Origin: Pseudorhodoferax soli
GTDB lineage: Bacteria; Pseudomonadota; Gammaproteobacteria; Burkholderiales; Burkholderiaceae_C
Direction: 5' to 3'
DNA length: 64,000 nucleotides
Assembly (NCBI RefSeq): GCF_003337555.1
Contig: NZ_QPJK01000005.1
Coordinates: forward strand, 248,001 to 312,000
Under the pieces are notes generated by a model that searched no databases, was not told the DNA's origin, and worked only from the letters and a program-made list of their open reading frames with translations. Positions 1 to 64,000 of the stretch are shown one piece after another. Made by a program: the position numbers and the translations under genes. Numbering within the stretch: position 1 is the first letter of the stretch; each line of letters starts with the position of its first letter.

Positions 1-204
1 CAGGCCGCGGCTCAGCGTGGCGTCCAGGTGGAAGTGCGGATCGACGAAGGGCGGGCTGACCAGCAGGCCGCCCGCGTCCAGCGTCTCGTGGGCGGGGGCC
101 TGCAGTCCGGGCGCCACCTCGACGATGCGGCCGTCCTGGACGGCGATGGACATGTCGGATGCGCCGTCAGGCAGCGTGGCATGGGTGACGAGAAGGTCGA
201 GCAT
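1..204 (-). CDS. Cytosine deaminase-family amidohydrolase, N-terminal 68 residues (runs off the window)
   Basis: Partial gene whose reading frame continues past the left edge. The visible part has the small N-terminal beta-sandwich typical of amidohydrolases, followed by the segment PPFVDPHFHLD around residues 51-61. Its H57-x-H59 pair is the first metal-ligand motif of the superfamily. The surrounding residues resemble the CodA-type cytosine deaminase pattern PPFVEPHIHLD, so hydrolytic deamination of cytosine or a related ring is the best guess. It starts at the ATG at 204. A uracil-using operon lies about 2 kb away on the same strand, which would fit cytosine feeding uracil, but the two are not in one operon. 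Substrate is uncertain because most of the catalytic domain is missing. Confidence 0.75.
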   Translation of the reverse strand, partial: MLDLLVTHATLPDGASDMSIAVQDGRIVEVAPGLQAPAHETLDAGGLLVSPPFVDPHFHLDATLSRGL

Positions 205-396
205 GGAGATGGTGGAAGCCGCGCGGTCCGGCGGGCAGAAGCAGTGGCGTTGCCTCGCAGTATCCATGCCACGGGAGCCGAACCGGTGCGTTGCACTGGG
301 GGCTGCGGGCGCCGGATTGTGCGATGCTGGCGCCTAGAATTCGCCCCAGGTATTCGACTATTGCGCCGGCCCCACCGCCTGCGCACCATTGGCTCC

Positions 397-780
397 ATGT
401 CCAGCGCGCCCCCCAAGACCCTTCTGATCGTCGATGACAGCCGCGTGTCGCGCATGATGATCCGCACCCTGGTGGCGGCCCGCAAGCCGCACTGGGCCCT
501 GCAGGAATGCGAAAGCGGCGACGAGGCGCTGGTCCGGCTGGCGCAGGCCGTGCCCGACTACGTGAGCATGGACATCAACATGCCCGGCACCATCGGCACC
601 GATGTGGCCGAGCGCATCCTGCAGGCCTACCCGCAGGTGCGCATGGTGGTGTTCTCGGCCAACGTGCAGGCGGCGCACAAGGCGAGGGCCGCGGCCATGG
701 GGGCGTGCTTCGTGCCCAAGCCGGTCAGCGAGCGCAGCGTGCAGCTGGCGCTGAGCTTCTTCGACGACGAGGCCGCGTGA
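397..780 (+). CDS. CheY-like single-domain response regulator
   Basis: A 127-residue stand-alone receiver domain without an output domain. The acidic pocket D13-D14, the phospho-acceptor D59 (in SMDINMP), the switch serine S87 and the conserved lysine K108 are all present, so it should be phosphorylated normally. Such receivers signal by protein contact. The next gene, a CheC-type phosphatase, overlaps its stop codon by a few bases, and a diguanylate cyclase follows, so the three are almost certainly one transcript. The natural inference is that CheC dephosphorylates this receiver. No kinase is nearby. Confidence 0.9.
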   Translation: MSSAPPKTLLIVDDSRVSRMMIRTLVAARKPHWALQECESGDEALVRLAQAVPDYVSMDINMPGTIGTDVAERILQAYPQVRMVVFSANVQAAHKARAAAMGACFVPKPVSERSVQLALSFFDDEAA

Positions 781-1388
781 TCACGCTGACGGAGCTGCAG
801 ACCGACGCGCTGGCCGAAATGTTCAACGTCGGCGCAGGGCATGCCGCGGCCAGCCTGTCGGAGATCGTCGGCGACGAGGTGCTGCTGTCGATCCCGCGCA
901 TCGCGTTCTGCGGCCGCGACGAACTCGGCACCAGCCTGGCCTTGCTGCGCAGCGAGCGCCTGGGTGCGGTGCGGCAGGATTTCAGCGGCGCTTTCGCGGT
1001 CAACGCCTCGCTGCTGTTCACCGAAGACAAGGCGCTCGAGATCGTGCACGAGATGCTGGGATCGCAGGTCAGCGTGGACGACCTGCCCGAGTTCGAGCAG
1101 GAGGCGATGTGCGAACTCGGCAACATCATCCTGAACGCGTGCATGGCCTCGATCTCGGAAATGCTGGACGTGGAGATGACCAGCACGCTGCCGCAGTACA
1201 TCGTGAACCGCACCGAGACGGTGCTGCACGAGCTCACCTCGGACATGCAGCAGCCGGTGGTGCTGGTGCTGCACATCGACCTCACCATCGAGAAGCGCGA
1301 GACGCACGGCGCGCTGGTGTTTCTGCTGAGTTCGGCGTCGTTCCACGATCTGATCGCCGCCGTCGACAGGTTCCTGGCGCGCATTTGA
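777..1388 (+). CDS. CheC-type phosphatase
   Basis: 203 residues, starting at a GTG that overlaps the TGA of the upstream receiver gene (GTGA). CheC/CheX/FliY proteins remove phosphate from CheY-type receivers using a motif with a Glu and an Asn three residues later, then a Pro 23 residues after the Asn. Two such sites are seen. The first has D10, E14, N17 and P40. The second, in ELGNIILN, also has the E-x-x-N pair and a Pro at the right spacing, with Glu where Asp or Ser is usual four residues before. Both catalytic sites therefore look intact, as in classical two-site CheC. The obvious partner is the receiver at 397-780. No CheD or chemoreceptor is nearby. Confidence 0.85.
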   Translation: MITLTELQTDALAEMFNVGAGHAAASLSEIVGDEVLLSIPRIAFCGRDELGTSLALLRSERLGAVRQDFSGAFAVNASLLFTEDKALEIVHEMLGSQVSVDDLPEFEQEAMCELGNIILNACMASISEMLDVEMTSTLPQYIVNRTETVLHELTSDMQQPVVLVLHIDLTIEKRETHGALVFLLSSASFHDLIAAVDRFLARI

Positions 1389-1404
1389 GCGCGCGAGAGG
1401 CTTC

Positions 1405-2418
1405 GTGCCCCCGGTACCGATGACAGCACCGCATCTGAAGGTCGACTGGCCCGTGCTGTCCGACGCATTGGCGCTGGGCCTGGTCCTGCTCGACGCCAAG
1501 GGCCGCGTGCTGCACTGGAACAGCTGGATCAGCCGCTACGCCGGCATCGCCCTCGCCGATGCACAGGGCCGCACGCTGGAGCAGCTGTTTCCCCAGGCGC
1601 TTTCCGCGCCGTTCCGCAAGGCGCTCGCCAACGCATTGCGGCACCGCCTGCCCATCGTGCTGTCCAACGTGCTGCACCATTCGCCGCTGCCGCTCTACGC
1701 GCGGCCCGAGCACCGCGCCGGCAACCAGCGGCTGCCGCAGTCGGTGACGATCACGCCGGTGGTGCAGCCCGGTGCCGGCCACCTGTGCCTGCTGCAGGTG
1801 ACCGACACCAGCACACTGGCCACGCGCGAGCGCGTGCTGCAGCTGCGCTCGGACCGGCTGTCGCGCGAGGCCGTGGTCGATGGCCTGACCGGCATCTACA
1901 ACCGCAAGCACCTGGACGACAGGCTGCGCGCCGAACTCGAGCGCGCGCAACGCAACCAGATTCCGGTGGCACTGGTGATGTTCGACGTGGACAGCTTCAA
2001 GGCCTACAACGACACCTACGGCCATCCGGCCGGCGACCGCGTGCTGGTGGCCATCGCCCATGCCGCCCGCGAGCAGATCAACCGCGCCACGGATGTGCTG
2101 GCCCGCTACGGCGGCGAGGAATTCGCGGCGGTGCTGCCAGCGTCCGACAAGATCGGCGCGCAACTGGTGGCGGAGAAGATCCGCGCGGCGGTCGAGGCAC
2201 TGGCCATCCCGCACCAGGCCTCCAGTGTGGCGCCCTGCGTGACCGTGAGCCTGGGCGTGGCCTGCCACGATCCGCGCGACGGCGATCCCGGCGCGCACGA
2301 GCTGCTGGAACTGGCCGACCGGGCGCTCTATGCGGCCAAGCGCAATGGCCGCAACCAGGTGCGCTGGACTCTCAGCAGCGCCGCGCTGCTGGACATCTTC
2401 CCGCCGACGCCGCGCTGA
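1405..2418 (+). CDS. PAS-GGDEF diguanylate cyclase
   Basis: 337 residues. The N-terminal ~120 residues look like a PAS sensor fold (LVLLDAKGRVLHWN). A short linker leads to a complete GGDEF domain that makes c-di-GMP from two GTP. The signature is GGEEF at residues 236-240, an active variant, and an RxxD inhibitory site (RATD, 227-230) lies five residues before it, so product inhibition is expected. There is no transmembrane segment, so it is cytosolic. The GTG at 1405 is preferred because GAGAGG lies just upstream; the in-frame ATG at 1420 has no ribosome-binding site. It is the third gene of the receiver/CheC operon and its likely output. Confidence 0.88.
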   Translation: MPPVPMTAPHLKVDWPVLSDALALGLVLLDAKGRVLHWNSWISRYAGIALADAQGRTLEQLFPQALSAPFRKALANALRHRLPIVLSNVLHHSPLPLYARPEHRAGNQRLPQSVTITPVVQPGAGHLCLLQVTDTSTLATRERVLQLRSDRLSREAVVDGLTGIYNRKHLDDRLRAELERAQRNQIPVALVMFDVDSFKAYNDTYGHPAGDRVLVAIAHAAREQINRATDVLARYGGEEFAAVLPASDKIGAQLVAEKIRAAVEALAIPHQASSVAPCVTVSLGVACHDPRDGDPGAHELLELADRALYAAKRNGRNQVRWTLSSAALLDIFPPTPR

Positions 2419-2426
2419 TCAGCGCG
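2411..2426. repeat. 16-bp perfect palindrome over two convergent stop codons
   Basis: CGCGCTGATCAGCGCG contains the TGA of the cyclase gene (plus) and the TGA of the LOG-like gene (minus) back to back. It has no loop or T-tract, so it is more likely a product of paired stop codons in GC-rich DNA than a true terminator. Confidence 0.5.
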
Positions 2427-3252
2427 CCAGCCGCATGTCGCGTGCGAGCGCTTCGGCCAGGGTCTGCGGATCCTCGACGAAGCGCACCAGGTCGGTCACC
2501 TCGGCCGCGCGGATGGTGCCCAGGCGCGCCATCTCCTGCACGCGCTGCTCGAAGCCTTTCCAGTAGACCGCACGGGGGCCGACCAGGTAGATCGGCACCG
2601 GGTCGAGCTGGCGGCTCTTGATCGACTCCACGGTCTGGAAAATCTCCCATTCGGTGCCGGTGCCCCCGGGGGTGACGACCACGGCCGCGGCGTGCAGCAC
2701 CATCATGGATTCGCGCATGGCCACGCTCGTGAACACCAAGCCGTCGCTGACGATGGGCTGGCCCTGCCAGGTCTGGAACGCGAGCCGCGCATCGGCTTTG
2801 TCGCGCGCCGGGCCGTAGTAGGTGGTGTAGCCGATGCTGGGGCCGCCGGCTTCGGTCGCGCCGCGCGCGGCCGCCTCCATCATGCCGGGGCCAGCACCGG
2901 TCAGGATCGGGAACAGAGCGCCGTGCGCACGCGTCCAGTCGGCCGCGAAGCGCCGCACACCCTGGTAGAGCCGGCCGCTCTCGGTGGGCGGCACGCCAGC
3001 CTTGTCCTCGCCCAGGCGCGAGCTGCCGTAGACCACGACGAAGCCGCGCGGGTACCTGGCGGCCTTGAAGGCTTCGGCGCAGTGCAGGTCGCGCGCCATG
3101 TCGGCAGCCGTGAGCCGGTTCTCCTCGCCCTTGTACGGGCCGGTGTAGGCGGCGTTGGGCGCCACGCTGGTGCATGCCATGGGTGCAGGGGGCGTGGCGC
3201 AGCCCTGCAGCAGTGCCAATACGGAGACGACGGACAGGCAGGCGGCGCGCAT
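2419..3252 (-). CDS. LOG-family phosphoribohydrolase-like lipoprotein
   Basis: 277 residues. LOG-family enzymes hydrolyse the N-glycosidic bond of nucleoside 5'-monophosphates, releasing base and ribose 5-phosphate. The family loops are visible: YGSSR (75-79), GAGPGMMEAA (119-128) and the key PGGTGTEWE (195-203) with the catalytic Arg/Glu context. Unusually, the protein begins with Met-Arg, a hydrophobic stretch and a lipobox-like LLQGC with Cys18, predicting export and lipidation; most LOG proteins are cytosolic. Ala follows the Cys, which would favour the outer membrane. It starts 13 bases after the upp stop codon, so it is probably the last gene of the URC operon. Start at the ATG at 3252. 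Enzyme class is likely; substrate and location are inferred. Confidence 0.75.
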   Translation of the reverse strand: MRAACLSVVSVLALLQGCATPPAPMACTSVAPNAAYTGPYKGEENRLTAADMARDLHCAEAFKAARYPRGFVVVYGSSRLGEDKAGVPPTESGRLYQGVRRFAADWTRAHGALFPILTGAGPGMMEAAARGATEAGGPSIGYTTYYGPARDKADARLAFQTWQGQPIVSDGLVFTSVAMRESMMVLHAAAVVVTPGGTGTEWEIFQTVESIKSRQLDPVPIYLVGPRAVYWKGFEQRVQEMARLGTIRAAEVTDLVRFVEDPQTLAEALARDMRLAR

Positions 3253-3265
3253 GGCGATGCCCTGG

Positions 3266-3895
3266 CTACTTGGTGCCGAAGATGCGGTCGCCCGCATCGC
3301 CCAGGCCGGGCAGGATGTAGCCGTGCTCGTTGAGCTGCCGGTCGATCGCCGCCGTGTAGATCGGCACGTCGGGATGCTCCTTCTGCATGGTGGCGATGCC
3401 TTCGGGGCAGGTCAGCAGGCAGACGAACTTGATCGACTTGGGGTTGAGCTCCTTGAGCCGCTCGACCGCCGCGCTGGCGGAGTTGCCGGTGGCCAGCATC
3501 GGGTCGACGACGATGATGTCGCGCTCGTGCATGTCCTGCGGCATCTTGAAGTAGTACTCCACAGCCACCAGCGTCTTGGGGTCGCGGTACAGGCCCACAT
3601 GGCCCACGCGCGCGCCCGGCACGATGTTGAGCATGCCCTCCAGGATGCCGTTGCCCGCGCGCAGGATGGAGACGAACACCAGCTTCTTGCCGTCGATGAC
3701 ATTGGAGCGCATGGTCTCCAGCGGCGTCTCGATCTCGATCTCCTGCATGGCCATGTCGCGCGTGACCTCGTAGGCCATCAGGCTGGACAGCTCGTTGAGC
3801 AGCCGGCGGAAGGTGTTGGTGCTGGCATCCTTGCGGCGCATCAGCGTCAGCTTGTGCTGCACCAGGGGGTGGTCGATCAGGTGGACGTTGGACAT
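3266..3895 (-). CDS. upp: Uracil phosphoribosyltransferase
   Basis: 209 residues, the normal length for Upp. It converts uracil and PRPP to UMP. The PRPP-binding loop [10 protein letters not shown] is at 131-140, and the C-terminal [13 protein letters not shown] uracil-binding signature is intact. In most bacteria upp serves salvage. Here it sits between URC4 (31 bases upstream) and a LOG-family gene, in the arrangement expected for the URC uracil-degradation route, where making UMP is the first catabolic step. Another salvage copy elsewhere in the genome is therefore possible. Confidence 0.95.
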
Positions 3896-3925
3896 GGCGT
3901 CTTCTTGGTTGGCTTGGACAATGGT

Positions 3926-5199
3926 CTAGAACACGGTGCCATCGCTGGCGATCTGCAGCGGCGGCAGGCCCCCACGCAAGCGCTGGGCCAGCACCCGGCC
4001 CATGGCCCAGGTGCCGCCTTCGAGCACGCAGGCCAGGGGCAGCTGCGCGGGCGACACGCCGAGCTGGGCGCGCACGATGGGCGCGAGCTCGTCGAGCAGC
4101 GCGACGGTCAGGGCCCGCCATTCCACCACGAGTTCGTCGCCGGGCTGCCAGCTGCGCTGGGCCAGCGCCGGGTCGCGCAGCGCCAGCACGCCGGCATCCA
4201 GCAGCAGGCCGCCGTTGCGGTACTCGGGCAGGCCGGTCAGCGCGTCGATGCCGTCCACGTGCACGCCCGCCCACTGGAACGGCTCCAGCAGCGAGTAGGT
4301 CAGCCATTGCGAGAGTTTGTGGAACGGCATCCAGCCCGCGGTGAGGCCAGGCCCGGTCACGGCCTCGTGGCGCCAGCAGTCGCCCAGCGGCTGCGTGCCG
4401 ATGGTGTTCTGCGCGGGCCAGATGCCGGACAGCGACATCAGCAGCTGCGACAGGATGTCGTGCGCGGCGACCGTGGCCGTGGGCGCGATGCCGGTCGGGC
4501 CGAGCGGCGCGATCAGCATGTCGAACAGCCCGCCCGGCCGGCCCTGCGGGCCGAACACCTCGGGCTGGGCCGCCAGCGCCTCGCCGAGCTTGCGCAGCAG
4601 CAGCACGCGGCCGTCCAGTCCCACCAGCGGATTTCCGCTGCCGACCTGGAAGGCCTGGGCCAGCCGCTCGGGAACAAGGCTGCGCAGGCCGACCGCGTCG
4701 ACCTGCAGCGGGTGTGCCGGATCGCTGGAGAACAGCCCGCCCAGGAAGGCATGCCAGCTGGCCACGCCCAGGCCTTCGGAGCGCGCGAAGCGTTGGCCGC
4801 TGGAAGTCTCCAGATAGCTCCAGTCCGGGCCGGCGCCAGCGTCCAGCAGCACGCTGACGAGCGCCAGGTCGATCATGGCGCGCGCGCGCGCCGGCGGGTC
4901 CAGCGGTGCGAGCCGGGCGTCGAGTTCGGCCTTGCGGTCCACGCCGCCAGCCTCGAAATGGCGCCAGCGGCTGTGGAACGGGATCCTGAGGTCAGGGTAG
5001 CGCTGGCGCGTGAGCGCGGCCACATCGGCCGCGACGCCCTGCAGGGCGTCGTCGTTCACCACGAACCAGCGCGAGGCGCCGACGCGCGCGCGCTCGAGCA
5101 GCTGGCGCGCGCGTGCACGCACGGCCACCGTGGTGCGCAGGGCCGTCGCTGCGCCTTCGGGATGGCCCGTGTCCAGTTCCAGGGAAGTGCCGTCGAATG

Positions 5200-5203
<4 letters not shown>
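3926..5203 (-). CDS. URC4/Urg3 family protein (DUF1688), uracil catabolism
   Basis: 425 residues, all belonging to the DUF1688 (URC4/urg3) family, recognised from segments such as RIPFHSRWRHFE near the N-terminus and HKLSQWLTYSLLEPF in the middle. In the yeast Lachancea kluyveri URC4 is required for uracil breakdown, and urc4 mutants were reported to accumulate ribosylurea. That places it after ring opening, near urea release. The mechanism is not known from this sequence. The ATG at 5203 overlaps the stop of the URC1 gene (ATGA), showing tight coupling. No signal peptide is seen. Confidence 0.85.
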
Positions 5204-6495
<1,292 letters not shown>

Positions 6496-6602
6496 GGTCG
6501 TTCCTCGAAAGGGACCGGCTGCGCGGAGAAACACAGCCGGCCTGCTGGCACACCGGATGGTGGTGTTCGCCAAGCATAGCGACTCGCCGCACTGTCATGC
6601 AC

Positions 6603-6630
6603 GCGGCGTGCATGCGGCGTGCATGCGGCG
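6603..6630. repeat. Tandem 11-bp repeat upstream of the URC operon
   Basis: GCGGCGTGCAT occurs twice without interruption (6603-6613, 6614-6624), followed by GCGGCG. A related CATGCACGC precedes it. It lies about 110 bases upstream of the URC1 start, in the 176-base spacer that must hold the operon promoter. It could be an operator for the uracil-responsive regulator; this is inference. Confidence 0.55.
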
Positions 6631-6671
6631 CAGTGGCGCGGTGTGCATCCGCGCCACAGGCGCATGGCCGA

Positions 6672-6902
6672 TCAGGCCTTGGGCGCGGCCGTGGCCTTCT
6701 TGCCGGCGTGGCTGGCCTTGTGGCTCTTCTTCTTGGCGACGGTCTTCTTGGCCGGCGTGGCCTTGGCGGCCGCGGGCGCTGCATCCGCGGGTGCGGTGGC
6801 AGCGGCCGGGGCGGCAGGGGCGGCGGCCGGTGCCTGGGCGAAGCTGGCCGAAGCGGCCAGGGCCAGGGCAGCGGCAGCGATCAGGGTCTTGGTGCGGGTC
6901 AT
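6672..6902 (-). CDS. Small exported Ala/Lys-rich protein
   Basis: 76 residues. The first ~23 form a clear Sec signal peptide (MTRTKTLIAAAALALAASAS, cleavage near FAQ-A). The mature part is an Ala/Pro stretch (AAPAAPAAATAPADAAPAA) followed by a basic Lys/Ala/Ser/His tail of about 30 residues. It has no enzyme motif and should be disordered in the periplasm, perhaps binding anionic surface polymers. A good ribosome-binding site (AAGGAC) precedes the ATG at 6902; the open frame extending to 6983 is not needed. Similar proteins are common in Burkholderiales but lack a known function. Confidence 0.7.
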   Translation of the reverse strand: MTRTKTLIAAAALALAASASFAQAPAAAPAAPAAATAPADAAPAAAKATPAKKTVAKKKSHKASHAGKKATAAPKA

Positions 6903-7064
6903 GGTGCGGTCCTTCGAGGGGCGAGACTCGTTGCAACTCCGAGTCGGTCGAGTGGGCTGGGCATTTGCCTGGCTTGGAACCACAACGCGGCGGCTTGCGC
7001 GCGGAGCGACAGCCCGTGCGTGTGCGCAGATGACAGATGCAACACAGCCTGCCGCGAAAACCTG

Positions 7065-8543
7065 CTAGGCCTGGCCGGCCGTCACGTGCACGCCCGGCCT
7101 GCGGCCGTCGTTCCAGCGCCCGCCGAGCGCGCGCTCGATCTGCGCGGCCAACTGCAGCAGCAGGCCGTCGCCGGCCTGGCGCGTCTGCGCGTGCATGCCC
7201 AGCGGCAGGCCGTGCTCGTTCCAGGCCATGGGCAGCGAGATGCCAGGGATGCCGCACAGGTTGGCGATCGGCGTGTAGGCGAAGTTGCGCCACAGGTTCT
7301 CGAACCAGTCGTGCACCGAGGGGTTGTCGCTGGTCGTCAGGTATTCGGTCGTGCCCACGCGCGGCGTCGGCAGTGCAGTCACGGGCGAGAGCAGGATGTC
7401 CCAATCCTCGAAGAAGGCGCCGAAGCCGCGCGCCGTGTCGTTGAACGCGGCCTGCATCTGGAATCGCTCGGCATAGCTCGCGTCGCGGCCGGCTTCCCAG
7501 ATCTTGATGTTGATGGGCTCGACCTTGTCGGCGGGCGGGCGATCCAGGCGCAGCGTGCGCAACATCGTCTCGATGGTCTGTGCGAAGTTGCTGATGTAGC
7601 AGAAGGTCTGGGCCTGGAAGGCGGCGCGGATGTTCACGGACGGCTTGGCCCACTCGACGTGGTGGCCCAGGCCCTCCAGGAAACGGCCCACGCGCGCCAG
7701 TTCGGCCGCGATGTGCGGCGTGGCGGCGAAGTCGCCCCACGCGTGCACGAGCGCGATGCGCAGCCGACCCGGCTCGCGCTGCACCAGTTCGGCATAGGGT
7801 TCGGGCGCGGTCCAGTAGGGCATGAACTCGCCCGGCGCACCGCCGCGGCAGTGGTCCACGAAGCTGGCCATGTCGCGCACGCTGCGGCTGATGGCGCCCT
7901 GGGTGGACACCAGGCCGGACAGGTCCGACAGACCCGGCGCGATCGAGAACACGCCGCGCGAGCACTTGAGGCCGATGGCGCCGTTGACGCCGGCCGGGAT
8001 GCGGATCGAGCCGCCGCCATCGGTGGCGTGCGCGATGGGCACCACGCCGGCCGCCACCATGGCCGCCGAGCCGGCCGAGGAGCCGCAGGTCGTGTAGTCC
8101 AGGTTCCAGGGATTGCGCGTGACGAACAAGTCGTTCTCGACCGAGCTGCAGACGCCGAATTCGGGCGTGGTGGTGCGCCCGATGATGTTGAGCCCGGCCC
8201 GGCGCAGCTTGCCGGCGAGGAAGCTGTCGGCACTGGCGCGGTTGCCCTGCATCAGCTGGGAGCCCATCTCCTGCAGCCGGCCCTTGAGCGTGGGCCCCAG
8301 GTCCTTCATGAGGTAGGGCAGCCCGGCGAAGACGCCGTCGGGGTCCATGCCGTCCTTCAAGGGCTCGGCGACGACATCGTCGAAGACCTCGACGACGGCG
8401 CTGGTCGGGCCGTTGGTCAGCGCGATGCCGGCCGCCGCCTGGGCCGCGAGTTCGGCGGGCGTCAGTTCGCCGGCGCGCACGCGCGCGGCCAGCGCCGTGC
8501 CGTCGTGCGCAGTCCATTCGTCCCAGGACATCGCGAGCGTCAT
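7065..8543 (-). CDS. Amidase (amidase-signature family)
   Basis: 492 residues, normal for a single-domain amidase-signature enzyme, which hydrolyses a C-N amide bond with a Ser-cis-Ser-Lys triad. Lys80 (PYLMKD), the cis-Ser loop GSSAGS (154-159) and the nucleophile Ser179 (DGGGSIRIP) are present. There is no signal peptide, so it is cytosolic. The ATG at 8543 follows AAGGAG at good spacing. It is monocistronic or loosely linked to the genes around it. It lacks an obvious GatB/GatE partner and the family is broad, so it is unlikely to be GatA and the substrate cannot be named. Confidence 0.88.
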   Translation of the reverse strand: MTLAMSWDEWTAHDGTALAARVRAGELTPAELAAQAAAGIALTNGPTSAVVEVFDDVVAEPLKDGMDPDGVFAGLPYLMKDLGPTLKGRLQEMGSQLMQGNRASADSFLAGKLRRAGLNIIGRTTTPEFGVCSSVENDLFVTRNPWNLDYTTCGSSAGSAAMVAAGVVPIAHATDGGGSIRIPAGVNGAIGLKCSRGVFSIAPGLSDLSGLVSTQGAISRSVRDMASFVDHCRGGAPGEFMPYWTAPEPYAELVQREPGRLRIALVHAWGDFAATPHIAAELARVGRFLEGLGHHVEWAKPSVNIRAAFQAQTFCYISNFAQTIETMLRTLRLDRPPADKVEPINIKIWEAGRDASYAERFQMQAAFNDTARGFGAFFEDWDILLSPVTALPTPRVGTTEYLTTSDNPSVHDWFENLWRNFAYTPIANLCGIPGISLPMAWNEHGLPLGMHAQTRQAGDGLLLQLAAQIERALGGRWNDGRRPGVHVTAGQA

Positions 8544-8748
8544 GCCAGCGTCTCCTTCGGTGCAATCAACAGGCTATCCATGGTGTACGTCCGTGAAGGT
8601 AAGGGGTGGGCTGAAACGGGTGAACGAGAAAGGCGGCTGCTGCACGGCGCGCCGGTGCCAGAGTGGGCGCCGGGTGCAACGCACGGCGGGGCCGCGCGCT
8701 GTTGCAGCCGCGGGCAGGCCGCTGCACCTGGGCCGGGAATCCAAGGCT

Positions 8749-10272
8749 TCAGCGCTTGCGGCCGCCGAAGATGCCGCCCAGCACGCCGCGCAGGATCTCG
8801 TTGCCGATCTTGGTGCCCATGGTGCGCATGGTGGACTTGGCCATGGTCTGCACCAGGCCGTCGCGCTTGCCGCCGCGCGGGCCCGTGGAACCGAACAGCA
8901 TGTCGTTCAGCCCGTCCATGAGGCCGCTGTCGGCGCCGCTGCCCTGGCGCGCGCCGGCCGTGGCCTTGGCGTCCGCCGCCCCGGCGGCGGCATCCTCGGC
9001 GCGGCCCTTGAGCTTCTCGTAGGCCGACTCTCGGTCGACCACTTTTTCGTACACGCCCGCCACCAGCGAGCTGGCCAGCAAGGCCTGGCGCTGGGGCGGC
9101 GTGATCGGCCCGATCTGGCTGCCCGGCGGCAGCATGTACACGCGCTCGGTGATGCCGGGCCGGCCCTTGGCATCCAGCAGGCTGACCAGGGCCTCGCCCA
9201 CGGCCAGCTCGGTGATGGCGGCCTCGATGTCCAGGCCGGGTTTCTGGCGCATGGTGGAGGCCGTCGCCTTGACGGCCTTCTGGTCGCGCGGCGTGAACGC
9301 GCGCAGTGCGTGCTGCACGCGGTTGCCCAGCTGTGCGAGCACGGTGTCGGGAATGTCCAGCGGGTTCTGCGTCACGAAGTACACGCCCACGCCCTTGGAA
9401 CGCACCAGCCGCACCACCAGTTCGATGCGCTCGACCAGCACCTTGGGCGCCTCGTTGAAGAGCAGGTGCGCCTCGTCGAAGAAGAACACCAGCTTGGGCT
9501 TGTCCGGATCGCCGATTTCCGGGAGCTGCTCGAACAGCTCGGACAGCAGCCACAGCAGGAACGTGGCGTACAGCCGCGGCGAATTCATCAGCTTGTCGGC
9601 CGCCAGCACGTTGACCATGCCGTGGCCGGCCTGGTCGGTCTGCATGAAGTCGGCGATGTCCAGCATCGGCTCACCGAAGAACTTGTCGCCGCCCTGGCCC
9701 TCGATCTGCAGCAGGCCGCGCTGGATCGCGCCCACACTGGCAGCGCTGATGTTGCCGTACTCGGTGGTGAAGCTCTTGGCGTTCTCGCCCACGTGCTGCA
9801 GCATGGCACGCAGGTCTTTCAGGTCCAGCAGCAGCATGCCGCTGTCGTCGGCGATCTTGAACACCAGGTTGAGCACGCCGGCCTGGGTGTCGTTCAGGTT
9901 CAGCATGCGCGCCAGCAGCAGCGGGCCCATGTCGGAGACGGTGGCGCGCACCGGGTGGCCCTGTTCGCCGAACACGTCCCACAGCTGCACCGGGCAGGCC
10001 AGCGGCGCCGGGGCCGCGATACCGCGCTCGGCCAGGATAGCCGCCATCTTGGCGTTGGGGGTGCCGGGCTGGCTGATGCCGGTCAGGTCGCCCTTGACGT
10101 CGGCCATGAACACCGGCACGCCGATCTTCGAGAAATTCTCGGCCAGCGTCTGCAGCGAAACCGTCTTGCCGGTGCCCGTGGCACCGGTGATCAGTCCATG
10201 CCGGTTGGCCAGGCCCGGCAGCAGTTCGCACTGGGTGTTGCTGTTCTTGGCGATCACGAGCGGCTCGGCCAT
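8749..10272 (-). CDS. HerA/YjgR-type ATPase (DUF853)
   Basis: 507 residues. This is the YjgR/DUF853 branch of the HerA-FtsK ATPase superfamily: Walker A GATGTGKT at 30-37, Walker [11 protein letters not shown] at 261-270, a sensor segment [10 protein letters not shown], and a low-complexity Ala/Gly-rich C-terminus ending GGIFGGRKR. The family is predicted to move DNA or protein, but its role is unsettled; it is not paired with NurA here. The ATG at 10272 is chosen because GAAGGA lies 8 bases upstream; an ATG nine bases earlier has that motif touching it. Confidence 0.85.
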
Positions 10273-10342
10273 GGCGTCCATCCTTCAATCGAAAAGTAAA
10301 ATCCGCGCCCGAGATTAAATCAGACCGATAGAAGGATTCTTC
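10273..10342. promoter_or_regulatory. Divergent promoter region (HerA-like ATPase / yebC)
   Basis: A 70-base spacer between divergent genes and one of the few AT-rich spots here. TAAAAT (10297-10302) and ATTAAAT (10314-10320) are plausible -10 elements. No clear -35 hexamers are visible, so exact promoters cannot be assigned. GAAGGA at 10331-10336 is the ribosome-binding site for the GTG start of yebC. Confidence 0.45.
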
Positions 10343-11062
10343 GTGGCCGGACACAGCAAATGGGCGAACATCCAGCACCGCAAGGGCAGGCAGGACGAAA
10401 AGCGGGGCAAGATCTGGACGCGCATCATCCGTGAGATCACGGTCGCGGCCCGCCAGGGTGGGGGCGACCTGTCGGCCAATCCGCGCCTGCGGCTGGCGGT
10501 GGACAAGGCCAAGGCCGCCAACATGCCGGCCGACCGCGTCAAGTACAACATCGACAAGGCCACTGGCAATGCCGAAGGCGTGCACTACGAGGAAATCCGC
10601 TACGAGGGCTACGGCATCGCCGGCGCGGCCATCATCGTCGACACCATGACCGACAACCACGTGCGCACCGTGGCCGAGGTGCGCCACGCCTTCAGCAAGT
10701 ACGGCGGCAACATGGGCACCAACGGCTCGGTCGCCTTCCAGTTCCGGCATTGCGGGCAGATCGTGCTGGCACCGGGCGCCGACGAGGACAAGGTCATGGA
10801 GGTGGCGCTGGAGGCCGGCGCCGACGATGTGATCACCGACGACGACGGCGCCATCGAGGTGCTGACGCCTTATCCTGAATTCGAGACGGTCAAGAACGCA
10901 CTGGAGGCCGCCGGCTTCCAGCTGGAGCTGGCCGAAGTGACCATGCGGGCCGAGAACACCATCGAACTCACCGGCGAAGACGCCGAACGCATGCAAAAGC
11001 TGCTGGACGTCCTGGAAGACCTGGACGATGTGCAGAACGTGTACCACAACGGGGCGCTATGA
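10343..11062 (+). CDS. yebC: YebC/PmpR-family protein
   Basis: 239 residues, full length. The family signature [18 protein letters not shown] opens the protein, and the acidic C-terminal domain is complete. YebC-type proteins have been described both as transcriptional regulators and, more recently, as ribosome-associated factors that relieve stalling at proline-rich stretches. The sequence does not say which applies here. It starts with GTG, six bases after GAAGGA. Its stop overlaps the purD ATG (ATGA), and it leads the housekeeping operon purD-hemF-nadD-rsfS-rlmH-maf. Confidence 0.95.
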
Positions 11063-12351
11063 AAGTATTGGTTATTGGTGGCGGCGGACGCGAGCACGCG
11101 CTGGCCTGGAAGCTGGCGCAATCGTCCCGCGTCACGCGCGTCTACGTGGCACCCGGCAATGGCGGCACGGCGCTGGACGAACGCCTGGTCAACCTGCCCA
11201 TCACCGACGTGGTGGCGCTGCGCGAATGGGCGCAGAAGGAGCACATCGCCCTCGCCGTGGTCGGCCCCGAGGGCCCGCTGGCCGCCGGCGTGGTGGACGA
11301 ATTCCGCGCCCACGGCCTGCGCGTGTTCGGCCCGACCAAGGCCGCCGCCCAGCTGGAAAGCTCCAAGGCCTTCTCCAAGGCCTTCATGCAGCGCCACGGC
11401 ATCCCGACGGCCGAGTACCAGACCTTCAGCGACCCGGCGCAGGCCCATGCCTATGTCGACGCCAAGGGCGCGCCCATTGTGGTCAAGGCCGACGGCCTGG
11501 CGGCCGGCAAGGGCGTGGTCGTGGCCACCACGCTGGCCGAGGCCCATGAGGCCATCGACTTCATGCTGGTGGACAACACGCTGGGCGTCACGCACAACGA
11601 GGGCGGCGCACGCGTGGTGATCGAGGAATTCCTGCAAGGCGAGGAAGCCAGCTTCATCGTGCTGTGCGACGGCAAGAACGTGACCGCCATGGCCACCAGC
11701 CAGGACCACAAGCGCCTGCAGGACGGCGACCAGGGCCCGAACACCGGTGGCATGGGCGCCTATTCGCCGGCCCCCGTGGTCACGGCCGACGTGCACGCGC
11801 GCGCCATGCGCGAGATCATCCTGCCGACCATCCGCGGCATGGAGAAGGACGGCATCGCCTACACCGGCTTCCTGTACGCCGGCCTCATGATCGACGCGCA
11901 GGGCCGCCCCAAGACGCTGGAGTTCAACTGCCGCCTGGGCGACCCGGAGACCCAGCCGCTGCTGATGCGCCTGAAGTCCGACCTGTTCGAGGTGCTCTGG
12001 GCCGCCACCGAGCCGGGCCCGCACGGCAAGCTCGACCAGGTCGAGCTCGAGTGGGACCGCCGCATCGCCCTGGGCGTGGTGCTGGCCGCCCACGGTTATC
12101 CGCTGACGCCGCGCAAGGGCGATGCGATCACGGGCCTGCCGGCCGCCGAGATGGATGCCGTCGTCTTCCACGCCGGCACCCAGCGCGATGACGACGGCAC
12201 CGTGCGCGTCACCGGTGGCCGCGTGCTCTGCGTGACCGTGCTGGCCGACAAGGTCAAGCTGGCCCAGCAACGGGCCTACGAGGTCGTGCGCGGCATCCAG
12301 TTCGACGGCATGCAATACCGCCGCGACATCGGCCACCGCGCCGCCAAATGA
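11059..12351 (+). CDS. purD: Phosphoribosylamine-glycine ligase
   Basis: 430 residues, usual length. It catalyses the second step of purine synthesis, joining glycine to phosphoribosylamine with ATP. The N-terminal loop [13 protein letters not shown] (residues 4-16), the ATP-grasp core ([16 protein letters not shown]) and the metal-binding LGDPETQP segment are all clear. The start codon overlaps the yebC stop and its own stop overlaps the hemF start, both as ATGA, so expression is translationally coupled. Confidence 0.97.
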
Positions 12352-13265
12352 CGGCGTCTGCCGCTGCGCCATTCGCGGCCTGGCTGCGTGGCCTGCAGGA
12401 AGAGATCTGCAGCGCCGTCGCCGCGGTGGACGGCGGCAGCTTCGTGACCGACCCCTGGACCAAGGGCGAAGGCGAGGTGCTGCAAGGCGAGGGCGTCACG
12501 CGCATCCTGGAGAACGGCGCGGTGTTCGAACGCGCCGGCTGCGGCTTCTCGCATGTGCGCGGGCCGAAGCTCCCGCCGTCGGCCACGCAGCACCGCCCCC
12601 AATTGGCAGGGGCGCCGTTCGAGGCCATGGGCGTCTCGCTGGTGTTCCACCCGCGCAACCCGTACGCGCCCACCGTGCACATGAACGTGCGCATGATCGC
12701 GGCCGGCCACCCGGGCGAGGTGCCGGTCTGCTGGTTCGGCGGCGGCATGGATCTCACGCCCGTCTACGGCTTCGAGGACGATGCGCGGCACTTCCACCAG
12801 GCCTGCCGCGACGCGCTCGCGCCCTACGGCGACGACAAGTACCCGCGCTTCAAGCAATGGTGCGACGAATACTTCTTCCTCAAGCACCGGCAGGAGGCGC
12901 GCGGCATCGGCGGGGTGTTCTTCGACGATTTCTCCGAGCTGGGCATGGAGCGCAGCGCGGCCATGACCCAGGCCCTGGGCGCGGCCTTCCTGGGCGCCTA
13001 CATGCCGATCCTGGCGCGACGCCAGGACCTGCCTTACGGCGAGCGTGAGCGTGCCTTCCAGCTGTACCGGCGCGGCCGCTACGTCGAGTTCAACCTGGTC
13101 TGGGACCGCGGCACGCATTTCGGCCTGCAGTCGGGTGGACGCACCGAGTCCATCCTGCTGTCCATGCCGCCGCAGGCCGCCTGGTCCTACCGCCACACGC
13201 CGGAGCCCGGCTCGGCCGAGGCGCAGCTGACCGAGCATTTCCTGGTGCCGCGCGCATGGATCTGA
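12348..13265 (+). CDS. hemF: Aerobic coproporphyrinogen-III oxidase
   Basis: 305 residues, normal for HemF. It carries out the oxygen-dependent double decarboxylation of coproporphyrinogen III to protoporphyrinogen IX in haem synthesis. Diagnostic segments are [46 protein letters not shown] and the C-terminal [18 protein letters not shown]. It is cytosolic with no signal peptide. It overlaps purD upstream by four bases and nadD downstream by ten if nadD uses its first ATG. An oxygen-requiring enzyme fits an aerobic lifestyle. Confidence 0.97.
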
Positions 13266-13876
13266 CGGACGCCACGATGCTGCGTGTCGGCGTCTATGGG
13301 GGCGCGTTCGACCCGCCGCACAACACCCATGTCGACCTGGTGCGCGCCGCCATGGCCCAGTGGAATCTCGACCGCCTCCATGTGCTGCCCACCGGCCAGC
13401 CCTGGCACCGGCCCAAGCAACCCACCAATGCGGTGCACCGGCTGGTGATGGCGGAACTGGCCTTCGAAAGCATCCCGGGCGTGGTCGTGGACGCGCGCGA
13501 AATCGAGCGCACCGGCCCCAGCTATACCGTGGACAGCCTGCGGGAACTGCAAATCGGCTATCCTCGCGCCCGGCTGCACCTGCTGATCGGCTCCGATCAA
13601 GCGCGTGCATTGACCAGTTGGCACGCGTGGCAGGAGATCGTGGCGCTGGCAAATCTGTGCGTCGCCGCCCGTGTGGACGACGCCTCGCCGCAAGGCCGGC
13701 TGCCCGACCTGGCATTGCCGGGCGCGACAATCGACTTCCTCCACACCGTTCCGGTGGCGACCAGCGCCACTGAAATACGCCAGCGCGTCGCGGCGGGCCA
13801 GGGCATTGTCCATCTGGTTCCGCCAGCCGTTGCAGGCTATATTGACCAACACCACCTCTACCGAACCGCTCGATGA
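13256..13876 (+). CDS. nadD: Nicotinate-nucleotide adenylyltransferase
   Basis: 206 residues. NadD transfers AMP from ATP to nicotinate mononucleotide in NAD synthesis. The nucleotidyltransferase signatures are [11 protein letters not shown] near the start and [10 protein letters not shown] near the end (ISSTxIR type). Two starts are possible: ATG 13256 (MDLTDATML..., overlapping hemF) or ATG 13277, which puts the GGAFDPPH motif at the usual distance from the N-terminus; neither has a strong ribosome-binding site. Its stop overlaps the rsfS ATG. The nadD-rsfS-rlmH order is widely conserved. Confidence 0.95.
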
Positions 13877-14616
13877 CCACTGGCACCTCCACGGAATCCG
13901 CCGCCAAGAAAGACACCCAGAAGCTGCAGAGGTCCATCATCGATGGCCTCGAGGACGTCAAGGCGCAGGACATCCAGGTCTTCAACACCGAGCACCTGTC
14001 CCCGCTGTTCGAGCGCGTGATCGTCGCCTCGGGCACCTCGAATCGCCAGACCCGCGCACTGGCCGCCAGCGTGCGCGATGCCGTGCGCGAGGCCGGTTTC
14101 TCCAAACCGCGCATCGAGGGCGAGGACAACGGTGAGTGGATCATCGTGGACTGCGGCCCGGCCGTGGTGCACATCATGCAGCCCAGCATCCGCCAGTACT
14201 ACCACCTGGAAGAGCTGTGGGGCGACAAGCCCGTGCGCCTGAAGCTCGGTGCGCCCAAGCCAGCCGCGCCGGTCAAGGCGGTCGAGAAGGCGCCGGCCAA
14301 GAAGGTCGCTGCAAAGACGGCCGCGGGCAAGACGCCCGCAGGCAGGAAGGCCGCGGCCAAGAAGGCCCGCAAGCCCGAGCCCGAGTACGCCCCCGAGCGC
14401 CCCGTGATCGAGGTGCCGGCCCGCAAGAAGGCGCCGGCGAAGAAGGCCGCACCTGCCGCCAAGACCGCTGCGCCCGCCGCGCCAGCCAGGAAGGCGCCCC
14501 TGAAGGCCACCTCCAAGCCCAAGACCCTGGTCGTGGGCAAGCCGGCACCGGCCAAGAAGGCTGCGGCGGCGAAGAAGGCGGCGCCCGCCAAGAAGGCGCC
14601 CCAGCGCCGCGCCTGA
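13873..14616 (+). CDS. rsfS: Ribosomal silencing factor RsfS with a long Lys/Ala-rich C-terminal extension
   Basis: 247 residues, roughly double the usual 105-120. Residues ~15-127 are the RsfS/Iojap domain ([40 protein letters not shown]), which binds ribosomal protein uL14 and blocks 30S-50S joining in starved cells. The last ~120 residues are a repetitive basic tail of [10 protein letters not shown] units with one more acidic insert (EPEYAPERP), similar in composition to histone H1-like proteins. The tail is in frame with no sign of frameshift and rlmH follows 7 bases later, so it is genuine. It may add RNA or DNA binding; no function is known. Confidence 0.93.
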
Positions 14617-14623
14617 TCCGCGC

Positions 14624-15103
14624 GTGAAGCTCGTCATCGTGGCCGTGGGCCTGCGCGTGCCCGACTGGGCACAGACGGCCTACGACGACTACGCCAAGCG
14701 CTTCCCCGCCGAATTGCGCGTCGAACTGCGCGCCGTCAAGACCGAGCCCCGCGGTTCGCGCACGGTGGCGCAGATGCAGGCTGCCGAGCGCGAGCGCATC
14801 GAGGCGGCCATCGCCTCGGCCGTGGGGCGCAATGCGCACGTGGTCGCGCTCGACGAGCGCGGCACCACGCTGACCACGCAGGCCCTGGCCACCCGGCTGT
14901 CGACCTGGCAGCTCGAAGGCGATGGCGTGGCCCTCGTCATCGGCGGGCCCGACGGCCTGGATCCTGCCTTTCGCCAGGGCGCGCACGAGCGCATCCGCCT
15001 GTCGGACATGACGCTGCCGCACGCCATGGCGCGCGTGTTGTTGATCGAGCAGCTCTACCGCGCCTGGTCCATCAACGCCAACCATCCCTACCACCGCGAG
15101 TAG
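14624..15103 (+). CDS. rlmH: 23S rRNA (pseudouridine-1915-N3)-methyltransferase
   Basis: 159 residues, standard for RlmH (SPOUT family), which methylates pseudouridine 1915 in helix 69 of 23S rRNA. The SAM-binding knot is marked by [11 protein letters not shown], and the C-terminus ends with the family hallmark [16 protein letters not shown]. It begins with a GTG at 14624, seven bases after the rsfS stop. The protein is cytosolic and works as a dimer. It lies in the ribosome-linked part of the operon beside rsfS. Confidence 0.96.
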
Positions 15104-15115
15104 GTTTCTCCCGGC

Positions 15116-15718
15116 ATGCCCGATTGCGTCTACCTTGCCTCGCAGAGCCCGCGCCGGCGCCAGCTGCTCGACCAGATCGGCGTGCGCCATGAACTGCTGC
15201 TGGCCGAGCCCGGCGAAGACGCCGAGGCGCTCGAAGCCGTGCGCGGCCGCGAGGCACCTGCGCGCTACGTACAGCGCGTGACGGCCCTGAAGCTCGACGC
15301 CGCCGTGGCGCGCCAGCGCGCGCGCGGCCTCCCGCCGGCCCCCGTGCTGTGTGCCGACACCACCGTGGCGCTGGGTGCCACCATCCTCGGCAAGCCCGAA
15401 GACGCGGAGGATGCAGGGCGCATGCTGGCCGCGCTCTCGGGCCACACGCACCGCGTGCTGACGGCCGTGGCGGTGCAGCACGGCGACCAGCGGCTGCGGG
15501 CCCTGAGCGTGTCCGAGGTCTGCTTCGACGCGCTCACGCCCGCGCAGATCGCGGCTTACGTGGCCAGCGGCGAGCCGCTCGGCAAGGCCGGCGCCTACGC
15601 CGTGCAGGGCAGGGCTCAGGCCTTCATCCGCACGATGCGCGGCAGCTACACGGGCATCATGGGCCTGCCGCTGTTCGAGACCGCCCAGCTGCTGCGCCAG
15701 GCCGGGCTGCCCTGCTGA
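15116..15718 (+). CDS. maf: Maf-family nucleoside triphosphate pyrophosphatase
   Basis: 200 residues. Maf proteins hydrolyse dTTP, UTP or modified NTPs to the monophosphate and act as house-cleaning enzymes. [11 protein letters not shown] near the N-terminus, ADTTVALG in the middle and [10 protein letters not shown] with [14 protein letters not shown] toward the C-terminus are the conserved loops, and the length is normal. The YhdE (dTTP/UTP) subgroup is more likely than YceF by context. It starts 12 bases after rlmH. The usual next gene in Burkholderiales, rng, is here pushed 2.2 kb away by three accessory genes. Confidence 0.93.
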
Positions 15719-15917
15719 GATTTCCGCGCGCCGGACTTGTCCCGGCTGCCTGTGGATATCGTTGGGGACAGGCTTGGGAGGGGGTGGCGCCATGCCAGCA
15801 TCCATGCGGTCTGCCACAGGATTGCCTGCTATTTGGGCAGCCCGGCCGCTGTGGAAGATCGGCCCTTCATGCGCAGCACCTTGCCCCTGGCTGCCGCACA
15901 CGCGGGGCTTGTGCGTC

Positions 15918-15945
15918 TTGGGGCGGCCGTGGGCGCGACTACACT
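15918..15945 (+). promoter_or_regulatory. Candidate sigma70 promoter for the genes after maf
   Basis: TTGGGG (15918-15923) and TACACT (15940-15945) are 16 bases apart in the 264-base spacer after maf. A strong ribosome-binding site (AAGGAG, 15972-15977) and the GTG of the next gene follow. The spacer also holds TGTGGATAT (15751), which resembles one DnaA box but stands alone. Confidence 0.4.
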
Positions 15946-15982
15946 CTCGCCACACCAGACCGACCCAGAACAAGGAGCCGCC

Positions 15983-16285
15983 GTGACCACCGCCAAGCCT
16001 GCCCGCAAGTCCACCACCGCCAAGGCCAAAGCTGCCGCACCTGCGCGCAAGGCGGCGGCCAAATCCGCACAGGTCGAAGCACTGTTGCCCAACATGACGC
16101 GCGATGCGCTGGGCGAAGTCACCGAGACGCTGGAATTCATGTGGTCGGCCACCCAGGCCGTGTTCGGCGACAAGGCCCGGCCCGAGCATGCGATCTCGCT
16201 GCTGCCCTACGCGCTGGACGCGCTGGAAGTGCGCCGCCTGCTGGCCGAGGATGTGGCCAAGCAGGCCAGGTCCTCCAAGTCCTGA
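15983..16285 (+). CDS. Hypothetical protein with Lys/Ala-rich N-terminus
   Basis: 100 residues; I do not recognise the family. Residues 1-33 are a basic Ala/Lys/Thr tract (AKPARKSTTAKAKAAAPARK), and residues ~35-95 look like a small helical domain rich in Leu/Ala/Glu. The GTG at 15983 is chosen because AAGGAG lies five bases upstream. The frame is open further 5' to 15737, but that part has no ribosome-binding site and unlikely composition. It has no signal peptide and no Cys. The basic tract resembles the RsfS tail and the small exported protein at 6672. Confidence 0.7.
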   Translation: MTTAKPARKSTTAKAKAAAPARKAAAKSAQVEALLPNMTRDALGEVTETLEFMWSATQAVFGDKARPEHAISLLPYALDALEVRRLLAEDVAKQARSSKS

Positions 16286-16363
16286 TCCGCCCGTTGTCGA
16301 TTCCGGCCCGCGCCATGCGTCGTGGGCGCAGAGGGTCGTCCTCGGCTTGATCAGGAGAACCAC

Positions 16364-16822
16364 ATGTCCGCTTCCACCCACACCGTTCGCCTGCACCGCG
16401 TGCTGCGCGCGCCGCCCGAACGGGTGTACCGCGCCTTCGTCGACCCCGAGGCCATGGTCAAGTGGCTGCCGCCGCACGGCTTCACGGCCAAGGTGCACGC
16501 CATGGACGCGCGCGTGGGTGGCAGCCACCGCCTGTCGTTCACCAACTTCACGACCGGCCAGAGCCACAGCTTCGGTGGCACCTACCTGGAACTGGTGCCC
16601 GGCGAGCTGCTGCGCTACACCGACCGCTTCGACGACCCCAACCTGCCCGGCGAGATGCAGATCACGGTGCGGCTGACCAAGACGGTGGTCGGCACCGAGA
16701 TGCATGTGCAGCAGGAGGGCATTCCGGCCGTGATCCCGGCTGCCGCCTGCATGCTGGGCTGGCAGGAGTCGCTCACCCTGCTGGCGCAGCTGGTCGAGCC
16801 CGAGATCCCCGACGGCGCATGA
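16364..16822 (+). CDS. SRPBCC / AHSA1-type START-domain protein
   Basis: 152 residues forming one SRPBCC (Bet v1-like) domain of the AHSA1/DUF1857-like type: LHRVLRAPPERVYRAFVDPEAMVKWLPP at the N-terminus, then alternating strands, ending with GWQESLTLLAQLVEPE. These proteins bind a hydrophobic ligand in a deep pocket; few have assigned reactions. AGGAG lies seven bases before the ATG at 16364. It lies 78 bases after the previous gene and 18 bases before the aminotransferase gene, so it is probably cotranscribed. Function unknown. Confidence 0.85.
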   Translation: MSASTHTVRLHRVLRAPPERVYRAFVDPEAMVKWLPPHGFTAKVHAMDARVGGSHRLSFTNFTTGQSHSFGGTYLELVPGELLRYTDRFDDPNLPGEMQITVRLTKTVVGTEMHVQQEGIPAVIPAAACMLGWQESLTLLAQLVEPEIPDGA

Positions 16823-16840
16823 CGCAGGCGTGGCCGCGCC

Positions 16841-17848
16841 GTGGCCGGCGCTGACCCGGTGCAGGCGGCCCGCGTGCACGGCGGGCCGGATGCCAAGGGC
16901 CCGGCGGCACACGATTTCTCGACCAACGCCAACGCCTGCGGGCCATGCCCTGCGGCGCTGCAGGCGCTGCAGTTCGCCGATCCGACGCGCTACCCCGACC
17001 CTGGCTACGGCGTGTTGCGCGAGCAGCTCGCTGCCTTCCACGGCGTCGTGCCGGCGCGCGTGCTGGTGGCGGCCAGCGCCAGCGAATTCATCATGCGCAT
17101 CACCGCCGCCGTGGCCCGGCCGGGCGCCTTCGTCCAGGTACCTGCCCATGCCTATGGCGACTACGCCTGGGCTGCACAGGCGCAGGGAATGGCCGTGCGC
17201 AGCGCGGACGGGCCGGCGCAGCTGCTCTGGGCCTGCGAGCCGTCCTCGCCGCTGGGCCAGGCCCATGCCGGCCTGGCCGCGCAGCTCAAGGCCCTGGCGC
17301 CGCAGGTGCCGCTGGTGCTGGATTGCGCCTATGCGCCGTTGCGCCTGGCCGGCCAGGCCTCGCTCGACGGTGCGCAGCGCCAGCAGGTCTGGCAGCTGTG
17401 GTCGCCGAACAAGGCGCTGGGACTGACCGGCGTGCGCGCGGCCTACGCGGTCGCGCCGCTGCAGGCCGACCCGCAGCTGCTGGCGCGGCTCGCGCAGCTG
17501 GCGCCATCCTGGCCGGTCGGCTCGCACGGCGTGGCCATGCTGCAGGCCTGGACCGATCGCGCGGCACAGGACTGGCTGGCCGCCAGCCTGGCCCGGTTGC
17601 GCGTGTGGAAGGCACGGCAGGCGCTGCTGTGCTCCGACCTGGGCTGGCAGGTGCTGGACAGCGACGCGAACTTCTTCTGCGCGCGTCCGCCCGAGCCGGC
17701 GCGCCTGGCCGAGGACCTGGCGCGGCTGCGCGCGCAGGGCGTGCAGCTGCGTGACTGCGCCTCCTTCGGCCTGCCGGGCCATGTGCGGCTGGGCGCGCTG
17801 GCGCCGGCGCACCAGGATGCCTTGGCGCAGGCCTGGGCGCGCCGCTGA
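16841..17848 (+). CDS. Class I/II PLP-dependent aminotransferase (HisC/CobD-like)
   Basis: 335 residues, slightly short for the family. The fold type I signature is present: N-terminal DFSTNANACGP, the small-domain YPDPGYGVLREQLA, and the PLP-lysine region LWSPNKALGLTGVRAAYAV. The nearest relatives by appearance are histidinol-phosphate aminotransferases and CobD/CobC-type threonine-phosphate decarboxylases. No histidine or cobalamin genes are near, so neither function should be assumed. It begins with a GTG at 16841; no ATG is available in frame. Cytosolic. Confidence 0.75.
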   Translation: MAGADPVQAARVHGGPDAKGPAAHDFSTNANACGPCPAALQALQFADPTRYPDPGYGVLREQLAAFHGVVPARVLVAASASEFIMRITAAVARPGAFVQVPAHAYGDYAWAAQAQGMAVRSADGPAQLLWACEPSSPLGQAHAGLAAQLKALAPQVPLVLDCAYAPLRLAGQASLDGAQRQQVWQLWSPNKALGLTGVRAAYAVAPLQADPQLLARLAQLAPSWPVGSHGVAMLQAWTDRAAQDWLAASLARLRVWKARQALLCSDLGWQVLDSDANFFCARPPEPARLAEDLARLRAQGVQLRDCASFGLPGHVRLGALAPAHQDALAQAWARR

Positions 17849-17950
17849 GCGCGTACGATCCAGACCCGGACAACACGAACAACGAGGAGCCGCTGTGCGC
17901 ACCGTCGCCGCCGACGGGCGGCTGCGCGCGCGCTCTACAGCAAGGAACGC

Positions 17951-19450
17951 ATGCAGCAGGACATCCTGATCAACTGGTCGCCGCAGGAGACCCGCGTGGC
18001 CATCGTCGAACACGGGGCCGTGCAGGAACTGCACCTGGAGCGCACGCTGGAGCGCGGACTGGTCGGCAACGTCTACATGGGCAAGGTGGTGCGCGTGCTG
18101 CCCGGCATGCAGTCCACCTTCATCGACATCGGCCTGGAGCGCGCCGCCTTCCTGCACGTGGCCGACCTGCTGCCCAGCGCGGCCGCCGTGCGCGGCGAAG
18201 GCGAGCCGAGCCAGCCCAGGCCCGGCGGCAACGGCCAGGTGCCGATCGAACGCCAGGTGTTCGAGGGTCAGGCCATCATGGTGCAGGTCATCAAGGACCC
18301 GATCGGCACCAAGGGCGCGCGGCTGTCCACGCAGATCAGCATCGCCGGCCGGCTGCTGGTCTTCCTGCCGCAGGACGAGCATGTGGGCGTGTCGCAGAAG
18401 ATTCCCGCCGCCCAGCGCGAGGACCTGCGCCGGCGCCTGCAGGCCCTGGTGGGCGATGCGGCCAGCGGCGGTGGTGGCGGCTTCATCCTGCGCACCAATG
18501 CCGAGGACTCCAGCGACGCCGAACTCGCCGAAGACATCGCCTACCTGCGCAAGGCCTGGGGCCGCACCAAGGCCGCAGCGCAGAAGCTGCCGGCGGCCTC
18601 GCTGCTGCACCAGGACCTGGACCTCCTGCAGCGCGTGCTGCGCGACCTGGTGACCGAGGAGACGCAGAGCATCCGGCTCGATTCACGCGAGCAGTTCGAC
18701 AAGCTGCAGGCCTTCGGCGGCGAGTTCATGCCGGCGGCCACGCAGAAGCTGCAGCACTACAAGGGCGAGCGGCCGATCTTCGACCTGTTCTCGATCGACG
18801 ACGAGGTCGCCAAGGCCCTGGGCCGGCGCGTGGACCTCAAGTCCGGCGGCTACCTGATCGTCGACCAGACGGAAGCCTTGACCACGGTGGACGTGAACAC
18901 CGGCGGCTATGTCGGTGCGCGCAACTTCGACGACACCATCTTCAAGACCAACCTGGAGGCGGCCGGCGCCATCGCGCGCCAGCTGCGGCTGCGCAATCTG
19001 GGCGGCATCATCATCGTGGACTTCATCGACATGGTGCGCGACGAACACCGCAGCGCCGTGCTGGCCGAGCTGCGCAAGCAGCTGGGCCGCGACCGCGTGA
19101 AGACCACGGCCAGCGGTTTCTCGCCGCTGGGCCTGGTGGAGATGACGCGCAAGCGCACGCGCGAATCGCTGGCCCACATGCTGTGCGAACCCTGCGCGAT
19201 CTGCCGCGGCACCGGTGCCGTGAAGACCGCGCGCAGCGTGACCTACGACATCCTGCGCGAGATCCTGCGCGAGGCGCGCCAGTTCAACCCGCGCGAGTTC
19301 CGCGTCGTGGCCTCGCCCAAGGTGGTCGAGCTGTTCCTGGACGAGGAAAGCCAGCACCTGGCCGGCCTGTCGGACTTCATCGGCAAACCGATCTCGCTGC
19401 AGGCCGAAAGCGCGATGGCGCCGGAGCAGTACGACATCATCCTGCTCTGA
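17951..19450 (+). CDS. rng: Ribonuclease G
   Basis: 499 residues, usual for RNase G. It cleaves single-stranded AU-rich RNA and matures the 5' end of 16S rRNA. MQQDILINWSPQETRVAIVE is the expected start, the S1 domain is at ~35-130, and the DNase I-like catalytic part carries VDVNTGGYVG and IIIVDFIDM, with the metal-binding aspartates. CEPCAICRGTG is the zinc-link motif shared with RNase E. The long scaffold tail of RNase E is absent. AAGGA lies just before the ATG. A 24-codon ORF (17895-17969) with GAGGAG upstream overlaps its start in another frame. Confidence 0.96.
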   Translation: MQQDILINWSPQETRVAIVEHGAVQELHLERTLERGLVGNVYMGKVVRVLPGMQSTFIDIGLERAAFLHVADLLPSAAAVRGEGEPSQPRPGGNGQVPIERQVFEGQAIMVQVIKDPIGTKGARLSTQISIAGRLLVFLPQDEHVGVSQKIPAAQREDLRRRLQALVGDAASGGGGGFILRTNAEDSSDAELAEDIAYLRKAWGRTKAAAQKLPAASLLHQDLDLLQRVLRDLVTEETQSIRLDSREQFDKLQAFGGEFMPAATQKLQHYKGERPIFDLFSIDDEVAKALGRRVDLKSGGYLIVDQTEALTTVDVNTGGYVGARNFDDTIFKTNLEAAGAIARQLRLRNLGGIIIVDFIDMVRDEHRSAVLAELRKQLGRDRVKTTASGFSPLGLVEMTRKRTRESLAHMLCEPCAICRGTGAVKTARSVTYDILREILREARQFNPREFRVVASPKVVELFLDEESQHLAGLSDFIGKPISLQAESAMAPEQYDIILL

Positions 19451-19463
19451 GCTTGCACAGCGC

Positions 19464-19805
19464 CTACTGAACGCGGGGCGAACCCTCGCCGCCGCTGCCC
19501 GACGGCTCCACCTTGCCCGGCACGCGGCTCGTCCAGTCGTGTTGCGCTGCCCGCTCCCGCATGTCGGCGAGCATCAGGTGCAGCAATTCGGATGCACGCA
19601 AGCGCAACGCCGCGACAAGCTCTCGCTCCGATGGGGATGGTGTCTCGTGCCTGGCGATTCGGAGGGCTTGCGCCTCGAACGCCTTGCGGAAAAGCCGTTC
19701 GGCTTCCCTCCATTCCTGGAAGGCCCTGGATGCTGGCATGCGCACTTTCGAGAGTGCATTCAGACCGCAAGGACAACCAGGGCACGAAGGAGGCTGCCGG
19801 GGCAT
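19464..19805 (-). CDS. Hypothetical small protein, possibly with a CxxCxC head
   Basis: 113 residues from the ATG at 19805, or 91 from the ATG at 19739. The shorter form is an amphipathic helical protein (SRAFQEWREAERLFRKAFEAQ, then LVAALRLRASELLHLMLADMRERAAQ) with a polar tail; composition suggests real coding. The longer form adds SCPGCPCG, a Cys-rich head that could bind a metal. Neither start has a convincing ribosome-binding site. It is convergent with rng, 13 bases from its stop codon. I do not recognise the family. Confidence 0.45.
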   Translation of the reverse strand: MPRQPPSCPGCPCGLNALSKVRMPASRAFQEWREAERLFRKAFEAQALRIARHETPSPSERELVAALRLRASELLHLMLADMRERAAQHDWTSRVPGKVEPSGSGGEGSPRVQ

Positions 19806-20258
19806 TGTGGCCGATTCGACTTCGCGGCGCCTTGGACCCGGTGCCAACGTCCACCGTCTGCGATGCGCAGTTCGGGGCCAGGCGAAGTCGCCGCCGAGGC
19901 CGGCTCCTCGTCGATGGCGCCGTGCGCCAGCGTGCTTGGCGCAGGCTCCGCGGTCCTGTGTGGCGAATGCCCCTGGTCGGAGCGTCGCGCAGGCGCGAGG
20001 CTCTGCGCCAGCCCAGGGCCCAGGGCCCGAGACCGCAGCGCGGTCGACTATACGAAGGTGTAGTTGCCCAGCGGTTGGCGTTGCTGCAGCATGCCGGGCG
20101 GCGTGCGTGCCGGCAGCCCGGCACGCCGACATCTCCATGCAGGGCGCCGCCCGGCTTCTGCGGTGCGTGTCATCCGCCGAACTTTGAAACAATCGCCGGA
20201 TGCCATCGTTCCGAACTGCCACGCAACGGGCGCATGCGCACCGCTCGGCCGCCACCGC
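19806..20258. other. Gene-poor spacer before the large kinase gene
   Basis: About 450 bases with several overlapping open frames, none with convincing coding character. TTTGAAACAATCG near 20185 is a possible -35/promoter element for the kinase gene. Nothing else is recognised. Confidence 0.4.
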
Positions 20259-23200
20259 ATGCTAGACCCACGCCCATCGCTGCCCGTGTTCATCGTCGAC
20301 GCCCTGATGGGCCGGGGCCTGGAACTGCCGCTCGACCTCACGGAGCTGCGCCGGGACGCCTGGACGCGGCTGGTCCGCGTCCACTACGCGGACAGGCCGG
20401 GCAGTACCTTGGTGCTGGTGGCCCATGCCGACGCGCCCGATTTCATCCGGCAGCGCCTGCGGCGTGCCGCCTCGCAGCCGCCAGATCTCCTGGGGAGATC
20501 CGCGGTGCCGGTGCGGGGGGCGCTGGACACCGAGGCGGGGCTGTGCCTGCTGCTCGACGACCCGGGGGGATGGCCCCTCGGCCACCGCTCCCCCGGGCGG
20601 CTGCCGGTCGGCCGGGCGCTGCGTCTGCTGCGCAGCATGGCCGAGGCGGTGGGCGCAAGCCACGTGTGCGGCTGCGTCCACAACGACCTGCGGCCGGCCA
20701 ACATGCTGCTGCTGGACGATGGGAGCATCCGGCTGCTCGGCTTCGGCCGCGCCGCCTGTGCCGGCGATCCGCCCATGGCGCTGGTCCTGACCGAAGCGGC
20801 GGAAACACTGCCCTACATGTCGCCGGAACTGACCGGCCGCATGAACCGGCCCGTGGACGCGCGCAGCGATCTCTACGCGCTCGGCATGCTGCTGTACGAA
20901 CTCGTGGCCGGCGAATTGCCTTTCGCGGCCGACAGCCCGATGGAGTGGGTCCACTGCCACGTCGCGCGGCCGCCGCAGGCGCTTGTCCAGAAGGTTCCCA
21001 ACTGCCCGCCGAGGGTGCAGGCCATCGTCGAACGGCTGCTGTCCAAGGCCGCCGAGGACCGCCACCAGACGGCGGCCGAACTGATCGAAGACCTCGACAA
21101 GGCCATCGAAGACACACGCCACCACGGGGGCTCCGCCGCCGCTTCGGCGCCAGCGGCGCAGCACCTGCACAGACTCGCCGATCCCACGCGGCTGCATGAC
21201 CGCCAAGCGCAGTGCGATGCACTGGTGGCGGCCTACCAGCGTGTCAGCAAGACCGGCACCGTCGAGTTGGTGCTGGTCAGCGGAAGCTCCGGCGTCGGCA
21301 AGTCGGCGCTCGTGCAGGAGCTGCGCGTCCATGTCGCCAAACAGGGCGGCCTCTTCGCGGCGGGCAAGTTCGAACAGCACCAGAACGACGCCCCCTACGC
21401 GACGCTGGCCCAGGGATTTGGCCCTTTGCTGGCCGATGTGCTGCAGCAGGGCGGTGCGCAGCGCATGCGCTGGCAGAAGAGGCTCGCCGCCGCGCTGGGT
21501 GCGAACGCGGCCAGCCTGCAGGGCATGCTGCCCGAACTGCAGGCGCTGCCGGGTGTGCATGCTGCTGCGCCCGACCTGTCGCCGATGGACGCCGCCAAGC
21601 GCTTCCAGCTCGCGATGGCCCAACTCGCCTCTGCCCTGGCGGAGGCCGGCAAGCCTCTGGTCCTGTTCATCGACGATCTGCAGTGGCTCGACGAATCGAC
21701 GCTCGATGTGCTGGTGCACCTGGGCACGCACGATGCGCAAGCCAACCTGCTGCTGGTGGGCGCCTACCGCGGCAACGAAGTGGACGCCGGGCACGGCCTG
21801 CACAGGCTCGCCGCCACGGTGCGCGAACACGGCGTGCGCACCACCGATGTGCCGCTCGACAGCCTGTCGGTGGCGGGGCTGCAGGGCCTGCTTGCCGACG
21901 TGCTGGACGCCGCGCCGGAGCGCGTCGCCCCGCTTGCCGCCCATCTCTCCGATTGCACGGGCGGCAACCCCTTCTTCGCACTGCAGTTGCTGCGGGCGCT
22001 GGCCGACGACGGCCTGCTGCAGTTCGATGCGGCCGGCCAGGCCTGGACCTGGGATCTGGGTGCCATCGAGGCGCAGGGCCAGAAGAACGACGTCCGGGAG
22101 TTCCTGATCGCCAAGCTCGCACGCCTGCCTGCGGACCTGCGCTACCGCATCGAGACGCTGAGCTGCTTCGGCTCCATGGCCAGCACGCGCTGCATGGCGG
22201 TCGCCTGCGACGTGGAAGCCGCCCAGTGCAGCGCGTACGCGGATGCGGCAGAACAGGCCGGCCTGATCCGCAAGACCGAAGGCGGCTACCGCTTCGTGCA
22301 CGACCGCATCCAGGAGGCTGCGTACGCGCTCATTCCCGAGGCGGCCCGGCCGCTGCGGCACCTGGAGATCGCCCGCAGGCTCTGTGCGGGCCTGTCGACC
22401 GACGAGGTGAAGCTGCACATCTTCGACATCGCCAACCAGCTCGCCCCCGGCCTGGCGCTGATCGAGGACGAGGAGCGGCTGCGCGCTGCCGGCCACCTGC
22501 GCGCCGCAGGCGACCGCGCCAGGGCCGAGACGGCGTACGAGGCCGCGCAGCGGCATTTCGAGCACGCCGATGCCTTGCTGGGCAGCGACCGCTGGACAGC
22601 GTGCTACCCCCTGGCCCTGGCGGTATCCCTCGGCCTGGCGGAATGCAGGTTCCTGCTCGGGGACATGCCCGCGGCCGAGGCGCTGCTGCTGGACATCCAG
22701 GGCCGCGCACGCGACACGGTCGATCGTGCCGCGGTGACCTGGCGGCAGGTCACGCTTTACACGGCGCTGGACCGCAGCGACGAGGCCATCCGCACCTGCC
22801 TTCGGTTCCTCCAAGCCGCGGGCGTGGGCATTCCGCCGAGCCCCGACGATGCCGAGGTCGAACGCGAATACCAGGCGCTGGTGCGCCAGCTCGACGCCCA
22901 GGGCGGGGCCCATGCCTTGCTCGCGCTGCCGGACGCGAGCACCCCCGCGCAGCGTGCCATCCTGGACGTGCTCGCGTCCATGCTGCCGCCTGCGTTCTTC
23001 AGCGATCCCAACCTGGTCTGCTACGCGCTGTGCCGGATGGCGCGCCTGAGCCTGGCCCACGGCAACGGGGACGCGTCGGCTCTCGCCTATGCGTACCTGG
23101 GCATGGTCATCAGCCACCGCTTCGGGGCCTATCCGCTGGCCTTCGAGCTGGGGCGCGTGGGCTACGAGCTCGTCGAGCGCAACCCGCGCAACCGCTACCG

Positions 23201-25307
23201 CGGGCGCGTCTACATGACCTTCGCCTACCACGTCAGCGCCTGGGCCAGGCCGCTGGGCAACACGCTCGACCTGCTGCGCCAGGCCTACCGCATCGCGCGC
23301 GACGGCGGCGATGTCACCTATGCAGGCTTCAGCTCCTGCACGCTGGTGACGAGCCTGCTGTCCCATGGCACCCATCTGGCCGACGTGCAGGAAGAGGCGC
23401 GCGAGCGCCTGCGCTACGTGGCACACGCCAAGTTCGGGCTGGTCAGCGACATCATGACGGCCCAGCTGCAGCTGATCGCCACGCTGCGCGGCCAGACGCG
23501 CGAGATCGGCAGCTTCGACGACGAGCACTTCTCGGAACGCGCCCACGAGGCCCGCCTGGCGGCCAACCGCAACCTGGACATCGCCTGCTGCTGGTACTGG
23601 ATCCGCAAGGCCCATGCGCGCTTCATGACCACCCGGTTCGAGGAAGCCGAGCAGGCCCTGCAGCAGGCCGAGCCGCTGCTGTGGACTTCCACCGGCCACT
23701 TCGAGCTGGCCCAGTACCACTTCGGCGCGGCGCTCACGCGCACCGCCAACTGCCACGGCGCCACTGCGGCGCAGCGCGATGCGCTGATGGCCCGGGTGCA
23801 GGCCCACCTCGACCAGTTGCGCATCTGGGCCATCCATTGCCCCGAGACCTTCGGCTTCCGCGTGAGCCTGGTCGAGGCGGAGGTGGCCGGCGTGCAGGGG
23901 CGGGTGCTGGAGGCGATGCACGGCTACGAGCGCGCCCTGGCAGAGGTGCACCGGTCGCAGGCCCCGCAGCACATCGCGCTGACGCTGGAGAGCGCCGCGC
24001 GCTTCTACCGGCGCAGCGGCCTGGGCAGCACGGCGCACAGCCTGCTGGCACAGGCGCGCGATGCCTACCGGCGCTGGGGCGCGGACGGCAAGGTCGCGCA
24101 GCTGGAGCGCGATTTCCCGGAGATCCGTCTCCACGCGCTGCGGGCCGCGGCGCCCGACACCGTTGCGGCCCCCGTCCAGGATGCCGACGTGGCCTCCATG
24201 CTGAAGACCTCCCAGGCCGTGAGCCACGATGCCGGCCTGGACGAACTCATGCGTGCGCTGATGGAGATCGCGCTGGAGCACGCCGGCGCCAACCGGGGCC
24301 TGCTGATCCTGCCCAAGGGCGATGCGCTGCGCATCGAGGCGCTGGCCCGCTTCGGCGCCAAGGGTGCGCAGGTGCGGTTGCAATCTGTGGCCGTCTCTGA
24401 GGAAGACCTGCCGCTCGCGGTGCTGCGCCACGTGATCCGCACCGCCGGCACGGTGCTGTTGGACGACGCACGCACGTCCGAGGCGTTCTGCGCCGACCCC
24501 TACATCGCACAGGGGCACTGCCGCTCCCTGCTGTGCCTGCCGCTGATCCGCAAGAAGGAACTCATCGCGGTGCTGTACCTGGAGAACAGCCTGGTCAGCC
24601 ATGTGTTCACGCAGTCACGGGTGGCGCTGCTGAACCTGCTCGTCGTGACGGCCGCCCTCTACATCGAGAACGCCTCGCTGGAAGAGAAGGAGTCGCTGCT
24701 CAAGGAGGTGCACCACCGTGTGAAGAACAACCTGCAGCTGATCAGCAGCCTGCTGAGCCTGCAGGCCTCCCGCATCGACGATGCCGGCGTGGCCGAACTG
24801 TTTGCCGAAAGCCGGCACCGGGTGCGCTCCATGGCGCTGGTGCACGAGAACCTGTACCGCGCCGGCAACTTCGCGCGGGTGCCGATGCCGCCGCACATCG
24901 GCAAGCTGTGCGCCGAGCTGGCGCGCGCCTACGGCACGGCAGCGCAGCGCATCGCGGTGGAGATCGATGTCGACGACATCCAGCTCGACCTGGACCGCGC
25001 GGTGTCCTGCGGGCTCATCATCAACGAGCTGCTGTCCAACGCGCTCAAGCACGCCTTCCCGCAGCGCGAGCGCGGCCGGGTGCAGGTCGGCCTGCACGTG
25101 GTGGCAGACGGCCAGTGCGAACTGCGCGTGGCGGACGACGGCATCGGCCTGCCGACGGGGCTGGAGGTCGCGCGCGCGGCCACGCTGGGCCTGCAACTGG
25201 TCGACGACCTCACCGCGCAGCTGCGCGGCGTGCTGGCGGTGGAGCAGGGCGACGGGGCGGTGTTCCGCATCCGCTTTCCCAGCCAGGACGCCAGAGGAGG
25301 GCGCTGA
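20259..25307 (+). CDS. Giant kinase-like / AAA ATPase / GAF / histidine kinase sensor
   Basis: 1682 residues. Order: a Ser/Thr kinase-like domain (to ~280), a STAND/AAA-type ATPase with P-loop GSSGVGKS (342-349), a long helical/TPR-like region (~600-1300), a GAF domain (~1310-1465), and a HisKA_2 histidine kinase (EVHHRVKNNLQ, His 1485/1486) with an HATPase domain (NELLSNALKHAF, VADDGIGLP). The kinase-like part keeps HNDLRPAN (141-148) and MSPELTGRMN, but the DFG aspartate is Gly (GFG, 161-163), so phosphotransfer by this domain is doubtful. No transmembrane segment is seen. ATG 20259 was chosen because the sequence upstream in the same frame looks non-coding. The next gene is its likely receiver partner. 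Confidence 0.9.
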   Translation: MLDPRPSLPVFIVDALMGRGLELPLDLTELRRDAWTRLVRVHYADRPGSTLVLVAHADAPDFIRQRLRRAASQPPDLLGRSAVPVRGALDTEAGLCLLLDDPGGWPLGHRSPGRLPVGRALRLLRSMAEAVGASHVCGCVHNDLRPANMLLLDDGSIRLLGFGRAACAGDPPMALVLTEAAETLPYMSPELTGRMNRPVDARSDLYALGMLLYELVAGELPFAADSPMEWVHCHVARPPQALVQKVPNCPPRVQAIVERLLSKAAEDRHQTAAELIEDLDKAIEDTRHHGGSAAASAPAAQHLHRLADPTRLHDRQAQCDALVAAYQRVSKTGTVELVLVSGSSGVGKSALVQELRVHVAKQGGLFAAGKFEQHQNDAPYATLAQGFGPLLADVLQQGGAQRMRWQKRLAAALGANAASLQGMLPELQALPGVHAAAPDLSPMDAAKRFQLAMAQLASALAEAGKPLVLFIDDLQWLDESTLDVLVHLGTHDAQANLLLVGAYRGNEVDAGHGLHRLAATVREHGVRTTDVPLDSLSVAGLQGLLADVLDAAPERVAPLAAHLSDCTGGNPFFALQLLRALADDGLLQFDAAGQAWTWDLGAIEAQGQKNDVREFLIAKLARLPADLRYRIETLSCFGSMASTRCMAVACDVEAAQCSAYADAAEQAGLIRKTEGGYRFVHDRIQEAAYALIPEAARPLRHLEIARRLCAGLSTDEVKLHIFDIANQLAPGLALIEDEERLRAAGHLRAAGDRARAETAYEAAQRHFEHADALLGSDRWTACYPLALAVSLGLAECRFLLGDMPAAEALLLDIQGRARDTVDRAAVTWRQVTLYTALDRSDEAIRTCLRFLQAAGVGIPPSPDDAEVEREYQALVRQLDAQGGAHALLALPDASTPAQRAILDVLASMLPPAFFSDPNLVCYALCRMARLSLAHGNGDASALAYAYLGMVISHRFGAYPLAFELGRVGYELVERNPRNRYRGRVYMTFAYHVSAWARPLGNTLDLLRQAYRIARDGGDVTYAGFSSCTLVTSLLSHGTHLADVQEEARERLRYVAHAKFGLVSDIMTAQLQLIATLRGQTREIGSFDDEHFSERAHEARLAANRNLDIACCWYWIRKAHARFMTTRFEEAEQALQQAEPLLWTSTGHFELAQYHFGAALTRTANCHGATAAQRDALMARVQAHLDQLRIWAIHCPETFGFRVSLVEAEVAGVQGRVLEAMHGYERALAEVHRSQAPQHIALTLESAARFYRRSGLGSTAHSLLAQARDAYRRWGADGKVAQLERDFPEIRLHALRAAAPDTVAAPVQDADVASMLKTSQAVSHDAGLDELMRALMEIALEHAGANRGLLILPKGDALRIEALARFGAKGAQVRLQSVAVSEEDLPLAVLRHVIRTAGTVLLDDARTSEAFCADPYIAQGHCRSLLCLPLIRKKELIAVLYLENSLVSHVFTQSRVALLNLLVVTAALYIENASLEEKESLLKEVHHRVKNNLQLISSLLSLQASRIDDAGVAELFAESRHRVRSMALVHENLYRAGNFARVPMPPHIGKLCAELARAYGTAAQRIAVEIDVDDIQLDLDRAVSCGLIINELLSNALKHAFPQRERGRVQVGLHVVADGQCELRVADDGIGLPTGLEVARAATLGLQLVDDLTAQLRGVLAVEQGDGAVFRIRFPSQDARGGR

Positions 25308-25309
25308 GC

Positions 25310-26833
25310 ATGGCCAACATCCTGATCGTGGAGGACGACCGCATCGTCGCGCGCGACATCCGCCAGCAGCTCGAAGCCATGGGCCACACCGTGGCCGGCA
25401 TGACGGCGGATGGCGCGCAGGCGCCGGCCCTGGCGCGCAGCGCCGGTGCCGACCTGGTCCTGATGGACATCCGCCTGGCTGGCGCCGTCGACGGCATCCA
25501 GGCCGCCAGGGCCATCCGTGAACAGTGCGACATCCCGGTCATCTTCCTCACGGCCTACGCCGACGACGAGACCATCCGCCGCGCCAACCTGACCGAGCCC
25601 TTCGGCTACCTGCTCAAGCCCTTCGAAACCTCGCAGCTGCGCACCGTGGTGGAGATGGCGGTCTACAAGCACGCGGCCGAGCGCCGGCTGCGCCAGAGCG
25701 AGCGGCGCTATGCCGCCACGCTCGCCAGCATCGGCGACGCCGTCATCGTGGTCGACCCCGGCGCCCTGGTCTCCTACATCAACCCGGTCGCGCTGCGGCT
25801 CACCGGCTGGCCTGCCGGCAAGGCCGAAGGCCAACCGCTGGACGCGGTGTTCCGTGTCGTCGACGAGACGATGCGCTCGCCGTTGCGCTGCACCGCGCTG
25901 GACGTGCTGCGCGATCCGGCGCAGGGCGGCCAGCTCGTGCGCACTGCGCTGCTGCTGTCCCGGACGGGCGAGGAATGGCCTGTGGAAGAGCAGAGCACGC
26001 CGCTGGCCGGCGAGCGCGAGACCTCCGCGGGCGCCGTGCTGGTGTTCCGCGAGCTGTCCGGGCGCCGGGCGATGGAGCGCGCCCTGCGCCACGCCCACCG
26101 GGAGCTGGGCAAGGCCTCGCTGCTGACGAGCATGGGCGAGGTGACGGCATCGATCGCCCACGAGATCAACCAGCCGCTGGCCGCCATCGTGACGAACGCC
26201 AGCGCCGGGCTCAACTGGCTGCGCAAGGCCCCGCCGGAACTGGACGAGACACGCCAGTGCCTGGAACGCATCAAGGCCGACGGCAGCCGCGCCGCGGACG
26301 TCATCGCGAGCCTGCGGAACCTGGTGAAGAGCGCGGGCACCTCGGTGGCAGAACTGGACCTGCAATCCCTGCTGCGGCAAGCGGTGGAACTGATGCGGCC
26401 CGAGATCGACCGCCACGGCGTGCGGCTGCAGGTGCAGTCCCGCGACACGCTGCCGCAGGTGCTGGCCGACCGGGTGCAGATCCAGCAGGTGCTGATCAAC
26501 CTGATCGCCAATGCCATCGACGCGATGGCCGCCCAGCCGCCCGGGGCGCGCAGCCTCACGATCAGCCTGCGCATCGACCCTGCAGCCGGGAAGGTGCATC
26601 TCGCTGTCGCCGACACCGGCACCGGCCTGCCGCCCGGTGCCGCAGCCGACATCTTCAAGCCCTTCTTCACGACCAAGGCCGACGGCATGGGCATGGGGTT
26701 GGCGATCTGCCGGACCATCGTCGAGGCGCACGGCGGCAGCCTGGCCGCCACGCCGATGCTGCCGCACGGGACCGTGCTCACCTTCGATCTGCCGCTGGCC
26801 GCCGGCATGCCCCCGGCCGCGCCGCCGGGTTGA
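25310..26833 (+). CDS. Hybrid receiver-PAS-histidine kinase
   Basis: 507 residues: receiver domain (1-120, phospho-acceptor D53 in VLMDIRLAG, conserved Lys in LLKPFE), PAS domain (~135-245), HisKA with phospho-His284 (SIAHEINQPLAAI), and HATPase_c (LINLIANAIDAM, DTGTGLP, GMGMGLAI). It lacks transmembrane segments. GAGGAGGG precedes the ATG, which is two bases after the stop of the giant sensor gene, so the two are cotranscribed. A relay from the HisKA_2 kinase to D53 and on to H284 is inferred. No DNA-binding regulator is attached, so the final output is elsewhere. Confidence 0.9.
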   Translation: MANILIVEDDRIVARDIRQQLEAMGHTVAGMTADGAQAPALARSAGADLVLMDIRLAGAVDGIQAARAIREQCDIPVIFLTAYADDETIRRANLTEPFGYLLKPFETSQLRTVVEMAVYKHAAERRLRQSERRYAATLASIGDAVIVVDPGALVSYINPVALRLTGWPAGKAEGQPLDAVFRVVDETMRSPLRCTALDVLRDPAQGGQLVRTALLLSRTGEEWPVEEQSTPLAGERETSAGAVLVFRELSGRRAMERALRHAHRELGKASLLTSMGEVTASIAHEINQPLAAIVTNASAGLNWLRKAPPELDETRQCLERIKADGSRAADVIASLRNLVKSAGTSVAELDLQSLLRQAVELMRPEIDRHGVRLQVQSRDTLPQVLADRVQIQQVLINLIANAIDAMAAQPPGARSLTISLRIDPAAGKVHLAVADTGTGLPPGAAADIFKPFFTTKADGMGMGLAICRTIVEAHGGSLAATPMLPHGTVLTFDLPLAAGMPPAAPPG

Positions 26834-26837
26834 ACAC

Positions 26838-27767
26838 TCAATCGCCGCCGCTGCGGCGTGGCGCCAGCGCCGGATGCTGTGCAAACAGCTCGGCCACCCA
26901 GTCGATGAACACCCGCAGCCGCGCGCTCACATAGCGGTTGGGCGCGTAGACGATGTGCGCCGCCAGGCCGGCCGAGCGCCAGTCCGTCAGCACCGGCACC
27001 AGGGTGCCCGCGTCGATGAAGGGCTGCTGCGCGAAGCGCGCCGTCTGCACCAGGCCCAGGCCGGCGGCACCCGCCTCCACATAGGCGTTGAGTTCGTTGA
27101 TCGACACGGTGCTGTGGCCTTCCACCTCCAGCCGCTCGCCGGCGCGGCTGAAATCGAACGAGAAGACCCGGCCGGTGCGCGCCGACGTGAAGCCGATCGT
27201 CCGGTGCCCCTGCAGCAGGTCGTTCGGGTGCTGCGGCACGCCATGGCGGCGCAGGTAGTCGGGCGAGGCGCAGGTGGCGAACTCGAAATGCCCGATGCGC
27301 TTGGCCACCAGGAACTCGTCGGTGATGGCGCCCGCGCGGATCGCGCAGTCGACGTTGTCGACCACGATGTCGATGCGCCGGTCGCTCGCGCCGAAGTCCA
27401 GGTGGATGTCCGGATAGCACGCCTGGAACTTCGGCAGGTGCGGGATCAGCACCCGCTGCCCGAGCGCCGCGCTGATCTCGATCCGCAGCCGACCCTTGGG
27501 GATGTTCTGCTCGACGCCGACCTCGACATCCACCTCCTCGAGCTCGCGCAGCAGCGCGATGGTGCGGTCGTAGTACGAGGCGCCTTCGCGCGTGACCGTC
27601 ACCTTGCGCGTGGTGCGCGTCAGCAGCTTGGTGCCCAGGTGGGCCTCGAGCTGCTGGACCAGCCGCGTGACCGAGGCCTTGCTGACCTCCAGCGTGTCGG
27701 CGGCCTTGGTGAAGCTGCCCGTTTCGACGACGCGTCCGAAAGCGCGCAGGGCGACGATTCTGTCCAT
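26838..27767 (-). CDS. LysR-family transcriptional regulator
   Basis: 309 residues. The N-terminal winged helix-turn-helix (RAFGRVVETGSFTKAADTLEVSKASVTRLVQQLE) is followed by a periplasmic-binding-protein-like effector domain (~90-295). GGAG lies seven bases before the ATG at 27767. It is transcribed divergently from the YcaC-like hydrolase gene, the classic LysR arrangement, so that gene and perhaps the XapX/amidohydrolase group downstream are its likely targets. Its stop codon is four bases from that of the hybrid kinase. Effector unknown. Confidence 0.92.
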   Translation of the reverse strand: MDRIVALRAFGRVVETGSFTKAADTLEVSKASVTRLVQQLEAHLGTKLLTRTTRKVTVTREGASYYDRTIALLRELEEVDVEVGVEQNIPKGRLRIEISAALGQRVLIPHLPKFQACYPDIHLDFGASDRRIDIVVDNVDCAIRAGAITDEFLVAKRIGHFEFATCASPDYLRRHGVPQHPNDLLQGHRTIGFTSARTGRVFSFDFSRAGERLEVEGHSTVSINELNAYVEAGAAGLGLVQTARFAQQPFIDAGTLVPVLTDWRSAGLAAHIVYAPNRYVSARLRVFIDWVAELFAQHPALAPRRSGGD

Positions 27768-28055
27768 GCAATCTCCAAATGGGGGGCCCGACCTTACGGG
27801 CTCGGCCTCGCCTGCGCCTCTTGCCGAAGGAGGATGACAGGACGCCATGCGCAGCGGGCCGTGGACTGTACCGGCTGGGGCCATCGGACGCGGCACGCGC
27901 GTCCTATCCGAATTGGAGATGCCGAATGGGCTGCGACTGCCTACGCTCGGGGTGTCCTCATGGACGCGCGGGCACGGCGATCGCGTGGATCGCCGCCTGC
28001 GCACGGTGCCGGACCCCTCGGGGCAGCGGCAGTCGCCAACATCTCTGGAACCAAC
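27768..28055. promoter_or_regulatory. Divergent LysR/hydrolase control region
   Basis: A 288-base spacer. An imperfect dyad ATT-N10-AAT (27912-27927), compatible with a T-N11-A LysR site, lies about 140 bases before the hydrolase gene. ATCTCCAA at 27771 recurs inverted at 27913-27920. No strong promoter hexamers are obvious. Assignment is tentative. Confidence 0.3.
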
Positions 28056-28757
28056 ATGTCCACCCAAAGCAAACTTGAAGTCCTGACCCCCAAGAACAGC
28101 CAGCTCATCATCATCGACCACCAGCCGCAGATGGCCTTCGGCGTGCAGTCGATGGACCGCCAGGCCATGAAGAACAACGTCGTCGGGCTGGCCAAGGCCG
28201 CCAAGATCTTCGACGTGCCCACCACCATCACCACGGTCGAGTCGGAGTCGTTCTCGGGCTTCACCTACCCCGAACTGCTCGATGTGTTCCCCGGCAAGCA
28301 GACGCTGGAGCGCACCTCGATGAACTCGTGGGACGACCAGAAGGTGCGCGACGCACTGGCCGCCAACGGCCGCAAGAAGGTGGTCGTCGCCGGCCTGTGG
28401 ACGGAGGTCTGCAACACGACGTTCGCGCTGTGCGCCATGCTCGAAGGCGACTACCAGATCTACATGGTGGCCGACGCGTCCGGCGGCACCAGCAAGGAAG
28501 CCCACGACTACGCCATGCAGCGCATGGTGCAGGCCGGCGTGGTGCCCGTGACCTGGCAGCAGGTGCTGCTGGAGTGGCAGCGCGACTGGAAGAACCGCGA
28601 CACCTACGACGCGGTGATGAAGGTGGCCAAGGAGCACTCCGGCGCCTACGGCATGGGCGTGGACTACGCCTACACCATGGTCCATAAGGCCGACCAGCGC
28701 ACCGCCACCAAGCATGAATCGCTGGCACCGGTGCACGCACCCGTCATCGAGCGCTGA
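28056..28757 (+). CDS. Isochorismatase-family hydrolase (YcaC-like)
   Basis: 233 residues. It has the isochorismatase-like fold with Asp21 (LIIIDHQ) and catalytic Cys119 (GLWTEVCNTTFAL), typical of YcaC and nicotinamidase relatives that hydrolyse amides or similar bonds through a Cys nucleophile. The ~40-residue C-terminal extension after the core matches the longer YcaC-like group. Cytosolic. A GC-rich hairpin just after the stop (28765) suggests it is transcribed alone. It is divergent from the LysR gene, which probably regulates it. Substrate unknown. Confidence 0.88.
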   Translation: MSTQSKLEVLTPKNSQLIIIDHQPQMAFGVQSMDRQAMKNNVVGLAKAAKIFDVPTTITTVESESFSGFTYPELLDVFPGKQTLERTSMNSWDDQKVRDALAANGRKKVVVAGLWTEVCNTTFALCAMLEGDYQIYMVADASGGTSKEAHDYAMQRMVQAGVVPVTWQQVLLEWQRDWKNRDTYDAVMKVAKEHSGAYGMGVDYAYTMVHKADQRTATKHESLAPVHAPVIER

Positions 28758-28764
28758 TCGCCTG

Positions 28765-28805
28765 GCCTGCCCGGCCCGGTCCCCCAGGCCGGGCCCCGGG
28801 CAGGC
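28765..28805 (+). terminator. GC-rich hairpin after the hydrolase gene
   Basis: Left arm GCCTGCCCGGCCCGG (28765-28779) pairs with 28789-28805, with a two-base bulge and a short C-rich loop. It starts eight bases after the stop codon. There is no T-tract, so termination may be weak or Rho-assisted. Confidence 0.55.
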
Positions 28806-28890
28806 CGGCAAGCCTGTCCCCACGGATGGTCGGGCTGGCCCCTTCACCGCCGCCGCGTTCGACCACCGGACGCGCGGCGGTGGATCTCCC

Positions 28891-29883
28891 TCAGTCTTCG
28901 TTGAAGGCCGCACCGCTGGCCATGTGCAGCGCCGTGCGGCATGCGATCCACACGACGATGCCGCTGGCCAGTGTCAGCGCGACCAGCGCGATGGCCGCGG
29001 TATAGAAGCTCGGCCGCGCCGCGTAGTAGCCCATGGTGGCGCCGGCCCAGCCGTCCATCGGGAAGGTCATGGCCCACCAGCTCATGAAGAAGGCGCCGTG
29101 CGCGATGTAGCGCGCCAGGCTGATCAGCAGGATGGCGATGAACAGCGCCAGGCAGTAGAGGATGTCGCCCATGGCACCGGCCTGCCCGCCCGTGAAGGCC
29201 AGGTAGGCCGACAGCCCGATGGAGGGCGGCGCCAGCAGGATGAACAGCGTGGGCATGCTGCGCTGGCTCATCGCGGGCACGAACAGCACGCGGTGCAGCA
29301 CGATGGTGAAGAACGACAGCCACAGCATCAGCCCGACGGAGAAAAAGAACCAGCTGATCTCGATGTAGCCCAGCGGCACGCCGCCCACCGGCACGAGGAT
29401 GTTGCCGACCACGGGGATGAACCAGGCGGGCGTCATCACGCCCTCGTCCTGCGCATGCAGGATCCAGCGCCGGATCAGCACCACGGCGAACACCAGGTGC
29501 AGCGCCGCGCCGGCGCACCACAGCGCGTGCGCCGCGGCCAGGGAGTACTGCCGCACGCCGATGGACAGCACGATGGCGGCCACCGAGATGGCCGGGAAGA
29601 AACTGGAGCGCACCGGGTGCGCGAACTCCTCGGCCACCTCGTCGAACTGCAGCACCAGCTTGGCCAGGTGCGCGACGACCAGCACGCCGAAGCACAGCAC
29701 GGCCAGCGCCAGCAGCGCCTGGCTGATGGCGATGGGCGCGCCGAAGATGCGGTTCGCGGCGGCCCAGGCATTGGCCAGGCCGCCGACGCCCATGACCATG
29801 CCGAACATGGAAACGGAAAGCCGGGCCAGCAGCGGCTTGCGAACGGCCGGGCTGGTGCCAGGGGCGGGGATGGTGGGGTTCAT
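28891..29883 (-). CDS. TDT/SLAC1-family membrane transporter
   Basis: 330 residues with about ten hydrophobic helices. It resembles the tellurite-resistance/dicarboxylate transporter (TDT, TehA/SLAC1) family, which forms anion channels or exporters in the inner membrane. Recognisable segments are RLSVSMFGMVMGVGGLANAW in the first helix and FFMSWWAMTFPMDGWAGATM near the end. Start at the ATG at 29883 with only a weak ribosome-binding site. It is convergent with the hydrolase gene and divergent from the small DUF1622 gene. The transported ion is not known. Confidence 0.85.
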   Translation of the reverse strand: MNPTIPAPGTSPAVRKPLLARLSVSMFGMVMGVGGLANAWAAANRIFGAPIAISQALLALAVLCFGVLVVAHLAKLVLQFDEVAEEFAHPVRSSFFPAISVAAIVLSIGVRQYSLAAAHALWCAGAALHLVFAVVLIRRWILHAQDEGVMTPAWFIPVVGNILVPVGGVPLGYIEISWFFFSVGLMLWLSFFTIVLHRVLFVPAMSQRSMPTLFILLAPPSIGLSAYLAFTGGQAGAMGDILYCLALFIAILLISLARYIAHGAFFMSWWAMTFPMDGWAGATMGYYAARPSFYTAAIALVALTLASGIVVWIACRTALHMASGAAFNED

Positions 29884-30084
29884 GGTGGTGTGTTCCAGGG
29901 TTCGCGCTGTCTGCAGACACGGCAGTGCGGTCCGCAGGGAGGGATGGCGCAGTCTGCAGCCCTTCCGCGTGGGTCGCATGCCCCGCTCGGACCCATTCGG
30001 CTGGCTCGAAAGAGCGATGCGGCGCAGGGCGCCCGCGGCCACCATCCGGGCCCTTGGCAACCTCTCCTCGTCCCCTGCGGGCGA

Positions 30085-30450
30085 ATGCACCCCCACATGT
30101 TCGAGCACCTGGAACATCTCGTCCGTCTGAGCGTGGAGTGGCTGCGCCTGCTGGTGGAAGGCCTGGGGGCCGTGGCCATCCTGTTGGGCCTGCTCGCCAC
30201 CGTGCAGGTGCTGTGGCGCAGCCGGCAGGACGGACCGCAGGGCGGCTTCGGCAAGGCACGCGTCACCTTCGCGCGCTACCTGACCTTCGCGTTGGAGCTG
30301 CAGCTGGCGGCCGACGTGCTGTCCACCGCCGTCTCGCCCAACTGGGACCAGATCGGCAAGCTGGCCGCCATCGCGGTGATCCGCACCGCGCTGAACCACT
30401 TCCTGCGCCTGGAGATGCGGGAAGAAGAGCAGGGCGGCCGCAGTGCCTAG
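30085..30450 (+). CDS. DUF1622 small membrane protein
   Basis: 121 residues (117 if the ATG at 30097 is used). A first transmembrane helix (LGAVAILLGLLATVQVLW) is followed by RVTFARYLTFALELQLAADVLSTA and a second hydrophobic stretch (IGKLAAIAVIRTALNHFL). This pattern is the DUF1622 family, of unknown function. An inner-membrane location is expected. Its stop codon overlaps that of the convergent porin gene (CTAG). Confidence 0.85.
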   Translation: MHPHMFEHLEHLVRLSVEWLRLLVEGLGAVAILLGLLATVQVLWRSRQDGPQGGFGKARVTFARYLTFALELQLAADVLSTAVSPNWDQIGKLAAIAVIRTALNHFLRLEMREEEQGGRSA

Positions 30451-31532
30451 AAGCTGTGCCGCAGGCCCACGGCCAGCACACCGAGCCGGCTGCCCGGTTG
30501 CGCGCCGAGGTCGTTGATCGCGAAGTCGTAGGCCGCCGCGCTGCGGTTCTGGATGCGGCTGAAGAACGCGAACAGCGTGGTCCGTTTGGAGAGTTCGCGG
30601 TCGTAGCCGAGCGTCCACTGCGCCGCGCCCGTGCCCGCACCGCTGCGCACGGCGCCGATCGTGTCCGACGAAGCACCCTGGCCGTTGCCGGCGCGGCCGT
30701 AGCCGGCCTTGAGCAGGCCGGTGCCGGCGCGCCAGCTGGCCGACAGATGCCAGGCGTTGCGCGTGAGGCGGCCCGTGGCGGTGCCGTAGCGCAGCCGCTC
30801 CGCCATGGCCGTCAGGCGCGCCGGCCCCCATTGGTAGGCCACGCCCAGCTTGGCGGCGGTGTCGGATGTGCCCCGGGCCTGGTAGGCGTCGTGGTGCTCC
30901 GCAGCGACGGTGAACAAGGCGTTGCCGCGCGCATAGCTCACCGAGCCCGAGGCCAGCCACGGCCGGGCGCCATCGGCGGCGACGAAGCCCTCGTTGAGCC
31001 CGTAGGCCAGGCGCGCGCTCACGCCCGCCACGGTGGGCGACCAGTACTGGACCTGGTTGACCTGGCGCCGGTCGAAGGCACTGGTGTTCTGCGCGTGGTC
31101 GGTCTGCGAGGCCGAGCCGTTGCCCAGCAATGCCATGTAGCCCGCCGTGGTGGCGTAGAACGGATCGAAGGCCGAGGTGGCGGCCGTGTACGGCAGCGTC
31201 CACACGCCCGCGAAAGCGGTGCCCCAGCGCCCTGCCAGGCCCACGCGCACGTCGCGGTTGAAGGCGCCGCCTTCTCCGGTGTTGAGCGCCACCGCGGCTT
31301 CGAGCTGCCACAGCGCGCGCAGGCCGTCGCCAAGATCCTCCTCGCCGCGAAAACCCAGCACGGAGCGGTGGTTGGCCTGGCGGTTCAGGCTGCCGGCGCC
31401 GCTCTGGCTGGCGTGCTCCATCGCCACGTTGAGCCGTCCGTAGATCGTGGCGCTCGACTGTGCGTGGACCGGTTGCAGGGCGCAGGCGCTGGCGGCCGCG
31501 ATGCAGGCCTTCAGGAGAGGGGATGGGTTCAT
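30447..31532 (-). CDS. Outer-membrane porin, OmpC-like beta-proteobacterial type
   Basis: 361 residues. There is a signal peptide (to about VHAQ, residues 22-25), then [15 protein letters not shown], the standard first strand of Burkholderiales trimeric porins. Alternating aromatic/polar strands run throughout and the protein ends [14 protein letters not shown], with the C-terminal Phe needed for BAM insertion. Sixteen strands are expected. It would admit small anionic solutes. Start at the ATG at 31532. It may supply the substrate handled by the nearby hydrolases, but this is inference. Confidence 0.92.
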
Positions 31533-31854
31533 GCGTGGTGTTCGAAGGATGGATGCTGGCGCGGCAGCGAAGGCGTTGCCGCAAGAGCCGCCGACCATAA
31601 GGACGCGCGGGCCCGCACGCCTCTCGCAAAAGGAAGAGGGCGGCACCGCGCAGGGCCGACGCCCGGCGCGCCGTGGGCCGTCTCCCTCGAACGAGAAGGG
31701 CCCGCGCCCCTCTTGCTGGACTGGCCCGCCGCGGCCCCCTTGCCTACGATGTCCCGACCCACCGCAGCCAAGCGGCGCCGCTCTCCCGAGCGCGACCGCT
31801 GGCCGCCTCCCGCACCTCACACGTCACATCCCATCACCGACCAAGGACCTCGCC
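31533..31854. other. Divergent spacer between porin and hydrolase genes
   Basis: 322 bases with no convincing gene. CAAGGACCTCGCC directly before 31855 supplies the ribosome-binding site of the hydrolase. TACGAT (31745-31750) is a possible -10, but no -35 stands at the right distance. No inverted repeat stands out. Confidence 0.4.
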
Positions 31855-32679
31855 ATGCCCTTCATCACCACCCAGGACGCAACCCAGATCTACTACAAGG
31901 ACTGGGGCTCCGGCCAACCCGTCGTGTTCAGCCACGGCTGGCCGCTGAACGCCGACAGCTGGGAATCGCAGATGCTGTTCCTGGCCGAGCACGGCTACCG
32001 CGTGATCGCCCATGACCGCCGTGGCCACGGACGTTCCAGCCAGAGCTGGGGCGGCCACGAGATGGACACCTATGCCGACGACCTGGCCGCGCTGATCGAG
32101 CAGCTGGACCTGCAGGGCGCGGCGCTGTTCGGCTTTTCCACGGGCGGCGGCGAGGTGGCGCGCTACATCGGCCGCCACGGCACCCGGCGCCTGGCCAAGG
32201 CCGGCCTGATCTCGGCCGTGCCGCCGCAGATGGTCAAGACCGAGAAGAACCCCGGCGGCTTGCCCATCGAGGTGTTCGACGGCATCCGCGCCGGCGAGCG
32301 CGCCAACCGTGCGCAGCTGTACAAGGACATCGCATCCGGCCCCTTCTTCGGCTTCAACCGTCCGGGCGCGAAGGTCTCGCAAGGCCTCGTCGACTGGTTC
32401 TGGATGCAGGGCATGCTGGCCAGCAACAAGGCAACGCACGACTGCGTCAAGGCCTTCTCGGAGACCGACTTCACCGAAGACCTGAAAAAATTCGACATCC
32501 CCACGCTGGTGGTGCATGGCGACGACGACCAGGTCGTGCCCATCGACGCCGCCGGCCGTGCCTCCGCCAGGTTGGTCAGGAACGCCCAACTGGTGGTCTA
32601 CCCGGGCGCGCCGCACGGCCTCACGGACACCCACAAGGACAAGCTCAACGCCGACCTGCTGGCCTTCCTGAAGAGCTGA
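31855..32679 (+). CDS. Alpha/beta-hydrolase (non-haem chloroperoxidase-like)
   Basis: 274 residues, a single alpha/beta-hydrolase domain. The nucleophile elbow is GFSTGGG with Ser95, the acid is in [11 protein letters not shown], and the His is in [10 protein letters not shown]. The oxyanion segment [11 protein letters not shown] and the elbow sequence are those of cofactor-free haloperoxidases/perhydrolases. Family members mostly act as esterases, so halogenation should not be assumed. Good AAGGA ribosome-binding site. The next gene begins 8 bases downstream, marking an operon with the XapX and amidohydrolase genes. Confidence 0.9.
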
Positions 32680-32687
32680 GCCGCGCC

Positions 32688-32960
32688 ATGAAGACCTACC
32701 TCATCACGCTGGCCGTCGGCCTGCTCGTGGGCGTCATCTACGCCCTGCTCAACGTGCGCTCTCCGGCGCCGCCCGTCATCGCCCTCGTGGGGCTGCTCGG
32801 CATCCTGCTCGGCGAGCAGATTCCGCCGCTGGTCAAGAAGGTCATGGGCGCCGAGACGGCGCACGTGTCCTGGCTGCACGACCAGGTCAAGCCGCACATG
32901 TTCGGCGCGCTGCCCCAATGCGCAGACACCAAGACTTCCAAGGAGACCCACCATGGCTGA
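32688..32960 (+). CDS. XapX-domain (DUF1427) small membrane protein
   Basis: 90 residues. Two hydrophobic helices (ITLAVGLLVGVIYALLNVRS and VIALVGLLGILLGEQIPP) match the XapX/DUF1427 family, with a ~40-residue polar tail containing His and one Cys (FGALPQCADTK). The family is named from an E. coli xanthosine gene cluster but has no proven function. It sits 8 bases after the hydrolase and overlaps the amidohydrolase start by 8 bases. XapX genes are repeatedly found next to amidohydrolases, suggesting a helper role. Confidence 0.88.
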   Translation: MKTYLITLAVGLLVGVIYALLNVRSPAPPVIALVGLLGILLGEQIPPLVKKVMGAETAHVSWLHDQVKPHMFGALPQCADTKTSKETHHG

Positions 32961-34851
32961 GACCGCCGACCTGATCCTGCACCGCGGCCTCATCGCGACG
33001 CTGAACCGCGCCCAGCCCACGGCCCAGGCCGTGGCCATCAAGGATGGGCGCTTCCTGCGCGTGGGCCACGACCAAGAGGTCATGGCGCATGCCGGGCCGG
33101 GCACCAAGGTGATCGACCTGCGCGGCAAGCGCGTGCTGCCAGGCTTGATCGACAACCACATCCACATCATCCGCGGCGGCCTCAACTTCAACATGGAGCT
33201 GCGCTGGGACGGTGTGCGCAGCCTGGCCGATGCGATGGGCATGCTCAAGCGCCAGGTCGACGTGACGCCCGCGCCGCAGTGGGTGCGCGTGGTGGGCGGT
33301 TTCACCGAGCACCAGTTCGCCGAGAAGCGGCTGCCCACCATCGATGAACTGAATGCCGTGGCGCCCAGCACGCCGGTGTTCATCCTGCACCTGTACGACC
33401 GGGCGCTGCTGAACGGCGCGGCGCTGCGCGCCGTGGGCTACACCAAGGACACGCCGGAGCCACCGGGTGGCCAGATCCTGCGCGATGGCGCCGGCAACCC
33501 CACCGGCCTGCTGCTGGCCAAGCCGAACGCGGCCATCCTCTACGCCACGCTGGCCAAGGGCCCCAAGCTGCCGCTGGAATACCAGGTCAACTCCACGCGC
33601 CACTTCATGCGCGAACTGAACCGCCTGGGCGTGACGGGCGCCATCGACGCAGGCGGCGGTTTCCAGAACTACCCGGAGGACTACGCCGTCATCGAGCAGC
33701 TGGCCAAGGAGGAGCAGCTGACGATCCGCCTGGCCTACAACCTCTTCACGCAGAAGCCCAAGCAGGAGAAGGACGACTTCCTGCGCTGGACGGCGGGCTC
33801 CAAGTACAAGCAGGGCGACGACTACTTCCGCCACAACGGTGCGGGCGAGATGCTGGTGTTCTCGGCCGCCGACTTCGAGGACTTCCGCCAGCCCCGGCCC
33901 GACATGGCGCCCGAGATGGAGGGCGAGCTCGAAGAGGTGGTGCGCGTGCTGGCCGAGAACCGCTGGCCCTGGCGCATGCACGCCACCTACGACGAGACCA
34001 TCAGCCGCTCGCTCGACGTGTTCGAGAAGGTGAACCAGGACATCCCGCTGCAGGGCCTGAACTGGTTCTTCGACCACGCCGAGACGATCTCAGAGCGCTC
34101 GATGGACCGCATCGCGGCCTTGGGCGGCGGTGTGGCCGTGCAGCACCGCATGGCCTACCAGGGCGAGTATTTCGTCGAGCGCTACGGCCATGGCGCGGCC
34201 GAGGCCACGCCGCCCGTGGCGAAGATGCTGGAGAAGGGCCTGAACGTGTCCGCCGGCACTGACGCCACGCGCGTGGCCTCCTACAACCCCTGGGTGTCGC
34301 TGTCCTGGCTCATCACGGGCAAGACCGTGGGTGGCATGCAGCTGACCCCGCAGCGCAACTGCCTGGACCGCGAGACCGCGCTGCGCATGTGGACCGAGAA
34401 GGTCACCTGGTTCAGCAACGAGGTGGGCAAGAAGGGCCGCATCGAGGAAGGCATGCTGGCCGACCTCATGGTGCCGGACCGCGACGTCTTCGCCTGCGCC
34501 GAGAGCGACCTCATCGACACCACCTCGGTACTGACCGTGGTCGGCGGCAAGGTCGTCTGGGGCGCGGGCGATTTCAGCACGCACGACGAATCGCCACCGC
34601 CGCCTGCCATGCCCGACTGGTCGCCCGTGCGCACCTTCAAGGGCTACGGCGCCTGGGGCGAGAACGAAGGCAAGCCCATGCAGGCGGGCCTGCAGAACCA
34701 GGTGCTGCGCCAGGCGGCGGCCGCGTGCGCCTGCGCCACGGCCTGCCAGGTGCACGGCCACGAGCACAGCAAGCCGTGGTCGGGCGATGCGCCCGTGTCG
34801 GACTTCCGCGCCTTCTGGGGCGCGCTGGGCTGCGCCTGCTGGGCGGTCTGA
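32953..34851 (+). CDS. YtcJ-like amidohydrolase (amidohydrolase 3 family) with Cys-rich tail
   Basis: 632 residues. It is a metal-dependent hydrolase with the first ligands H69-I-H71 (GLIDNHIHIIRGG), a later WRMHATYDETI (His ligand), FDHAETI, and AGTDATRVASYNPW (Asp). The C-terminal beta-sandwich closes near SVLTVVGGKVVWGAG. Beyond the usual family end is a ~60-residue tail with six Cys and two His clustered as ACACATACQVHGHEH and GCACWAV, which looks metal-binding. No signal peptide. It overlaps the XapX gene by eight bases. Members act on amide, imide or ester bonds of diverse small molecules; the substrate is unknown. Confidence 0.88.
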   Translation: MAETADLILHRGLIATLNRAQPTAQAVAIKDGRFLRVGHDQEVMAHAGPGTKVIDLRGKRVLPGLIDNHIHIIRGGLNFNMELRWDGVRSLADAMGMLKRQVDVTPAPQWVRVVGGFTEHQFAEKRLPTIDELNAVAPSTPVFILHLYDRALLNGAALRAVGYTKDTPEPPGGQILRDGAGNPTGLLLAKPNAAILYATLAKGPKLPLEYQVNSTRHFMRELNRLGVTGAIDAGGGFQNYPEDYAVIEQLAKEEQLTIRLAYNLFTQKPKQEKDDFLRWTAGSKYKQGDDYFRHNGAGEMLVFSAADFEDFRQPRPDMAPEMEGELEEVVRVLAENRWPWRMHATYDETISRSLDVFEKVNQDIPLQGLNWFFDHAETISERSMDRIAALGGGVAVQHRMAYQGEYFVERYGHGAAEATPPVAKMLEKGLNVSAGTDATRVASYNPWVSLSWLITGKTVGGMQLTPQRNCLDRETALRMWTEKVTWFSNEVGKKGRIEEGMLADLMVPDRDVFACAESDLIDTTSVLTVVGGKVVWGAGDFSTHDESPPPPAMPDWSPVRTFKGYGAWGENEGKPMQAGLQNQVLRQAAAACACATACQVHGHEHSKPWSGDAPVSDFRAFWGALGCACWAV

Positions 34852-34944
34852 GCGCTGCGCCTCCCGGCACCGGCCGCCTTCTCGCCACCCGCGGGAAGGC
34901 GGCCGTTGCCGCTTCCATCCATCGCACACCCTGAGAACCATTCC

Positions 34945-36525
34945 ATGAACACACAGGCCAAGGCGGCCAGCAGCTTCGCGCCGCTGCGCCAGCCCGTCTT
35001 CCTGATGCTGTGGGCCGCCACCATCCTGGGCAACATCGGCAGCTTCATGCGCGATGTGGCCAGCTCCTGGCTGATCACCGACCTGTCCGCCAGCCCCACG
35101 GCCGTGGCGCTGATCCAGACGGCGGCCACGCTGCCGGTCTTCCTGCTCGCGATTCCCGCGGGCGTGCTGTCGGACATCCTGGACCGCCGGCGCTTCCTGA
35201 TCGGCGTGCAGATCCTGCTGGCCTCGGTCAGCGCCGGGCTGCTGACGCTGTCCGCCATGGGCATGCAGTCGGTCGAATCGCTGATCGCGCTGACCTTCCT
35301 GGGCGGCGTGGGCGCCGCGCTGGTCGGGCCGACCTGGCAGTCCATCGTGCCCGAGCTGGTGCCGCGGTCCGACCTCAAGAACGCCGTGGCGCTGAACTCG
35401 CTGGGCATCAACATCGCGCGCGCCATCGGGCCCGCGGCAGGCGGCCTGGTGCTGGCCAGCTTCGGCGCGGCCGTCACCTACGGCATGGACGTGCTGAGCT
35501 ATGTGTTCGTGGTCACGGCGCTGCTGCTGTGGCGCCGCGCGCCGCAGACCGAGAACGCGCTGTCGGAGGACTTCCTGAGCGCCTTCCGCGCCGGGCTGCG
35601 CTATGCGCGCTCCAGTGCCGAGCTGCACCGGGTGCTGGTGCGCACCTTCGTGTTCTTCCTGTTCGCCAGTGCGGTCTGGGCCTTGCTGCCGCTGATCGCA
35701 CGCCAGATGCTGGGCGGCACCGCGAGCTTCTACGGCGTGCTGCTGGGCGCCGTGGGCGCCGGTGCCATCGGCGGCGCCGTGCTGCTGCCGCGCCTGCGCG
35801 CGCGGCTCAGCGCCGACGGGCTGGTGCTGCTGGCTGCGCTGCTGTCGGCCGGCGTGATCGGCGGCCTGTTGTTCGCGCCGCCGCGCTGGCTGGCCATCGC
35901 GCTGCTGCTGGTGCTGGGCGCGGGCTGGATCATCGCGCTGACCACGCTCAACGGCGTGGCCCAGGCCATCCTGCCGAACTGGGTGCGCGGCCGCGGCCTG
36001 GCCATCTACCTGATGGTGTTCAACGGCGCCATGGCACTGGGCGCGTTCAGCTGGGGCATGGTGGCGCAGGCCGTGGGCTTGCCCACCGCAATGCTGCTGG
36101 CGGCCTGCGGCCTGGCGATCACCGCGCTGCTGTTCCACCGCCTGCGGCTGCCGACCGGCGAGACCGACCTGGAACCCTCGCAGCACTGGCCCGAGCCGCT
36201 GCTGGCCGAGCCGGCCGCCAACGACCGCGGGCCGGTGATGGTGCAGATCGAGTACCGCGTGCGTCCGGCCGACCGCACCGAGTTCCTCAAGACGCTGAGG
36301 GGCCTGTCGGCCGGGCGGCGCAAGGACGGCGCTTACGCCTGGGGCATCACCGAGGACACGGCGCAGCCCGAGTTGCTGATGGAGTGGTTCCTGGTCGAGT
36401 CCTGGGCCGAGCATCTGCGCCAGCACCACCGCGTGTCGAACTCCGACGCCGACCTGCAGGGCGCGCTGCTGAAGTTCCACATCGGACCGGGCAAGCCGGC
36501 GGTGCGGCACTTCTTGTCGGTGTAG
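34945..36525 (+). CDS. MFS exporter with C-terminal ferredoxin-like domain (MFS_3/EntS type)
   Basis: 526 residues. Residues ~15-415 are an MFS transporter with about 11-12 helices (FLMLWAATILGNIGSFMRDVASSW; motif-A-like SDILDRRRFL). Residues ~430-526 form a soluble domain (VQIEYRVRPADRTEFLKTLR...) of the kind found in the transmembrane secretion effector family, related to dimeric ferredoxin-like ABM domains. Relatives export siderophores or drugs. It starts 93 bases after the amidohydrolase, probably in the same operon, and may remove or import the compound processed by the preceding enzymes. Confidence 0.87.
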   Translation: MNTQAKAASSFAPLRQPVFLMLWAATILGNIGSFMRDVASSWLITDLSASPTAVALIQTAATLPVFLLAIPAGVLSDILDRRRFLIGVQILLASVSAGLLTLSAMGMQSVESLIALTFLGGVGAALVGPTWQSIVPELVPRSDLKNAVALNSLGINIARAIGPAAGGLVLASFGAAVTYGMDVLSYVFVVTALLLWRRAPQTENALSEDFLSAFRAGLRYARSSAELHRVLVRTFVFFLFASAVWALLPLIARQMLGGTASFYGVLLGAVGAGAIGGAVLLPRLRARLSADGLVLLAALLSAGVIGGLLFAPPRWLAIALLLVLGAGWIIALTTLNGVAQAILPNWVRGRGLAIYLMVFNGAMALGAFSWGMVAQAVGLPTAMLLAACGLAITALLFHRLRLPTGETDLEPSQHWPEPLLAEPAANDRGPVMVQIEYRVRPADRTEFLKTLRGLSAGRRKDGAYAWGITEDTAQPELLMEWFLVESWAEHLRQHHRVSNSDADLQGALLKFHIGPGKPAVRHFLSV

Positions 36526-36536
36526 CGGGCGGCGCG

Positions 36537-36558
36537 CCCGGCCTGCATCACGGCCGGG
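36537..36558. terminator. Hairpin between convergent genes
   Basis: CCCGGCC (36537-36543) and GGCCGGG (36552-36558) flank an eight-base loop, between the MFS stop codon and the end of the response-regulator gene. It includes the latter's stop codon. It is symmetric, so it could act in both directions; there is no T-tract. Confidence 0.5.
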
Positions 36559-36940
36559 TGGGCTGCGGGCTGCCGCCGGCTTCCAGGGCCTGCGCCATGC
36601 AGGCCATCAACGCGTCGGTCGTGAAGGGCTTGGTCAGCAGGCAGCAGGCGCCGAGCGCTTGGGCGCGTGCGGCGTAATGCGCGCCCTGGTGCGCCGTCAT
36701 GAAGATCATGGGCTGCACATGGCCGAGCGCCCGCAGCCGCTCGGCCAGCGCAAAGCCGTTGAAGCCCGGCATGACCACGTCGCTGAGGAAGCAGGAGAAG
36801 TCGGCCAGCATCGGCGATGCGAGCAGCGCGTGCGCATCGCAGAACTTCTGCGAACCGATGTCGAAGGACGCCAGCAGACTGCCGATCGCCTCGCGCAGGG
36901 ATGCATCGTCGTCGACGATGGCGACGACAGGACCGGCCAT
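36548..36940 (-). CDS. Single-domain FixJ-type response regulator
   Basis: 130 residues, a receiver domain only. The acidic pocket (IVDDDASLREAI, residues 9-20), phospho-acceptor D54 (FLSDVVMPGFNG) and the conserved Lys in LLTKPF are intact. A stand-alone receiver may be a phosphate sink or an intermediate in a phosphorelay. GGAG precedes the ATG at 36940 by ten bases. It is divergent from a LuxR-type regulator. No histidine kinase is close; the hybrid kinases at 20-27 kb are candidates. Confidence 0.88.
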   Translation of the reverse strand: MAGPVVAIVDDDASLREAIGSLLASFDIGSQKFCDAHALLASPMLADFSCFLSDVVMPGFNGFALAERLRALGHVQPMIFMTAHQGAHYAARAQALGACCLLTKPFTTDALMACMAQALEAGGSPQPTRP

Positions 36941-37255
36941 CAAGCGGAGTCTCCACGTTGGAGCCTGCCCACCCGACACCACAGGTCGGGCACGGGGGAA
37001 AGCAGGCGGTGCGGGGCTTGCGCGGCGAAGCGCAGCGAGAGCGGGCCGCTCGGCATCGAACGGCGTGCAAAGATCGTAACCGTTCGACACGCGGTGGCCA
37101 CCTATACCAAAGCATCAGTGGCGCGGGGGCGGGCGCCACCGTCCGATCGAAGCCACAGCAGGCGGCGCGGTGCGCATCGTTATACCAAGGCTCAATGTTC
37201 AGAACAGGCGGCGCTCCCTATCGTCGGGGCCAGTCTGAACCTTTGCCTGGAGATC
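36941..37255. promoter_or_regulatory. Divergent response-regulator spacer with a repeated TATACCAA element
   Basis: 315 bases without a gene. TATACCAAAGC (37103-37113) and TATACCAAGGC (37181-37191) are near-identical direct copies with start points 78 bases apart. In such GC-rich DNA two copies of an AT-rich 8-mer are unlikely by chance. They could be binding sites for a LuxR/FixJ-type regulator, controlling the genes on both sides. Confidence 0.5.
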
Positions 37256-37969
37256 ATGGTGCAAATCGCCGACAGCTTTCTCGACCACGGGCGCGTGCCG
37301 GTCGCGGTGTACCACCGCGACCCGCTGCTGTGCCTTGGCATCCTCGCGTCGCTGCAGGACGTTCCCCGGCTCGACGCGCGCGCCATCGACTCCTTCGACG
37401 CCATGGCGCGGTGGCGCGACACGGCCCCCGGCGGTGCTGTCGTGGTGTGCGACTACGAGACCGGCGCGGCGCTGGCCGAGGGCATGGGACGCTACCAGGG
37501 CGCGCCCTGCGTGATGGTCGTGACGCAGCGCGACCGCGAAGCCGATGTGCAGAGCGCCCTGGCGCGCGGCGTGCAGGGCTATCTGCTGGTCGGCTGCCGG
37601 CTGGACGAAGTGGTCGAGGGTGTCTTTGCGCTGAGCCGTGGCCAGCGCTTCCTGTCGGCCTCGGCGGCGCAGCGCGTGGCGGACCGCATCTGCTATGAGG
37701 CCCTCACGCCGCGCGAGGACGAGGTGCTGCGCTTCGTCGCGGTGGGCTGGAGCAACAAGATGGTGGCCAACCGGCTCGGCGTGACCGAAGGCACGGTGAA
37801 GAGCCACGTCAAGGCCATCCTCGGCAAGCTGGCCGTGCGCACCCGGACCGAGGCCGCGAGCGTGGCGATGCGGCGCGGGCTCGTCATGCCCGACGCGGGC
37901 GCCGCAACGGCCTCGCCACTGGCGCTGCGGTCCGGGCCCCTGCGCTACGAGATGTCCCTGGCGGCCTAG
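37256..37969 (+). CDS. LuxR/NarL-type regulator with atypical receiver
   Basis: 237 residues. Residues ~14-130 have a receiver fold, with a possible phospho-acceptor D66 (VVVCDYETG). The acidic pair is reduced (YHRDPL), and the conserved Lys after beta-5 is Val (GYLLVGC), so normal phosphorylation is doubtful. Residues ~145-210 are a LuxR helix-turn-helix (LTPREDEVLRFVAVGWSNKMVANRLGVTEGTVKSHVKAIL). The ATG at 37256 has GGAG only three bases upstream, a weak fit. It likely binds DNA independently of phosphorylation or through another signal. Confidence 0.85.
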   Translation: MVQIADSFLDHGRVPVAVYHRDPLLCLGILASLQDVPRLDARAIDSFDAMARWRDTAPGGAVVVCDYETGAALAEGMGRYQGAPCVMVVTQRDREADVQSALARGVQGYLLVGCRLDEVVEGVFALSRGQRFLSASAAQRVADRICYEALTPREDEVLRFVAVGWSNKMVANRLGVTEGTVKSHVKAILGKLAVRTRTEAASVAMRRGLVMPDAGAATASPLALRSGPLRYEMSLAA

Positions 37970-37992
37970 GGAACCAGGACGGCGGAGCCAGG

Positions 37993-38637
37993 CTAGCGCG
38001 GCTCTGGGTGGCCCGCGCGCGGCGCGCCCGTCACGCCCAGCCGCTCGGCAGCCCGCACGAGATCGGCCAGCGTGCGCACGTCGAGCCGCTCCATGACCTG
38101 GCGGCGGTGCACCTTGACGGTGATCTCGGTGATGCCGAGCTCCGCTGCGATGACCTTGTTCATGCGTCCGGCTGCCACCAGGGCCAGCACTTCCTTCTGG
38201 CGCGGCGACAGCGAGGCGAAACGCTCGCGCAGGCCGATGTCGCGCTGGCGCGATTCCCAGCGTTCGCTGTCGCGGGCCATGGCGGTCTCGATGGCGGCGA
38301 ACAAGTCTTCCTGGACGAACGGCTTGGTCAGGAACTCGACGGCACCGGCGCGCATGGCGCGTACTGTCATCGGAATCGTGCCGTAGCCGGTCAGGAACAC
38401 GATGGGCAGGTCGTGGCCCATGTCTTTCAGGCGAGCCTGCAGGTCGACACCGCTGCTGCCCGGCAACTGCACGTCCAGCAGCAGGCAGCCGCGCGTGCCT
38501 GGCTCGGCGACACGCAGGAAGTCTTCCGCACAGGAGTAGACCTGCACACCCATGTCGACGGAGCGCAGCAGCGAGGCGATGGAGGCGCGCAACGAGGCAT
38601 CGTCCTCGACGATGTGAACGGTGAAGGAGAAGGGCAT
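37993..38637 (-). CDS. FixJ-family response regulator (receiver + LuxR HTH)
   Basis: 214 residues. The receiver has EDD at 11-13, D55 (LLLDVQLPGSSG), Thr in FLTGYGTIPMTV and Lys in FLTKPF, all intact. A Q-linker leads to a LuxR-type HTH (LSPRQKEVLALVAAGRMNKVIAAELGITEITVKVHRRQVMERL). The order and motifs are those of FixJ/StyR/TodT-type activators of catabolic genes. It is convergent with the atypical LuxR gene. No clear ribosome-binding site is seen at the ATG at 38637. It is the best candidate to bind the TATACCAA copies at 37.1 kb, by inference. Confidence 0.9.
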   Translation of the reverse strand: MPFSFTVHIVEDDASLRASIASLLRSVDMGVQVYSCAEDFLRVAEPGTRGCLLLDVQLPGSSGVDLQARLKDMGHDLPIVFLTGYGTIPMTVRAMRAGAVEFLTKPFVQEDLFAAIETAMARDSERWESRQRDIGLRERFASLSPRQKEVLALVAAGRMNKVIAAELGITEITVKVHRRQVMERLDVRTLADLVRAAERLGVTGAPRAGHPEPR

Positions 38638-38743
38638 GTTCACGTGCGGGCGGCCTCCATGGCGGCAGGAGAGCATGCCCACGCGGATTGTGCCTTGGTG
38701 CCGTGGCCGCGACCGGCGGCACCGCTGCGGCGGAACGGGCGGT

Positions 38744-39199
38744 TCAGCCTGTGCGCCGGGACTGCAGGTCGACCCAGGCGACGTAACAGAACGCGCCCGC
38801 CAGGCCGACGTGCTCGAAGAAGGCGTTCATGGTGGCGAACTTCTCCGCCGCAGGAACGGCCCAGAAGCGGTTGGCCAGCAGGCTGGCCATGAGCGTGAAC
38901 GCGGCCAGCGCCAGCGCGCCCAGCCAGCGGAAACGGTTGAGCAGCACCATCGCGCTGCAGCCCAGTTCGAGCACGATCACCGCGAGCGCGAAGAGCGGGG
39001 CCGGTGCCATGCCGAAATGGACCATCTCCGCCACGGCACCAGGGAAGTCCAGTGCCTTGACGAGGCCGCCCTGCAGATAGGCCCCGCACAGGGCCAGCAA
39101 CGCGAGCCAGCGCAGCGCGGCCCACAAGGCGCTCGGTGGCGCGGCCGTCGTTGCGGGGGCGGTCGATGGGGTGCTGGCGGTGCGGGTGGTCGTGTGCAT
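38744..39199 (-). CDS. DoxX-family membrane protein
   Basis: 151 residues with four hydrophobic helices (ALRWLALLALCGAYLQGGLVK, PLFALAVIVLELGCSAMVLL, WLGALALAAFTLMASLLANR, HVGLAGAFCYVAWV). KALDFPGAVAEMVHFGMAP is the DoxX-type loop. DoxX proteins are inner-membrane proteins linked to thiol or quinone-related redox roles, but the function is mostly unknown. The first ~25 residues are a Thr/Ala/Pro-rich cytosolic leader. It is transcribed toward the FixJ-type gene and may be read from the 39.2-39.5 kb spacer. Confidence 0.85.
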   Translation of the reverse strand: MHTTTRTASTPSTAPATTAAPPSALWAALRWLALLALCGAYLQGGLVKALDFPGAVAEMVHFGMAPAPLFALAVIVLELGCSAMVLLNRFRWLGALALAAFTLMASLLANRFWAVPAAEKFATMNAFFEHVGLAGAFCYVAWVDLQSRRTG

Positions 39200-39503
39200 G
39201 GCGGTGGTGGGAATCGGATGGCTTCCGCACCAGTCTGCATGGCTTGTCGCCGCCTGGCATCTTCCGTCGGAGGGAGTCGCCGGCGTGGACCGGGTTCTTT
39301 CGGCCGCGGCGGGAGAGGGGGCAGCGGGTCAAGGTGGAGATGGCGTGCATGGGGCAGTCGACGCTAAGGCATGCACTGGCGCCGGTCTTGAACGGACGTG
39401 CTGTTTCTGGAACGTTGTTGCCGCGCCGCCAGCGGCGGGGCCGAAAGCCGCAATCCATCGGTGCGGCTCTGGCGCTGCGTGGGCAGTGGTTGCGCCATCC
39501 GGC
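39200..39503. other. Spacer upstream of the DoxX gene
   Basis: 304 bases. It should contain the DoxX promoter on the minus strand, but I find no convincing hexamers, inverted repeats or riboswitch-like structure. No gene is supported. Confidence 0.4.
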
Positions 39504-40427
39504 TCATCCCGGGCGATTCCACGCGACCGCGCCACTCAACCAACAGCCGATGACCGCCCCGGCGGCGTCGAAGCGCGCGCGCACGGCAATGGCGGAGGGC
39601 CGGCCCATCGCTTCACCTTGCCGTACGGTGCAGGTGACCGGCGCAGCGGCCGTGCCGACCGCGATGCTGCCCTGCGCGGCAAGATGGCCCCACAGGGCCG
39701 CTGCGGCGATGCCGGTCGCGGCGTCTTCCGGGTAGCCAGACGCCTTGGGAAACTGGCGCGCGGCCACGGTGGGCTCGCCCGCCGCGCCCGGCGCGTCCAG
39801 CGCATAGGGATACAGGCCCGTGGAGTCGATCGAGGCGCACAGCGCTTCCATCGCTGCGAAGTCGGGCCGCAGTGCCTGGAGCGACGCCACATCGTGCATC
39901 GGCACCAGGGTCTTGACGCGGCTGGTGCGCGCATTGGTCATCGCTGGGATGCCGGTGCCGGGCAGCCGCAGCACGGCGCCCACGCGCAGTGCCTCCTCTC
40001 CCTTCAGCGTCGCCACCTGCACGGCCGGCTGCGACACCCATACCCGCTGGCTCGCCTCGTCCCATTCGGCCTCGACCAGGCCGCTCAGGGTTTCGACGCA
40101 GGCCGTGGGCGATGTCCACCAGCCCCATTGCCGCAGGGCCCACAGTGTGCCGACCGTCGCATGGCCGCACATTTCCATCTCGTGCTGCGGCACGAAGAAG
40201 CGGAAGCGCCAGTCGGCACGCCTGGCCACGGGCTTGAGCACGAACGCCGACTCGTGGCCGGTGGCGTGCGCCATCCGCAGCATGTCCTGCGAGGACAGCG
40301 CCGACGCATCGGCAACGAGCGGCACCGGGTTGCCGCCGCCATGGCCGCCGATGAACACATCGACCTGCCGCAGTTCACCCGCCGATGGCGGCGCTGCGGG
40401 CGACGTGGATGCCTGGCGCTCAATCAA
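39504..40427 (-). CDS. PhzF-family isomerase-like protein
   Basis: 307 residues. PhzF-type proteins have two diaminopimelate-epimerase-like halves. The catalytic Glu59 lies in ATGHESAFV and the conserved EMEMCGHATVGTLWAL follows. The second half has SGYPEDAATGIAAAALWGHL. Only a few members make phenazines, and no phenazine genes are present here. The start is uncertain: a TTG at 40427, overlapping the Bug gene end, gives an N-terminal extension of about 20 residues before LRQVDVF, the usual start region. It is cotranscribed with the upstream Bug receptor gene. Confidence 0.85.
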   Translation of the reverse strand: MIERQASTSPAAPPSAGELRQVDVFIGGHGGGNPVPLVADASALSSQDMLRMAHATGHESAFVLKPVARRADWRFRFFVPQHEMEMCGHATVGTLWALRQWGWWTSPTACVETLSGLVEAEWDEASQRVWVSQPAVQVATLKGEEALRVGAVLRLPGTGIPAMTNARTSRVKTLVPMHDVASLQALRPDFAAMEALCASIDSTGLYPYALDAPGAAGEPTVAARQFPKASGYPEDAATGIAAAALWGHLAAQGSIAVGTAAAPVTCTVRQGEAMGRPSAIAVRARFDAAGAVIGCWLSGAVAWNRPG

Positions 40428-41436
40428 TCTTCGCTCCCACGGCCTTGGCGATGCGGCCCCAGTAGGGGATGTCCGCGGCGACGGCGGCCTGCAGTTCGGC
40501 CGGGGTGCCAGGGCGGGCGTTGATGCCCTTGGCGGCCAGATCGGCCGAGACCGCGCGGTCGGCCAGCACCTTGTTCAGCGCCTGGTTGAAACGCTGCACC
40601 ACCGGCATGGGCGTGCCCTTGGGGAATGCCACGCCATACCAGAGCGACTGCGTGAAGTTGGCGATGCCCTGCTGCGCGAAGGTCGGCACGCCGGCCAGCA
40701 GTGCGTTGGGCGCGGTCGTCGCCACGGCGACCAGCTTTCCGCTGCGGATGGCCGGCACCAGCCCGGCCGGGTTGTCGAACATCAGCTGCACCTGGCCGCC
40801 CATGAGGTCGGTGTAGGCCGGGGCCGCGCCGCGGTAGGGCACGTGCACCAGGGGCACGCCCGCATGGGCCTTGAACTGCTCGCCCAGCAGATGCGACACG
40901 GTGCCTGCGCCCACCGAGGCGAAGCTGTAGCGCTCCGGGTCGCGCTTCAGCGCGGCGACCAGCCCCTTGACATCGGTCACGCCCAGCGACGGCTGGACCG
41001 CCAGCACATAGGGCGACGTGGCGACGAAGCCGGCGTAGACGAAATCGCGCGCAGGATCGTAGGGGAGCTTCGGGTAGACGCTCACGCTGACCGCGTGGGT
41101 GCTCGTGGTGGCCAACAGGGCGGTGTAGCCGTCGGGGGCCGCCTTGGTGACGTAGGCCGAGCCGATGGTGCCGCCGGCCCCGGCGCGGTTGTCGATGACG
41201 ACGGGCTGCCCCAGCTCCTGCTGCAGTTGCGGCTGGATGCTGCGCATGGCCACATCCGTGCCGCCGCCCGCAGGGAAGGGCACCACGATGGTGACGGGCC
41301 GACTCGGCCAGCTTTGCGCCACGGCAGCCAGGGGGGCAGCGCAGGCGCCAAGCAAGACTGCTGCTGCGGTGGTGGCCAGCGAACGCCGGCGCGCGTGAGG
41401 TGGGGGTGTTGGTGGCACGGAGGATCCACAGGGCAT
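40420..41436 (-). CDS. Bug/TctC-family periplasmic solute receptor
   Basis: 338 residues. A signal peptide (RRRSLATTAAAVLLGACAAP..., cleavage near AVAQ) is followed by the Bug fold: WPSRPVTIVVPFPAGGGTDVAMR, VVIDNRAGAGGTIGSAYV and VPYRGAAPAYTDLMGGQVQLMF. These receptors bind small carboxylates or amides. No TctA/TctB membrane genes are adjacent, which is common for Bug proteins. ATG 41436 lies only about a dozen bases from the putative -10 element, so it is either a leaderless start or the true start is the GTG at 41418, which would still leave a normal signal peptide. First gene of a two-gene operon with the PhzF-like gene. Confidence 0.92.
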   Translation of the reverse strand: MPCGSSVPPTPPPHARRRSLATTAAAVLLGACAAPLAAVAQSWPSRPVTIVVPFPAGGGTDVAMRSIQPQLQQELGQPVVIDNRAGAGGTIGSAYVTKAAPDGYTALLATTSTHAVSVSVYPKLPYDPARDFVYAGFVATSPYVLAVQPSLGVTDVKGLVAALKRDPERYSFASVGAGTVSHLLGEQFKAHAGVPLVHVPYRGAAPAYTDLMGGQVQLMFDNPAGLVPAIRSGKLVAVATTAPNALLAGVPTFAQQGIANFTQSLWYGVAFPKGTPMPVVQRFNQALNKVLADRAVSADLAAKGINARPGTPAELQAAVAADIPYWGRIAKAVGAKID

Positions 41437-41445
41437 GACGATCGC

Positions 41446-41515
41446 CCCATGCTAGGAACAGCGGCGCACATGTGCGAACCCAAACACGACAGCACGGCAA
41501 CCCATTCGCGACACG
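41446..41515 (-). promoter_or_regulatory. AraC-type promoter/operator of the Bug-PhzF operon
   Basis: Written on the plus strand: CCCATGCTAGGA (41446-41457), then two direct half-sites AACCC-N4-ACGACA (41477-41491) and AACCC-N4-GCGACACG (41499-41515), exactly 22 bases apart. On the coding strand the first element reads TCCTAGCATGGG and contains a -10-like TAGCAT, with the proximal half-site near position -45. Two direct half-sites about two helical turns apart is the normal AraC-family layout. The same elements with identical spacing occur at 50666-50735. Confidence 0.75.
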
Positions 41516-41541
41516 CGACACGCGACACGCGACACGCGCCA
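41507..41541. repeat. Tandem heptamer CGCGACA, four perfect copies
   Basis: Four head-to-tail copies (41507-41534) and a fifth with one change (CGCGCCA, 41535-41541). The first copy forms part of the distal operator half-site, so the array multiplies the half-site core GCGACA. A non-coding heptamer array could vary in copy number by slippage. It is not CRISPR: there are no spacers. Confidence 0.8.
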
Positions 41542-41587
41542 CACGGCGGATGGCGCGCGGCACGCCGCACGCCGCGCCGCGGCAATG

Positions 41588-42361
41588 TCAGCCGGGCACG
41601 CCGCGCAGCAGCCGGTTCAGGTGCCCGCTGTGGGTGAAGCCGAGATGCGGGCTGATGCTGGAGGGCGCCATGCCCTGGGCGATCAGCTCACGGGCCTTGG
41701 CGGCCAGCAGGAGCCGGCGGATCGCGACCGGGCTGCTGCCCAGCTCGACGGCGCAGGCGCGCTGCAGACGGCGCACCGACACGCCGAGTTCGCCTGCCAC
41801 CATTTCCACCGTGGGCATGGCGGTCTCCAGGTCCAGGGCGCGGGCATAGCACTTGAGCATGCGCTGGGCCACCGACTCGGCCTGGTCGGCGCGCGCCGGA
41901 TGCAGCCACTGGCACGGCTGGCGCGCGGCCAGTTGCGCCACGAGCGCCTGCACCAGCGGCTCGGCGCCGGCCGGTGCCAGCGTCGGCGCGGCCAGCGCAT
42001 CCAGCATCGCGACGGTTGCCGCATCCAGCCTGAACACGCCGAAGCGGCTGCCCTTGCCGAGCAGTTCTGGGCGCAGGTACAGCTCGCCGTGGCGTTGTCG
42101 GGACGCCGCCGATCGCGTGCTGTGCGCGGCCGACACCGGCAGCAGCAAGGCCGAGTGGCGCACGAGCTGGAGCGCCTGCGGGTCGGTGCCGGGCTCTGTC
42201 ATCCAGCGGCTGTCGAGCGCGCCGACCTGTGGCCAGAGCAGCATCGCGCAGTCGTGCATGTGCCAGTCGAAGTGGTAGTTGGGCTGGCTGCTCTGCCGCA
42301 GGAAGTAGCCCTGCTCAGCGGTGTCGGCCAGCTTCGACGACAGTGGGATGGAGATGGCCAT
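41588..42361 (-). CDS. AraC-family transcriptional regulator (1)
   Basis: 257 residues. The N-terminal half is a cupin-like sensor domain with PNYHFDWHMHDCAMLLWP. The C-terminal ~100 residues carry the paired helix-turn-helix of AraC (TVEMVAGELGVSVRRLQRAC and the second helix region ending SGHLNRLLRGVPG); the end is shorter than usual. It shares the WHxHDCxML segment with the AraC gene at 50.9 kb and is probably its paralogue. ATG 42361 is preferred over the ATG at 42373 because GAGGAA lies seven bases before it. It may be translated ahead of the Bug operon but has its own upstream spacer. Confidence 0.87.
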   Translation of the reverse strand: MAISIPLSSKLADTAEQGYFLRQSSQPNYHFDWHMHDCAMLLWPQVGALDSRWMTEPGTDPQALQLVRHSALLLPVSAAHSTRSAASRQRHGELYLRPELLGKGSRFGVFRLDAATVAMLDALAAPTLAPAGAEPLVQALVAQLAARQPCQWLHPARADQAESVAQRMLKCYARALDLETAMPTVEMVAGELGVSVRRLQRACAVELGSSPVAIRRLLLAAKARELIAQGMAPSSISPHLGFTHSGHLNRLLRGVPG

Positions 42362-42461
42362 GGCGTTCCTCATGGAGGCTGGGCAAGCGATTTCCGGGCC
42401 ATCCCGTTCGTCGTCCGTGCTGCCGGAGGACTCCGAACACAGCGGCCGTGCCGCTTGCAGC

Positions 42462-42508
42462 CACGGTGAAGCTTACACCGTGCGCCTGCAGAGGCCTCGC
42501 AGGCGCAC
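42462..42508 (-). terminator. Two adjacent inverted repeats after the aldolase gene
   Basis: GTGCGCCTGC (42480-42489) pairs perfectly with GCAGGCGCAC (42499-42508). Next to it CACGGTG (42462-42468) pairs with CACCGTG (42476-42482). They lie about 65 bases past the stop codon of the last gene of the RidA/ABC operon and before AraC gene 1. No T-tract; either a terminator or part of the AraC promoter. Confidence 0.5.
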
Positions 42509-42574
42509 ACGGATCGCGCGTTCGGGCCCGCCGCAAATCCCGGCCCACCCCGAAAGGGTGCGCAGGGCGGTCCT

Positions 42575-43341
42575 TCAGTCGCTGTAAGCCTGTCCCAGCC
42601 TGTCGAGCATGCGCATCAGTGCAGGCCAGTCGTGCAGCTCGCTCCCGTCGGGCTCGCAGAACTGCCGGGCGACCTTGGCGGCCACCGCCTCGCTGCATTC
42701 CCGTACCGCGGCGCCGCCCGCCAGTGCCGCGATCTGGGCCTGGCAGGCGCGCTCCAGGTAGAACATCAGGTCGAAGGCCGCGCGCACGGTCTCGCCCGCC
42801 GTCAGCAGGCCGTGGTTGCGCAGCACCATCGCCTTGTTCAACGGCCCCAGGTCGCGCACCAGGCGCGGCTGTTCGTCGGCGTCCAGCGCAACGCCCTCGT
42901 AGTCGTGGTAAGAAAGCGCGCCATGGAAGCGCATCGCGTGCTGCGACAGCATGCGCAGGCCTTGCTCCTGGGCCGCCACGCCGATGCCGGCTGCCGTGTG
43001 CGTGTGGATCACGCAGTGCAGGTCGGCGCGGGCGCGATGGATGCAGCTGTGGATCACGAACCCTGCTGGGTTGCACCCCAGGCCGGTGGGGTCCAGCAGG
43101 GCCCGGCCTTCATGGTCGACCTTCACCAGGTTGGAGGCGCTGATCTCGTCGAACATCAGGCCGTAGGGATTGATCAGGAATTCGCCCGCCGTGCCGGGCA
43201 CCCGTGCCGAGACGTGGGTGTAGATCAGGTCGGTCATGCGGTAGTGCGCGAGCAGGCGGTAGCAGCCTGCCAGGTGGACGCGCTGCGTCCATTCCGCGTC
43301 GCTGACGCTTTCCCGCACCTGCGGGTAGATGTGGCGCTGGC

Positions 43342-43345
<4 letters not shown>
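42575..43345 (-). CDS. Class II aldolase/adducin-family protein
   Basis: 256 residues. Family members (fuculose-phosphate aldolase, ribulose-phosphate epimerase AraD, adducin head) bind zinc. Here HTHTAAG and the later LRNHGLLTAGETV supply three of the His ligands, with SCIHRARADLHCVIHTHT in the core. Enzymes of this group cleave or epimerise sugar or hydroxy-acid substrates; some are decarboxylases. ATG 43345 overlaps the stop of the ABC ATPase gene. It is the last gene of the RidA-amidase-transporter operon and may process the released product. Substrate unknown. Confidence 0.88.
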
Positions 43346-45009
<1,664 letters not shown>

Positions 45010-45013
45010 GGCA

Positions 45014-45904
45014 TCAGACCTTGTTCTTGCGCGAGAAGCGCGGATCGAGCCGGTCGCGCAGCGCGTCGCCGAACATGTTGACGGCGAGGATCAGCAGCGC
45101 GAGGAAGATGCCAGGGCACAGCACGATCCACGGGGCGCGCTGGAAGAACGGGCGGCCCTCGGAGATGATGGTTCCCAGGCTCGGAATCTCGGGCGGGAAG
45201 CCCAGGCCCAGGAAGCCGAGCACGGCTTCGGTCAGGATGGCGGCCGCGCAGACGAAGGTGGCCTGCACCACCAGCGGGTTGATGGTGCTGGGCATGATGT
45301 GGCGCCACAGCACCTTCAGCGTCGGCGTGCCGGAGCCGACGGACGCCTCCACGTAGGGCGCTTCGCGCACCGACAGCACCACCCCGCGCACCAGCCGCGC
45401 GATGCGCGGGACCTCCGGGATTGCGATGGCGATCACCATCGTGGCGATGTTGGCCCCGCCGAGCGAGACCATGGCCACGGCCAGCAGCAGGCCGGGAATG
45501 GCCATCACGCCATCCATCACGCGCATGACCGGCGCGTCCAGCTTGCGAAAGTAGCCCGCGGCCAGGCCGATGGCCAGGCCCACGATCACCGAGATCAGGC
45601 TGACCAGCGCCGCCAGCGTGATCGACAGGCGCCCGCCGTAGAGCACGCGGGACAGCAGGTCGCGCCCGAGCGAGTCCGTTCCCAGCCAGTAGACCGGGGA
45701 GGAGGGCTGCAGCCGAGCGCGCGGCGTGAGTGCCGCCGGGTCGTGCTGGGCCAGCAGCGGCGCGCCGACCGAGATGGCGACCAGTACCAGCAGCAGCACC
45801 AGGGAGCCCAGCATGACGGGGTCCTGGAGCACGGCGCTGGCGCCTTGCCGAAGCCGCGAGGGCGGCGCGGCGAGCGGGAGGGAGGGGGCGATGGACGATG
45901 GCAT
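45014..45904 (-). CDS. ABC transporter permease, DppC/GsiD-like
   Basis: 296 residues with six transmembrane helices. LGTDSLGRDLLSRVLYGGRLSI is the typical DppC-type loop, and the EAA ATPase-contact motif is seen at VREAPYVEASVGSGTPTLKVLWRHIMP. Inner-membrane partner of the DppB-type protein. GGAG precedes the ATG at 45904. It is in the order receptor, permease, permease, ATPase, standard for peptide/nickel-type importers. Confidence 0.95.
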   Translation of the reverse strand: MPSSIAPSLPLAAPPSRLRQGASAVLQDPVMLGSLVLLLVLVAISVGAPLLAQHDPAALTPRARLQPSSPVYWLGTDSLGRDLLSRVLYGGRLSITLAALVSLISVIVGLAIGLAAGYFRKLDAPVMRVMDGVMAIPGLLLAVAMVSLGGANIATMVIAIAIPEVPRIARLVRGVVLSVREAPYVEASVGSGTPTLKVLWRHIMPSTINPLVVQATFVCAAAILTEAVLGFLGLGFPPEIPSLGTIISEGRPFFQRAPWIVLCPGIFLALLILAVNMFGDALRDRLDPRFSRKNKV

Positions 45905-45929
45905 GGAAGGGCTCCGGGGCGGGCGCGGC

Positions 45930-46871
45930 TCAGTAACGGATCCGTGGATCGAGCAGCACGTAGCTCATGTCGATCAGCAGGTTGACCAGGACATAGATGA
46001 ACGAGAAGAACAGGATCGTTCCCTGCACGACGGGGTAATCGCGCGCCAGTACCGCGTCGACGATCAGGCGACCGACGCCGGCGATGTTGAAGATGGTCTC
46101 GGTCACCACCACGCCGCTGATCAGCGCGGTGAGCGCCACCCCGACGATGGTGACGATCGGGATCGCCGCATTGCGCAGTGCGTGGCGGAACAGCACGTAG
46201 CGCTCGGTCACGCCCTTGGCGCGTGCGGTGCGCACGAAGTCCTCGCCCAGCACGTCGAGCAGGCTGGCGCGTGTGATGCGCGTGATCAGGGCCACGAACA
46301 CCATGGACAGCGTCAGCGTGGGCAGCAGCATGTGCGCAGCGTGCGCGGCCAGCCCGTCGGCCAGCGGCGCGTAGCCCTGCACCGGCAGCCAGTTCAGCTT
46401 GACCGAGAACACCAGGATGAGCACATAGCCCACCACGAACACCGGCACCGAGAAGCCCAGCACCGCCACGGCCATGATGCCGCGGTCGGCCAGGCTGCGG
46501 TGGCGCCAGGCGGCCAGCACGCCGAGCGGAATGGCCAGCGCGATGGTCAGGCCGATGGCCCAGGCGGCCAGTGCGAACGTGGGTCCCAGCCGCGTCTTGA
46601 TCAGCTCGGTGACCGGCAGCTTCGACTGGATGGAGTGGCCGAGGTCGCCCTGGGCGAGCGCACCCATCCAGCGCAGGTACTGCGTGGCGATGGACTGGTC
46701 GAGCCCCATCTCCGCGCGGATCGCGGCGATGGTCTCCTCGCTCGCCATGTCACCGGCCATGACACGGGCGGGGTCGCCCGGCGCCAGCCGCAACAGCAGG
46801 AACACGACGGTGGCCACGATCAGCATCACCGGGATGGCGGCGAGCAGGCGTTTGAGTACAAGTTCGAGCAT
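45930..46871 (-). CDS. ABC transporter permease, DppB/GsiC-like
   Basis: 313 residues with six transmembrane helices and the DppB-type start (LVLKRLLAAIPVMLIVATVVFLLLRLAPGDPA). The EAA-like motif VRTARAKGVTERYVLFRHALRN is present. GAGGAAACGC precedes the ATG at 46871. It pairs with the permease 25 bases downstream to form the channel of the importer. Together they would carry a short peptide, amide or similar cationic compound. Confidence 0.95.
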   Translation of the reverse strand: MLELVLKRLLAAIPVMLIVATVVFLLLRLAPGDPARVMAGDMASEETIAAIRAEMGLDQSIATQYLRWMGALAQGDLGHSIQSKLPVTELIKTRLGPTFALAAWAIGLTIALAIPLGVLAAWRHRSLADRGIMAVAVLGFSVPVFVVGYVLILVFSVKLNWLPVQGYAPLADGLAAHAAHMLLPTLTLSMVFVALITRITRASLLDVLGEDFVRTARAKGVTERYVLFRHALRNAAIPIVTIVGVALTALISGVVVTETIFNIAGVGRLIVDAVLARDYPVVQGTILFFSFIYVLVNLLIDMSYVLLDPRIRY

Positions 46872-46911
46872 GCGTTTCCTCGCCCTGGTGGGTTGACCGC
46901 GACCGGTGCCG

Positions 46912-48504
46912 TTACTTCTTGCCGGACCAGAACAACGGAACCAGCGCCTCGGTCATGCCTTCCAGCTTGGCCGGGTTGTAGGCCTTGAACTTGGAGTAGC
47001 TGCCGAGCGGAACGAACAGCACCTGCTCGTAGTTGAGCTTCTGGATCGCGATGGCGATCTGCTTCTTCTTGGCCACGTCGCTCTCTTCGGCGAACTGGCC
47101 GCGCAGCTTCTCCGTCTCCTCGCTCTTGGCCCAGCCCACGTAACCGGTCTCGCCGCGCCCGTCCAGGTTCGGGTTGGTCAGCGGGCTCATCAGGTCGAGG
47201 CTGGCGAAGCCGGTCTGGAAGATGCTCCAGCCGCCTTGCGCGACGGGGTCCTTCTTGGAGTAGCGCGACAGCAGCGTGGCCCAGTCCATCGACTGGATCT
47301 CCACGTTCATGCCGATCTCCTTCAGGGCCTGCGCCGTGACCGACGCCAGGGCCCCCAGGGTCGCCAGGTCCGTCGGGTGCAGGATCACGACCTTGGCGCC
47401 GTCGTAGCCGCTCTCCTTGAGCAGTGCCTTGGCGCGTGCCATGTCGGGCTTCTTCGTCTGCGTGGCGCCTTCCTCGGACGCGTACGGCGATGCACACGAC
47501 AACACGGCCCCGCACAACTGGTAGAGCTTGGCGTCGCCGATCTGCGCGTCGAGGTAGTCGGTCTGGTTGAGCGCCGCCAGCGCGGCGCGGCGCACCTTCA
47601 CGTTGTTGAATGGCGGCTGCAGCCAGTTCATCTTCATCGTGAACATGTTGGTGCTCTTGCCGTAGGGCTTGAGGGCGACGTTCTTGGCACCTTCGAGCTG
47701 CGGCATGAGATCGGGCGGCACGTCCTCGACGAAGTCGACCTCGCCATTGCGCAACGCGTTGATCGCCGTCTGCGAATCGGGGATGTTGACCAGTTCGATG
47801 CGGTCGGCGATGGCCAGCTTGCCGCCCGCAAACGCACTGGACGGCTCGGCGCGCGGCAGGTAGTCGGCGAACTTCACATACGAGGCCTTCACGCCGGGCT
47901 GGAAGTTGGCGGCGACGAAGCGGTAAGGCCCCGAGCCCACCACCTCGGTGATGGCCTGCGAGACCGGCGTCGCCGCGATGCGCTTGGGCATGATGAACGG
48001 CGCCGGCAGGTTGGGCTTGGCCAGGGCCTCGAACAGCAGTCCGAACGGCTGCTTGAGCTGGATCACCACGGTGGCGGCATCCGGGCTTTCGATCTTCGCG
48101 GTGGCGGCCATCATGCGCTGGCCCACGGCATCGCGATCGGACCAGCGCTTGAGCGAGGCCACCACGTCCTCGCCGGTCACGGGCGTGCCATCGTGGAATT
48201 TCAGGCCCTTGCGCAAGGTCAGCGTGACGCTGAGTTTGTCCGGCGACTCCTTCCAGCTCTCCACCATCGCGGGCTGCGGCTTGCCGGCGGCGTCGAGTGC
48301 GAACAAGGTCTCGTACACCAGATAGGCATGGTTGCGCGTGATGTAGGCGTTGGTGAAGACCGGGTCCAGCACACGCAAGGGCGCCTGGAACACGATCTTG
48401 ACCGTCGACTGCGCATGTGCGGTGGCGCACGGCACCATCGCACTGGCGACGACAGCGGCGGCAGCAAGCAGCGTGGGGGCCAGCTTGGTCGTCAGGTTTC
48501 TCAT
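46912..48504 (-). CDS. Peptide-type ABC transporter substrate-binding protein (SBP family 5)
   Basis: 530 residues. Signal peptide ends near AHAQ (residue ~32). The family 5 body includes LRVLDPVFTNAYITRNHAYLVYETLF, LKFHDGTPVTGEDVVASLKRW and VVGSGPYRFVA. Family members bind peptides, nickel, opines, glutathione or polyamine-like compounds. AAGGA lies seven bases before the ATG at 48504. It lies between the amidase gene and the permeases, so the ligand is probably an amide that the amidase later hydrolyses. Confidence 0.95.
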   Translation of the reverse strand: MRNLTTKLAPTLLAAAAVVASAMVPCATAHAQSTVKIVFQAPLRVLDPVFTNAYITRNHAYLVYETLFALDAAGKPQPAMVESWKESPDKLSVTLTLRKGLKFHDGTPVTGEDVVASLKRWSDRDAVGQRMMAATAKIESPDAATVVIQLKQPFGLLFEALAKPNLPAPFIMPKRIAATPVSQAITEVVGSGPYRFVAANFQPGVKASYVKFADYLPRAEPSSAFAGGKLAIADRIELVNIPDSQTAINALRNGEVDFVEDVPPDLMPQLEGAKNVALKPYGKSTNMFTMKMNWLQPPFNNVKVRRAALAALNQTDYLDAQIGDAKLYQLCGAVLSCASPYASEEGATQTKKPDMARAKALLKESGYDGAKVVILHPTDLATLGALASVTAQALKEIGMNVEIQSMDWATLLSRYSKKDPVAQGGWSIFQTGFASLDLMSPLTNPNLDGRGETGYVGWAKSEETEKLRGQFAEESDVAKKKQIAIAIQKLNYEQVLFVPLGSYSKFKAYNPAKLEGMTEALVPLFWSGKK

Positions 48505-48558
48505 ACCGGTTCCTTCATTTGAAAAGTGGAGACAAGGCAGCGCGGGCATCGCGCCCGT

Positions 48559-50004
48559 TCACGCGAACAGGGGCTTCCTGCCAGACCAGGGCGCCAGACG
48601 CTCGAGCTGGGCGGACAGCGTGAGCAGCACGTCCTCACGGCCGAAATGCCCGATCAACTGGGTTGCCACGGGCAGGCCTTGGGCGGTCGCCGAGAGCGGC
48701 AGGCTGACGGCCGGCAGGCCGGCGCCGTTGACCACCGGCAGGAAGGTGGAGTAGCTGGCGGCACGCGTGCGGTAGGCGCGAAAGCCAAGCCCGTCCGGCG
48801 AGTGCAGCGCCAGGTGGCCGAGCTTGGCCGGCAGCTGCGACAGCGTGGGCGTGAGCAGCACATCCAGGTCGGCCATGGCGGCCGCGAAGGCGCGGCCCAC
48901 GGCATGCAGGCAGGTCACTGCTTCCACATACGCCGCGGCGGACAAGCCGCGGCCGACGTGGTAGCCGTCGAGCAGCACCGACTCGAGGTCGTCGTCCCGC
49001 AGCGGCCGGGCCAGCGCCTTGAGGCGTGCGTCGACCGCCACCACGACGTTGGCGGCCAGGATGCTGCCGTGCGCATGGACGAAGGCGTCGTAGTCGATGT
49101 CCGGCAGCGTGGCCTCGAACACCTCGTGGCCCACGGAACGCAGCAGCGCAGCCGTGTGGTCCACCGCGGCATGGCATTCCGGCGCGATGCCGATGCCGTT
49201 CCAACCCTGGCGCAAGATGCCGACGCGCAGCGGACGCACATCGGACGCGCGCACCGCATCCAGGTACGAGCCCGCCTGCGGGGGCGCGGCGTACGGCGCG
49301 CCCGGCGCATAGCCCGCGATCGCGTCGAGCGCTGCCGCCGTGTCGCGCACGCTCATGCTGAGCACGCCGTCCGTGGCCATGCCGGCCCAGCCTTCGCCGC
49401 GCTTCGGGCCGGCCGTGACGCGTCCGCGCGAAGCCTTCAGGCCGAACACGCCGCAGCACGCGGCCGGGATGCGGATCGAACCACCGCCATCGCTGCCATG
49501 CGCCACGGGCACGATGCGCGCAGCCACCGCCGATGCCGCGCCGCCGCTGGAGCCGCCGGCCGAGCGTGCGCGGTCCCAGGGGTTCGGCGTGGCACCGCCG
49601 TTGCGCAGCGCCTCGGTGGTGCCGGCCATGCACAGCTCCGGCACGGTGGTGCGCGCGAAGGGGATCAGTCCGGCCGCTTCGAAGCGGTCTGCCACCGTGG
49701 CGTTGTAGTCGTAGGCCGTGTCGTTGAGCAGCCGCGCCCCGACGCTGGACGGGAAGCGCCGATGGGCAAGGCCGGAATCCTTCAGCAGGAACGGGATGCC
49801 GCCGAACGGGCCGCGCAGCGCCCAGTCGGCCGCGATGCCGCGCGATTCCTCGTAGCGCGGATAGGTGATGGCGTTGAGCGCCGGATTGCGCGCCTGTGCC
49901 AGCGCGATCGCGCAGTCCATGAGCTCGGCGGGCGTGACCTCGCGGCGATGGAGCAGGTCGGCCAGCGCGAGGCCGTCGAGCTTCTCGTACTCGTGGGTGT
50001 TCAT
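48559..50004 (-). CDS. Amidase (amidase-signature family) of the ABC-transporter operon
   Basis: 481 residues, full-length amidase-signature enzyme. Lys75 (PFLLKDSG), cis-Ser loop GGSSGGAAS (150-158) and nucleophile Ser176 (SDGGGSIRIP) are intact. It has no signal peptide, so it acts on imported substrate. ATG 50004 overlaps the RidA stop (ATGA). Together with the transporter, RidA and aldolase genes it suggests uptake and hydrolysis of one amide compound. It is clearly distinct from the amidase at 7065-8543 (different spacing and insert segments), so the two are not a recent duplication. Confidence 0.93.
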   Translation of the reverse strand: MNTHEYEKLDGLALADLLHRREVTPAELMDCAIALAQARNPALNAITYPRYEESRGIAADWALRGPFGGIPFLLKDSGLAHRRFPSSVGARLLNDTAYDYNATVADRFEAAGLIPFARTTVPELCMAGTTEALRNGGATPNPWDRARSAGGSSGGAASAVAARIVPVAHGSDGGGSIRIPAACCGVFGLKASRGRVTAGPKRGEGWAGMATDGVLSMSVRDTAAALDAIAGYAPGAPYAAPPQAGSYLDAVRASDVRPLRVGILRQGWNGIGIAPECHAAVDHTAALLRSVGHEVFEATLPDIDYDAFVHAHGSILAANVVVAVDARLKALARPLRDDDLESVLLDGYHVGRGLSAAAYVEAVTCLHAVGRAFAAAMADLDVLLTPTLSQLPAKLGHLALHSPDGLGFRAYRTRAASYSTFLPVVNGAGLPAVSLPLSATAQGLPVATQLIGHFGREDVLLTLSAQLERLAPWSGRKPLFA

Positions 50005-50516
50005 GCGTGCACCTTGGGGTCATGGCCGGCCAGTTGAGGCAACACGGCGTCCAGTTCGATTTCGATGAAGGCGCGGTCTGGCAGGCTTGCCACACCGACT
50101 GCGGTTCGCGCGGGCCTCGGTGCTTCGGGCCAGGCGGCACACAGCACGTCAGAGGCCGCATCGAGTACGGCGCTGTGGGCCGTGAAGTCGGCACTGCTCC
50201 GCACGAAGCCGCGCAGGCGGCACACGTCGAGATGAGAGGGCAACGCACCACCGCATGCGGCGGCCACAGCGGCCAGCACATTCAGCATCGCGACTTGCGC
50301 TGCGGCCCGGGCGGGTTCCAGCGCCTGCCCTGGCTCGCAGCTGCCCTCCATGGCCACGCCGTCGATGCGGCAGGTCTGGCCGCTGATGGCGAGCTGGCTG
50401 CTGCCATCCGCCACAGGTCGCAGATAGAAGGGCGCGTAGTGGCCCCGCGGCTGCGGTGTGGCGGGCAAGCGGTGGCCAGCGGCCTCCAGGCGCTGTTCGG
50501 GTGTCGCCGCGTTCAT
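50001..50516 (-). CDS. RidA/YjgF/UK114-family protein
   Basis: 171 residues, slightly long for the family (usually 125-155) because of ~25 N-terminal residues. The RidA fold is seen in YLRPVADGSSQLAISGQTCRIDG and RLRGFVRSSADFTAHSAVLDAASDVL, with RTAVGVASLPDRAFIEIELDAVL at the C-terminus. RidA proteins hydrolyse reactive enamine/imine intermediates from amino acid metabolism; the subgroups differ and this one lies in a catabolic operon. The ATG at 50516 overlaps the stop of a 47-codon leader frame, so translation may be coupled. First conventional gene of the operon. Confidence 0.9.
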   Translation of the reverse strand: MNAATPEQRLEAAGHRLPATPQPRGHYAPFYLRPVADGSSQLAISGQTCRIDGVAMEGSCEPGQALEPARAAAQVAMLNVLAAVAAACGGALPSHLDVCRLRGFVRSSADFTAHSAVLDAASDVLCAAWPEAPRPARTAVGVASLPDRAFIEIELDAVLPQLAGHDPKVHA

Positions 50517-50656
50517 GGCGCGAGCATCCTGCGGCAGGCGTTGCGGGGACCGCCCGCGGCGCTCCTCGTGCAGGACAGGGCGGGCGATTGGCAGGCCGGC
50601 GCGTGATGGCCTGGAGACCAGAGGAGTGGGAGCGACGGCATGGGTTCCATGAACAT
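50513..50656 (-). CDS. Possible 47-codon leader ORF ahead of the RidA gene
   Basis: ATG 50656 opens a frame (MFMEPMPSL... to ...RRMLAP) that ends with TGA overlapping the RidA ATG (ATGA). Its ATG stands exactly nine bases after the TCCTAGCATGGG element, the same distance as the Bug ATG in the sister promoter. The peptide itself (Pro/Cys-rich) resembles no family. It could be a leaderless coupling ORF or chance. Confidence 0.35.
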   Translation of the reverse strand: MFMEPMPSLPLLWSPGHHAPACQSPALSCTRSAAGGPRNACRRMLAP

Positions 50657-50665
50657 GAATCTGCG

Positions 50666-50735
50666 CCCATGCTAGGAGCGCGTCGCGCGCCAGACCAACC
50701 GAAACGCGACACCGCGCGAACCCTTCTGCGACACG
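50666..50735 (-). promoter_or_regulatory. AraC-type promoter/operator of the RidA-amidase-ABC operon
   Basis: Plus-strand order: CCCATGCTAGGA (50666-50677), half-site AACCG-N4-GCGACA (50697-50711), half-site AACCC-N4-GCGACACG (50719-50735). All three parts keep the same spacing as at 41446-41515, and the half-sites are again 22 bases apart. On the coding (minus) strand TAGCAT is the -10-like hexamer. The divergent AraC gene starts 148 bases away and is the likely regulator. Confidence 0.75.
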
Positions 50736-50882
50736 GTGCGCCGCTGCCATGCGCCTGCCTTGAAAGCATGGCCGCGGTGCTGCAGACTGCCGCATGCGGA
50801 CGGCCACGCCGTCCCATAATTGCGCGCCACGCGTGCACCTTGCAGCGCATCGCATCCCACAAGCCCAAGCACCTGCCCGACC
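50736..50882 (+). promoter_or_regulatory. Putative promoter region of AraC gene 2
   Basis: CATAAT (50815-50820) is a good -10 in otherwise GC-rich DNA; no -35 is seen at 16-18 bases, so it may need activation. It would give a leader of about 55 bases. The rest of the 366-base RidA/AraC spacer (50517-50882) holds the operator and leader ORF described separately. Confidence 0.45.
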
Positions 50883-51770
50883 ATGCTGCGATCGTTTGAA
50901 CAGCTCTGCCAGGAGACGGTTGAAGGTTGGCAGATCGCCGCCGACGATGGCCATGCCGCGCAGGCCAACAGCGGTGCGTACGCCCAGCCCTGGCACTGGC
51001 ACGACTGCGTGATGTTGATCCTGCCGAGCTGTGGCGCGGTGGAGCTGCAGCACGAGGATCGCCGCCAAGGGACCTGGCTGACGCACGACCGCTTTGCCGT
51101 CGTGCCGGCGAACCGGGCGCACATGACGCGGGCCGGAGCAGGGGCCCACCATGTCGCGCTCTACGCGACGGAATCGATGCTGAGCCGGCTCGACAGCGAG
51201 CTCGGCTCCCTGCGCGAGTTTCACCGCCGCACGCGCGCCGCCGTTCTGGTGCAGCGCACGCCGCGCGTCCGCGCGCTCCAGGCACTTGCCACCGGCGCCG
51301 AACACGGCGGCTATGGCCACGCCGGGATCACGCGCTCCCTGGCGGTCGCACTGCTCATCCAATGCATCGCGGAGGTCATGGCGGGGCCGGTGTTGTCGGC
51401 CGTCTCCCGGGCTGAGCACGGCATGGCGCTCGTCGCCGAGCTCAAGAACTACATCGCACGGCACGCCGACGAAGACATCCCGCTCGACGCGCTGGGCGAG
51501 CGCTTCGGCGCATCGCGGCGCCACATCACGCGCCTGTTCCGCAGGGCGACCGGTCTCTCCGTGGGCGAGTTCCAGCAGCGTGTACGGCTGCAGACGGCAC
51601 GCGAGCTGCTGGGTGGCACCGATCTGCCGATCGGCGAGGTCGCGTTCCGGGTCGGTTTCGACAGCGGCACTGCGCTGAGCCATGCCATGCGCCGCGTCGA
51701 TGGCTGCTCGCCGTCCGAGGTGCGCAAGGCGTCACCGCGGCGCACCGTCAGTGCGGGGCGTCCGGGCTGA
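50883..51770 (+). CDS. AraC-family transcriptional regulator (2)
   Basis: 295 residues. The N-terminal cupin-like domain carries PWHWHDCVMLILPSCGAVEL. The C-terminal DNA-binding part has both helix-turn-helix units (IPLDALGERFGASRRHITRLFRRATGLS and LPIGEVAFRVGFDSGTALSHAMRR). It is divergent from the RidA operon and next to its operator, so it is the best candidate activator of both operons with the shared promoter. Its 3' end overlaps davA tail to tail by 23 bases. It is probably paralogous to the AraC at 41.6 kb. Confidence 0.92.
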   Translation: MLRSFEQLCQETVEGWQIAADDGHAAQANSGAYAQPWHWHDCVMLILPSCGAVELQHEDRRQGTWLTHDRFAVVPANRAHMTRAGAGAHHVALYATESMLSRLDSELGSLREFHRRTRAAVLVQRTPRVRALQALATGAEHGGYGHAGITRSLAVALLIQCIAEVMAGPVLSAVSRAEHGMALVAELKNYIARHADEDIPLDALGERFGASRRHITRLFRRATGLSVGEFQQRVRLQTARELLGGTDLPIGEVAFRVGFDSGTALSHAMRRVDGCSPSEVRKASPRRTVSAGRPG

Positions 51771-52557
51771 GCCGCTGCGCGCGGACCTGGCTGAGATGCC
51801 CGAGGCGCTCCCGGGCAGCGGCCAACATGCTGCGCTGCAACCGCGCGAACAGCAGGGACGGCTGGCGATCGGCTTGCGCAAGCACGGCGCCATCGGGCGC
51901 GGCCACACAGCTCAGCCCGTTGTAGGCGATGCCAGCCTCCTGCCCGCAGAAGTTCGCATAGGCGACGAAGAGCTGGTTCTCGTACGCGCGGGTCGGCACC
52001 AGGTGCTGCGCCACGAAGTCGTAGCCTTCCATGTTCGCCGTCGGAACGACGACCAGGTCGGCGTGCTGCAGCGCGAGGCGGCGCGCATTCTCTGGAAACT
52101 CCACGTCGTAGCAGACCAGCATGCCGACCATCCAGCCATGCAGCGCGAACGGCAGCGTGTCTCCCCCGCCTGCGGTGAACATGCTGCGGTCGAGTTCGCC
52201 GAACAGCTGCGTCTTCTGGTGGCGACCCACGACGCGGCCGTCGCGGTCGACGCAGACGGCCATGTTGCCGATCCCGCCACGTTCGTCGCGCTCGGGGTGG
52301 CCGAACACGATCGCGATGCCGTGCCGCCTTGCCAAGGCACCCACTGCCGCTGTGCGGCCGCCGCCAGGCGCTTCGGCGAGAGCGGCGGCGGCTGCGCCAC
52401 CAATGTTGTAGCCCGTCAGGAACATCTCCGGCGTGACGAGCAAGTGCGTTCCTGCGGCCGCCGCGTGCTGGCATGCGCGGTCCAGCCGTTGGAGGTTCCG
52501 CGCGACATCGCCCGGCGCAGATGTGCACTGCAGCAAGGCCAGGCGCAGCTCGTTCAT
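51748..52557 (-). CDS. davA: 5-aminopentanamidase-like carbon-nitrogen hydrolase
   Basis: 269 residues, a nitrilase-superfamily amidase. The catalytic triad is Glu44 (VTPEMFLTGYNIG), Lys115 (RHQKTQLFGELDRSMF) and Cys149 (LVCYDVEFPENARRLAL). The segments match DavA of Pseudomonas putida, which hydrolyses 5-aminovaleramide to 5-aminovalerate and ammonia in lysine breakdown. The ATG at 52557 overlaps the stop of the davB-like gene, whose product would make the substrate. This pairing makes the assignment strong. The later steps (davT, davD) are not in the window. Confidence 0.87.
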   Translation of the reverse strand: MNELRLALLQCTSAPGDVARNLQRLDRACQHAAAAGTHLLVTPEMFLTGYNIGGAAAAALAEAPGGGRTAAVGALARRHGIAIVFGHPERDERGGIGNMAVCVDRDGRVVGRHQKTQLFGELDRSMFTAGGGDTLPFALHGWMVGMLVCYDVEFPENARRLALQHADLVVVPTANMEGYDFVAQHLVPTRAYENQLFVAYANFCGQEAGIAYNGLSCVAAPDGAVLAQADRQPSLLFARLQRSMLAAARERLGHLSQVRAQRLSPDAPH

Positions 52558-54242
52558 TCCGGCAGCACCATCGGCCCGATGGCGCCGAACACGTCGCCGG
52601 GGCCAGGGTTGGCGCTGTGGGTGCGCCCGCCGAAGTGCCGCAGGATGCCCCACACCGCGTTGAGCGAGGTCTGCACCGCGCCTTCCACCCATGCCGGCGT
52701 CCAGGACACGTCGTCGCCTGCGATGAAGATGCCACGCTCCGCGGCCGGCATGTCGTCCTGCACGAAGTGCGCGAACATGCGCTGGTTGTAGCGGTAGTGG
52801 CCGGGCAGCGCGCCCTTGAACGCGCCAAGGAAATGCGGATCGGACTCCCACGAGACCGTGATCGGGTCGCCGACGATGTGGCTGGCGATATCGACGTTCG
52901 GATAGATCTTCTTCAAGGCGCCGAGCGCGAGCTTGACGCGCTTCTCGGGCGACTGCGGCAGCATCTTCAGCGCATCGCCCATCCACGCATAGGACAGGCA
53001 GATGACGCCGGGCTTGTCCGGGCCGTTGTCGAAAAGGTAGGTGCCGCGCGTGAGCCGGTCGGTGAGCGTCATGCTCATCACATCGCGGCCGGTCGCAGGA
53101 TCCTTGTCCTTCCAGAAGGGTCGGTCGACCATGACGAAGGTCTTGCTCGACTGCATGTAGCGCGTGCGGTCCAGCGCCATCCACATCTTGTGCGAGAACA
53201 GGGATTCGTCGCAATCGATCTGCGTGGTCAGCAGCCAGCTCTGGCAGGTGGCCAGCACCGCGGCATACGACTGCTGTCCGCCCCAGCGGTCGATCACTGC
53301 CAGGCGGCCGTCCTGCTGCCGGCGAATGGCGGCCACGCCGGCCCGAGGGGCGCCGCCGTGCAGGCTGGCCAGGCTGGTGCCCGCCGGCCAGTGGACGCAT
53401 TGGCTGGGCGCGTGGCGCCACAGGCCGAGCGGTACCTGCTCCACGCCGCCGACGATCAGCCGCTGCGCGTCGTCGCAGTTGGTCATCACCACGCGCAGGA
53501 TCTCCAGCATCGAGTTGGGGAAATCGGAGTCCCAGCCGCCGGTGCCGAATCCAACCTGGCCGAACACTTCGCGGTGCTGGAACGACAGCTTGGCGAATGC
53601 CTTGGAGGTGGCCACGAAGTCGTAGAAGGTGCGGTCGTCCCACAAGGGGACCAGCCGATTCCACAGCGTCTTCAGCGTCGACACGTCGCGCTGGCGGATC
53701 GCTTCCTGGACCGCGCTGAACTGCGCACCATCCTCGAGTGCCTCTCGCCATGCATCGGCCACCTGCCTGAACATCGGCGGCAGGTCCGACAGCTTCTCTG
53801 CATAGTGCGTCAAGCCCTCGAGATCCACCACAGTGCTGCCGGATGCCGGCGTGAGGGGATTGGGGAACGGCCGCGTCTCCAGACCCAGCGCGTCGACGTA
53901 CTTGTAGAAGGTCGTGCCGGAGACCGGGAAGCGCATTCCCCCAAGCTCGGCAACAACGCCCTGGCCGCCTTCGAAGGCCTGCGAGCGCAGGCGGCCGCCC
54001 AGCTTCGACGCCTCGTAGACCACCGGCTTGAGCCCGAGCTTCATCAGCTCATAGGCCGCCACCATGCCCGCCATGCCGGCGCCCACGATGGCGACCTCGG
54101 CACCATGCCGTTGCGGCGGCAGCTCCCCCAGTCCTGCAGGGTGGCTGATCCACGCATCGAACGCGAAGGGAAAGTCGGGTCCGAAGACGGTGACAGGAGG
54201 GCGACCGGCATGCGTTGCCGTGGCCGTGGCGGAAAGGGACAT
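52554..54242 (-). CDS. davB: L-lysine 2-monooxygenase-like FAD enzyme
   Basis: 562 residues. It resembles P. putida DavB very closely by eye: VTVFGPDFPFAFDAWISHPAGLG, FAD loop EVAIVGAGMAGMVAAYELMK (50-68), GGRLRSQAFEGG, VFGQVGFGTGGWDSDFPNSM and AGDDVSWTPAWVEGAVQTSL. The enzyme oxidatively decarboxylates L-lysine to 5-aminovaleramide. Related tryptophan and phenylalanine 2-monooxygenases share the fold, but the neighbouring davA gene favours lysine. The ATG at 54242 is chosen; the open frame further upstream (to 54323) lacks the family's N-terminal pattern. Confidence 0.9.
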   Translation of the reverse strand: MSLSATATATHAGRPPVTVFGPDFPFAFDAWISHPAGLGELPPQRHGAEVAIVGAGMAGMVAAYELMKLGLKPVVYEASKLGGRLRSQAFEGGQGVVAELGGMRFPVSGTTFYKYVDALGLETRPFPNPLTPASGSTVVDLEGLTHYAEKLSDLPPMFRQVADAWREALEDGAQFSAVQEAIRQRDVSTLKTLWNRLVPLWDDRTFYDFVATSKAFAKLSFQHREVFGQVGFGTGGWDSDFPNSMLEILRVVMTNCDDAQRLIVGGVEQVPLGLWRHAPSQCVHWPAGTSLASLHGGAPRAGVAAIRRQQDGRLAVIDRWGGQQSYAAVLATCQSWLLTTQIDCDESLFSHKMWMALDRTRYMQSSKTFVMVDRPFWKDKDPATGRDVMSMTLTDRLTRGTYLFDNGPDKPGVICLSYAWMGDALKMLPQSPEKRVKLALGALKKIYPNVDIASHIVGDPITVSWESDPHFLGAFKGALPGHYRYNQRMFAHFVQDDMPAAERGIFIAGDDVSWTPAWVEGAVQTSLNAVWGILRHFGGRTHSANPGPGDVFGAIGPMVLPE

Positions 54243-54542
54243 GGTCGAGGAGTCTTCCAAAGGGACGGCGTTTCGGTCGCTCAGGAAGGTACGTCTTGCC
54301 CGTTCGACCGGTCCAAGCCACAAGCCAAGGCGGTTGGAGCGCGTGCGGCGCCTCGAAAGGCGACGAGCTTGCGCAGGGGATGGACGGGGCTCAGTCTATG
54401 GACCGGACTGACCGGAGATGGGCTCGAACGGGCCCAAGGTTTTGATTGCCCGGGCCAGGCGTGCCGTTGCATGACTGCATGGGCCTGAAGATGCCGTGCA
54501 CGACACCGCTGCCCTGAGAGGCACCCGTCTGCTTCGACCGGA
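54243..54542. promoter_or_regulatory. Spacer upstream of davB with an inverted repeat
   Basis: 300 bases. TCAGTC (54391-54396) and GACTGA (54406-54411) form a perfect dyad with a nine-base centre, about 150 bases before the davB ATG. It could be an operator for a lysine-responsive regulator. The AraC-type operator seen at 41.4 and 50.7 kb is absent. No gene is supported. Confidence 0.4.
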
Positions 54543-55463
54543 TCAGGGCGCGTAGGACACGGGGTCCCGATAGGCCGGATCGTCGTGCAGGGCCCAGTAG
54601 CCGTCGTGCAGGCGCGTCGTCACCGGGCCGGGAAATGCCTTCAGTGGCACGCCATCGAGCTTGGCGATCGGCAGCACGCCGCCGCCGCTGGAGGTGAGGA
54701 AGACCTCGTCCGCTTCGCGGAGCCGGGCGACGGGCAGCGGCGCCACGCGCACCGGAATGCCGAAATGCGCGCAGAGTTCGAGGGCTGTGCGACGCGAGAT
54801 GCCTTCCAGCACGCCGCGATCGGCCGTGTGCACAACTCCATCCTTCACCGCGAACACGTTGAAGCCGGGGCCCTCCATGATGTGGCCTTGTGCGTCGACC
54901 ACGCAGCTGGTGTCGCGGCCGCGGTCGTAGGCATCGAACATCGACTGCACGAGGTCCATCCAGTGGTAGTTCTTGACCGTCGGATCCACCGATTCGGGCG
55001 CAATGCGGATGCGTTCGCTGACATGCAGGTCGATGCCGGCCAACTGCTTCTCGCGCGAGGCAATCCAGACGTACGGCAGCGCATAGGCGTAGAAGCGGTT
55101 CTGCGCCTGGCGGGGATCGCGCGCGCCCCTGGGCGGCACACCGCGTGTGCAGACCATGGCGACATAGGCGTCCTGCAGGCCGCCGGCACGCACACAGCCA
55201 TGCAGGATCTCGCGCAGTTCGGCGCGGCTGTAGGGAATCGCCAGGTGCATCTTCTGCAGGCTGCGGAAGAAGCGGTCCATGTGCGCGTCCAGCCGGAAGA
55301 AGCTGCCCTGCCAGGCCGTCGCGACGTCGTAGGTCACGTCCGAACGGGTGAACCCCCAGTCGAACATCGAGATCTTGGCCTCCGACAAGGGCGCGAAAGC
55401 GCCGTCGAGGAAGACGCTGCCGCCTTCGAACTGGTTCACGGGCGGGGATGGTGGAACGGGCAT
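54543..55463 (-). CDS. Class IV PLP-dependent aminotransferase
   Basis: 306 residues, fold type IV (branched-chain/D-amino acid/(R)-amine transaminase group). The PLP lysine is K164 (PTVKNYHWMDLV), and the cofactor-phosphate loop is HIMEGPGFNVFAV. R-amine or D-amino acid specificity is suggested by EGPGFN but cannot be proven. AAGGAG precedes the ATG at 55463. It is divergent from a TetR gene and controlled from the palindromes between them. It may amino-transfer a product of the nearby lysine route, though the spacing to davB is 300 bases with a separate promoter. Confidence 0.88.
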   Translation of the reverse strand: MPVPPSPPVNQFEGGSVFLDGAFAPLSEAKISMFDWGFTRSDVTYDVATAWQGSFFRLDAHMDRFFRSLQKMHLAIPYSRAELREILHGCVRAGGLQDAYVAMVCTRGVPPRGARDPRQAQNRFYAYALPYVWIASREKQLAGIDLHVSERIRIAPESVDPTVKNYHWMDLVQSMFDAYDRGRDTSCVVDAQGHIMEGPGFNVFAVKDGVVHTADRGVLEGISRRTALELCAHFGIPVRVAPLPVARLREADEVFLTSSGGGVLPIAKLDGVPLKAFPGPVTTRLHDGYWALHDDPAYRDPVSYAP

Positions 55464-55495
55464 GGTGCGGTCTCCTTCGGCATAAATTGTACGGC

Positions 55496-55528
55496 GTTCA
55501 ATAAAAATTGAACACTGAACAAGTGTTC
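55496..55528. promoter_or_regulatory. Two overlapping palindromes between aminotransferase and TetR genes
   Basis: GTTCAATAAAAATTGAAC (55496-55513), with seven-base arms, overlaps GAACACTGAACAAGTGTTC (55510-55528), also seven-base arms, by four bases. They are AT-rich and lie 32 bases from the aminotransferase ATG and 13 from the TetR ATG, so a bound repressor would block both promoters. They are probably the TetR protein's own operators. Confidence 0.75.
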
Positions 55529-55541
55529 CTAGAATCGGCCC

Positions 55542-56324
55542 ATGACACCCACGCGTTCCGCGGACAGGAAGACAGCGCCAGCGCCAGCGCGTCCTGGCCG
55601 GCCACGCAAGCCCCGGTCGGCCGCTGAAGCCGCCTCGGCCCTCGGACGCGAGCGGATCGTGCAGGCAGCGCTGGCACTGATCGACGAGAAGGGCCTGGCG
55701 ACCTTCAACATCCGTGCGCTCGCGACGACGCTGGGCGTGTATCCGGCCGCGATCTATTGGCATGTGCCAAGCCGCGATGCCCTGGTGGCGGGCGCCATTG
55801 CACTGGCTCTGGACGGTGTGGCCGCGCACCTGCCGCAAGGCACCTGGCAGCTTCGGCTGGCTGCGGTGATCCGCGGGTTTCGGGCGGCGTTGCGGGCCCA
55901 CCCGTTCCTGGCGCCTGCGGTGGCGAGTGAACTTGCGACCAACGCCAACTTCGATGCCCTTTTGCTCGACCACGTGCTGGCGGCGCTCGAAGATGCGGGC
56001 TTCGAAGGGGCCGCGCTGGTCGATGCTTTCAACGTCGTCATCGCTGCGATGTGCGGATTCGCCACGCTGGAGCTGTCGACAGCGCCTGCCGGCTCGTCGG
56101 CCGAATGGCAGGCGGCCTGCCGGGGGCACATCGACGCGATCGATCCGGTGCGCCATCCGCGCCTGGCGCGGCACGTCGGGAGCTTGCGCGACCGTGCGTT
56201 CATGTTGCGCTGGTCGAACGGCAGCGAGCAGCCGCTCGACAGCGGTTTCGAGGCGTGGGTGGATGTGGTGGTCCGGGGGCTCGAATCGCGGAGCCGAATG
56301 CTGAGACGTCTCCCACGCGTGTAG
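55542..56324 (+). CDS. TetR-family transcriptional regulator
   Basis: 260 residues. After a basic, Pro/Arg-rich N-terminus, the TetR helix-turn-helix is at ~40-85 (RERIVQAALALIDEKGLATFNIRALATTLGVYPAAIYWHVPSRDALVAGA). The C-terminal ~170 residues form the ligand-binding domain. It starts 13 bases after the second palindrome, so it is likely autoregulated and represses the divergent aminotransferase gene. Ligand unknown. Confidence 0.92.
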   Translation: MTPTRSADRKTAPAPARPGRPRKPRSAAEAASALGRERIVQAALALIDEKGLATFNIRALATTLGVYPAAIYWHVPSRDALVAGAIALALDGVAAHLPQGTWQLRLAAVIRGFRAALRAHPFLAPAVASELATNANFDALLLDHVLAALEDAGFEGAALVDAFNVVIAAMCGFATLELSTAPAGSSAEWQAACRGHIDAIDPVRHPRLARHVGSLRDRAFMLRWSNGSEQPLDSGFEAWVDVVVRGLESRSRMLRRLPRV

Positions 56325-56581
56325 ACGCGCGGGCTGGCGACCTCAATGCGGCCGGCCCGTGGCGCAGGGCGCAGACGGCGTGCTGACCGGCGACGGCGAC
56401 CACTGGGATTCCAGCACGACCTGGACTGGGAGCTGGGCCTGGTGGCGCAGCTGGAACACGAAGGCACGACGGGGATTCGCCTGTTGGCCGCGGTGTAGAA
56501 GCCGCATGCCGCGGCCGGCCACGCGCACGCCGGCCAGGGCCGGCCGGTTAGAGTCGGGGCCGCTCCGCTTCCGACTGCCCC
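56325..56581. other. Spacer between TetR and RIO-kinase genes
   Basis: 257 bases; no gene, repeat or strong promoter seen. GGCCGGTTAGAGTCGGGGCC (about 56539-56561) may form a weak hairpin. Confidence 0.3.
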
Positions 56582-57424
56582 ATGAAACCGCCCGCCCGCC
56601 TGCAATCGCTCATCGAAGAAGGCTTGATCGACACCGTGGTGCGCCAGCTCATGAGCGGCAAGGAAGCCATGGTCTTCGTGGTACGCAGCGGCGACCACAC
56701 GCACTGTGCCAAGGTCTACAAGGAGGCCACCCAGCGCAGTTTCCGCCAGGCGGTGGACTACACCGAGAACCGCAAGGTGAAGAACTCGCGCCAGGCCCGC
56801 GCCATGGCCAAGGGCACCAAGTTCGGCCGGCAGGCGCAGGAGGCCGCCTGGCAAAGCGCCGAGGTGGATGCCCTGTACCGGCTGGCCGATGCCGGCGTGC
56901 GCGTGCCCAAGCCCTACAACTTCTTCGAGGGCGTGCTGCTGATGGAGCTGGTCACCGACGCTGCAGGCGACGCCGCGCCGCGGCTGAACGACGTGGCCTT
57001 CACGCCCGAGGATGCGCGCCGCCACCACGCCACGCTGGTGACGGAGGTCGTGCGCATGCTGTGCGCAGGCGTCGTGCACGGCGACCTGTCGGAGTTCAAC
57101 ATCCTGCTGGCCGCAGACGGCCCCGTCGTCATCGACCTGCCGCAGGCCGTGGATGCGGCGGGCAACAACCATGCGCAACGCATGCTGCTGCGCGACGTGC
57201 GCAACCTGGCGGACTTCTTCGGCCAGTTCGCACCGGAACTGCGGGCCACGGCCTATGGGCCGGAGATCTGGGGCCTGTACCAGGCGGGGCTGCTGCAGGT
57301 GGACAGCCCGCTGACGGGGCGGTTCGTGCAGAGCACTGCGGCGGTGGACATGGGAGGCGTGCTGCGCGAGATCGATGCGGCGCGGGACGAGGAGGCGGCG
57401 CGGCAGCTGCGGATGGGGCGCTAG
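56582..57424 (+). CDS. RIO1-type serine protein kinase-like
   Basis: 280 residues. RIO kinases lack the activation segment of ordinary protein kinases. Here the nucleotide loop is SGKEAMVFVV (25-34), the flexible-loop region TENRKVKNSRQARAMAKGTKFG follows, the catalytic loop is VHGDLSEFNILL (Asp then Asn), and the metal site is VIDLPQAVD. All key residues are present, so it should bind ATP and may act as an ATPase or kinase. Bacterial RIO proteins are known in proteobacteria but their targets are unclear. It is transcribed alone. Confidence 0.92.
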   Translation: MKPPARLQSLIEEGLIDTVVRQLMSGKEAMVFVVRSGDHTHCAKVYKEATQRSFRQAVDYTENRKVKNSRQARAMAKGTKFGRQAQEAAWQSAEVDALYRLADAGVRVPKPYNFFEGVLLMELVTDAAGDAAPRLNDVAFTPEDARRHHATLVTEVVRMLCAGVVHGDLSEFNILLAADGPVVIDLPQAVDAAGNNHAQRMLLRDVRNLADFFGQFAPELRATAYGPEIWGLYQAGLLQVDSPLTGRFVQSTAAVDMGGVLREIDAARDEEAARQLRMGR

Positions 57425-57539
57425 CCAGAGCCACGGGCATTGGTGAACATGGCTTCAGCCCGTCGCGATGACGGTCTGCCATGGGCTACTGCCTGTGGCT
57501 CGGGTCGCGTCGTGTGATCAACGATGCTTGCCGTGCGTG

Positions 57540-57944
57540 CTAACCGGGCACACGCACGCCGCGGACGCCAACGTTGGCTGCTCGGCGAACAAACTGCTTG
57601 TCGAAGGTGACCAAGGACTCGTCTTCCGGGCGCTGGTAAGCATGCACTGCGTCAGCGAAATCGAGACCTGCTGCATATGCCGCCAGGATCGCCTGCACCT
57701 GCGTCGGATGTTCAGCAGCCACGTGGTCGATCGACAGGAACTCTTGCAGACTCAACGCGATCGTCTGAACATCAAGCTTGAAGAAGCCGCGCAGCACACA
57801 TTCGCATTCCATGAGCACCGCTGCCGAGACGGTGCATGTGTGGGTGTTCAGCAGCTTCATCGCCCGCGCCAATTGGGCGCGGTCGTCCCCCACCAGAAGG
57901 CGGACGACCACGTTGGTATCCAGCCAGACGCGCGGTCTGGCCAT
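57540..57944 (-). CDS. vapC: VapC-type PIN-domain toxin
   Basis: 134 residues, a complete PIN nuclease. The acidic metal site is D9 (WLDTNVVVR), E46 (LMECECVLR), D95/D98 (GLDFADAVH) and D115 (TFDKQF). VapC toxins cleave tRNA or rRNA and are neutralised by the partner antitoxin. The ATG overlaps the antitoxin stop codon (TGATG), the usual antitoxin-first order. It is not connected to a mobile element in the window. Confidence 0.9.
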   Translation of the reverse strand: MARPRVWLDTNVVVRLLVGDDRAQLARAMKLLNTHTCTVSAAVLMECECVLRGFFKLDVQTIALSLQEFLSIDHVAAEHPTQVQAILAAYAAGLDFADAVHAYQRPEDESLVTFDKQFVRRAANVGVRGVRVPG

Positions 57945-58225
57945 CAGCGTCCGCCGCGCCGCTCTGCTTCGTCGGCAATCGCCTGCTTCATTTCCGCGGC
58001 GCTCACGGCCTTGCCCTGATAGCCGATACGTTCCTGGATGCTCCGCAGCGTTGTACTGGCATCCTGCTTGTGCTGCGCTGAGGCCGGCCGCAGCAAGATG
58101 CCTTCATCCGTCTGCTCTGCCACCAAGGCCGTGCCCGCCGGCCAGCGTTTGGCGTCCCGCAGCGCTTTGGGGATGATGACCTGCCCCTTGCTCGAGATGT
58201 GCGTCGTGGACGTCGTGTTGGCCAT
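57944..58225 (-). CDS. vapB: AbrB/SpoVT-type antitoxin of the VapC pair
   Basis: 93 residues. The N-terminal ~50 residues form a swapped-hairpin AbrB DNA-binding domain (TTHISSKGQVIIPKALRDAKRWPAGTALVAEQT), and the C-terminal part (SAAEMKQAIADEAERRG) should wrap the toxin. It normally represses its own promoter. Start ATG 58225, with AGGGG upstream. It overlaps vapC and is cotranscribed with it. Confidence 0.9.
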   Translation of the reverse strand: MANTTSTTHISSKGQVIIPKALRDAKRWPAGTALVAEQTDEGILLRPASAQHKQDASTTLRSIQERIGYQGKAVSAAEMKQAIADEAERRGGR

Positions 58226-58341
58226 GCTGATGCCCCTGGTAAGGCGGTCATCTTACCGATGCGCTGTTGTAGAGGCAACACGTGCTTTGGCCGGGGCCGC
58301 TGCCGACAGGCGCGTGCTGTCCGTTTGACCCTCGGCCTTCC

Positions 58342-58880
58342 CTACACCGCCACCGCTTGCCCGCTCGCCCCGCTGAAGTCGCGCTGCCACAGCGCGTGGC
58401 CCGGGTCGTCCGCCAGCGCGGGGTAGAACACACGGCCCACCTGCGGCCGGCGCTGCAGCCACTGCGCGACCTCGGTCGCATGGGGCGGTTCTGCGCCAGG
58501 CGCACGGGCAGCGTGCGCAAGCCGCACAAGGCCAGGTAAGCGTCGTCGGCACCGATGGTCAGGCCCAGGGTCCCGTAGGCGGTGGTGGGCTTGGTGGCCA
58601 GGGCCGGCGTGTCGGCCACGACGATGCCCTGCATCACATCCGAGCAGCCGCCGCTCCAGGTGTTGTCGGCCGACACGGGGATGCCGTGCGCGCGCCACGA
58701 CCGCCAGCGCAGGCAGGGTCCAGCACCTCGTGGAGCAGCGAGCTGGGCGACTCCAGGTACACCAGCTTGGTGTTGGGCCGGATCTTCGCGGCGAGGTGGT
58801 CTCGCGAGGGCGATAGGTATTCGAGCGTGATCCGCAGGGGCTGCAACAGCGTGGCGTCCACACGGCGCCTGCAAGCAACG
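58342..58880 (-). pseudogene. Decayed cystathionine beta-lyase-like (MetC) remnant
   Basis: Minus-strand pieces of one Cys/Met-metabolism PLP enzyme lie in order in three frames: LRITLEYLSPSRDHLAAK, then KLVYLESPSSLLHEV in one frame; IPVSADNTWSGG and DVMQGIVVADTPAL with GADDAYLALCGLRTLPVRLAQN in a second; then TEVAQWLQRRPQVGRVFYPAL in a third. At least two frameshifts separate them. Between NTW and SDVM about 25 residues are missing, including the PLP-binding lysine (AATKYIVGHSDV in active relatives). The N-terminal third is absent, and a TAG ends the last piece early. It cannot make an active enzyme. Confidence 0.8.
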
Positions 58881-59079
58881 TATAGCCAAGCCGCGACCTT
58901 GGCTGGCGCCGTGTGTGGATTTGCAGGCCGCCGAACAACATGCCGATCGCGAGCCAATGCGTTCGGCCAGGGACTGTCCTATCGCGACCCATCGCGGGCC
59001 TTGGTGGACGCACGGCAGCGGCTGTGGGTCCACCGTGCCGATCGACTTTCGCTCCGGCCGCAGGCGGCAGGGCATCGTC

Positions 59080-61083
59080 TCACGCGGTCGTCGCGAGCGG
59101 CTGCGCCCGCGTGGCCGGGTCGATGTACCGGTGCCGCACATGGCGCTCGAGCCAGTCCACGATGCGCAGCGCCGCGTCTTCGCGGCAAGACGGCGCGCCG
59201 CTGGCCAGGAAGCCGTGGGTTTCGCCCGGGTAGAGCACCAGTTCGGTCGGCACTTCGCTGGCCCGGGCCAGGCTGACGAACAGCTCCTCGGACTGGCACT
59301 TGGGGCAGCGTTCGTCTTCCTTGCCCTGCATGAACAGTGTGGGCGTGGACGACTTCTCGATGTGCTGCAGCGGCGACAGCTTGCGCGCCAGTTCCCGGTC
59401 GAACACGGGCTGGCTCCCCATGTAGAAGGGATCGGCGTAGTAGCCGCCATCGGAGGTGCCGTAGTGGGTTTCGATGTTGCCGACCGGCGCCATGACCACC
59501 GCCGCCTGGAACACCCCGCTGTTGCCCGTCGCATAGGCGCTCAGAAAGCCGCCATACGATTTGCCCGAGACAGCCACGCGTTCATCGCACAGGCCCTGCT
59601 CGCGCAATTGCCCGATCGCAGCCAGGTACTGGGGCAGATCCAGTTCACCCCAACGGCCCGCCAGACGCTTGCAGAATTCCCGGCCGAAGCTGGCCGAGCC
59701 GACTGCATTCAGCGCCAGCACCGACCATCCCGCTGCGCACAGGGTGTGCCAGTACACATTGGTATCGAAGTCCAGCAGTGCGTAGCTGGCCGGGCCGCCA
59801 TGGATGTCGCAGAGCAGCGGTTGGGGGCCGGTGCTGCCGCGCCGCCGCAGCAGCCACCCCTGCACCGTCTCCTTGCCGCCTCGGCCGTCTGGCACCTCGA
59901 ACGAGATGGAGCTCGTCTCGATCGGGTCGCGTGCATCCCACCATGGGTTGAGCCGGCTGAGTTGCCGTTCGTTCTGGACCGCCGCTGCGCCCGACCGTGG
60001 CATCACCCAGACCTCGCTGGGCTGCGACGGGTGGTCAACGGCATAGACCAGGTGCGATGGTGTCGCGCAGAACGCACTCAGCTGCCGGTCGCCGCCTGCC
60101 ATCACGGTCACCGACTGATCCTGCACGCGAAGCGCCGCGATCTGGTGGCAGCCCCTGTGCGCCCGGCTGAACACCAGGCTCGCGCCATCGTCGTCCCAGC
60201 ACATGGACACCGGATCGGCCACATCGACGGTCTCTTGGCACAGCGGCCTGGCCACGGCGCTGTCTACATCGAACAGCCACAGCACTGGCTCCGCATCCCC
60301 TTCATCCGTGGCACCGGTGAAGGCGATGCTGCGGCCGTCGGGCGACCAGTGCGGCTGCATGACGATGGCGTGGTGGGCGGTCAAGCGCCGGGGCCGGCCT
60401 CCGTCGGCAGCGCAGACCCACAGGTCGTTGCAGTGCGCGAATCGGCCTTCCCTCGTCCGCGCGTAGGCGATCTGGCTGCCGTCGGCCGACACGTCGAATG
60501 CCAGCACGTCGAAGGCGCCATCGGTCAGCTGGCTGCGTTCGCCGCAGTCCAGCGCGAGCCGGAACAGGTGGAACTCCCGCTGGAGAAGGAAGCCGACGCC
60601 GTCTTCCTTGTACGGCAGCCGCCATGCCAGCTCTGGCCGGCACTTCTTCTGGGTCGGCTTGCGCCCGAGCGCACGCGCTCCGCGGAGGTCCGGGTCCACC
60701 TCTACAGCAGCGCAGACGAGCAGAGCCGTGCCCGACGGAAACCACCGCAGATCGGAGATGCCCTGGGGGAACGTCCCGACCTGGCGGGCTTCGCCCCCGG
60801 CAGGGTCGATGACGAACACCTGGGAGGTGCCGGTCCGGGTGGAGATGAAGGCGAGCTGTGTGCCGTCGGGCGACCACCGGGGCGCGCTGTCCTGCCCGGG
60901 CCCGCGCGTGAGTTGCCTGGCAGCCGATCCGTCCAGCGCAAAAGTCCAGATGCACGAGACATGCTGGTCCTGTTCAACATCGACGGATTTGACGGTGCAT
61001 GCGGCTGTCGCGGCCGAGCACTGGATCTCCGTCACGTGGTGGTTCAGGAACAGGTCAGGGACCGCGAACGGTTGTGTCGACAT
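59080..61083 (-). CDS. S9-family (prolyl oligopeptidase-type) serine peptidase
   Basis: 667 residues. The N-terminal ~400 form a beta-propeller with repeated WSPDGTQLAF, WFPSGTALLV and WSPDGRSIAF blades (TolB-like). The C-terminal alpha/beta-hydrolase holds the triad Ser509 (SGKSYGGF), Asp in QGKEDERCP and His in GETHGFL. No signal peptide is evident, so it is probably cytosolic and cleaves short peptides or acylated amino acids (dipeptidyl or acyl-peptide hydrolase type). ATG 61083 is chosen by homology-like start MSTQPFAVPDLF; no ribosome-binding site is clear. It stands alone on its strand. Confidence 0.92.
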   Translation of the reverse strand: MSTQPFAVPDLFLNHHVTEIQCSAATAACTVKSVDVEQDQHVSCIWTFALDGSAARQLTRGPGQDSAPRWSPDGTQLAFISTRTGTSQVFVIDPAGGEARQVGTFPQGISDLRWFPSGTALLVCAAVEVDPDLRGARALGRKPTQKKCRPELAWRLPYKEDGVGFLLQREFHLFRLALDCGERSQLTDGAFDVLAFDVSADGSQIAYARTREGRFAHCNDLWVCAADGGRPRRLTAHHAIVMQPHWSPDGRSIAFTGATDEGDAEPVLWLFDVDSAVARPLCQETVDVADPVSMCWDDDGASLVFSRAHRGCHQIAALRVQDQSVTVMAGGDRQLSAFCATPSHLVYAVDHPSQPSEVWVMPRSGAAAVQNERQLSRLNPWWDARDPIETSSISFEVPDGRGGKETVQGWLLRRRGSTGPQPLLCDIHGGPASYALLDFDTNVYWHTLCAAGWSVLALNAVGSASFGREFCKRLAGRWGELDLPQYLAAIGQLREQGLCDERVAVSGKSYGGFLSAYATGNSGVFQAAVVMAPVGNIETHYGTSDGGYYADPFYMGSQPVFDRELARKLSPLQHIEKSSTPTLFMQGKEDERCPKCQSEELFVSLARASEVPTELVLYPGETHGFLASGAPSCREDAALRIVDWLERHVRHRYIDPATRAQPLATTA

Positions 61084-61397
61084 GCGGTGCAAAGCAAGAG
61101 CTGGTAGGCCCCCACCCGGGCATTCGGCGTTCCCGGCCCGCGTGCGCGGACGGGCTTTCGGGCCGGGCCATCGCAAGCGGGGAGCCGCACAAGTTGCAGC
61201 AGTTGCTCCGTCCCGCGAAGCAGGGAGCACTGCCCGGGCAGATTGCCGGGCACATCTCGGCCCTTGTCGAGAGGCCCGGGCTGTGAACGCGGCAATTTCC
61301 GGGAACCCGGCTTGCCGGGAGGACTTCTGCGATCCATCCTGCGCCTCACCCGTCGGGTGAGACACCATGGCAGCGCAACAACAACCGGCAGGTCTTC
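61084..61397. other. Divergent spacer between the peptidase and lipoprotein genes
   Basis: 314 bases with no supported gene. CACCCGTCGGGTG (61349-61361) is a short hairpin with CACCCG arms ahead of the lipoprotein gene. No clear promoter hexamers. Confidence 0.35.
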
Positions 61398-61916
61398 ATG
61401 AAACTCTTGCGTGTGCGCCGCGCGCGCCTGTTCCAGCGGCTGATCCGCGCAGCGCTCGCCACAGGGGCTACCGCCGCGCTGCTCGCCTGTGCAGGCGGTG
61501 TGCAGCCGGGCATGTCACGCGGCGACGTCGTGTCACGCCTCGGCTCGCCAACCCGCAGCGTTGCACTGCCCATGGGCGGCGAGCGCCTGCAGTACTCCTC
61601 CCAGCCCGCAGGGCAGCAAGCGGTCATGGTCGATCTGGCGCCGGACGGGCGTGTGGTCCAGTCCCGCCAGGTGCTGAACGAGACCGACCTCGGCCGCATC
61701 GGCACCGCCGGCGATTGGACGCGCGCAGACGTCGAACGCGAGTTCGGCCCTCCGGCCTCGGTCGGCCACGTGGCGTCCTGGAACGGACCGATCCTCACCT
61801 ACCGCTGGCGGGGTGGCGGTGTCGATCAGGTCTATTCGGTGTATCTGGACGGGCAAGGTGTGGTGCGCCGCGCGCACACGGGGATGGACCCGGCACATTT
61901 CCGCGATCGCCGCTGA
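61398..61916 (+). CDS. SmpA/BamE-like lipoprotein, two repeats
   Basis: 172 residues. A signal sequence with an Arg-rich start ends in a lipobox ALLAC (Cys31), followed by AGG, which would send the lipoprotein to the outer membrane. The mature part has two similar units, GMSRGDVVSRLGSPTRSV (38-55) and WTRADVEREFGPPASVGHV, resembling the helix-turn-strand repeats of SmpA/BamE proteins. True BamE has only one and is smaller, so this is a relative with unknown role, perhaps in envelope assembly. Monocistronic. Confidence 0.82.
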   Translation: MKLLRVRRARLFQRLIRAALATGATAALLACAGGVQPGMSRGDVVSRLGSPTRSVALPMGGERLQYSSQPAGQQAVMVDLAPDGRVVQSRQVLNETDLGRIGTAGDWTRADVEREFGPPASVGHVASWNGPILTYRWRGGGVDQVYSVYLDGQGVVRRAHTGMDPAHFRDRR

Positions 61917-62075
61917 GCGCACGCGCATGAAAGAGGCCGCGAAGGCAGGAGCGCGGTGCCGGAACGGGCTGGCCGCTGCGCTGCGGCGGAAAATCTTGCC
62001 GCAACTTCGGTACCCGCTGGGCGGACAGGCACCGGCCGCACGCCGCGCTGCGCTGCGTTCCGCCGCGCCATGTCC

Positions 62076-63455
62076 TCAGTGCAGCTTGAGTGTGGGCTGG
62101 TAGGTCTTTTCCAGCCAGTCGCCCAGCAGCCTGGCCAGCATGCCGCGCCAGCCGTGGATCGCCAGTTCGTGCCGGCGGTACAGCCAGGCGTAGACCAGCT
62201 TGGCACTCAGCCCCTGCACGATCTGCTCGCGGCTGTGGCGCCCGAAACGGGTCGTCAGGTTGCCAGCCGCGCCGCGGTCGCCCAGGGACACGATGGCCCC
62301 CGCGCTGGCGAAACGGAAGGGCGCCGGGCGGCGTCCGCGCGCCTCGTCGTGCAGCGCCCCAGCGAGGTACGCGGCCTGGGCAGACGCGATCTGTGCCGTA
62401 TAGGGGGCGGGGCGGCCGTTGGCGGGATCGGTCCATTCAGCGCAGTCTCCGATGGCGTAGACATGCTCCAGCCCGGCACAGCGCAGGCGCTCGTCCACCT
62501 GCACCCGGCCGGACCGCGTGCGCCGCAGGGCGGGCATCCGCTCGAACACGCGCGGCCCCTGGATGCCGGCGGTCCAGATGCGCAGCTGCGCATCGATGCG
62601 GCGGCCGCTCGTCAGCACCACACCCGCGTCGTCCACGCGTGCCACGCGGTCGCCCAGGACCAGCTCCACCCGGCGTGCTCTCAGCGCGCCGGCGGCGTAG
62701 ACCGACACCTGCGGCGGATTGGCGCTCAGCAGGCGGTCGGCGCCTTCGACGAGGGTGAGCTGCACCTTGGAGCGGTCCAGCCCCGGTTCGTGCTCCCACA
62801 GCGCGTCGAGCGCATGGTGGATATCCGCGCTGAGTTCGACCCCCGTGGCCCCCCCGCCGATCACGACCACCGAGAGTTCCGGCTGCTCGTGGCGGGCGAT
62901 GCGGAAGGCCGCCGTGAGCAGGGCGTCGCGCAGCAGCAGGGCCTGTGCCGTGTTGTTGAGAAACAGGCAGTGCGCGCGCGCGCCCGGCGTGCCGAAGTCG
63001 TTCTCGTCGCTGCCCAGGGCCAGCACCAGCCTGCCGTACGAGATGGCGCGTTCCGGCAGCACTTGCCGGCCATCGGTTCCCATCAGCGGCGCCAACCGCA
63101 CGCTGCGCCGGACCGGGTCGACCTGCTGCAGCGTGCCGATTTCGAAGTGGTAGCCGTGCGCACGCGCATGGCCCAGGTACGAAGTCTCTGCGCCTGCCCG
63201 GCTCTGCATGGCCGTGGCGATCTCGTGCAGCCGCGGCTTCCAGACATGGCCCAGGCCATGGTCGACCAGCACGACCGGCGCTGGCGCCGCGCCGGCCCGT
63301 GCCCGGGACAGCCGAGTGACGAGTTCCAGGCCAGCAGCACCGCCGCCGACGACCACGGTGGGCGACAGGCCGTATGCAGGAACGGGCGCCGAGGCGCGGG
63401 GCGGTACGCCGGCGGGCACGGGCGCACGCTGGCGCAGCAAGGGATGCAAGGTCAT
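62076..63455 (-). CDS. Type II NADH dehydrogenase-like FAD/NAD oxidoreductase
   Basis: 459 residues. Two Rossmann motifs are clear: FAD loop VVVGGGAAGLELVTRL (34-49) and NAD loop VVVIGGGATGVELSADI, with YAIGDCAEWTDP for flavin contact. This is the NDH-2 pattern; NDH-2 enzymes pass electrons from NADH to quinone without pumping protons and bind the membrane through a C-terminal amphipathic region (here LLGDWLEKTYQPTLKLH). The N-terminus has a ~30-residue Pro/Ala leader before the FAD motif. ATG 63455 has AAGGAG very close; ATG 63467 is an alternative. Expected at the inner membrane. Confidence 0.9.
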   Translation of the reverse strand: MTLHPLLRQRAPVPAGVPPRASAPVPAYGLSPTVVVGGGAAGLELVTRLSRARAGAAPAPVVLVDHGLGHVWKPRLHEIATAMQSRAGAETSYLGHARAHGYHFEIGTLQQVDPVRRSVRLAPLMGTDGRQVLPERAISYGRLVLALGSDENDFGTPGARAHCLFLNNTAQALLLRDALLTAAFRIARHEQPELSVVVIGGGATGVELSADIHHALDALWEHEPGLDRSKVQLTLVEGADRLLSANPPQVSVYAAGALRARRVELVLGDRVARVDDAGVVLTSGRRIDAQLRIWTAGIQGPRVFERMPALRRTRSGRVQVDERLRCAGLEHVYAIGDCAEWTDPANGRPAPYTAQIASAQAAYLAGALHDEARGRRPAPFRFASAGAIVSLGDRGAAGNLTTRFGRHSREQIVQGLSAKLVYAWLYRRHELAIHGWRGMLARLLGDWLEKTYQPTLKLH

Positions 63456-63638
63456 GGCTCCTTCCATGGCAAGCCGACTTTTCCGCACGGATCTGGACCT
63501 GGCACTGCCTGCACTGGCGGTGGCAATCCGGGTGCCCGGCCGGCAGCGGCTGTCGTGCCGCGGCATCGGAATTGCCCCGCAGTCGTGGGTGGCGTCTGCA
63601 AGCGGTGTGGACGCCCAAACCCTTTCATGGAGATGCGC

Positions 63639-63959
63639 ATGACCAAGAAGCACGATTTCCTGCGCGATGAGCAGTCGCGCCAGAAACACCCGGAAAAGCA
63701 CCAGGTCGGCAGTCCGGCCGACCTGCAGGCCAGCGCCGGGCAGCAAGGCCATCGGCCCGACGCGCAGGAGCCCGGCACGGGCAAGCTGGCCAACGACCAC
63801 AACAAGACCGGGCAGCAGGCGCCATCGCAGACCAACCAGGGCCGACGCACCCCGGCCAGCCGGCACGACCGGCAGACCATGGGCGCAGGGCCGCAGAACC
63901 AGGTCTCCGCCCGCAAGGGCGGCGGCGGCGCCGGCCGCACGCCCCGGGGCAGCGGCTGA
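63639..63959 (+). CDS. Small disordered polar protein
   Basis: 106 residues, rich in Gln, Lys, Arg, Gly, Ser and His with almost no hydrophobic residues (KHDFLRDEQSRQKHPEKHQ..., ...GGGGAGRTPRGSG). It should be disordered and is similar in composition to hydrophilin-like stress proteins, but I do not recognise the family. ATG 63639 has GGAG six bases upstream; 63627 and 63633 are alternative in-frame ATGs. It is divergent from the NADH-dehydrogenase-like gene. Confidence 0.6.
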   Translation: MTKKHDFLRDEQSRQKHPEKHQVGSPADLQASAGQQGHRPDAQEPGTGKLANDHNKTGQQAPSQTNQGRRTPASRHDRQTMGAGPQNQVSARKGGGGAGRTPRGSG

Positions 63960-64000
63960 GCCGCATGCTGCGCGGCATCTGCGGCATCTGCAACGCCGGC

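What the first reader, a model, noticed from the sequence alone, without database searches (positions are those of the whole stretch)
41446..50735. Two operons 9 kb apart share the same three-part AraC-type promoter with identical spacing
Directly seen: CCCATGCTAGGA, then AACC(C/G)-N4-(A/G)CGACA, then AACCC-N4-GCGACACG occur at 41446-41515 and at 50666-50735. In both copies the first half-site starts 31 bases and the second 53 bases after the start of the first element, so the half-sites are 22 bases apart. The rest of the spacer has diverged, so this is conserved function and not a recent duplication. AraC-family proteins bind two direct half-sites about two helical turns apart. The -10-like TAGCAT lies on the strand of both operons. 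Inferred: one AraC protein (probably the gene at 50883) activates the Bug-PhzF operon and the RidA-amidase-ABC-aldolase operon as a small regulon for one unknown amide-type substrate.
Basis: partly seen in the sequence, partly recalled or inferred. Interest (0 to 1): 0.75.

Follow-up and report, generated by a model that had tools for sequence, protein, structure and literature searches.

The report
Two-operon AraC switch with shared promoter
Two neighbouring bacterial gene groups carry the same unusual control switch, and comparison with related bacteria points to the small AraC-type regulator gene lying between them as its owner: an ordinary kind of gene switch, whose likely regulator and targets can now be named.

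Summary
It looks like an AraC/XylS-type class II promoter, but the likely activator is AraC 1 (41588-42373), not AraC 2 (50883). AraC 1 orthologues were found in 2 of 398 other family genomes and 30 of 60 Cupriavidus genomes. All 33 bug promoters examined outside this genome (with C. campinensis) carry the element, half-sites 21-24 bp apart, 22 bp to the -10, wherever araC1 lies. Seven AraC 2-type loci have no such pair near araC2. One Cupriavidus genome (G816) has a second site, upstream of the orthologue of this window's amidase-ABC operon (75-87% identity), supporting a true two-operon regulon; but that match has 3 mismatches, a level at which reversed controls also hit, and six other orthologous operons lack the site. 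ridA, third gene of the bug operon elsewhere, here heads the amidase operon. Mechanism is by analogy to XylS/MtlR; binding, inducer and substrate are untested. New member of a known kind.

The parts
41499..41513 (-). distal half-site of promoter 1 (TGTCGC-GAAT-GGGTT, operon direction)
41477..41491 (-). proximal half-site of promoter 1 (TGTCGT-GTTT-GGGTT), 22 bp from the distal one, 22 bp before TAGCAT
41449..41454 (-). -10-like TAGCAT of promoter 1; ATG of bug follows after 12 nt
50719..50733 (-). distal half-site of promoter 2 (TGTCGC-AGAA-GGGTT)
50697..50711 (-). proximal half-site of promoter 2 (TGTCGC-GTTT-CGGTT)
50669..50674 (-). -10-like TAGCAT of promoter 2
41588..42373 (-). araC1, the proposed activator (261 aa; HTH_18, 40.5 bits, cut-off 33.6), same strand, between the two operons
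40420..41436 (-). bug (TctC solute-binding protein), first gene of operon 1
39504..40427 (-). phzF (PhzC-PhzF isomerase family)
50001..50516 (-). ridA, first recognisable gene of operon 2; third gene of the bug operon in the relatives examined
48559..50004 (-). amidase (Pfam Amidase)
46912..48549 (-). SBP_bac_5 peptide-type solute-binding protein
45930..46871 (-). ABC permease (BPD_transp_1, with N-terminal domain; called permB here)
45014..45904 (-). ABC permease (OppC/DppC-like; called permC here)
43342..45009 (-). ABC double ATPase
42575..43507 (-). class II aldolase family gene (ORF limits; similarity to Variovorax begins near residue 52-55, so the true start is probably near 43345)

Best explanation
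Both sites are AraC/XylS-type class II activator promoters served by AraC 1 (41588-42373). Two AraC 1 monomers bind head-to-tail on consecutive 15-bp half-sites (operon direction TGTCGC-N4-SGGWT, 22 bp apart), so that the proximal half-site abuts a poor -35 region and helps RNA polymerase to start from TAGCAT. This switches on bug-phzF and ridA-amidase-ABC transporter-aldolase together, presumably when AraC 1 senses a pathway compound. Shown by sequence: the element, its rarity, its co-occurrence with araC1, its conservation with fixed geometry at bug promoters, and a second site on the orthologous amidase operon of G816. Inferred: binding, activation, effector, operon structure, and the pathway (uptake and breakdown of one compound). 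araC1 lies 201 bp after the aldolase gene on the same strand, so it may also be read from promoter 2 (positive feedback; not tested).
For: Unique pair in 8.16 Mb. AraC 1 orthologues in 3 of 399 family genomes including this one; the composite half-site + N20 + CCTAG pattern in 5 of 399, which include all 3 (Fisher 9.5e-7). AraC 1 in 30 of 60 Cupriavidus genomes. Element directly upstream of bug in 31 of 31 Cupriavidus loci (26 at 22 bp; 5 at 21 bp), in G175 (22 bp) and in Diaphorobacter HDW4B (24 bp), wherever araC1 lies. The proximal half-site is 22 nt from a TAG..T -10 in 35 of 35 aligned promoters, both window sites included. G816: among 32 AraC 1 genomes scanned, the only second match that also has the -10, and it lies upstream of the orthologous amidase-SBP-permease-permease-ATPase operon. 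HTH regions alike among AraC 1 homologues and different in AraC 2.
Against: No binding or expression data. Of 8 orthologous amidase operons (62% identity or more) only 2, this one and G816, carry the site; G821, G820, G812, G815, G175 and G318 have none in the 15-18 kb fetched, and 5 of these 6 genomes do have AraC 1. The G816 second site has 3 mismatches to the pattern, and at that level the reversed control hit 3 of 32 genomes, so its -10 and position carry the weight, and both were judged after the fact. Site 2 is nearer to araC2 (about 150 bp) than to araC1. The pattern was designed from sequences that it finds; its two other hits equal the two reversed-control hits. The absence of a consensus sigma-70 promoter says little, since shuffles gave a mean of 0.4. 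The Cupriavidus loci are relatives, not independent.
Confidence: 0.83

Rival explanations
1. AraC 2 (50883) activates both operons, or AraC 2 controls site 2 while AraC 1 controls site 1, through similar sites.
For: AraC 2 is divergent from and next to site 2. In 5 of 7 AraC 2-type loci phzF follows araC2 directly (L007-L010, L064), with ridA in L064, so the two regulators serve similar gene sets. L007 has one lone half-site about 230 bp upstream of araC2.
Against: No pair near araC2 in 7 of 7 loci; best pair anywhere in them 22.3, in L009, 9.5 kb from araC2. G816 has the site before its amidase operon with no araC2 in the fetched 18.5 kb (the rest of G816 was not searched for araC2). HTH regions differ. 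In Variovorax L005, araC2 has the same convergent nitrilase-type and amine oxidase neighbours as here.
Confidence: 0.09
2. The sites belong to a third, unlinked regulator, and AraC 1 only travels with the cassette.
For: Linkage is not proof of binding; the HTH score of AraC 1 is modest. Cupriavidus genomes without AraC 1 were not scanned for the element.
Against: The element tracks AraC 1 over two families and three placements of the gene, and two 15-bp direct repeats are the published layout of AraC/XylS dimer sites.
Confidence: 0.06
3. Site 2 is a relic of a duplicated bug-phzF-ridA promoter carried along with ridA and no longer regulated.
For: ridA is the third gene of the bug operon in the 33 other cassettes examined and here heads operon 2 behind the site.
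Against: The spacers have diverged while half-sites and -10 are intact; G816 has the site on the amidase operon without ridA.
Confidence: 0.06
4. Chance similarity or a dispersed repeat.
For: A 7-bp tandem repeat adjoins site 1.
Against: No third copy in the genome and reversed controls 0.
Confidence: 0.01

Closest known systems
XylS/Pm (AraC/XylS family, Pseudomonas putida TOL plasmid)
   Same: Two consecutive 15-bp direct half-sites, TGCA-N6-GGNTA-N6-TGCA-N6-GGNTA (PMC4514859, passages; PMC5481539, passages). Here TGTC-N6-SGGWT: same half-site length and a similar 3' box.
   Different: Period 22 bp here (21 for XylS from its published N6 gap; 21 also in 5 Cupriavidus loci), other 5' box, other genes; orthology to XylS not tested.
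MtlR/PmtlE of Pseudomonas fluorescens
   Same: AGTGC-N5-AGTAT-N7-AGTGC-N5-AGGAT: two 15-bp blocks with N7 between, at -72/-58 and -50/-36 (PMC4514859, passages): the same 22-bp period and, if the start is about 7 nt after TAGCAT, nearly the same position.
   Different: Different sequence, mannitol genes; orthology not tested.
AraC 2-type phzF loci (Mesorhizobium, Bradyrhizobium, Acetobacter, Paraburkholderia)
   Same: AraC-family gene directly before phzF (L007-L010, L064), with ridA in L064.
   Different: Distant regulator, no such half-site pair near araC2.

Membership tests
AraC/XylS family regulator (AraC 1) | C-terminal AraC-type HTH domain above the Pfam cut-off | tested here: met
   HTH_18 40.5 bits, cut-off 33.6; HTH_AraC was not reported for AraC 1, nor any NCBIfam family
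AraC/XylS family regulator (AraC 1) | Effector-binding N-terminal domain | tested here: inconclusive
   No Pfam hit in the N-terminal half; a WH.HDC motif is shared with AraC 2 and looks cupin-like, a reading from memory
XylS-type class II activator promoter | Two direct 15-bp half-sites about two helical turns apart | tested here: met
   22 bp at both window sites; 21-24 bp in relatives
XylS-type class II activator promoter | Proximal half-site next to or overlapping the -35 region, fixed distance to -10 | tested here: met
   22 nt to TAGCAT (4), TAGACT (30) or TAGAGT (1) in 35 of 35 promoters; start sites themselves not mapped
XylS-type class II activator promoter | Weak own promoter that needs the activator | tested here: inconclusive
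   0 consensus sigma-70 matches in 39300-51000, shuffles mean 0.4; activity not measured
XylS-type class II activator promoter | Regulator binds the half-sites and activates with an inducer | not testable with these tools
   needs footprint and expression assay
Regulon of AraC 2 | Site accompanies AraC 2 orthologues | tested here: not met
   0 of 7 AraC 2-type loci have the pair near araC2; L007 has a lone half-site
Orthologue of XylS or MtlR | Orthology of the regulator | not tested
   no tree or comparison with these proteins was made

The most novel reading that the evidence does not exclude
The same amidase-ABC operon was recruited into the AraC 1 regulon twice, independently, in a Comamonadaceae species and in a Cupriavidus species: each time its promoter carries the -10 type of the local bug promoters (TAGCAT here, TAGACT in G816), while six other copies of the operon lack the site. 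In the window, ridA has moved from one co-regulated operon to the other.
Probability: 0.3. Interest if true: 0.55.

Novelty: new member of a known kind. Interest (0 to 1): 0.45.

Why it matters
It gives an AraC-type regulator a predicted binding site, two predicted target operons and some thirty natural promoter variants, so the function of a recurrent bug-phzF-ridA cassette can be sought by looking for its inducer. It also suggests a small regulon gaining an operon and shuffling a gene between its operons. In the held library no paper contains PhzF, RidA, AraC and operon together, nor PhzF, RidA family and amidase together; subscription journals are mostly not held.

Tried and rejected
AraC 2 as activator: judged unlikely. 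Chance: judged very unlikely. (pair with up to 2 mismatches, 399 genomes) hit 14 genomes; besides this genome only G175 was followed up. The 12 others were not examined one by one and are taken as chance, since by my count of the table the reversed control also hit 10 genomes; HDW4B was missed there because of its 24-bp spacing. In one search the two hits without AraC 1 (G046, G248) have no cassette gene in the 1.8 and 3.0 kb held, and the reversed control also gave two hits (G197, G301): taken as chance. In one search (up to 3 mismatches) the reversed control hit G793, G827 and G799 once each; the second G813 hit has no -10 at the right distance and is taken as chance. In L151 (G318) a pair of score 18.7 at 25-bp spacing lies 8 kb from the amidase and is taken as chance. 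G788 (amidase 44%) was left out of the count of 8. Structure prediction was not used. No tree of RidA, amidase or AraC was built, so the order of events for ridA is undecided. In the large protein searches only part of the first-look candidates were scored (for instance 6 per genome), so orthologues could have been missed. Paper searches were used as listings; of the papers listed there only PMC4514859, PMC5481539 and PMC5320631 were opened, for passages.
Full report
Observation. Read in operon direction (- strand) it is TGTCGC-N4-GGGTT, N7, TGTCGY-N4-SGGTT, N20, CCTAGCATGGG. The 12-mer occurs twice in the 8,162,227-base genome, reversed control 0. The pair of half-sites with up to 3 mismatches also occurs only twice, reversed control 0. 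A matrix trained on bug promoters only (site 1, G175, HDW4B), at 22-bp spacing, gives site 2 a score of 35.2, against 8.9 for the next place in the window other than the two sites. The two spacers share little, so this is not a recent copy.

Surroundings. On the - strand the order is [promoter 2]-ridA-amidase-SBP-permease-permease-ATPase-aldolase-araC1-[promoter 1]-bug-phzF. araC1 ends 74 bp before the distal half-site of promoter 1 and starts 201 bp after the aldolase gene (from coordinates). araC2 is divergent from promoter 2. Convergent to araC2 lie a nitrilase-type hydrolase and an amine oxidase, as directly downstream of araC2 in Variovorax L005. A search of the own genome with RidA gave three further matches of 31-39% identity, all on other contigs, so no ridA remnant was found behind phzF.

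Which regulator. AraC 1 and AraC 2 are distant: 30% identity over 90 residues. Relatives of AraC 2 from Variovorax (2), Mesorhizobium, Bradyrhizobium, Acetobacter (2) and Paraburkholderia carry no such pair near araC2, 0 of 7; L007 has one lone half-site about 230 bp upstream of araC2. The best pair anywhere in those loci scores 22.3 (L009, 9.5 kb from araC2), which overlaps the low end of the AraC 1-linked bug promoters (20.5 to 45.3); its -10 was not looked for. AraC 1 relatives are rare in the family: 3 of 399 genomes including the own one (only 6 candidates per genome were scored), and 2 of 6 in the genus, where all candidates were scored. In G175 and HDW4B araC1 lies beside bug-phzF-ridA; in the window beside bug-phzF. 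The order sample gave one more genome, G553. Its genus is Cupriavidus, since G831 of that genus matches the Cupriavidus EM10 record in contig length and, within 3 bases, in place; 30 of its 60 genomes have AraC 1.

Phylogenetic footprint. In 31 of 31 Cupriavidus loci (the 30 genomes plus C. campinensis NZ_CP043441, which may repeat a species) araC1 is convergent to bug-phzF-ridA, and the element lies upstream of bug: 26 with 22-bp spacing, 5 with 21 bp (L093, L095, L096, L100, L102). G175 has 22 bp and HDW4B 24 bp. araC1 is upstream in tandem (window, G175), divergent (HDW4B) or convergent at the far end (Cupriavidus), so the element follows the promoter of bug, not the edge of araC1. The proximal half-site is 22 nt from the -10 in 35 of 35 aligned promoters, both window sites included; the -10 reads TAGACT in 30, TAGCAT in 4 and TAGAGT in 1. 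In the 29 promoters with 22-bp spacing, GTCG, GG and TT of the proximal half-site, a G two bases behind it, and T-A-G..T of the -10 are invariant or change in one row. The composite pattern occurs in 5 of 399 family genomes: the 3 AraC 1 genomes, and 2 that lack cassette genes in the short stretch held (Fisher 9.5e-7). The reversed control also hit 2 genomes, so those 2 fit chance. The pattern was designed on sequences it finds, so only its near absence elsewhere is independent.

Two operons, one regulon. A scan of 32 AraC 1 genomes with a Cupriavidus-type pattern (up to 3 mismatches) matched 26; the 6 misses are those with 21- or 24-bp spacing. 24 of the 26 have one place only; G813 and G816 have a second, each with 3 mismatches. 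The reversed control hit 3 of the 32 genomes, so such second hits are expected by chance. The G813 extra has no -10 and is taken as chance. The G816 extra has TAGACT at exactly the right distance; the pair starts 264 bp, and the -10 ends 199 nt, before the start codon of an amidase 77% identical to the window's, followed by SBP (75%), permeases (86%, 87%) and ATPase (84%). G816 keeps ridA with bug-phzF (L107), and no araC2 is within its 18.5-kb stretch. That this second site falls on the very operon that carries the second site here is the strongest support for a true two-operon regulon, although it was recognised after the fact. Against it: among 80 genomes the amidase operon (62% or more) occurs in 8, in 7 of 33 with AraC 1 and 1 of 47 without (Fisher 0.007, not corrected for kinship). 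Only the window and G816, the closest pair, have the site; 6 of 8 do not. The pattern would also miss more divergent second sites.

Mechanism. Published AraC/XylS dimer sites have the same build: XylS TGCA-N6-GGNTA twice, and MtlR two 15-bp blocks with N7 between, at -72/-58 and -50/-36 (PMC4514859, passages; PMC5481539, passages). With a start about 7 nt after TAGCAT the half-sites here would lie near -71/-57 and -49/-35 (own calculation). The last TT of the proximal half-site could form the start of a degenerate -35 with an 18-bp spacer (inference). The scan found no consensus sigma-70 promoter in 39300-51000, but shuffles gave only 0.4. In the HTH regions, 34 AraC 1 rows (EM10 twice) nearly all keep R.LQRAC and GHL.RLLR, whereas AraC 2 relatives have SRRH.TRLFR and SG.AL..MRR; that these are the recognition helices is from memory of the family. 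Binding, activation and inducer are inferred.

Function. Bug and the peptide-type ABC transporter suggest uptake. Amidase, RidA, PhzF and aldolase suggest breakdown of an amide or N-containing acid with a reactive imine or enamine step; RidA-family proteins quench such intermediates (PMC5320631, passages). No substrate can be named.

Novelty. This is a new regulon of a known kind. The -10 differs by lineage: TAGCAT in the four Comamonadaceae promoters; TAGACT in 30 of 31 Cupriavidus bug promoters and in the G816 amidase promoter. This leaves open that the amidase operon joined the regulon twice.

Noticed in passing
41507-41542: 7-bp tandem repeat (CGCGACA, 5.1 copies) that starts inside the distal half-site of promoter 1: its TGTCGC box appears expanded into a head-to-tail array upstream.
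   Followed up: partly
50513-50656: 47-codon ORF on the - strand whose start follows TAGCAT of promoter 2 after 12 nt and whose stop overlaps the ridA start. The ATG of bug also follows its TAGCAT after 12 nt, so both transcripts may have very short leaders.
   Followed up: no
42390-42575: By eye, hairpin-like inverted repeats without a T run between the aldolase gene and araC1 (not folded); read-through into araC1 would give positive feedback.
   Followed up: no
L007-L010, L064: AraC 2-type genes sit directly before phzF (and ridA in L064) in Alphaproteobacteria and Paraburkholderia: a parallel regulator-enzyme pairing.
   Followed up: partly
51748-54323: Nitrilase-type hydrolase and amine oxidase genes convergent to araC2; the latter 91% identical to Variovorax L005 over 499 residues.
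   Followed up: no
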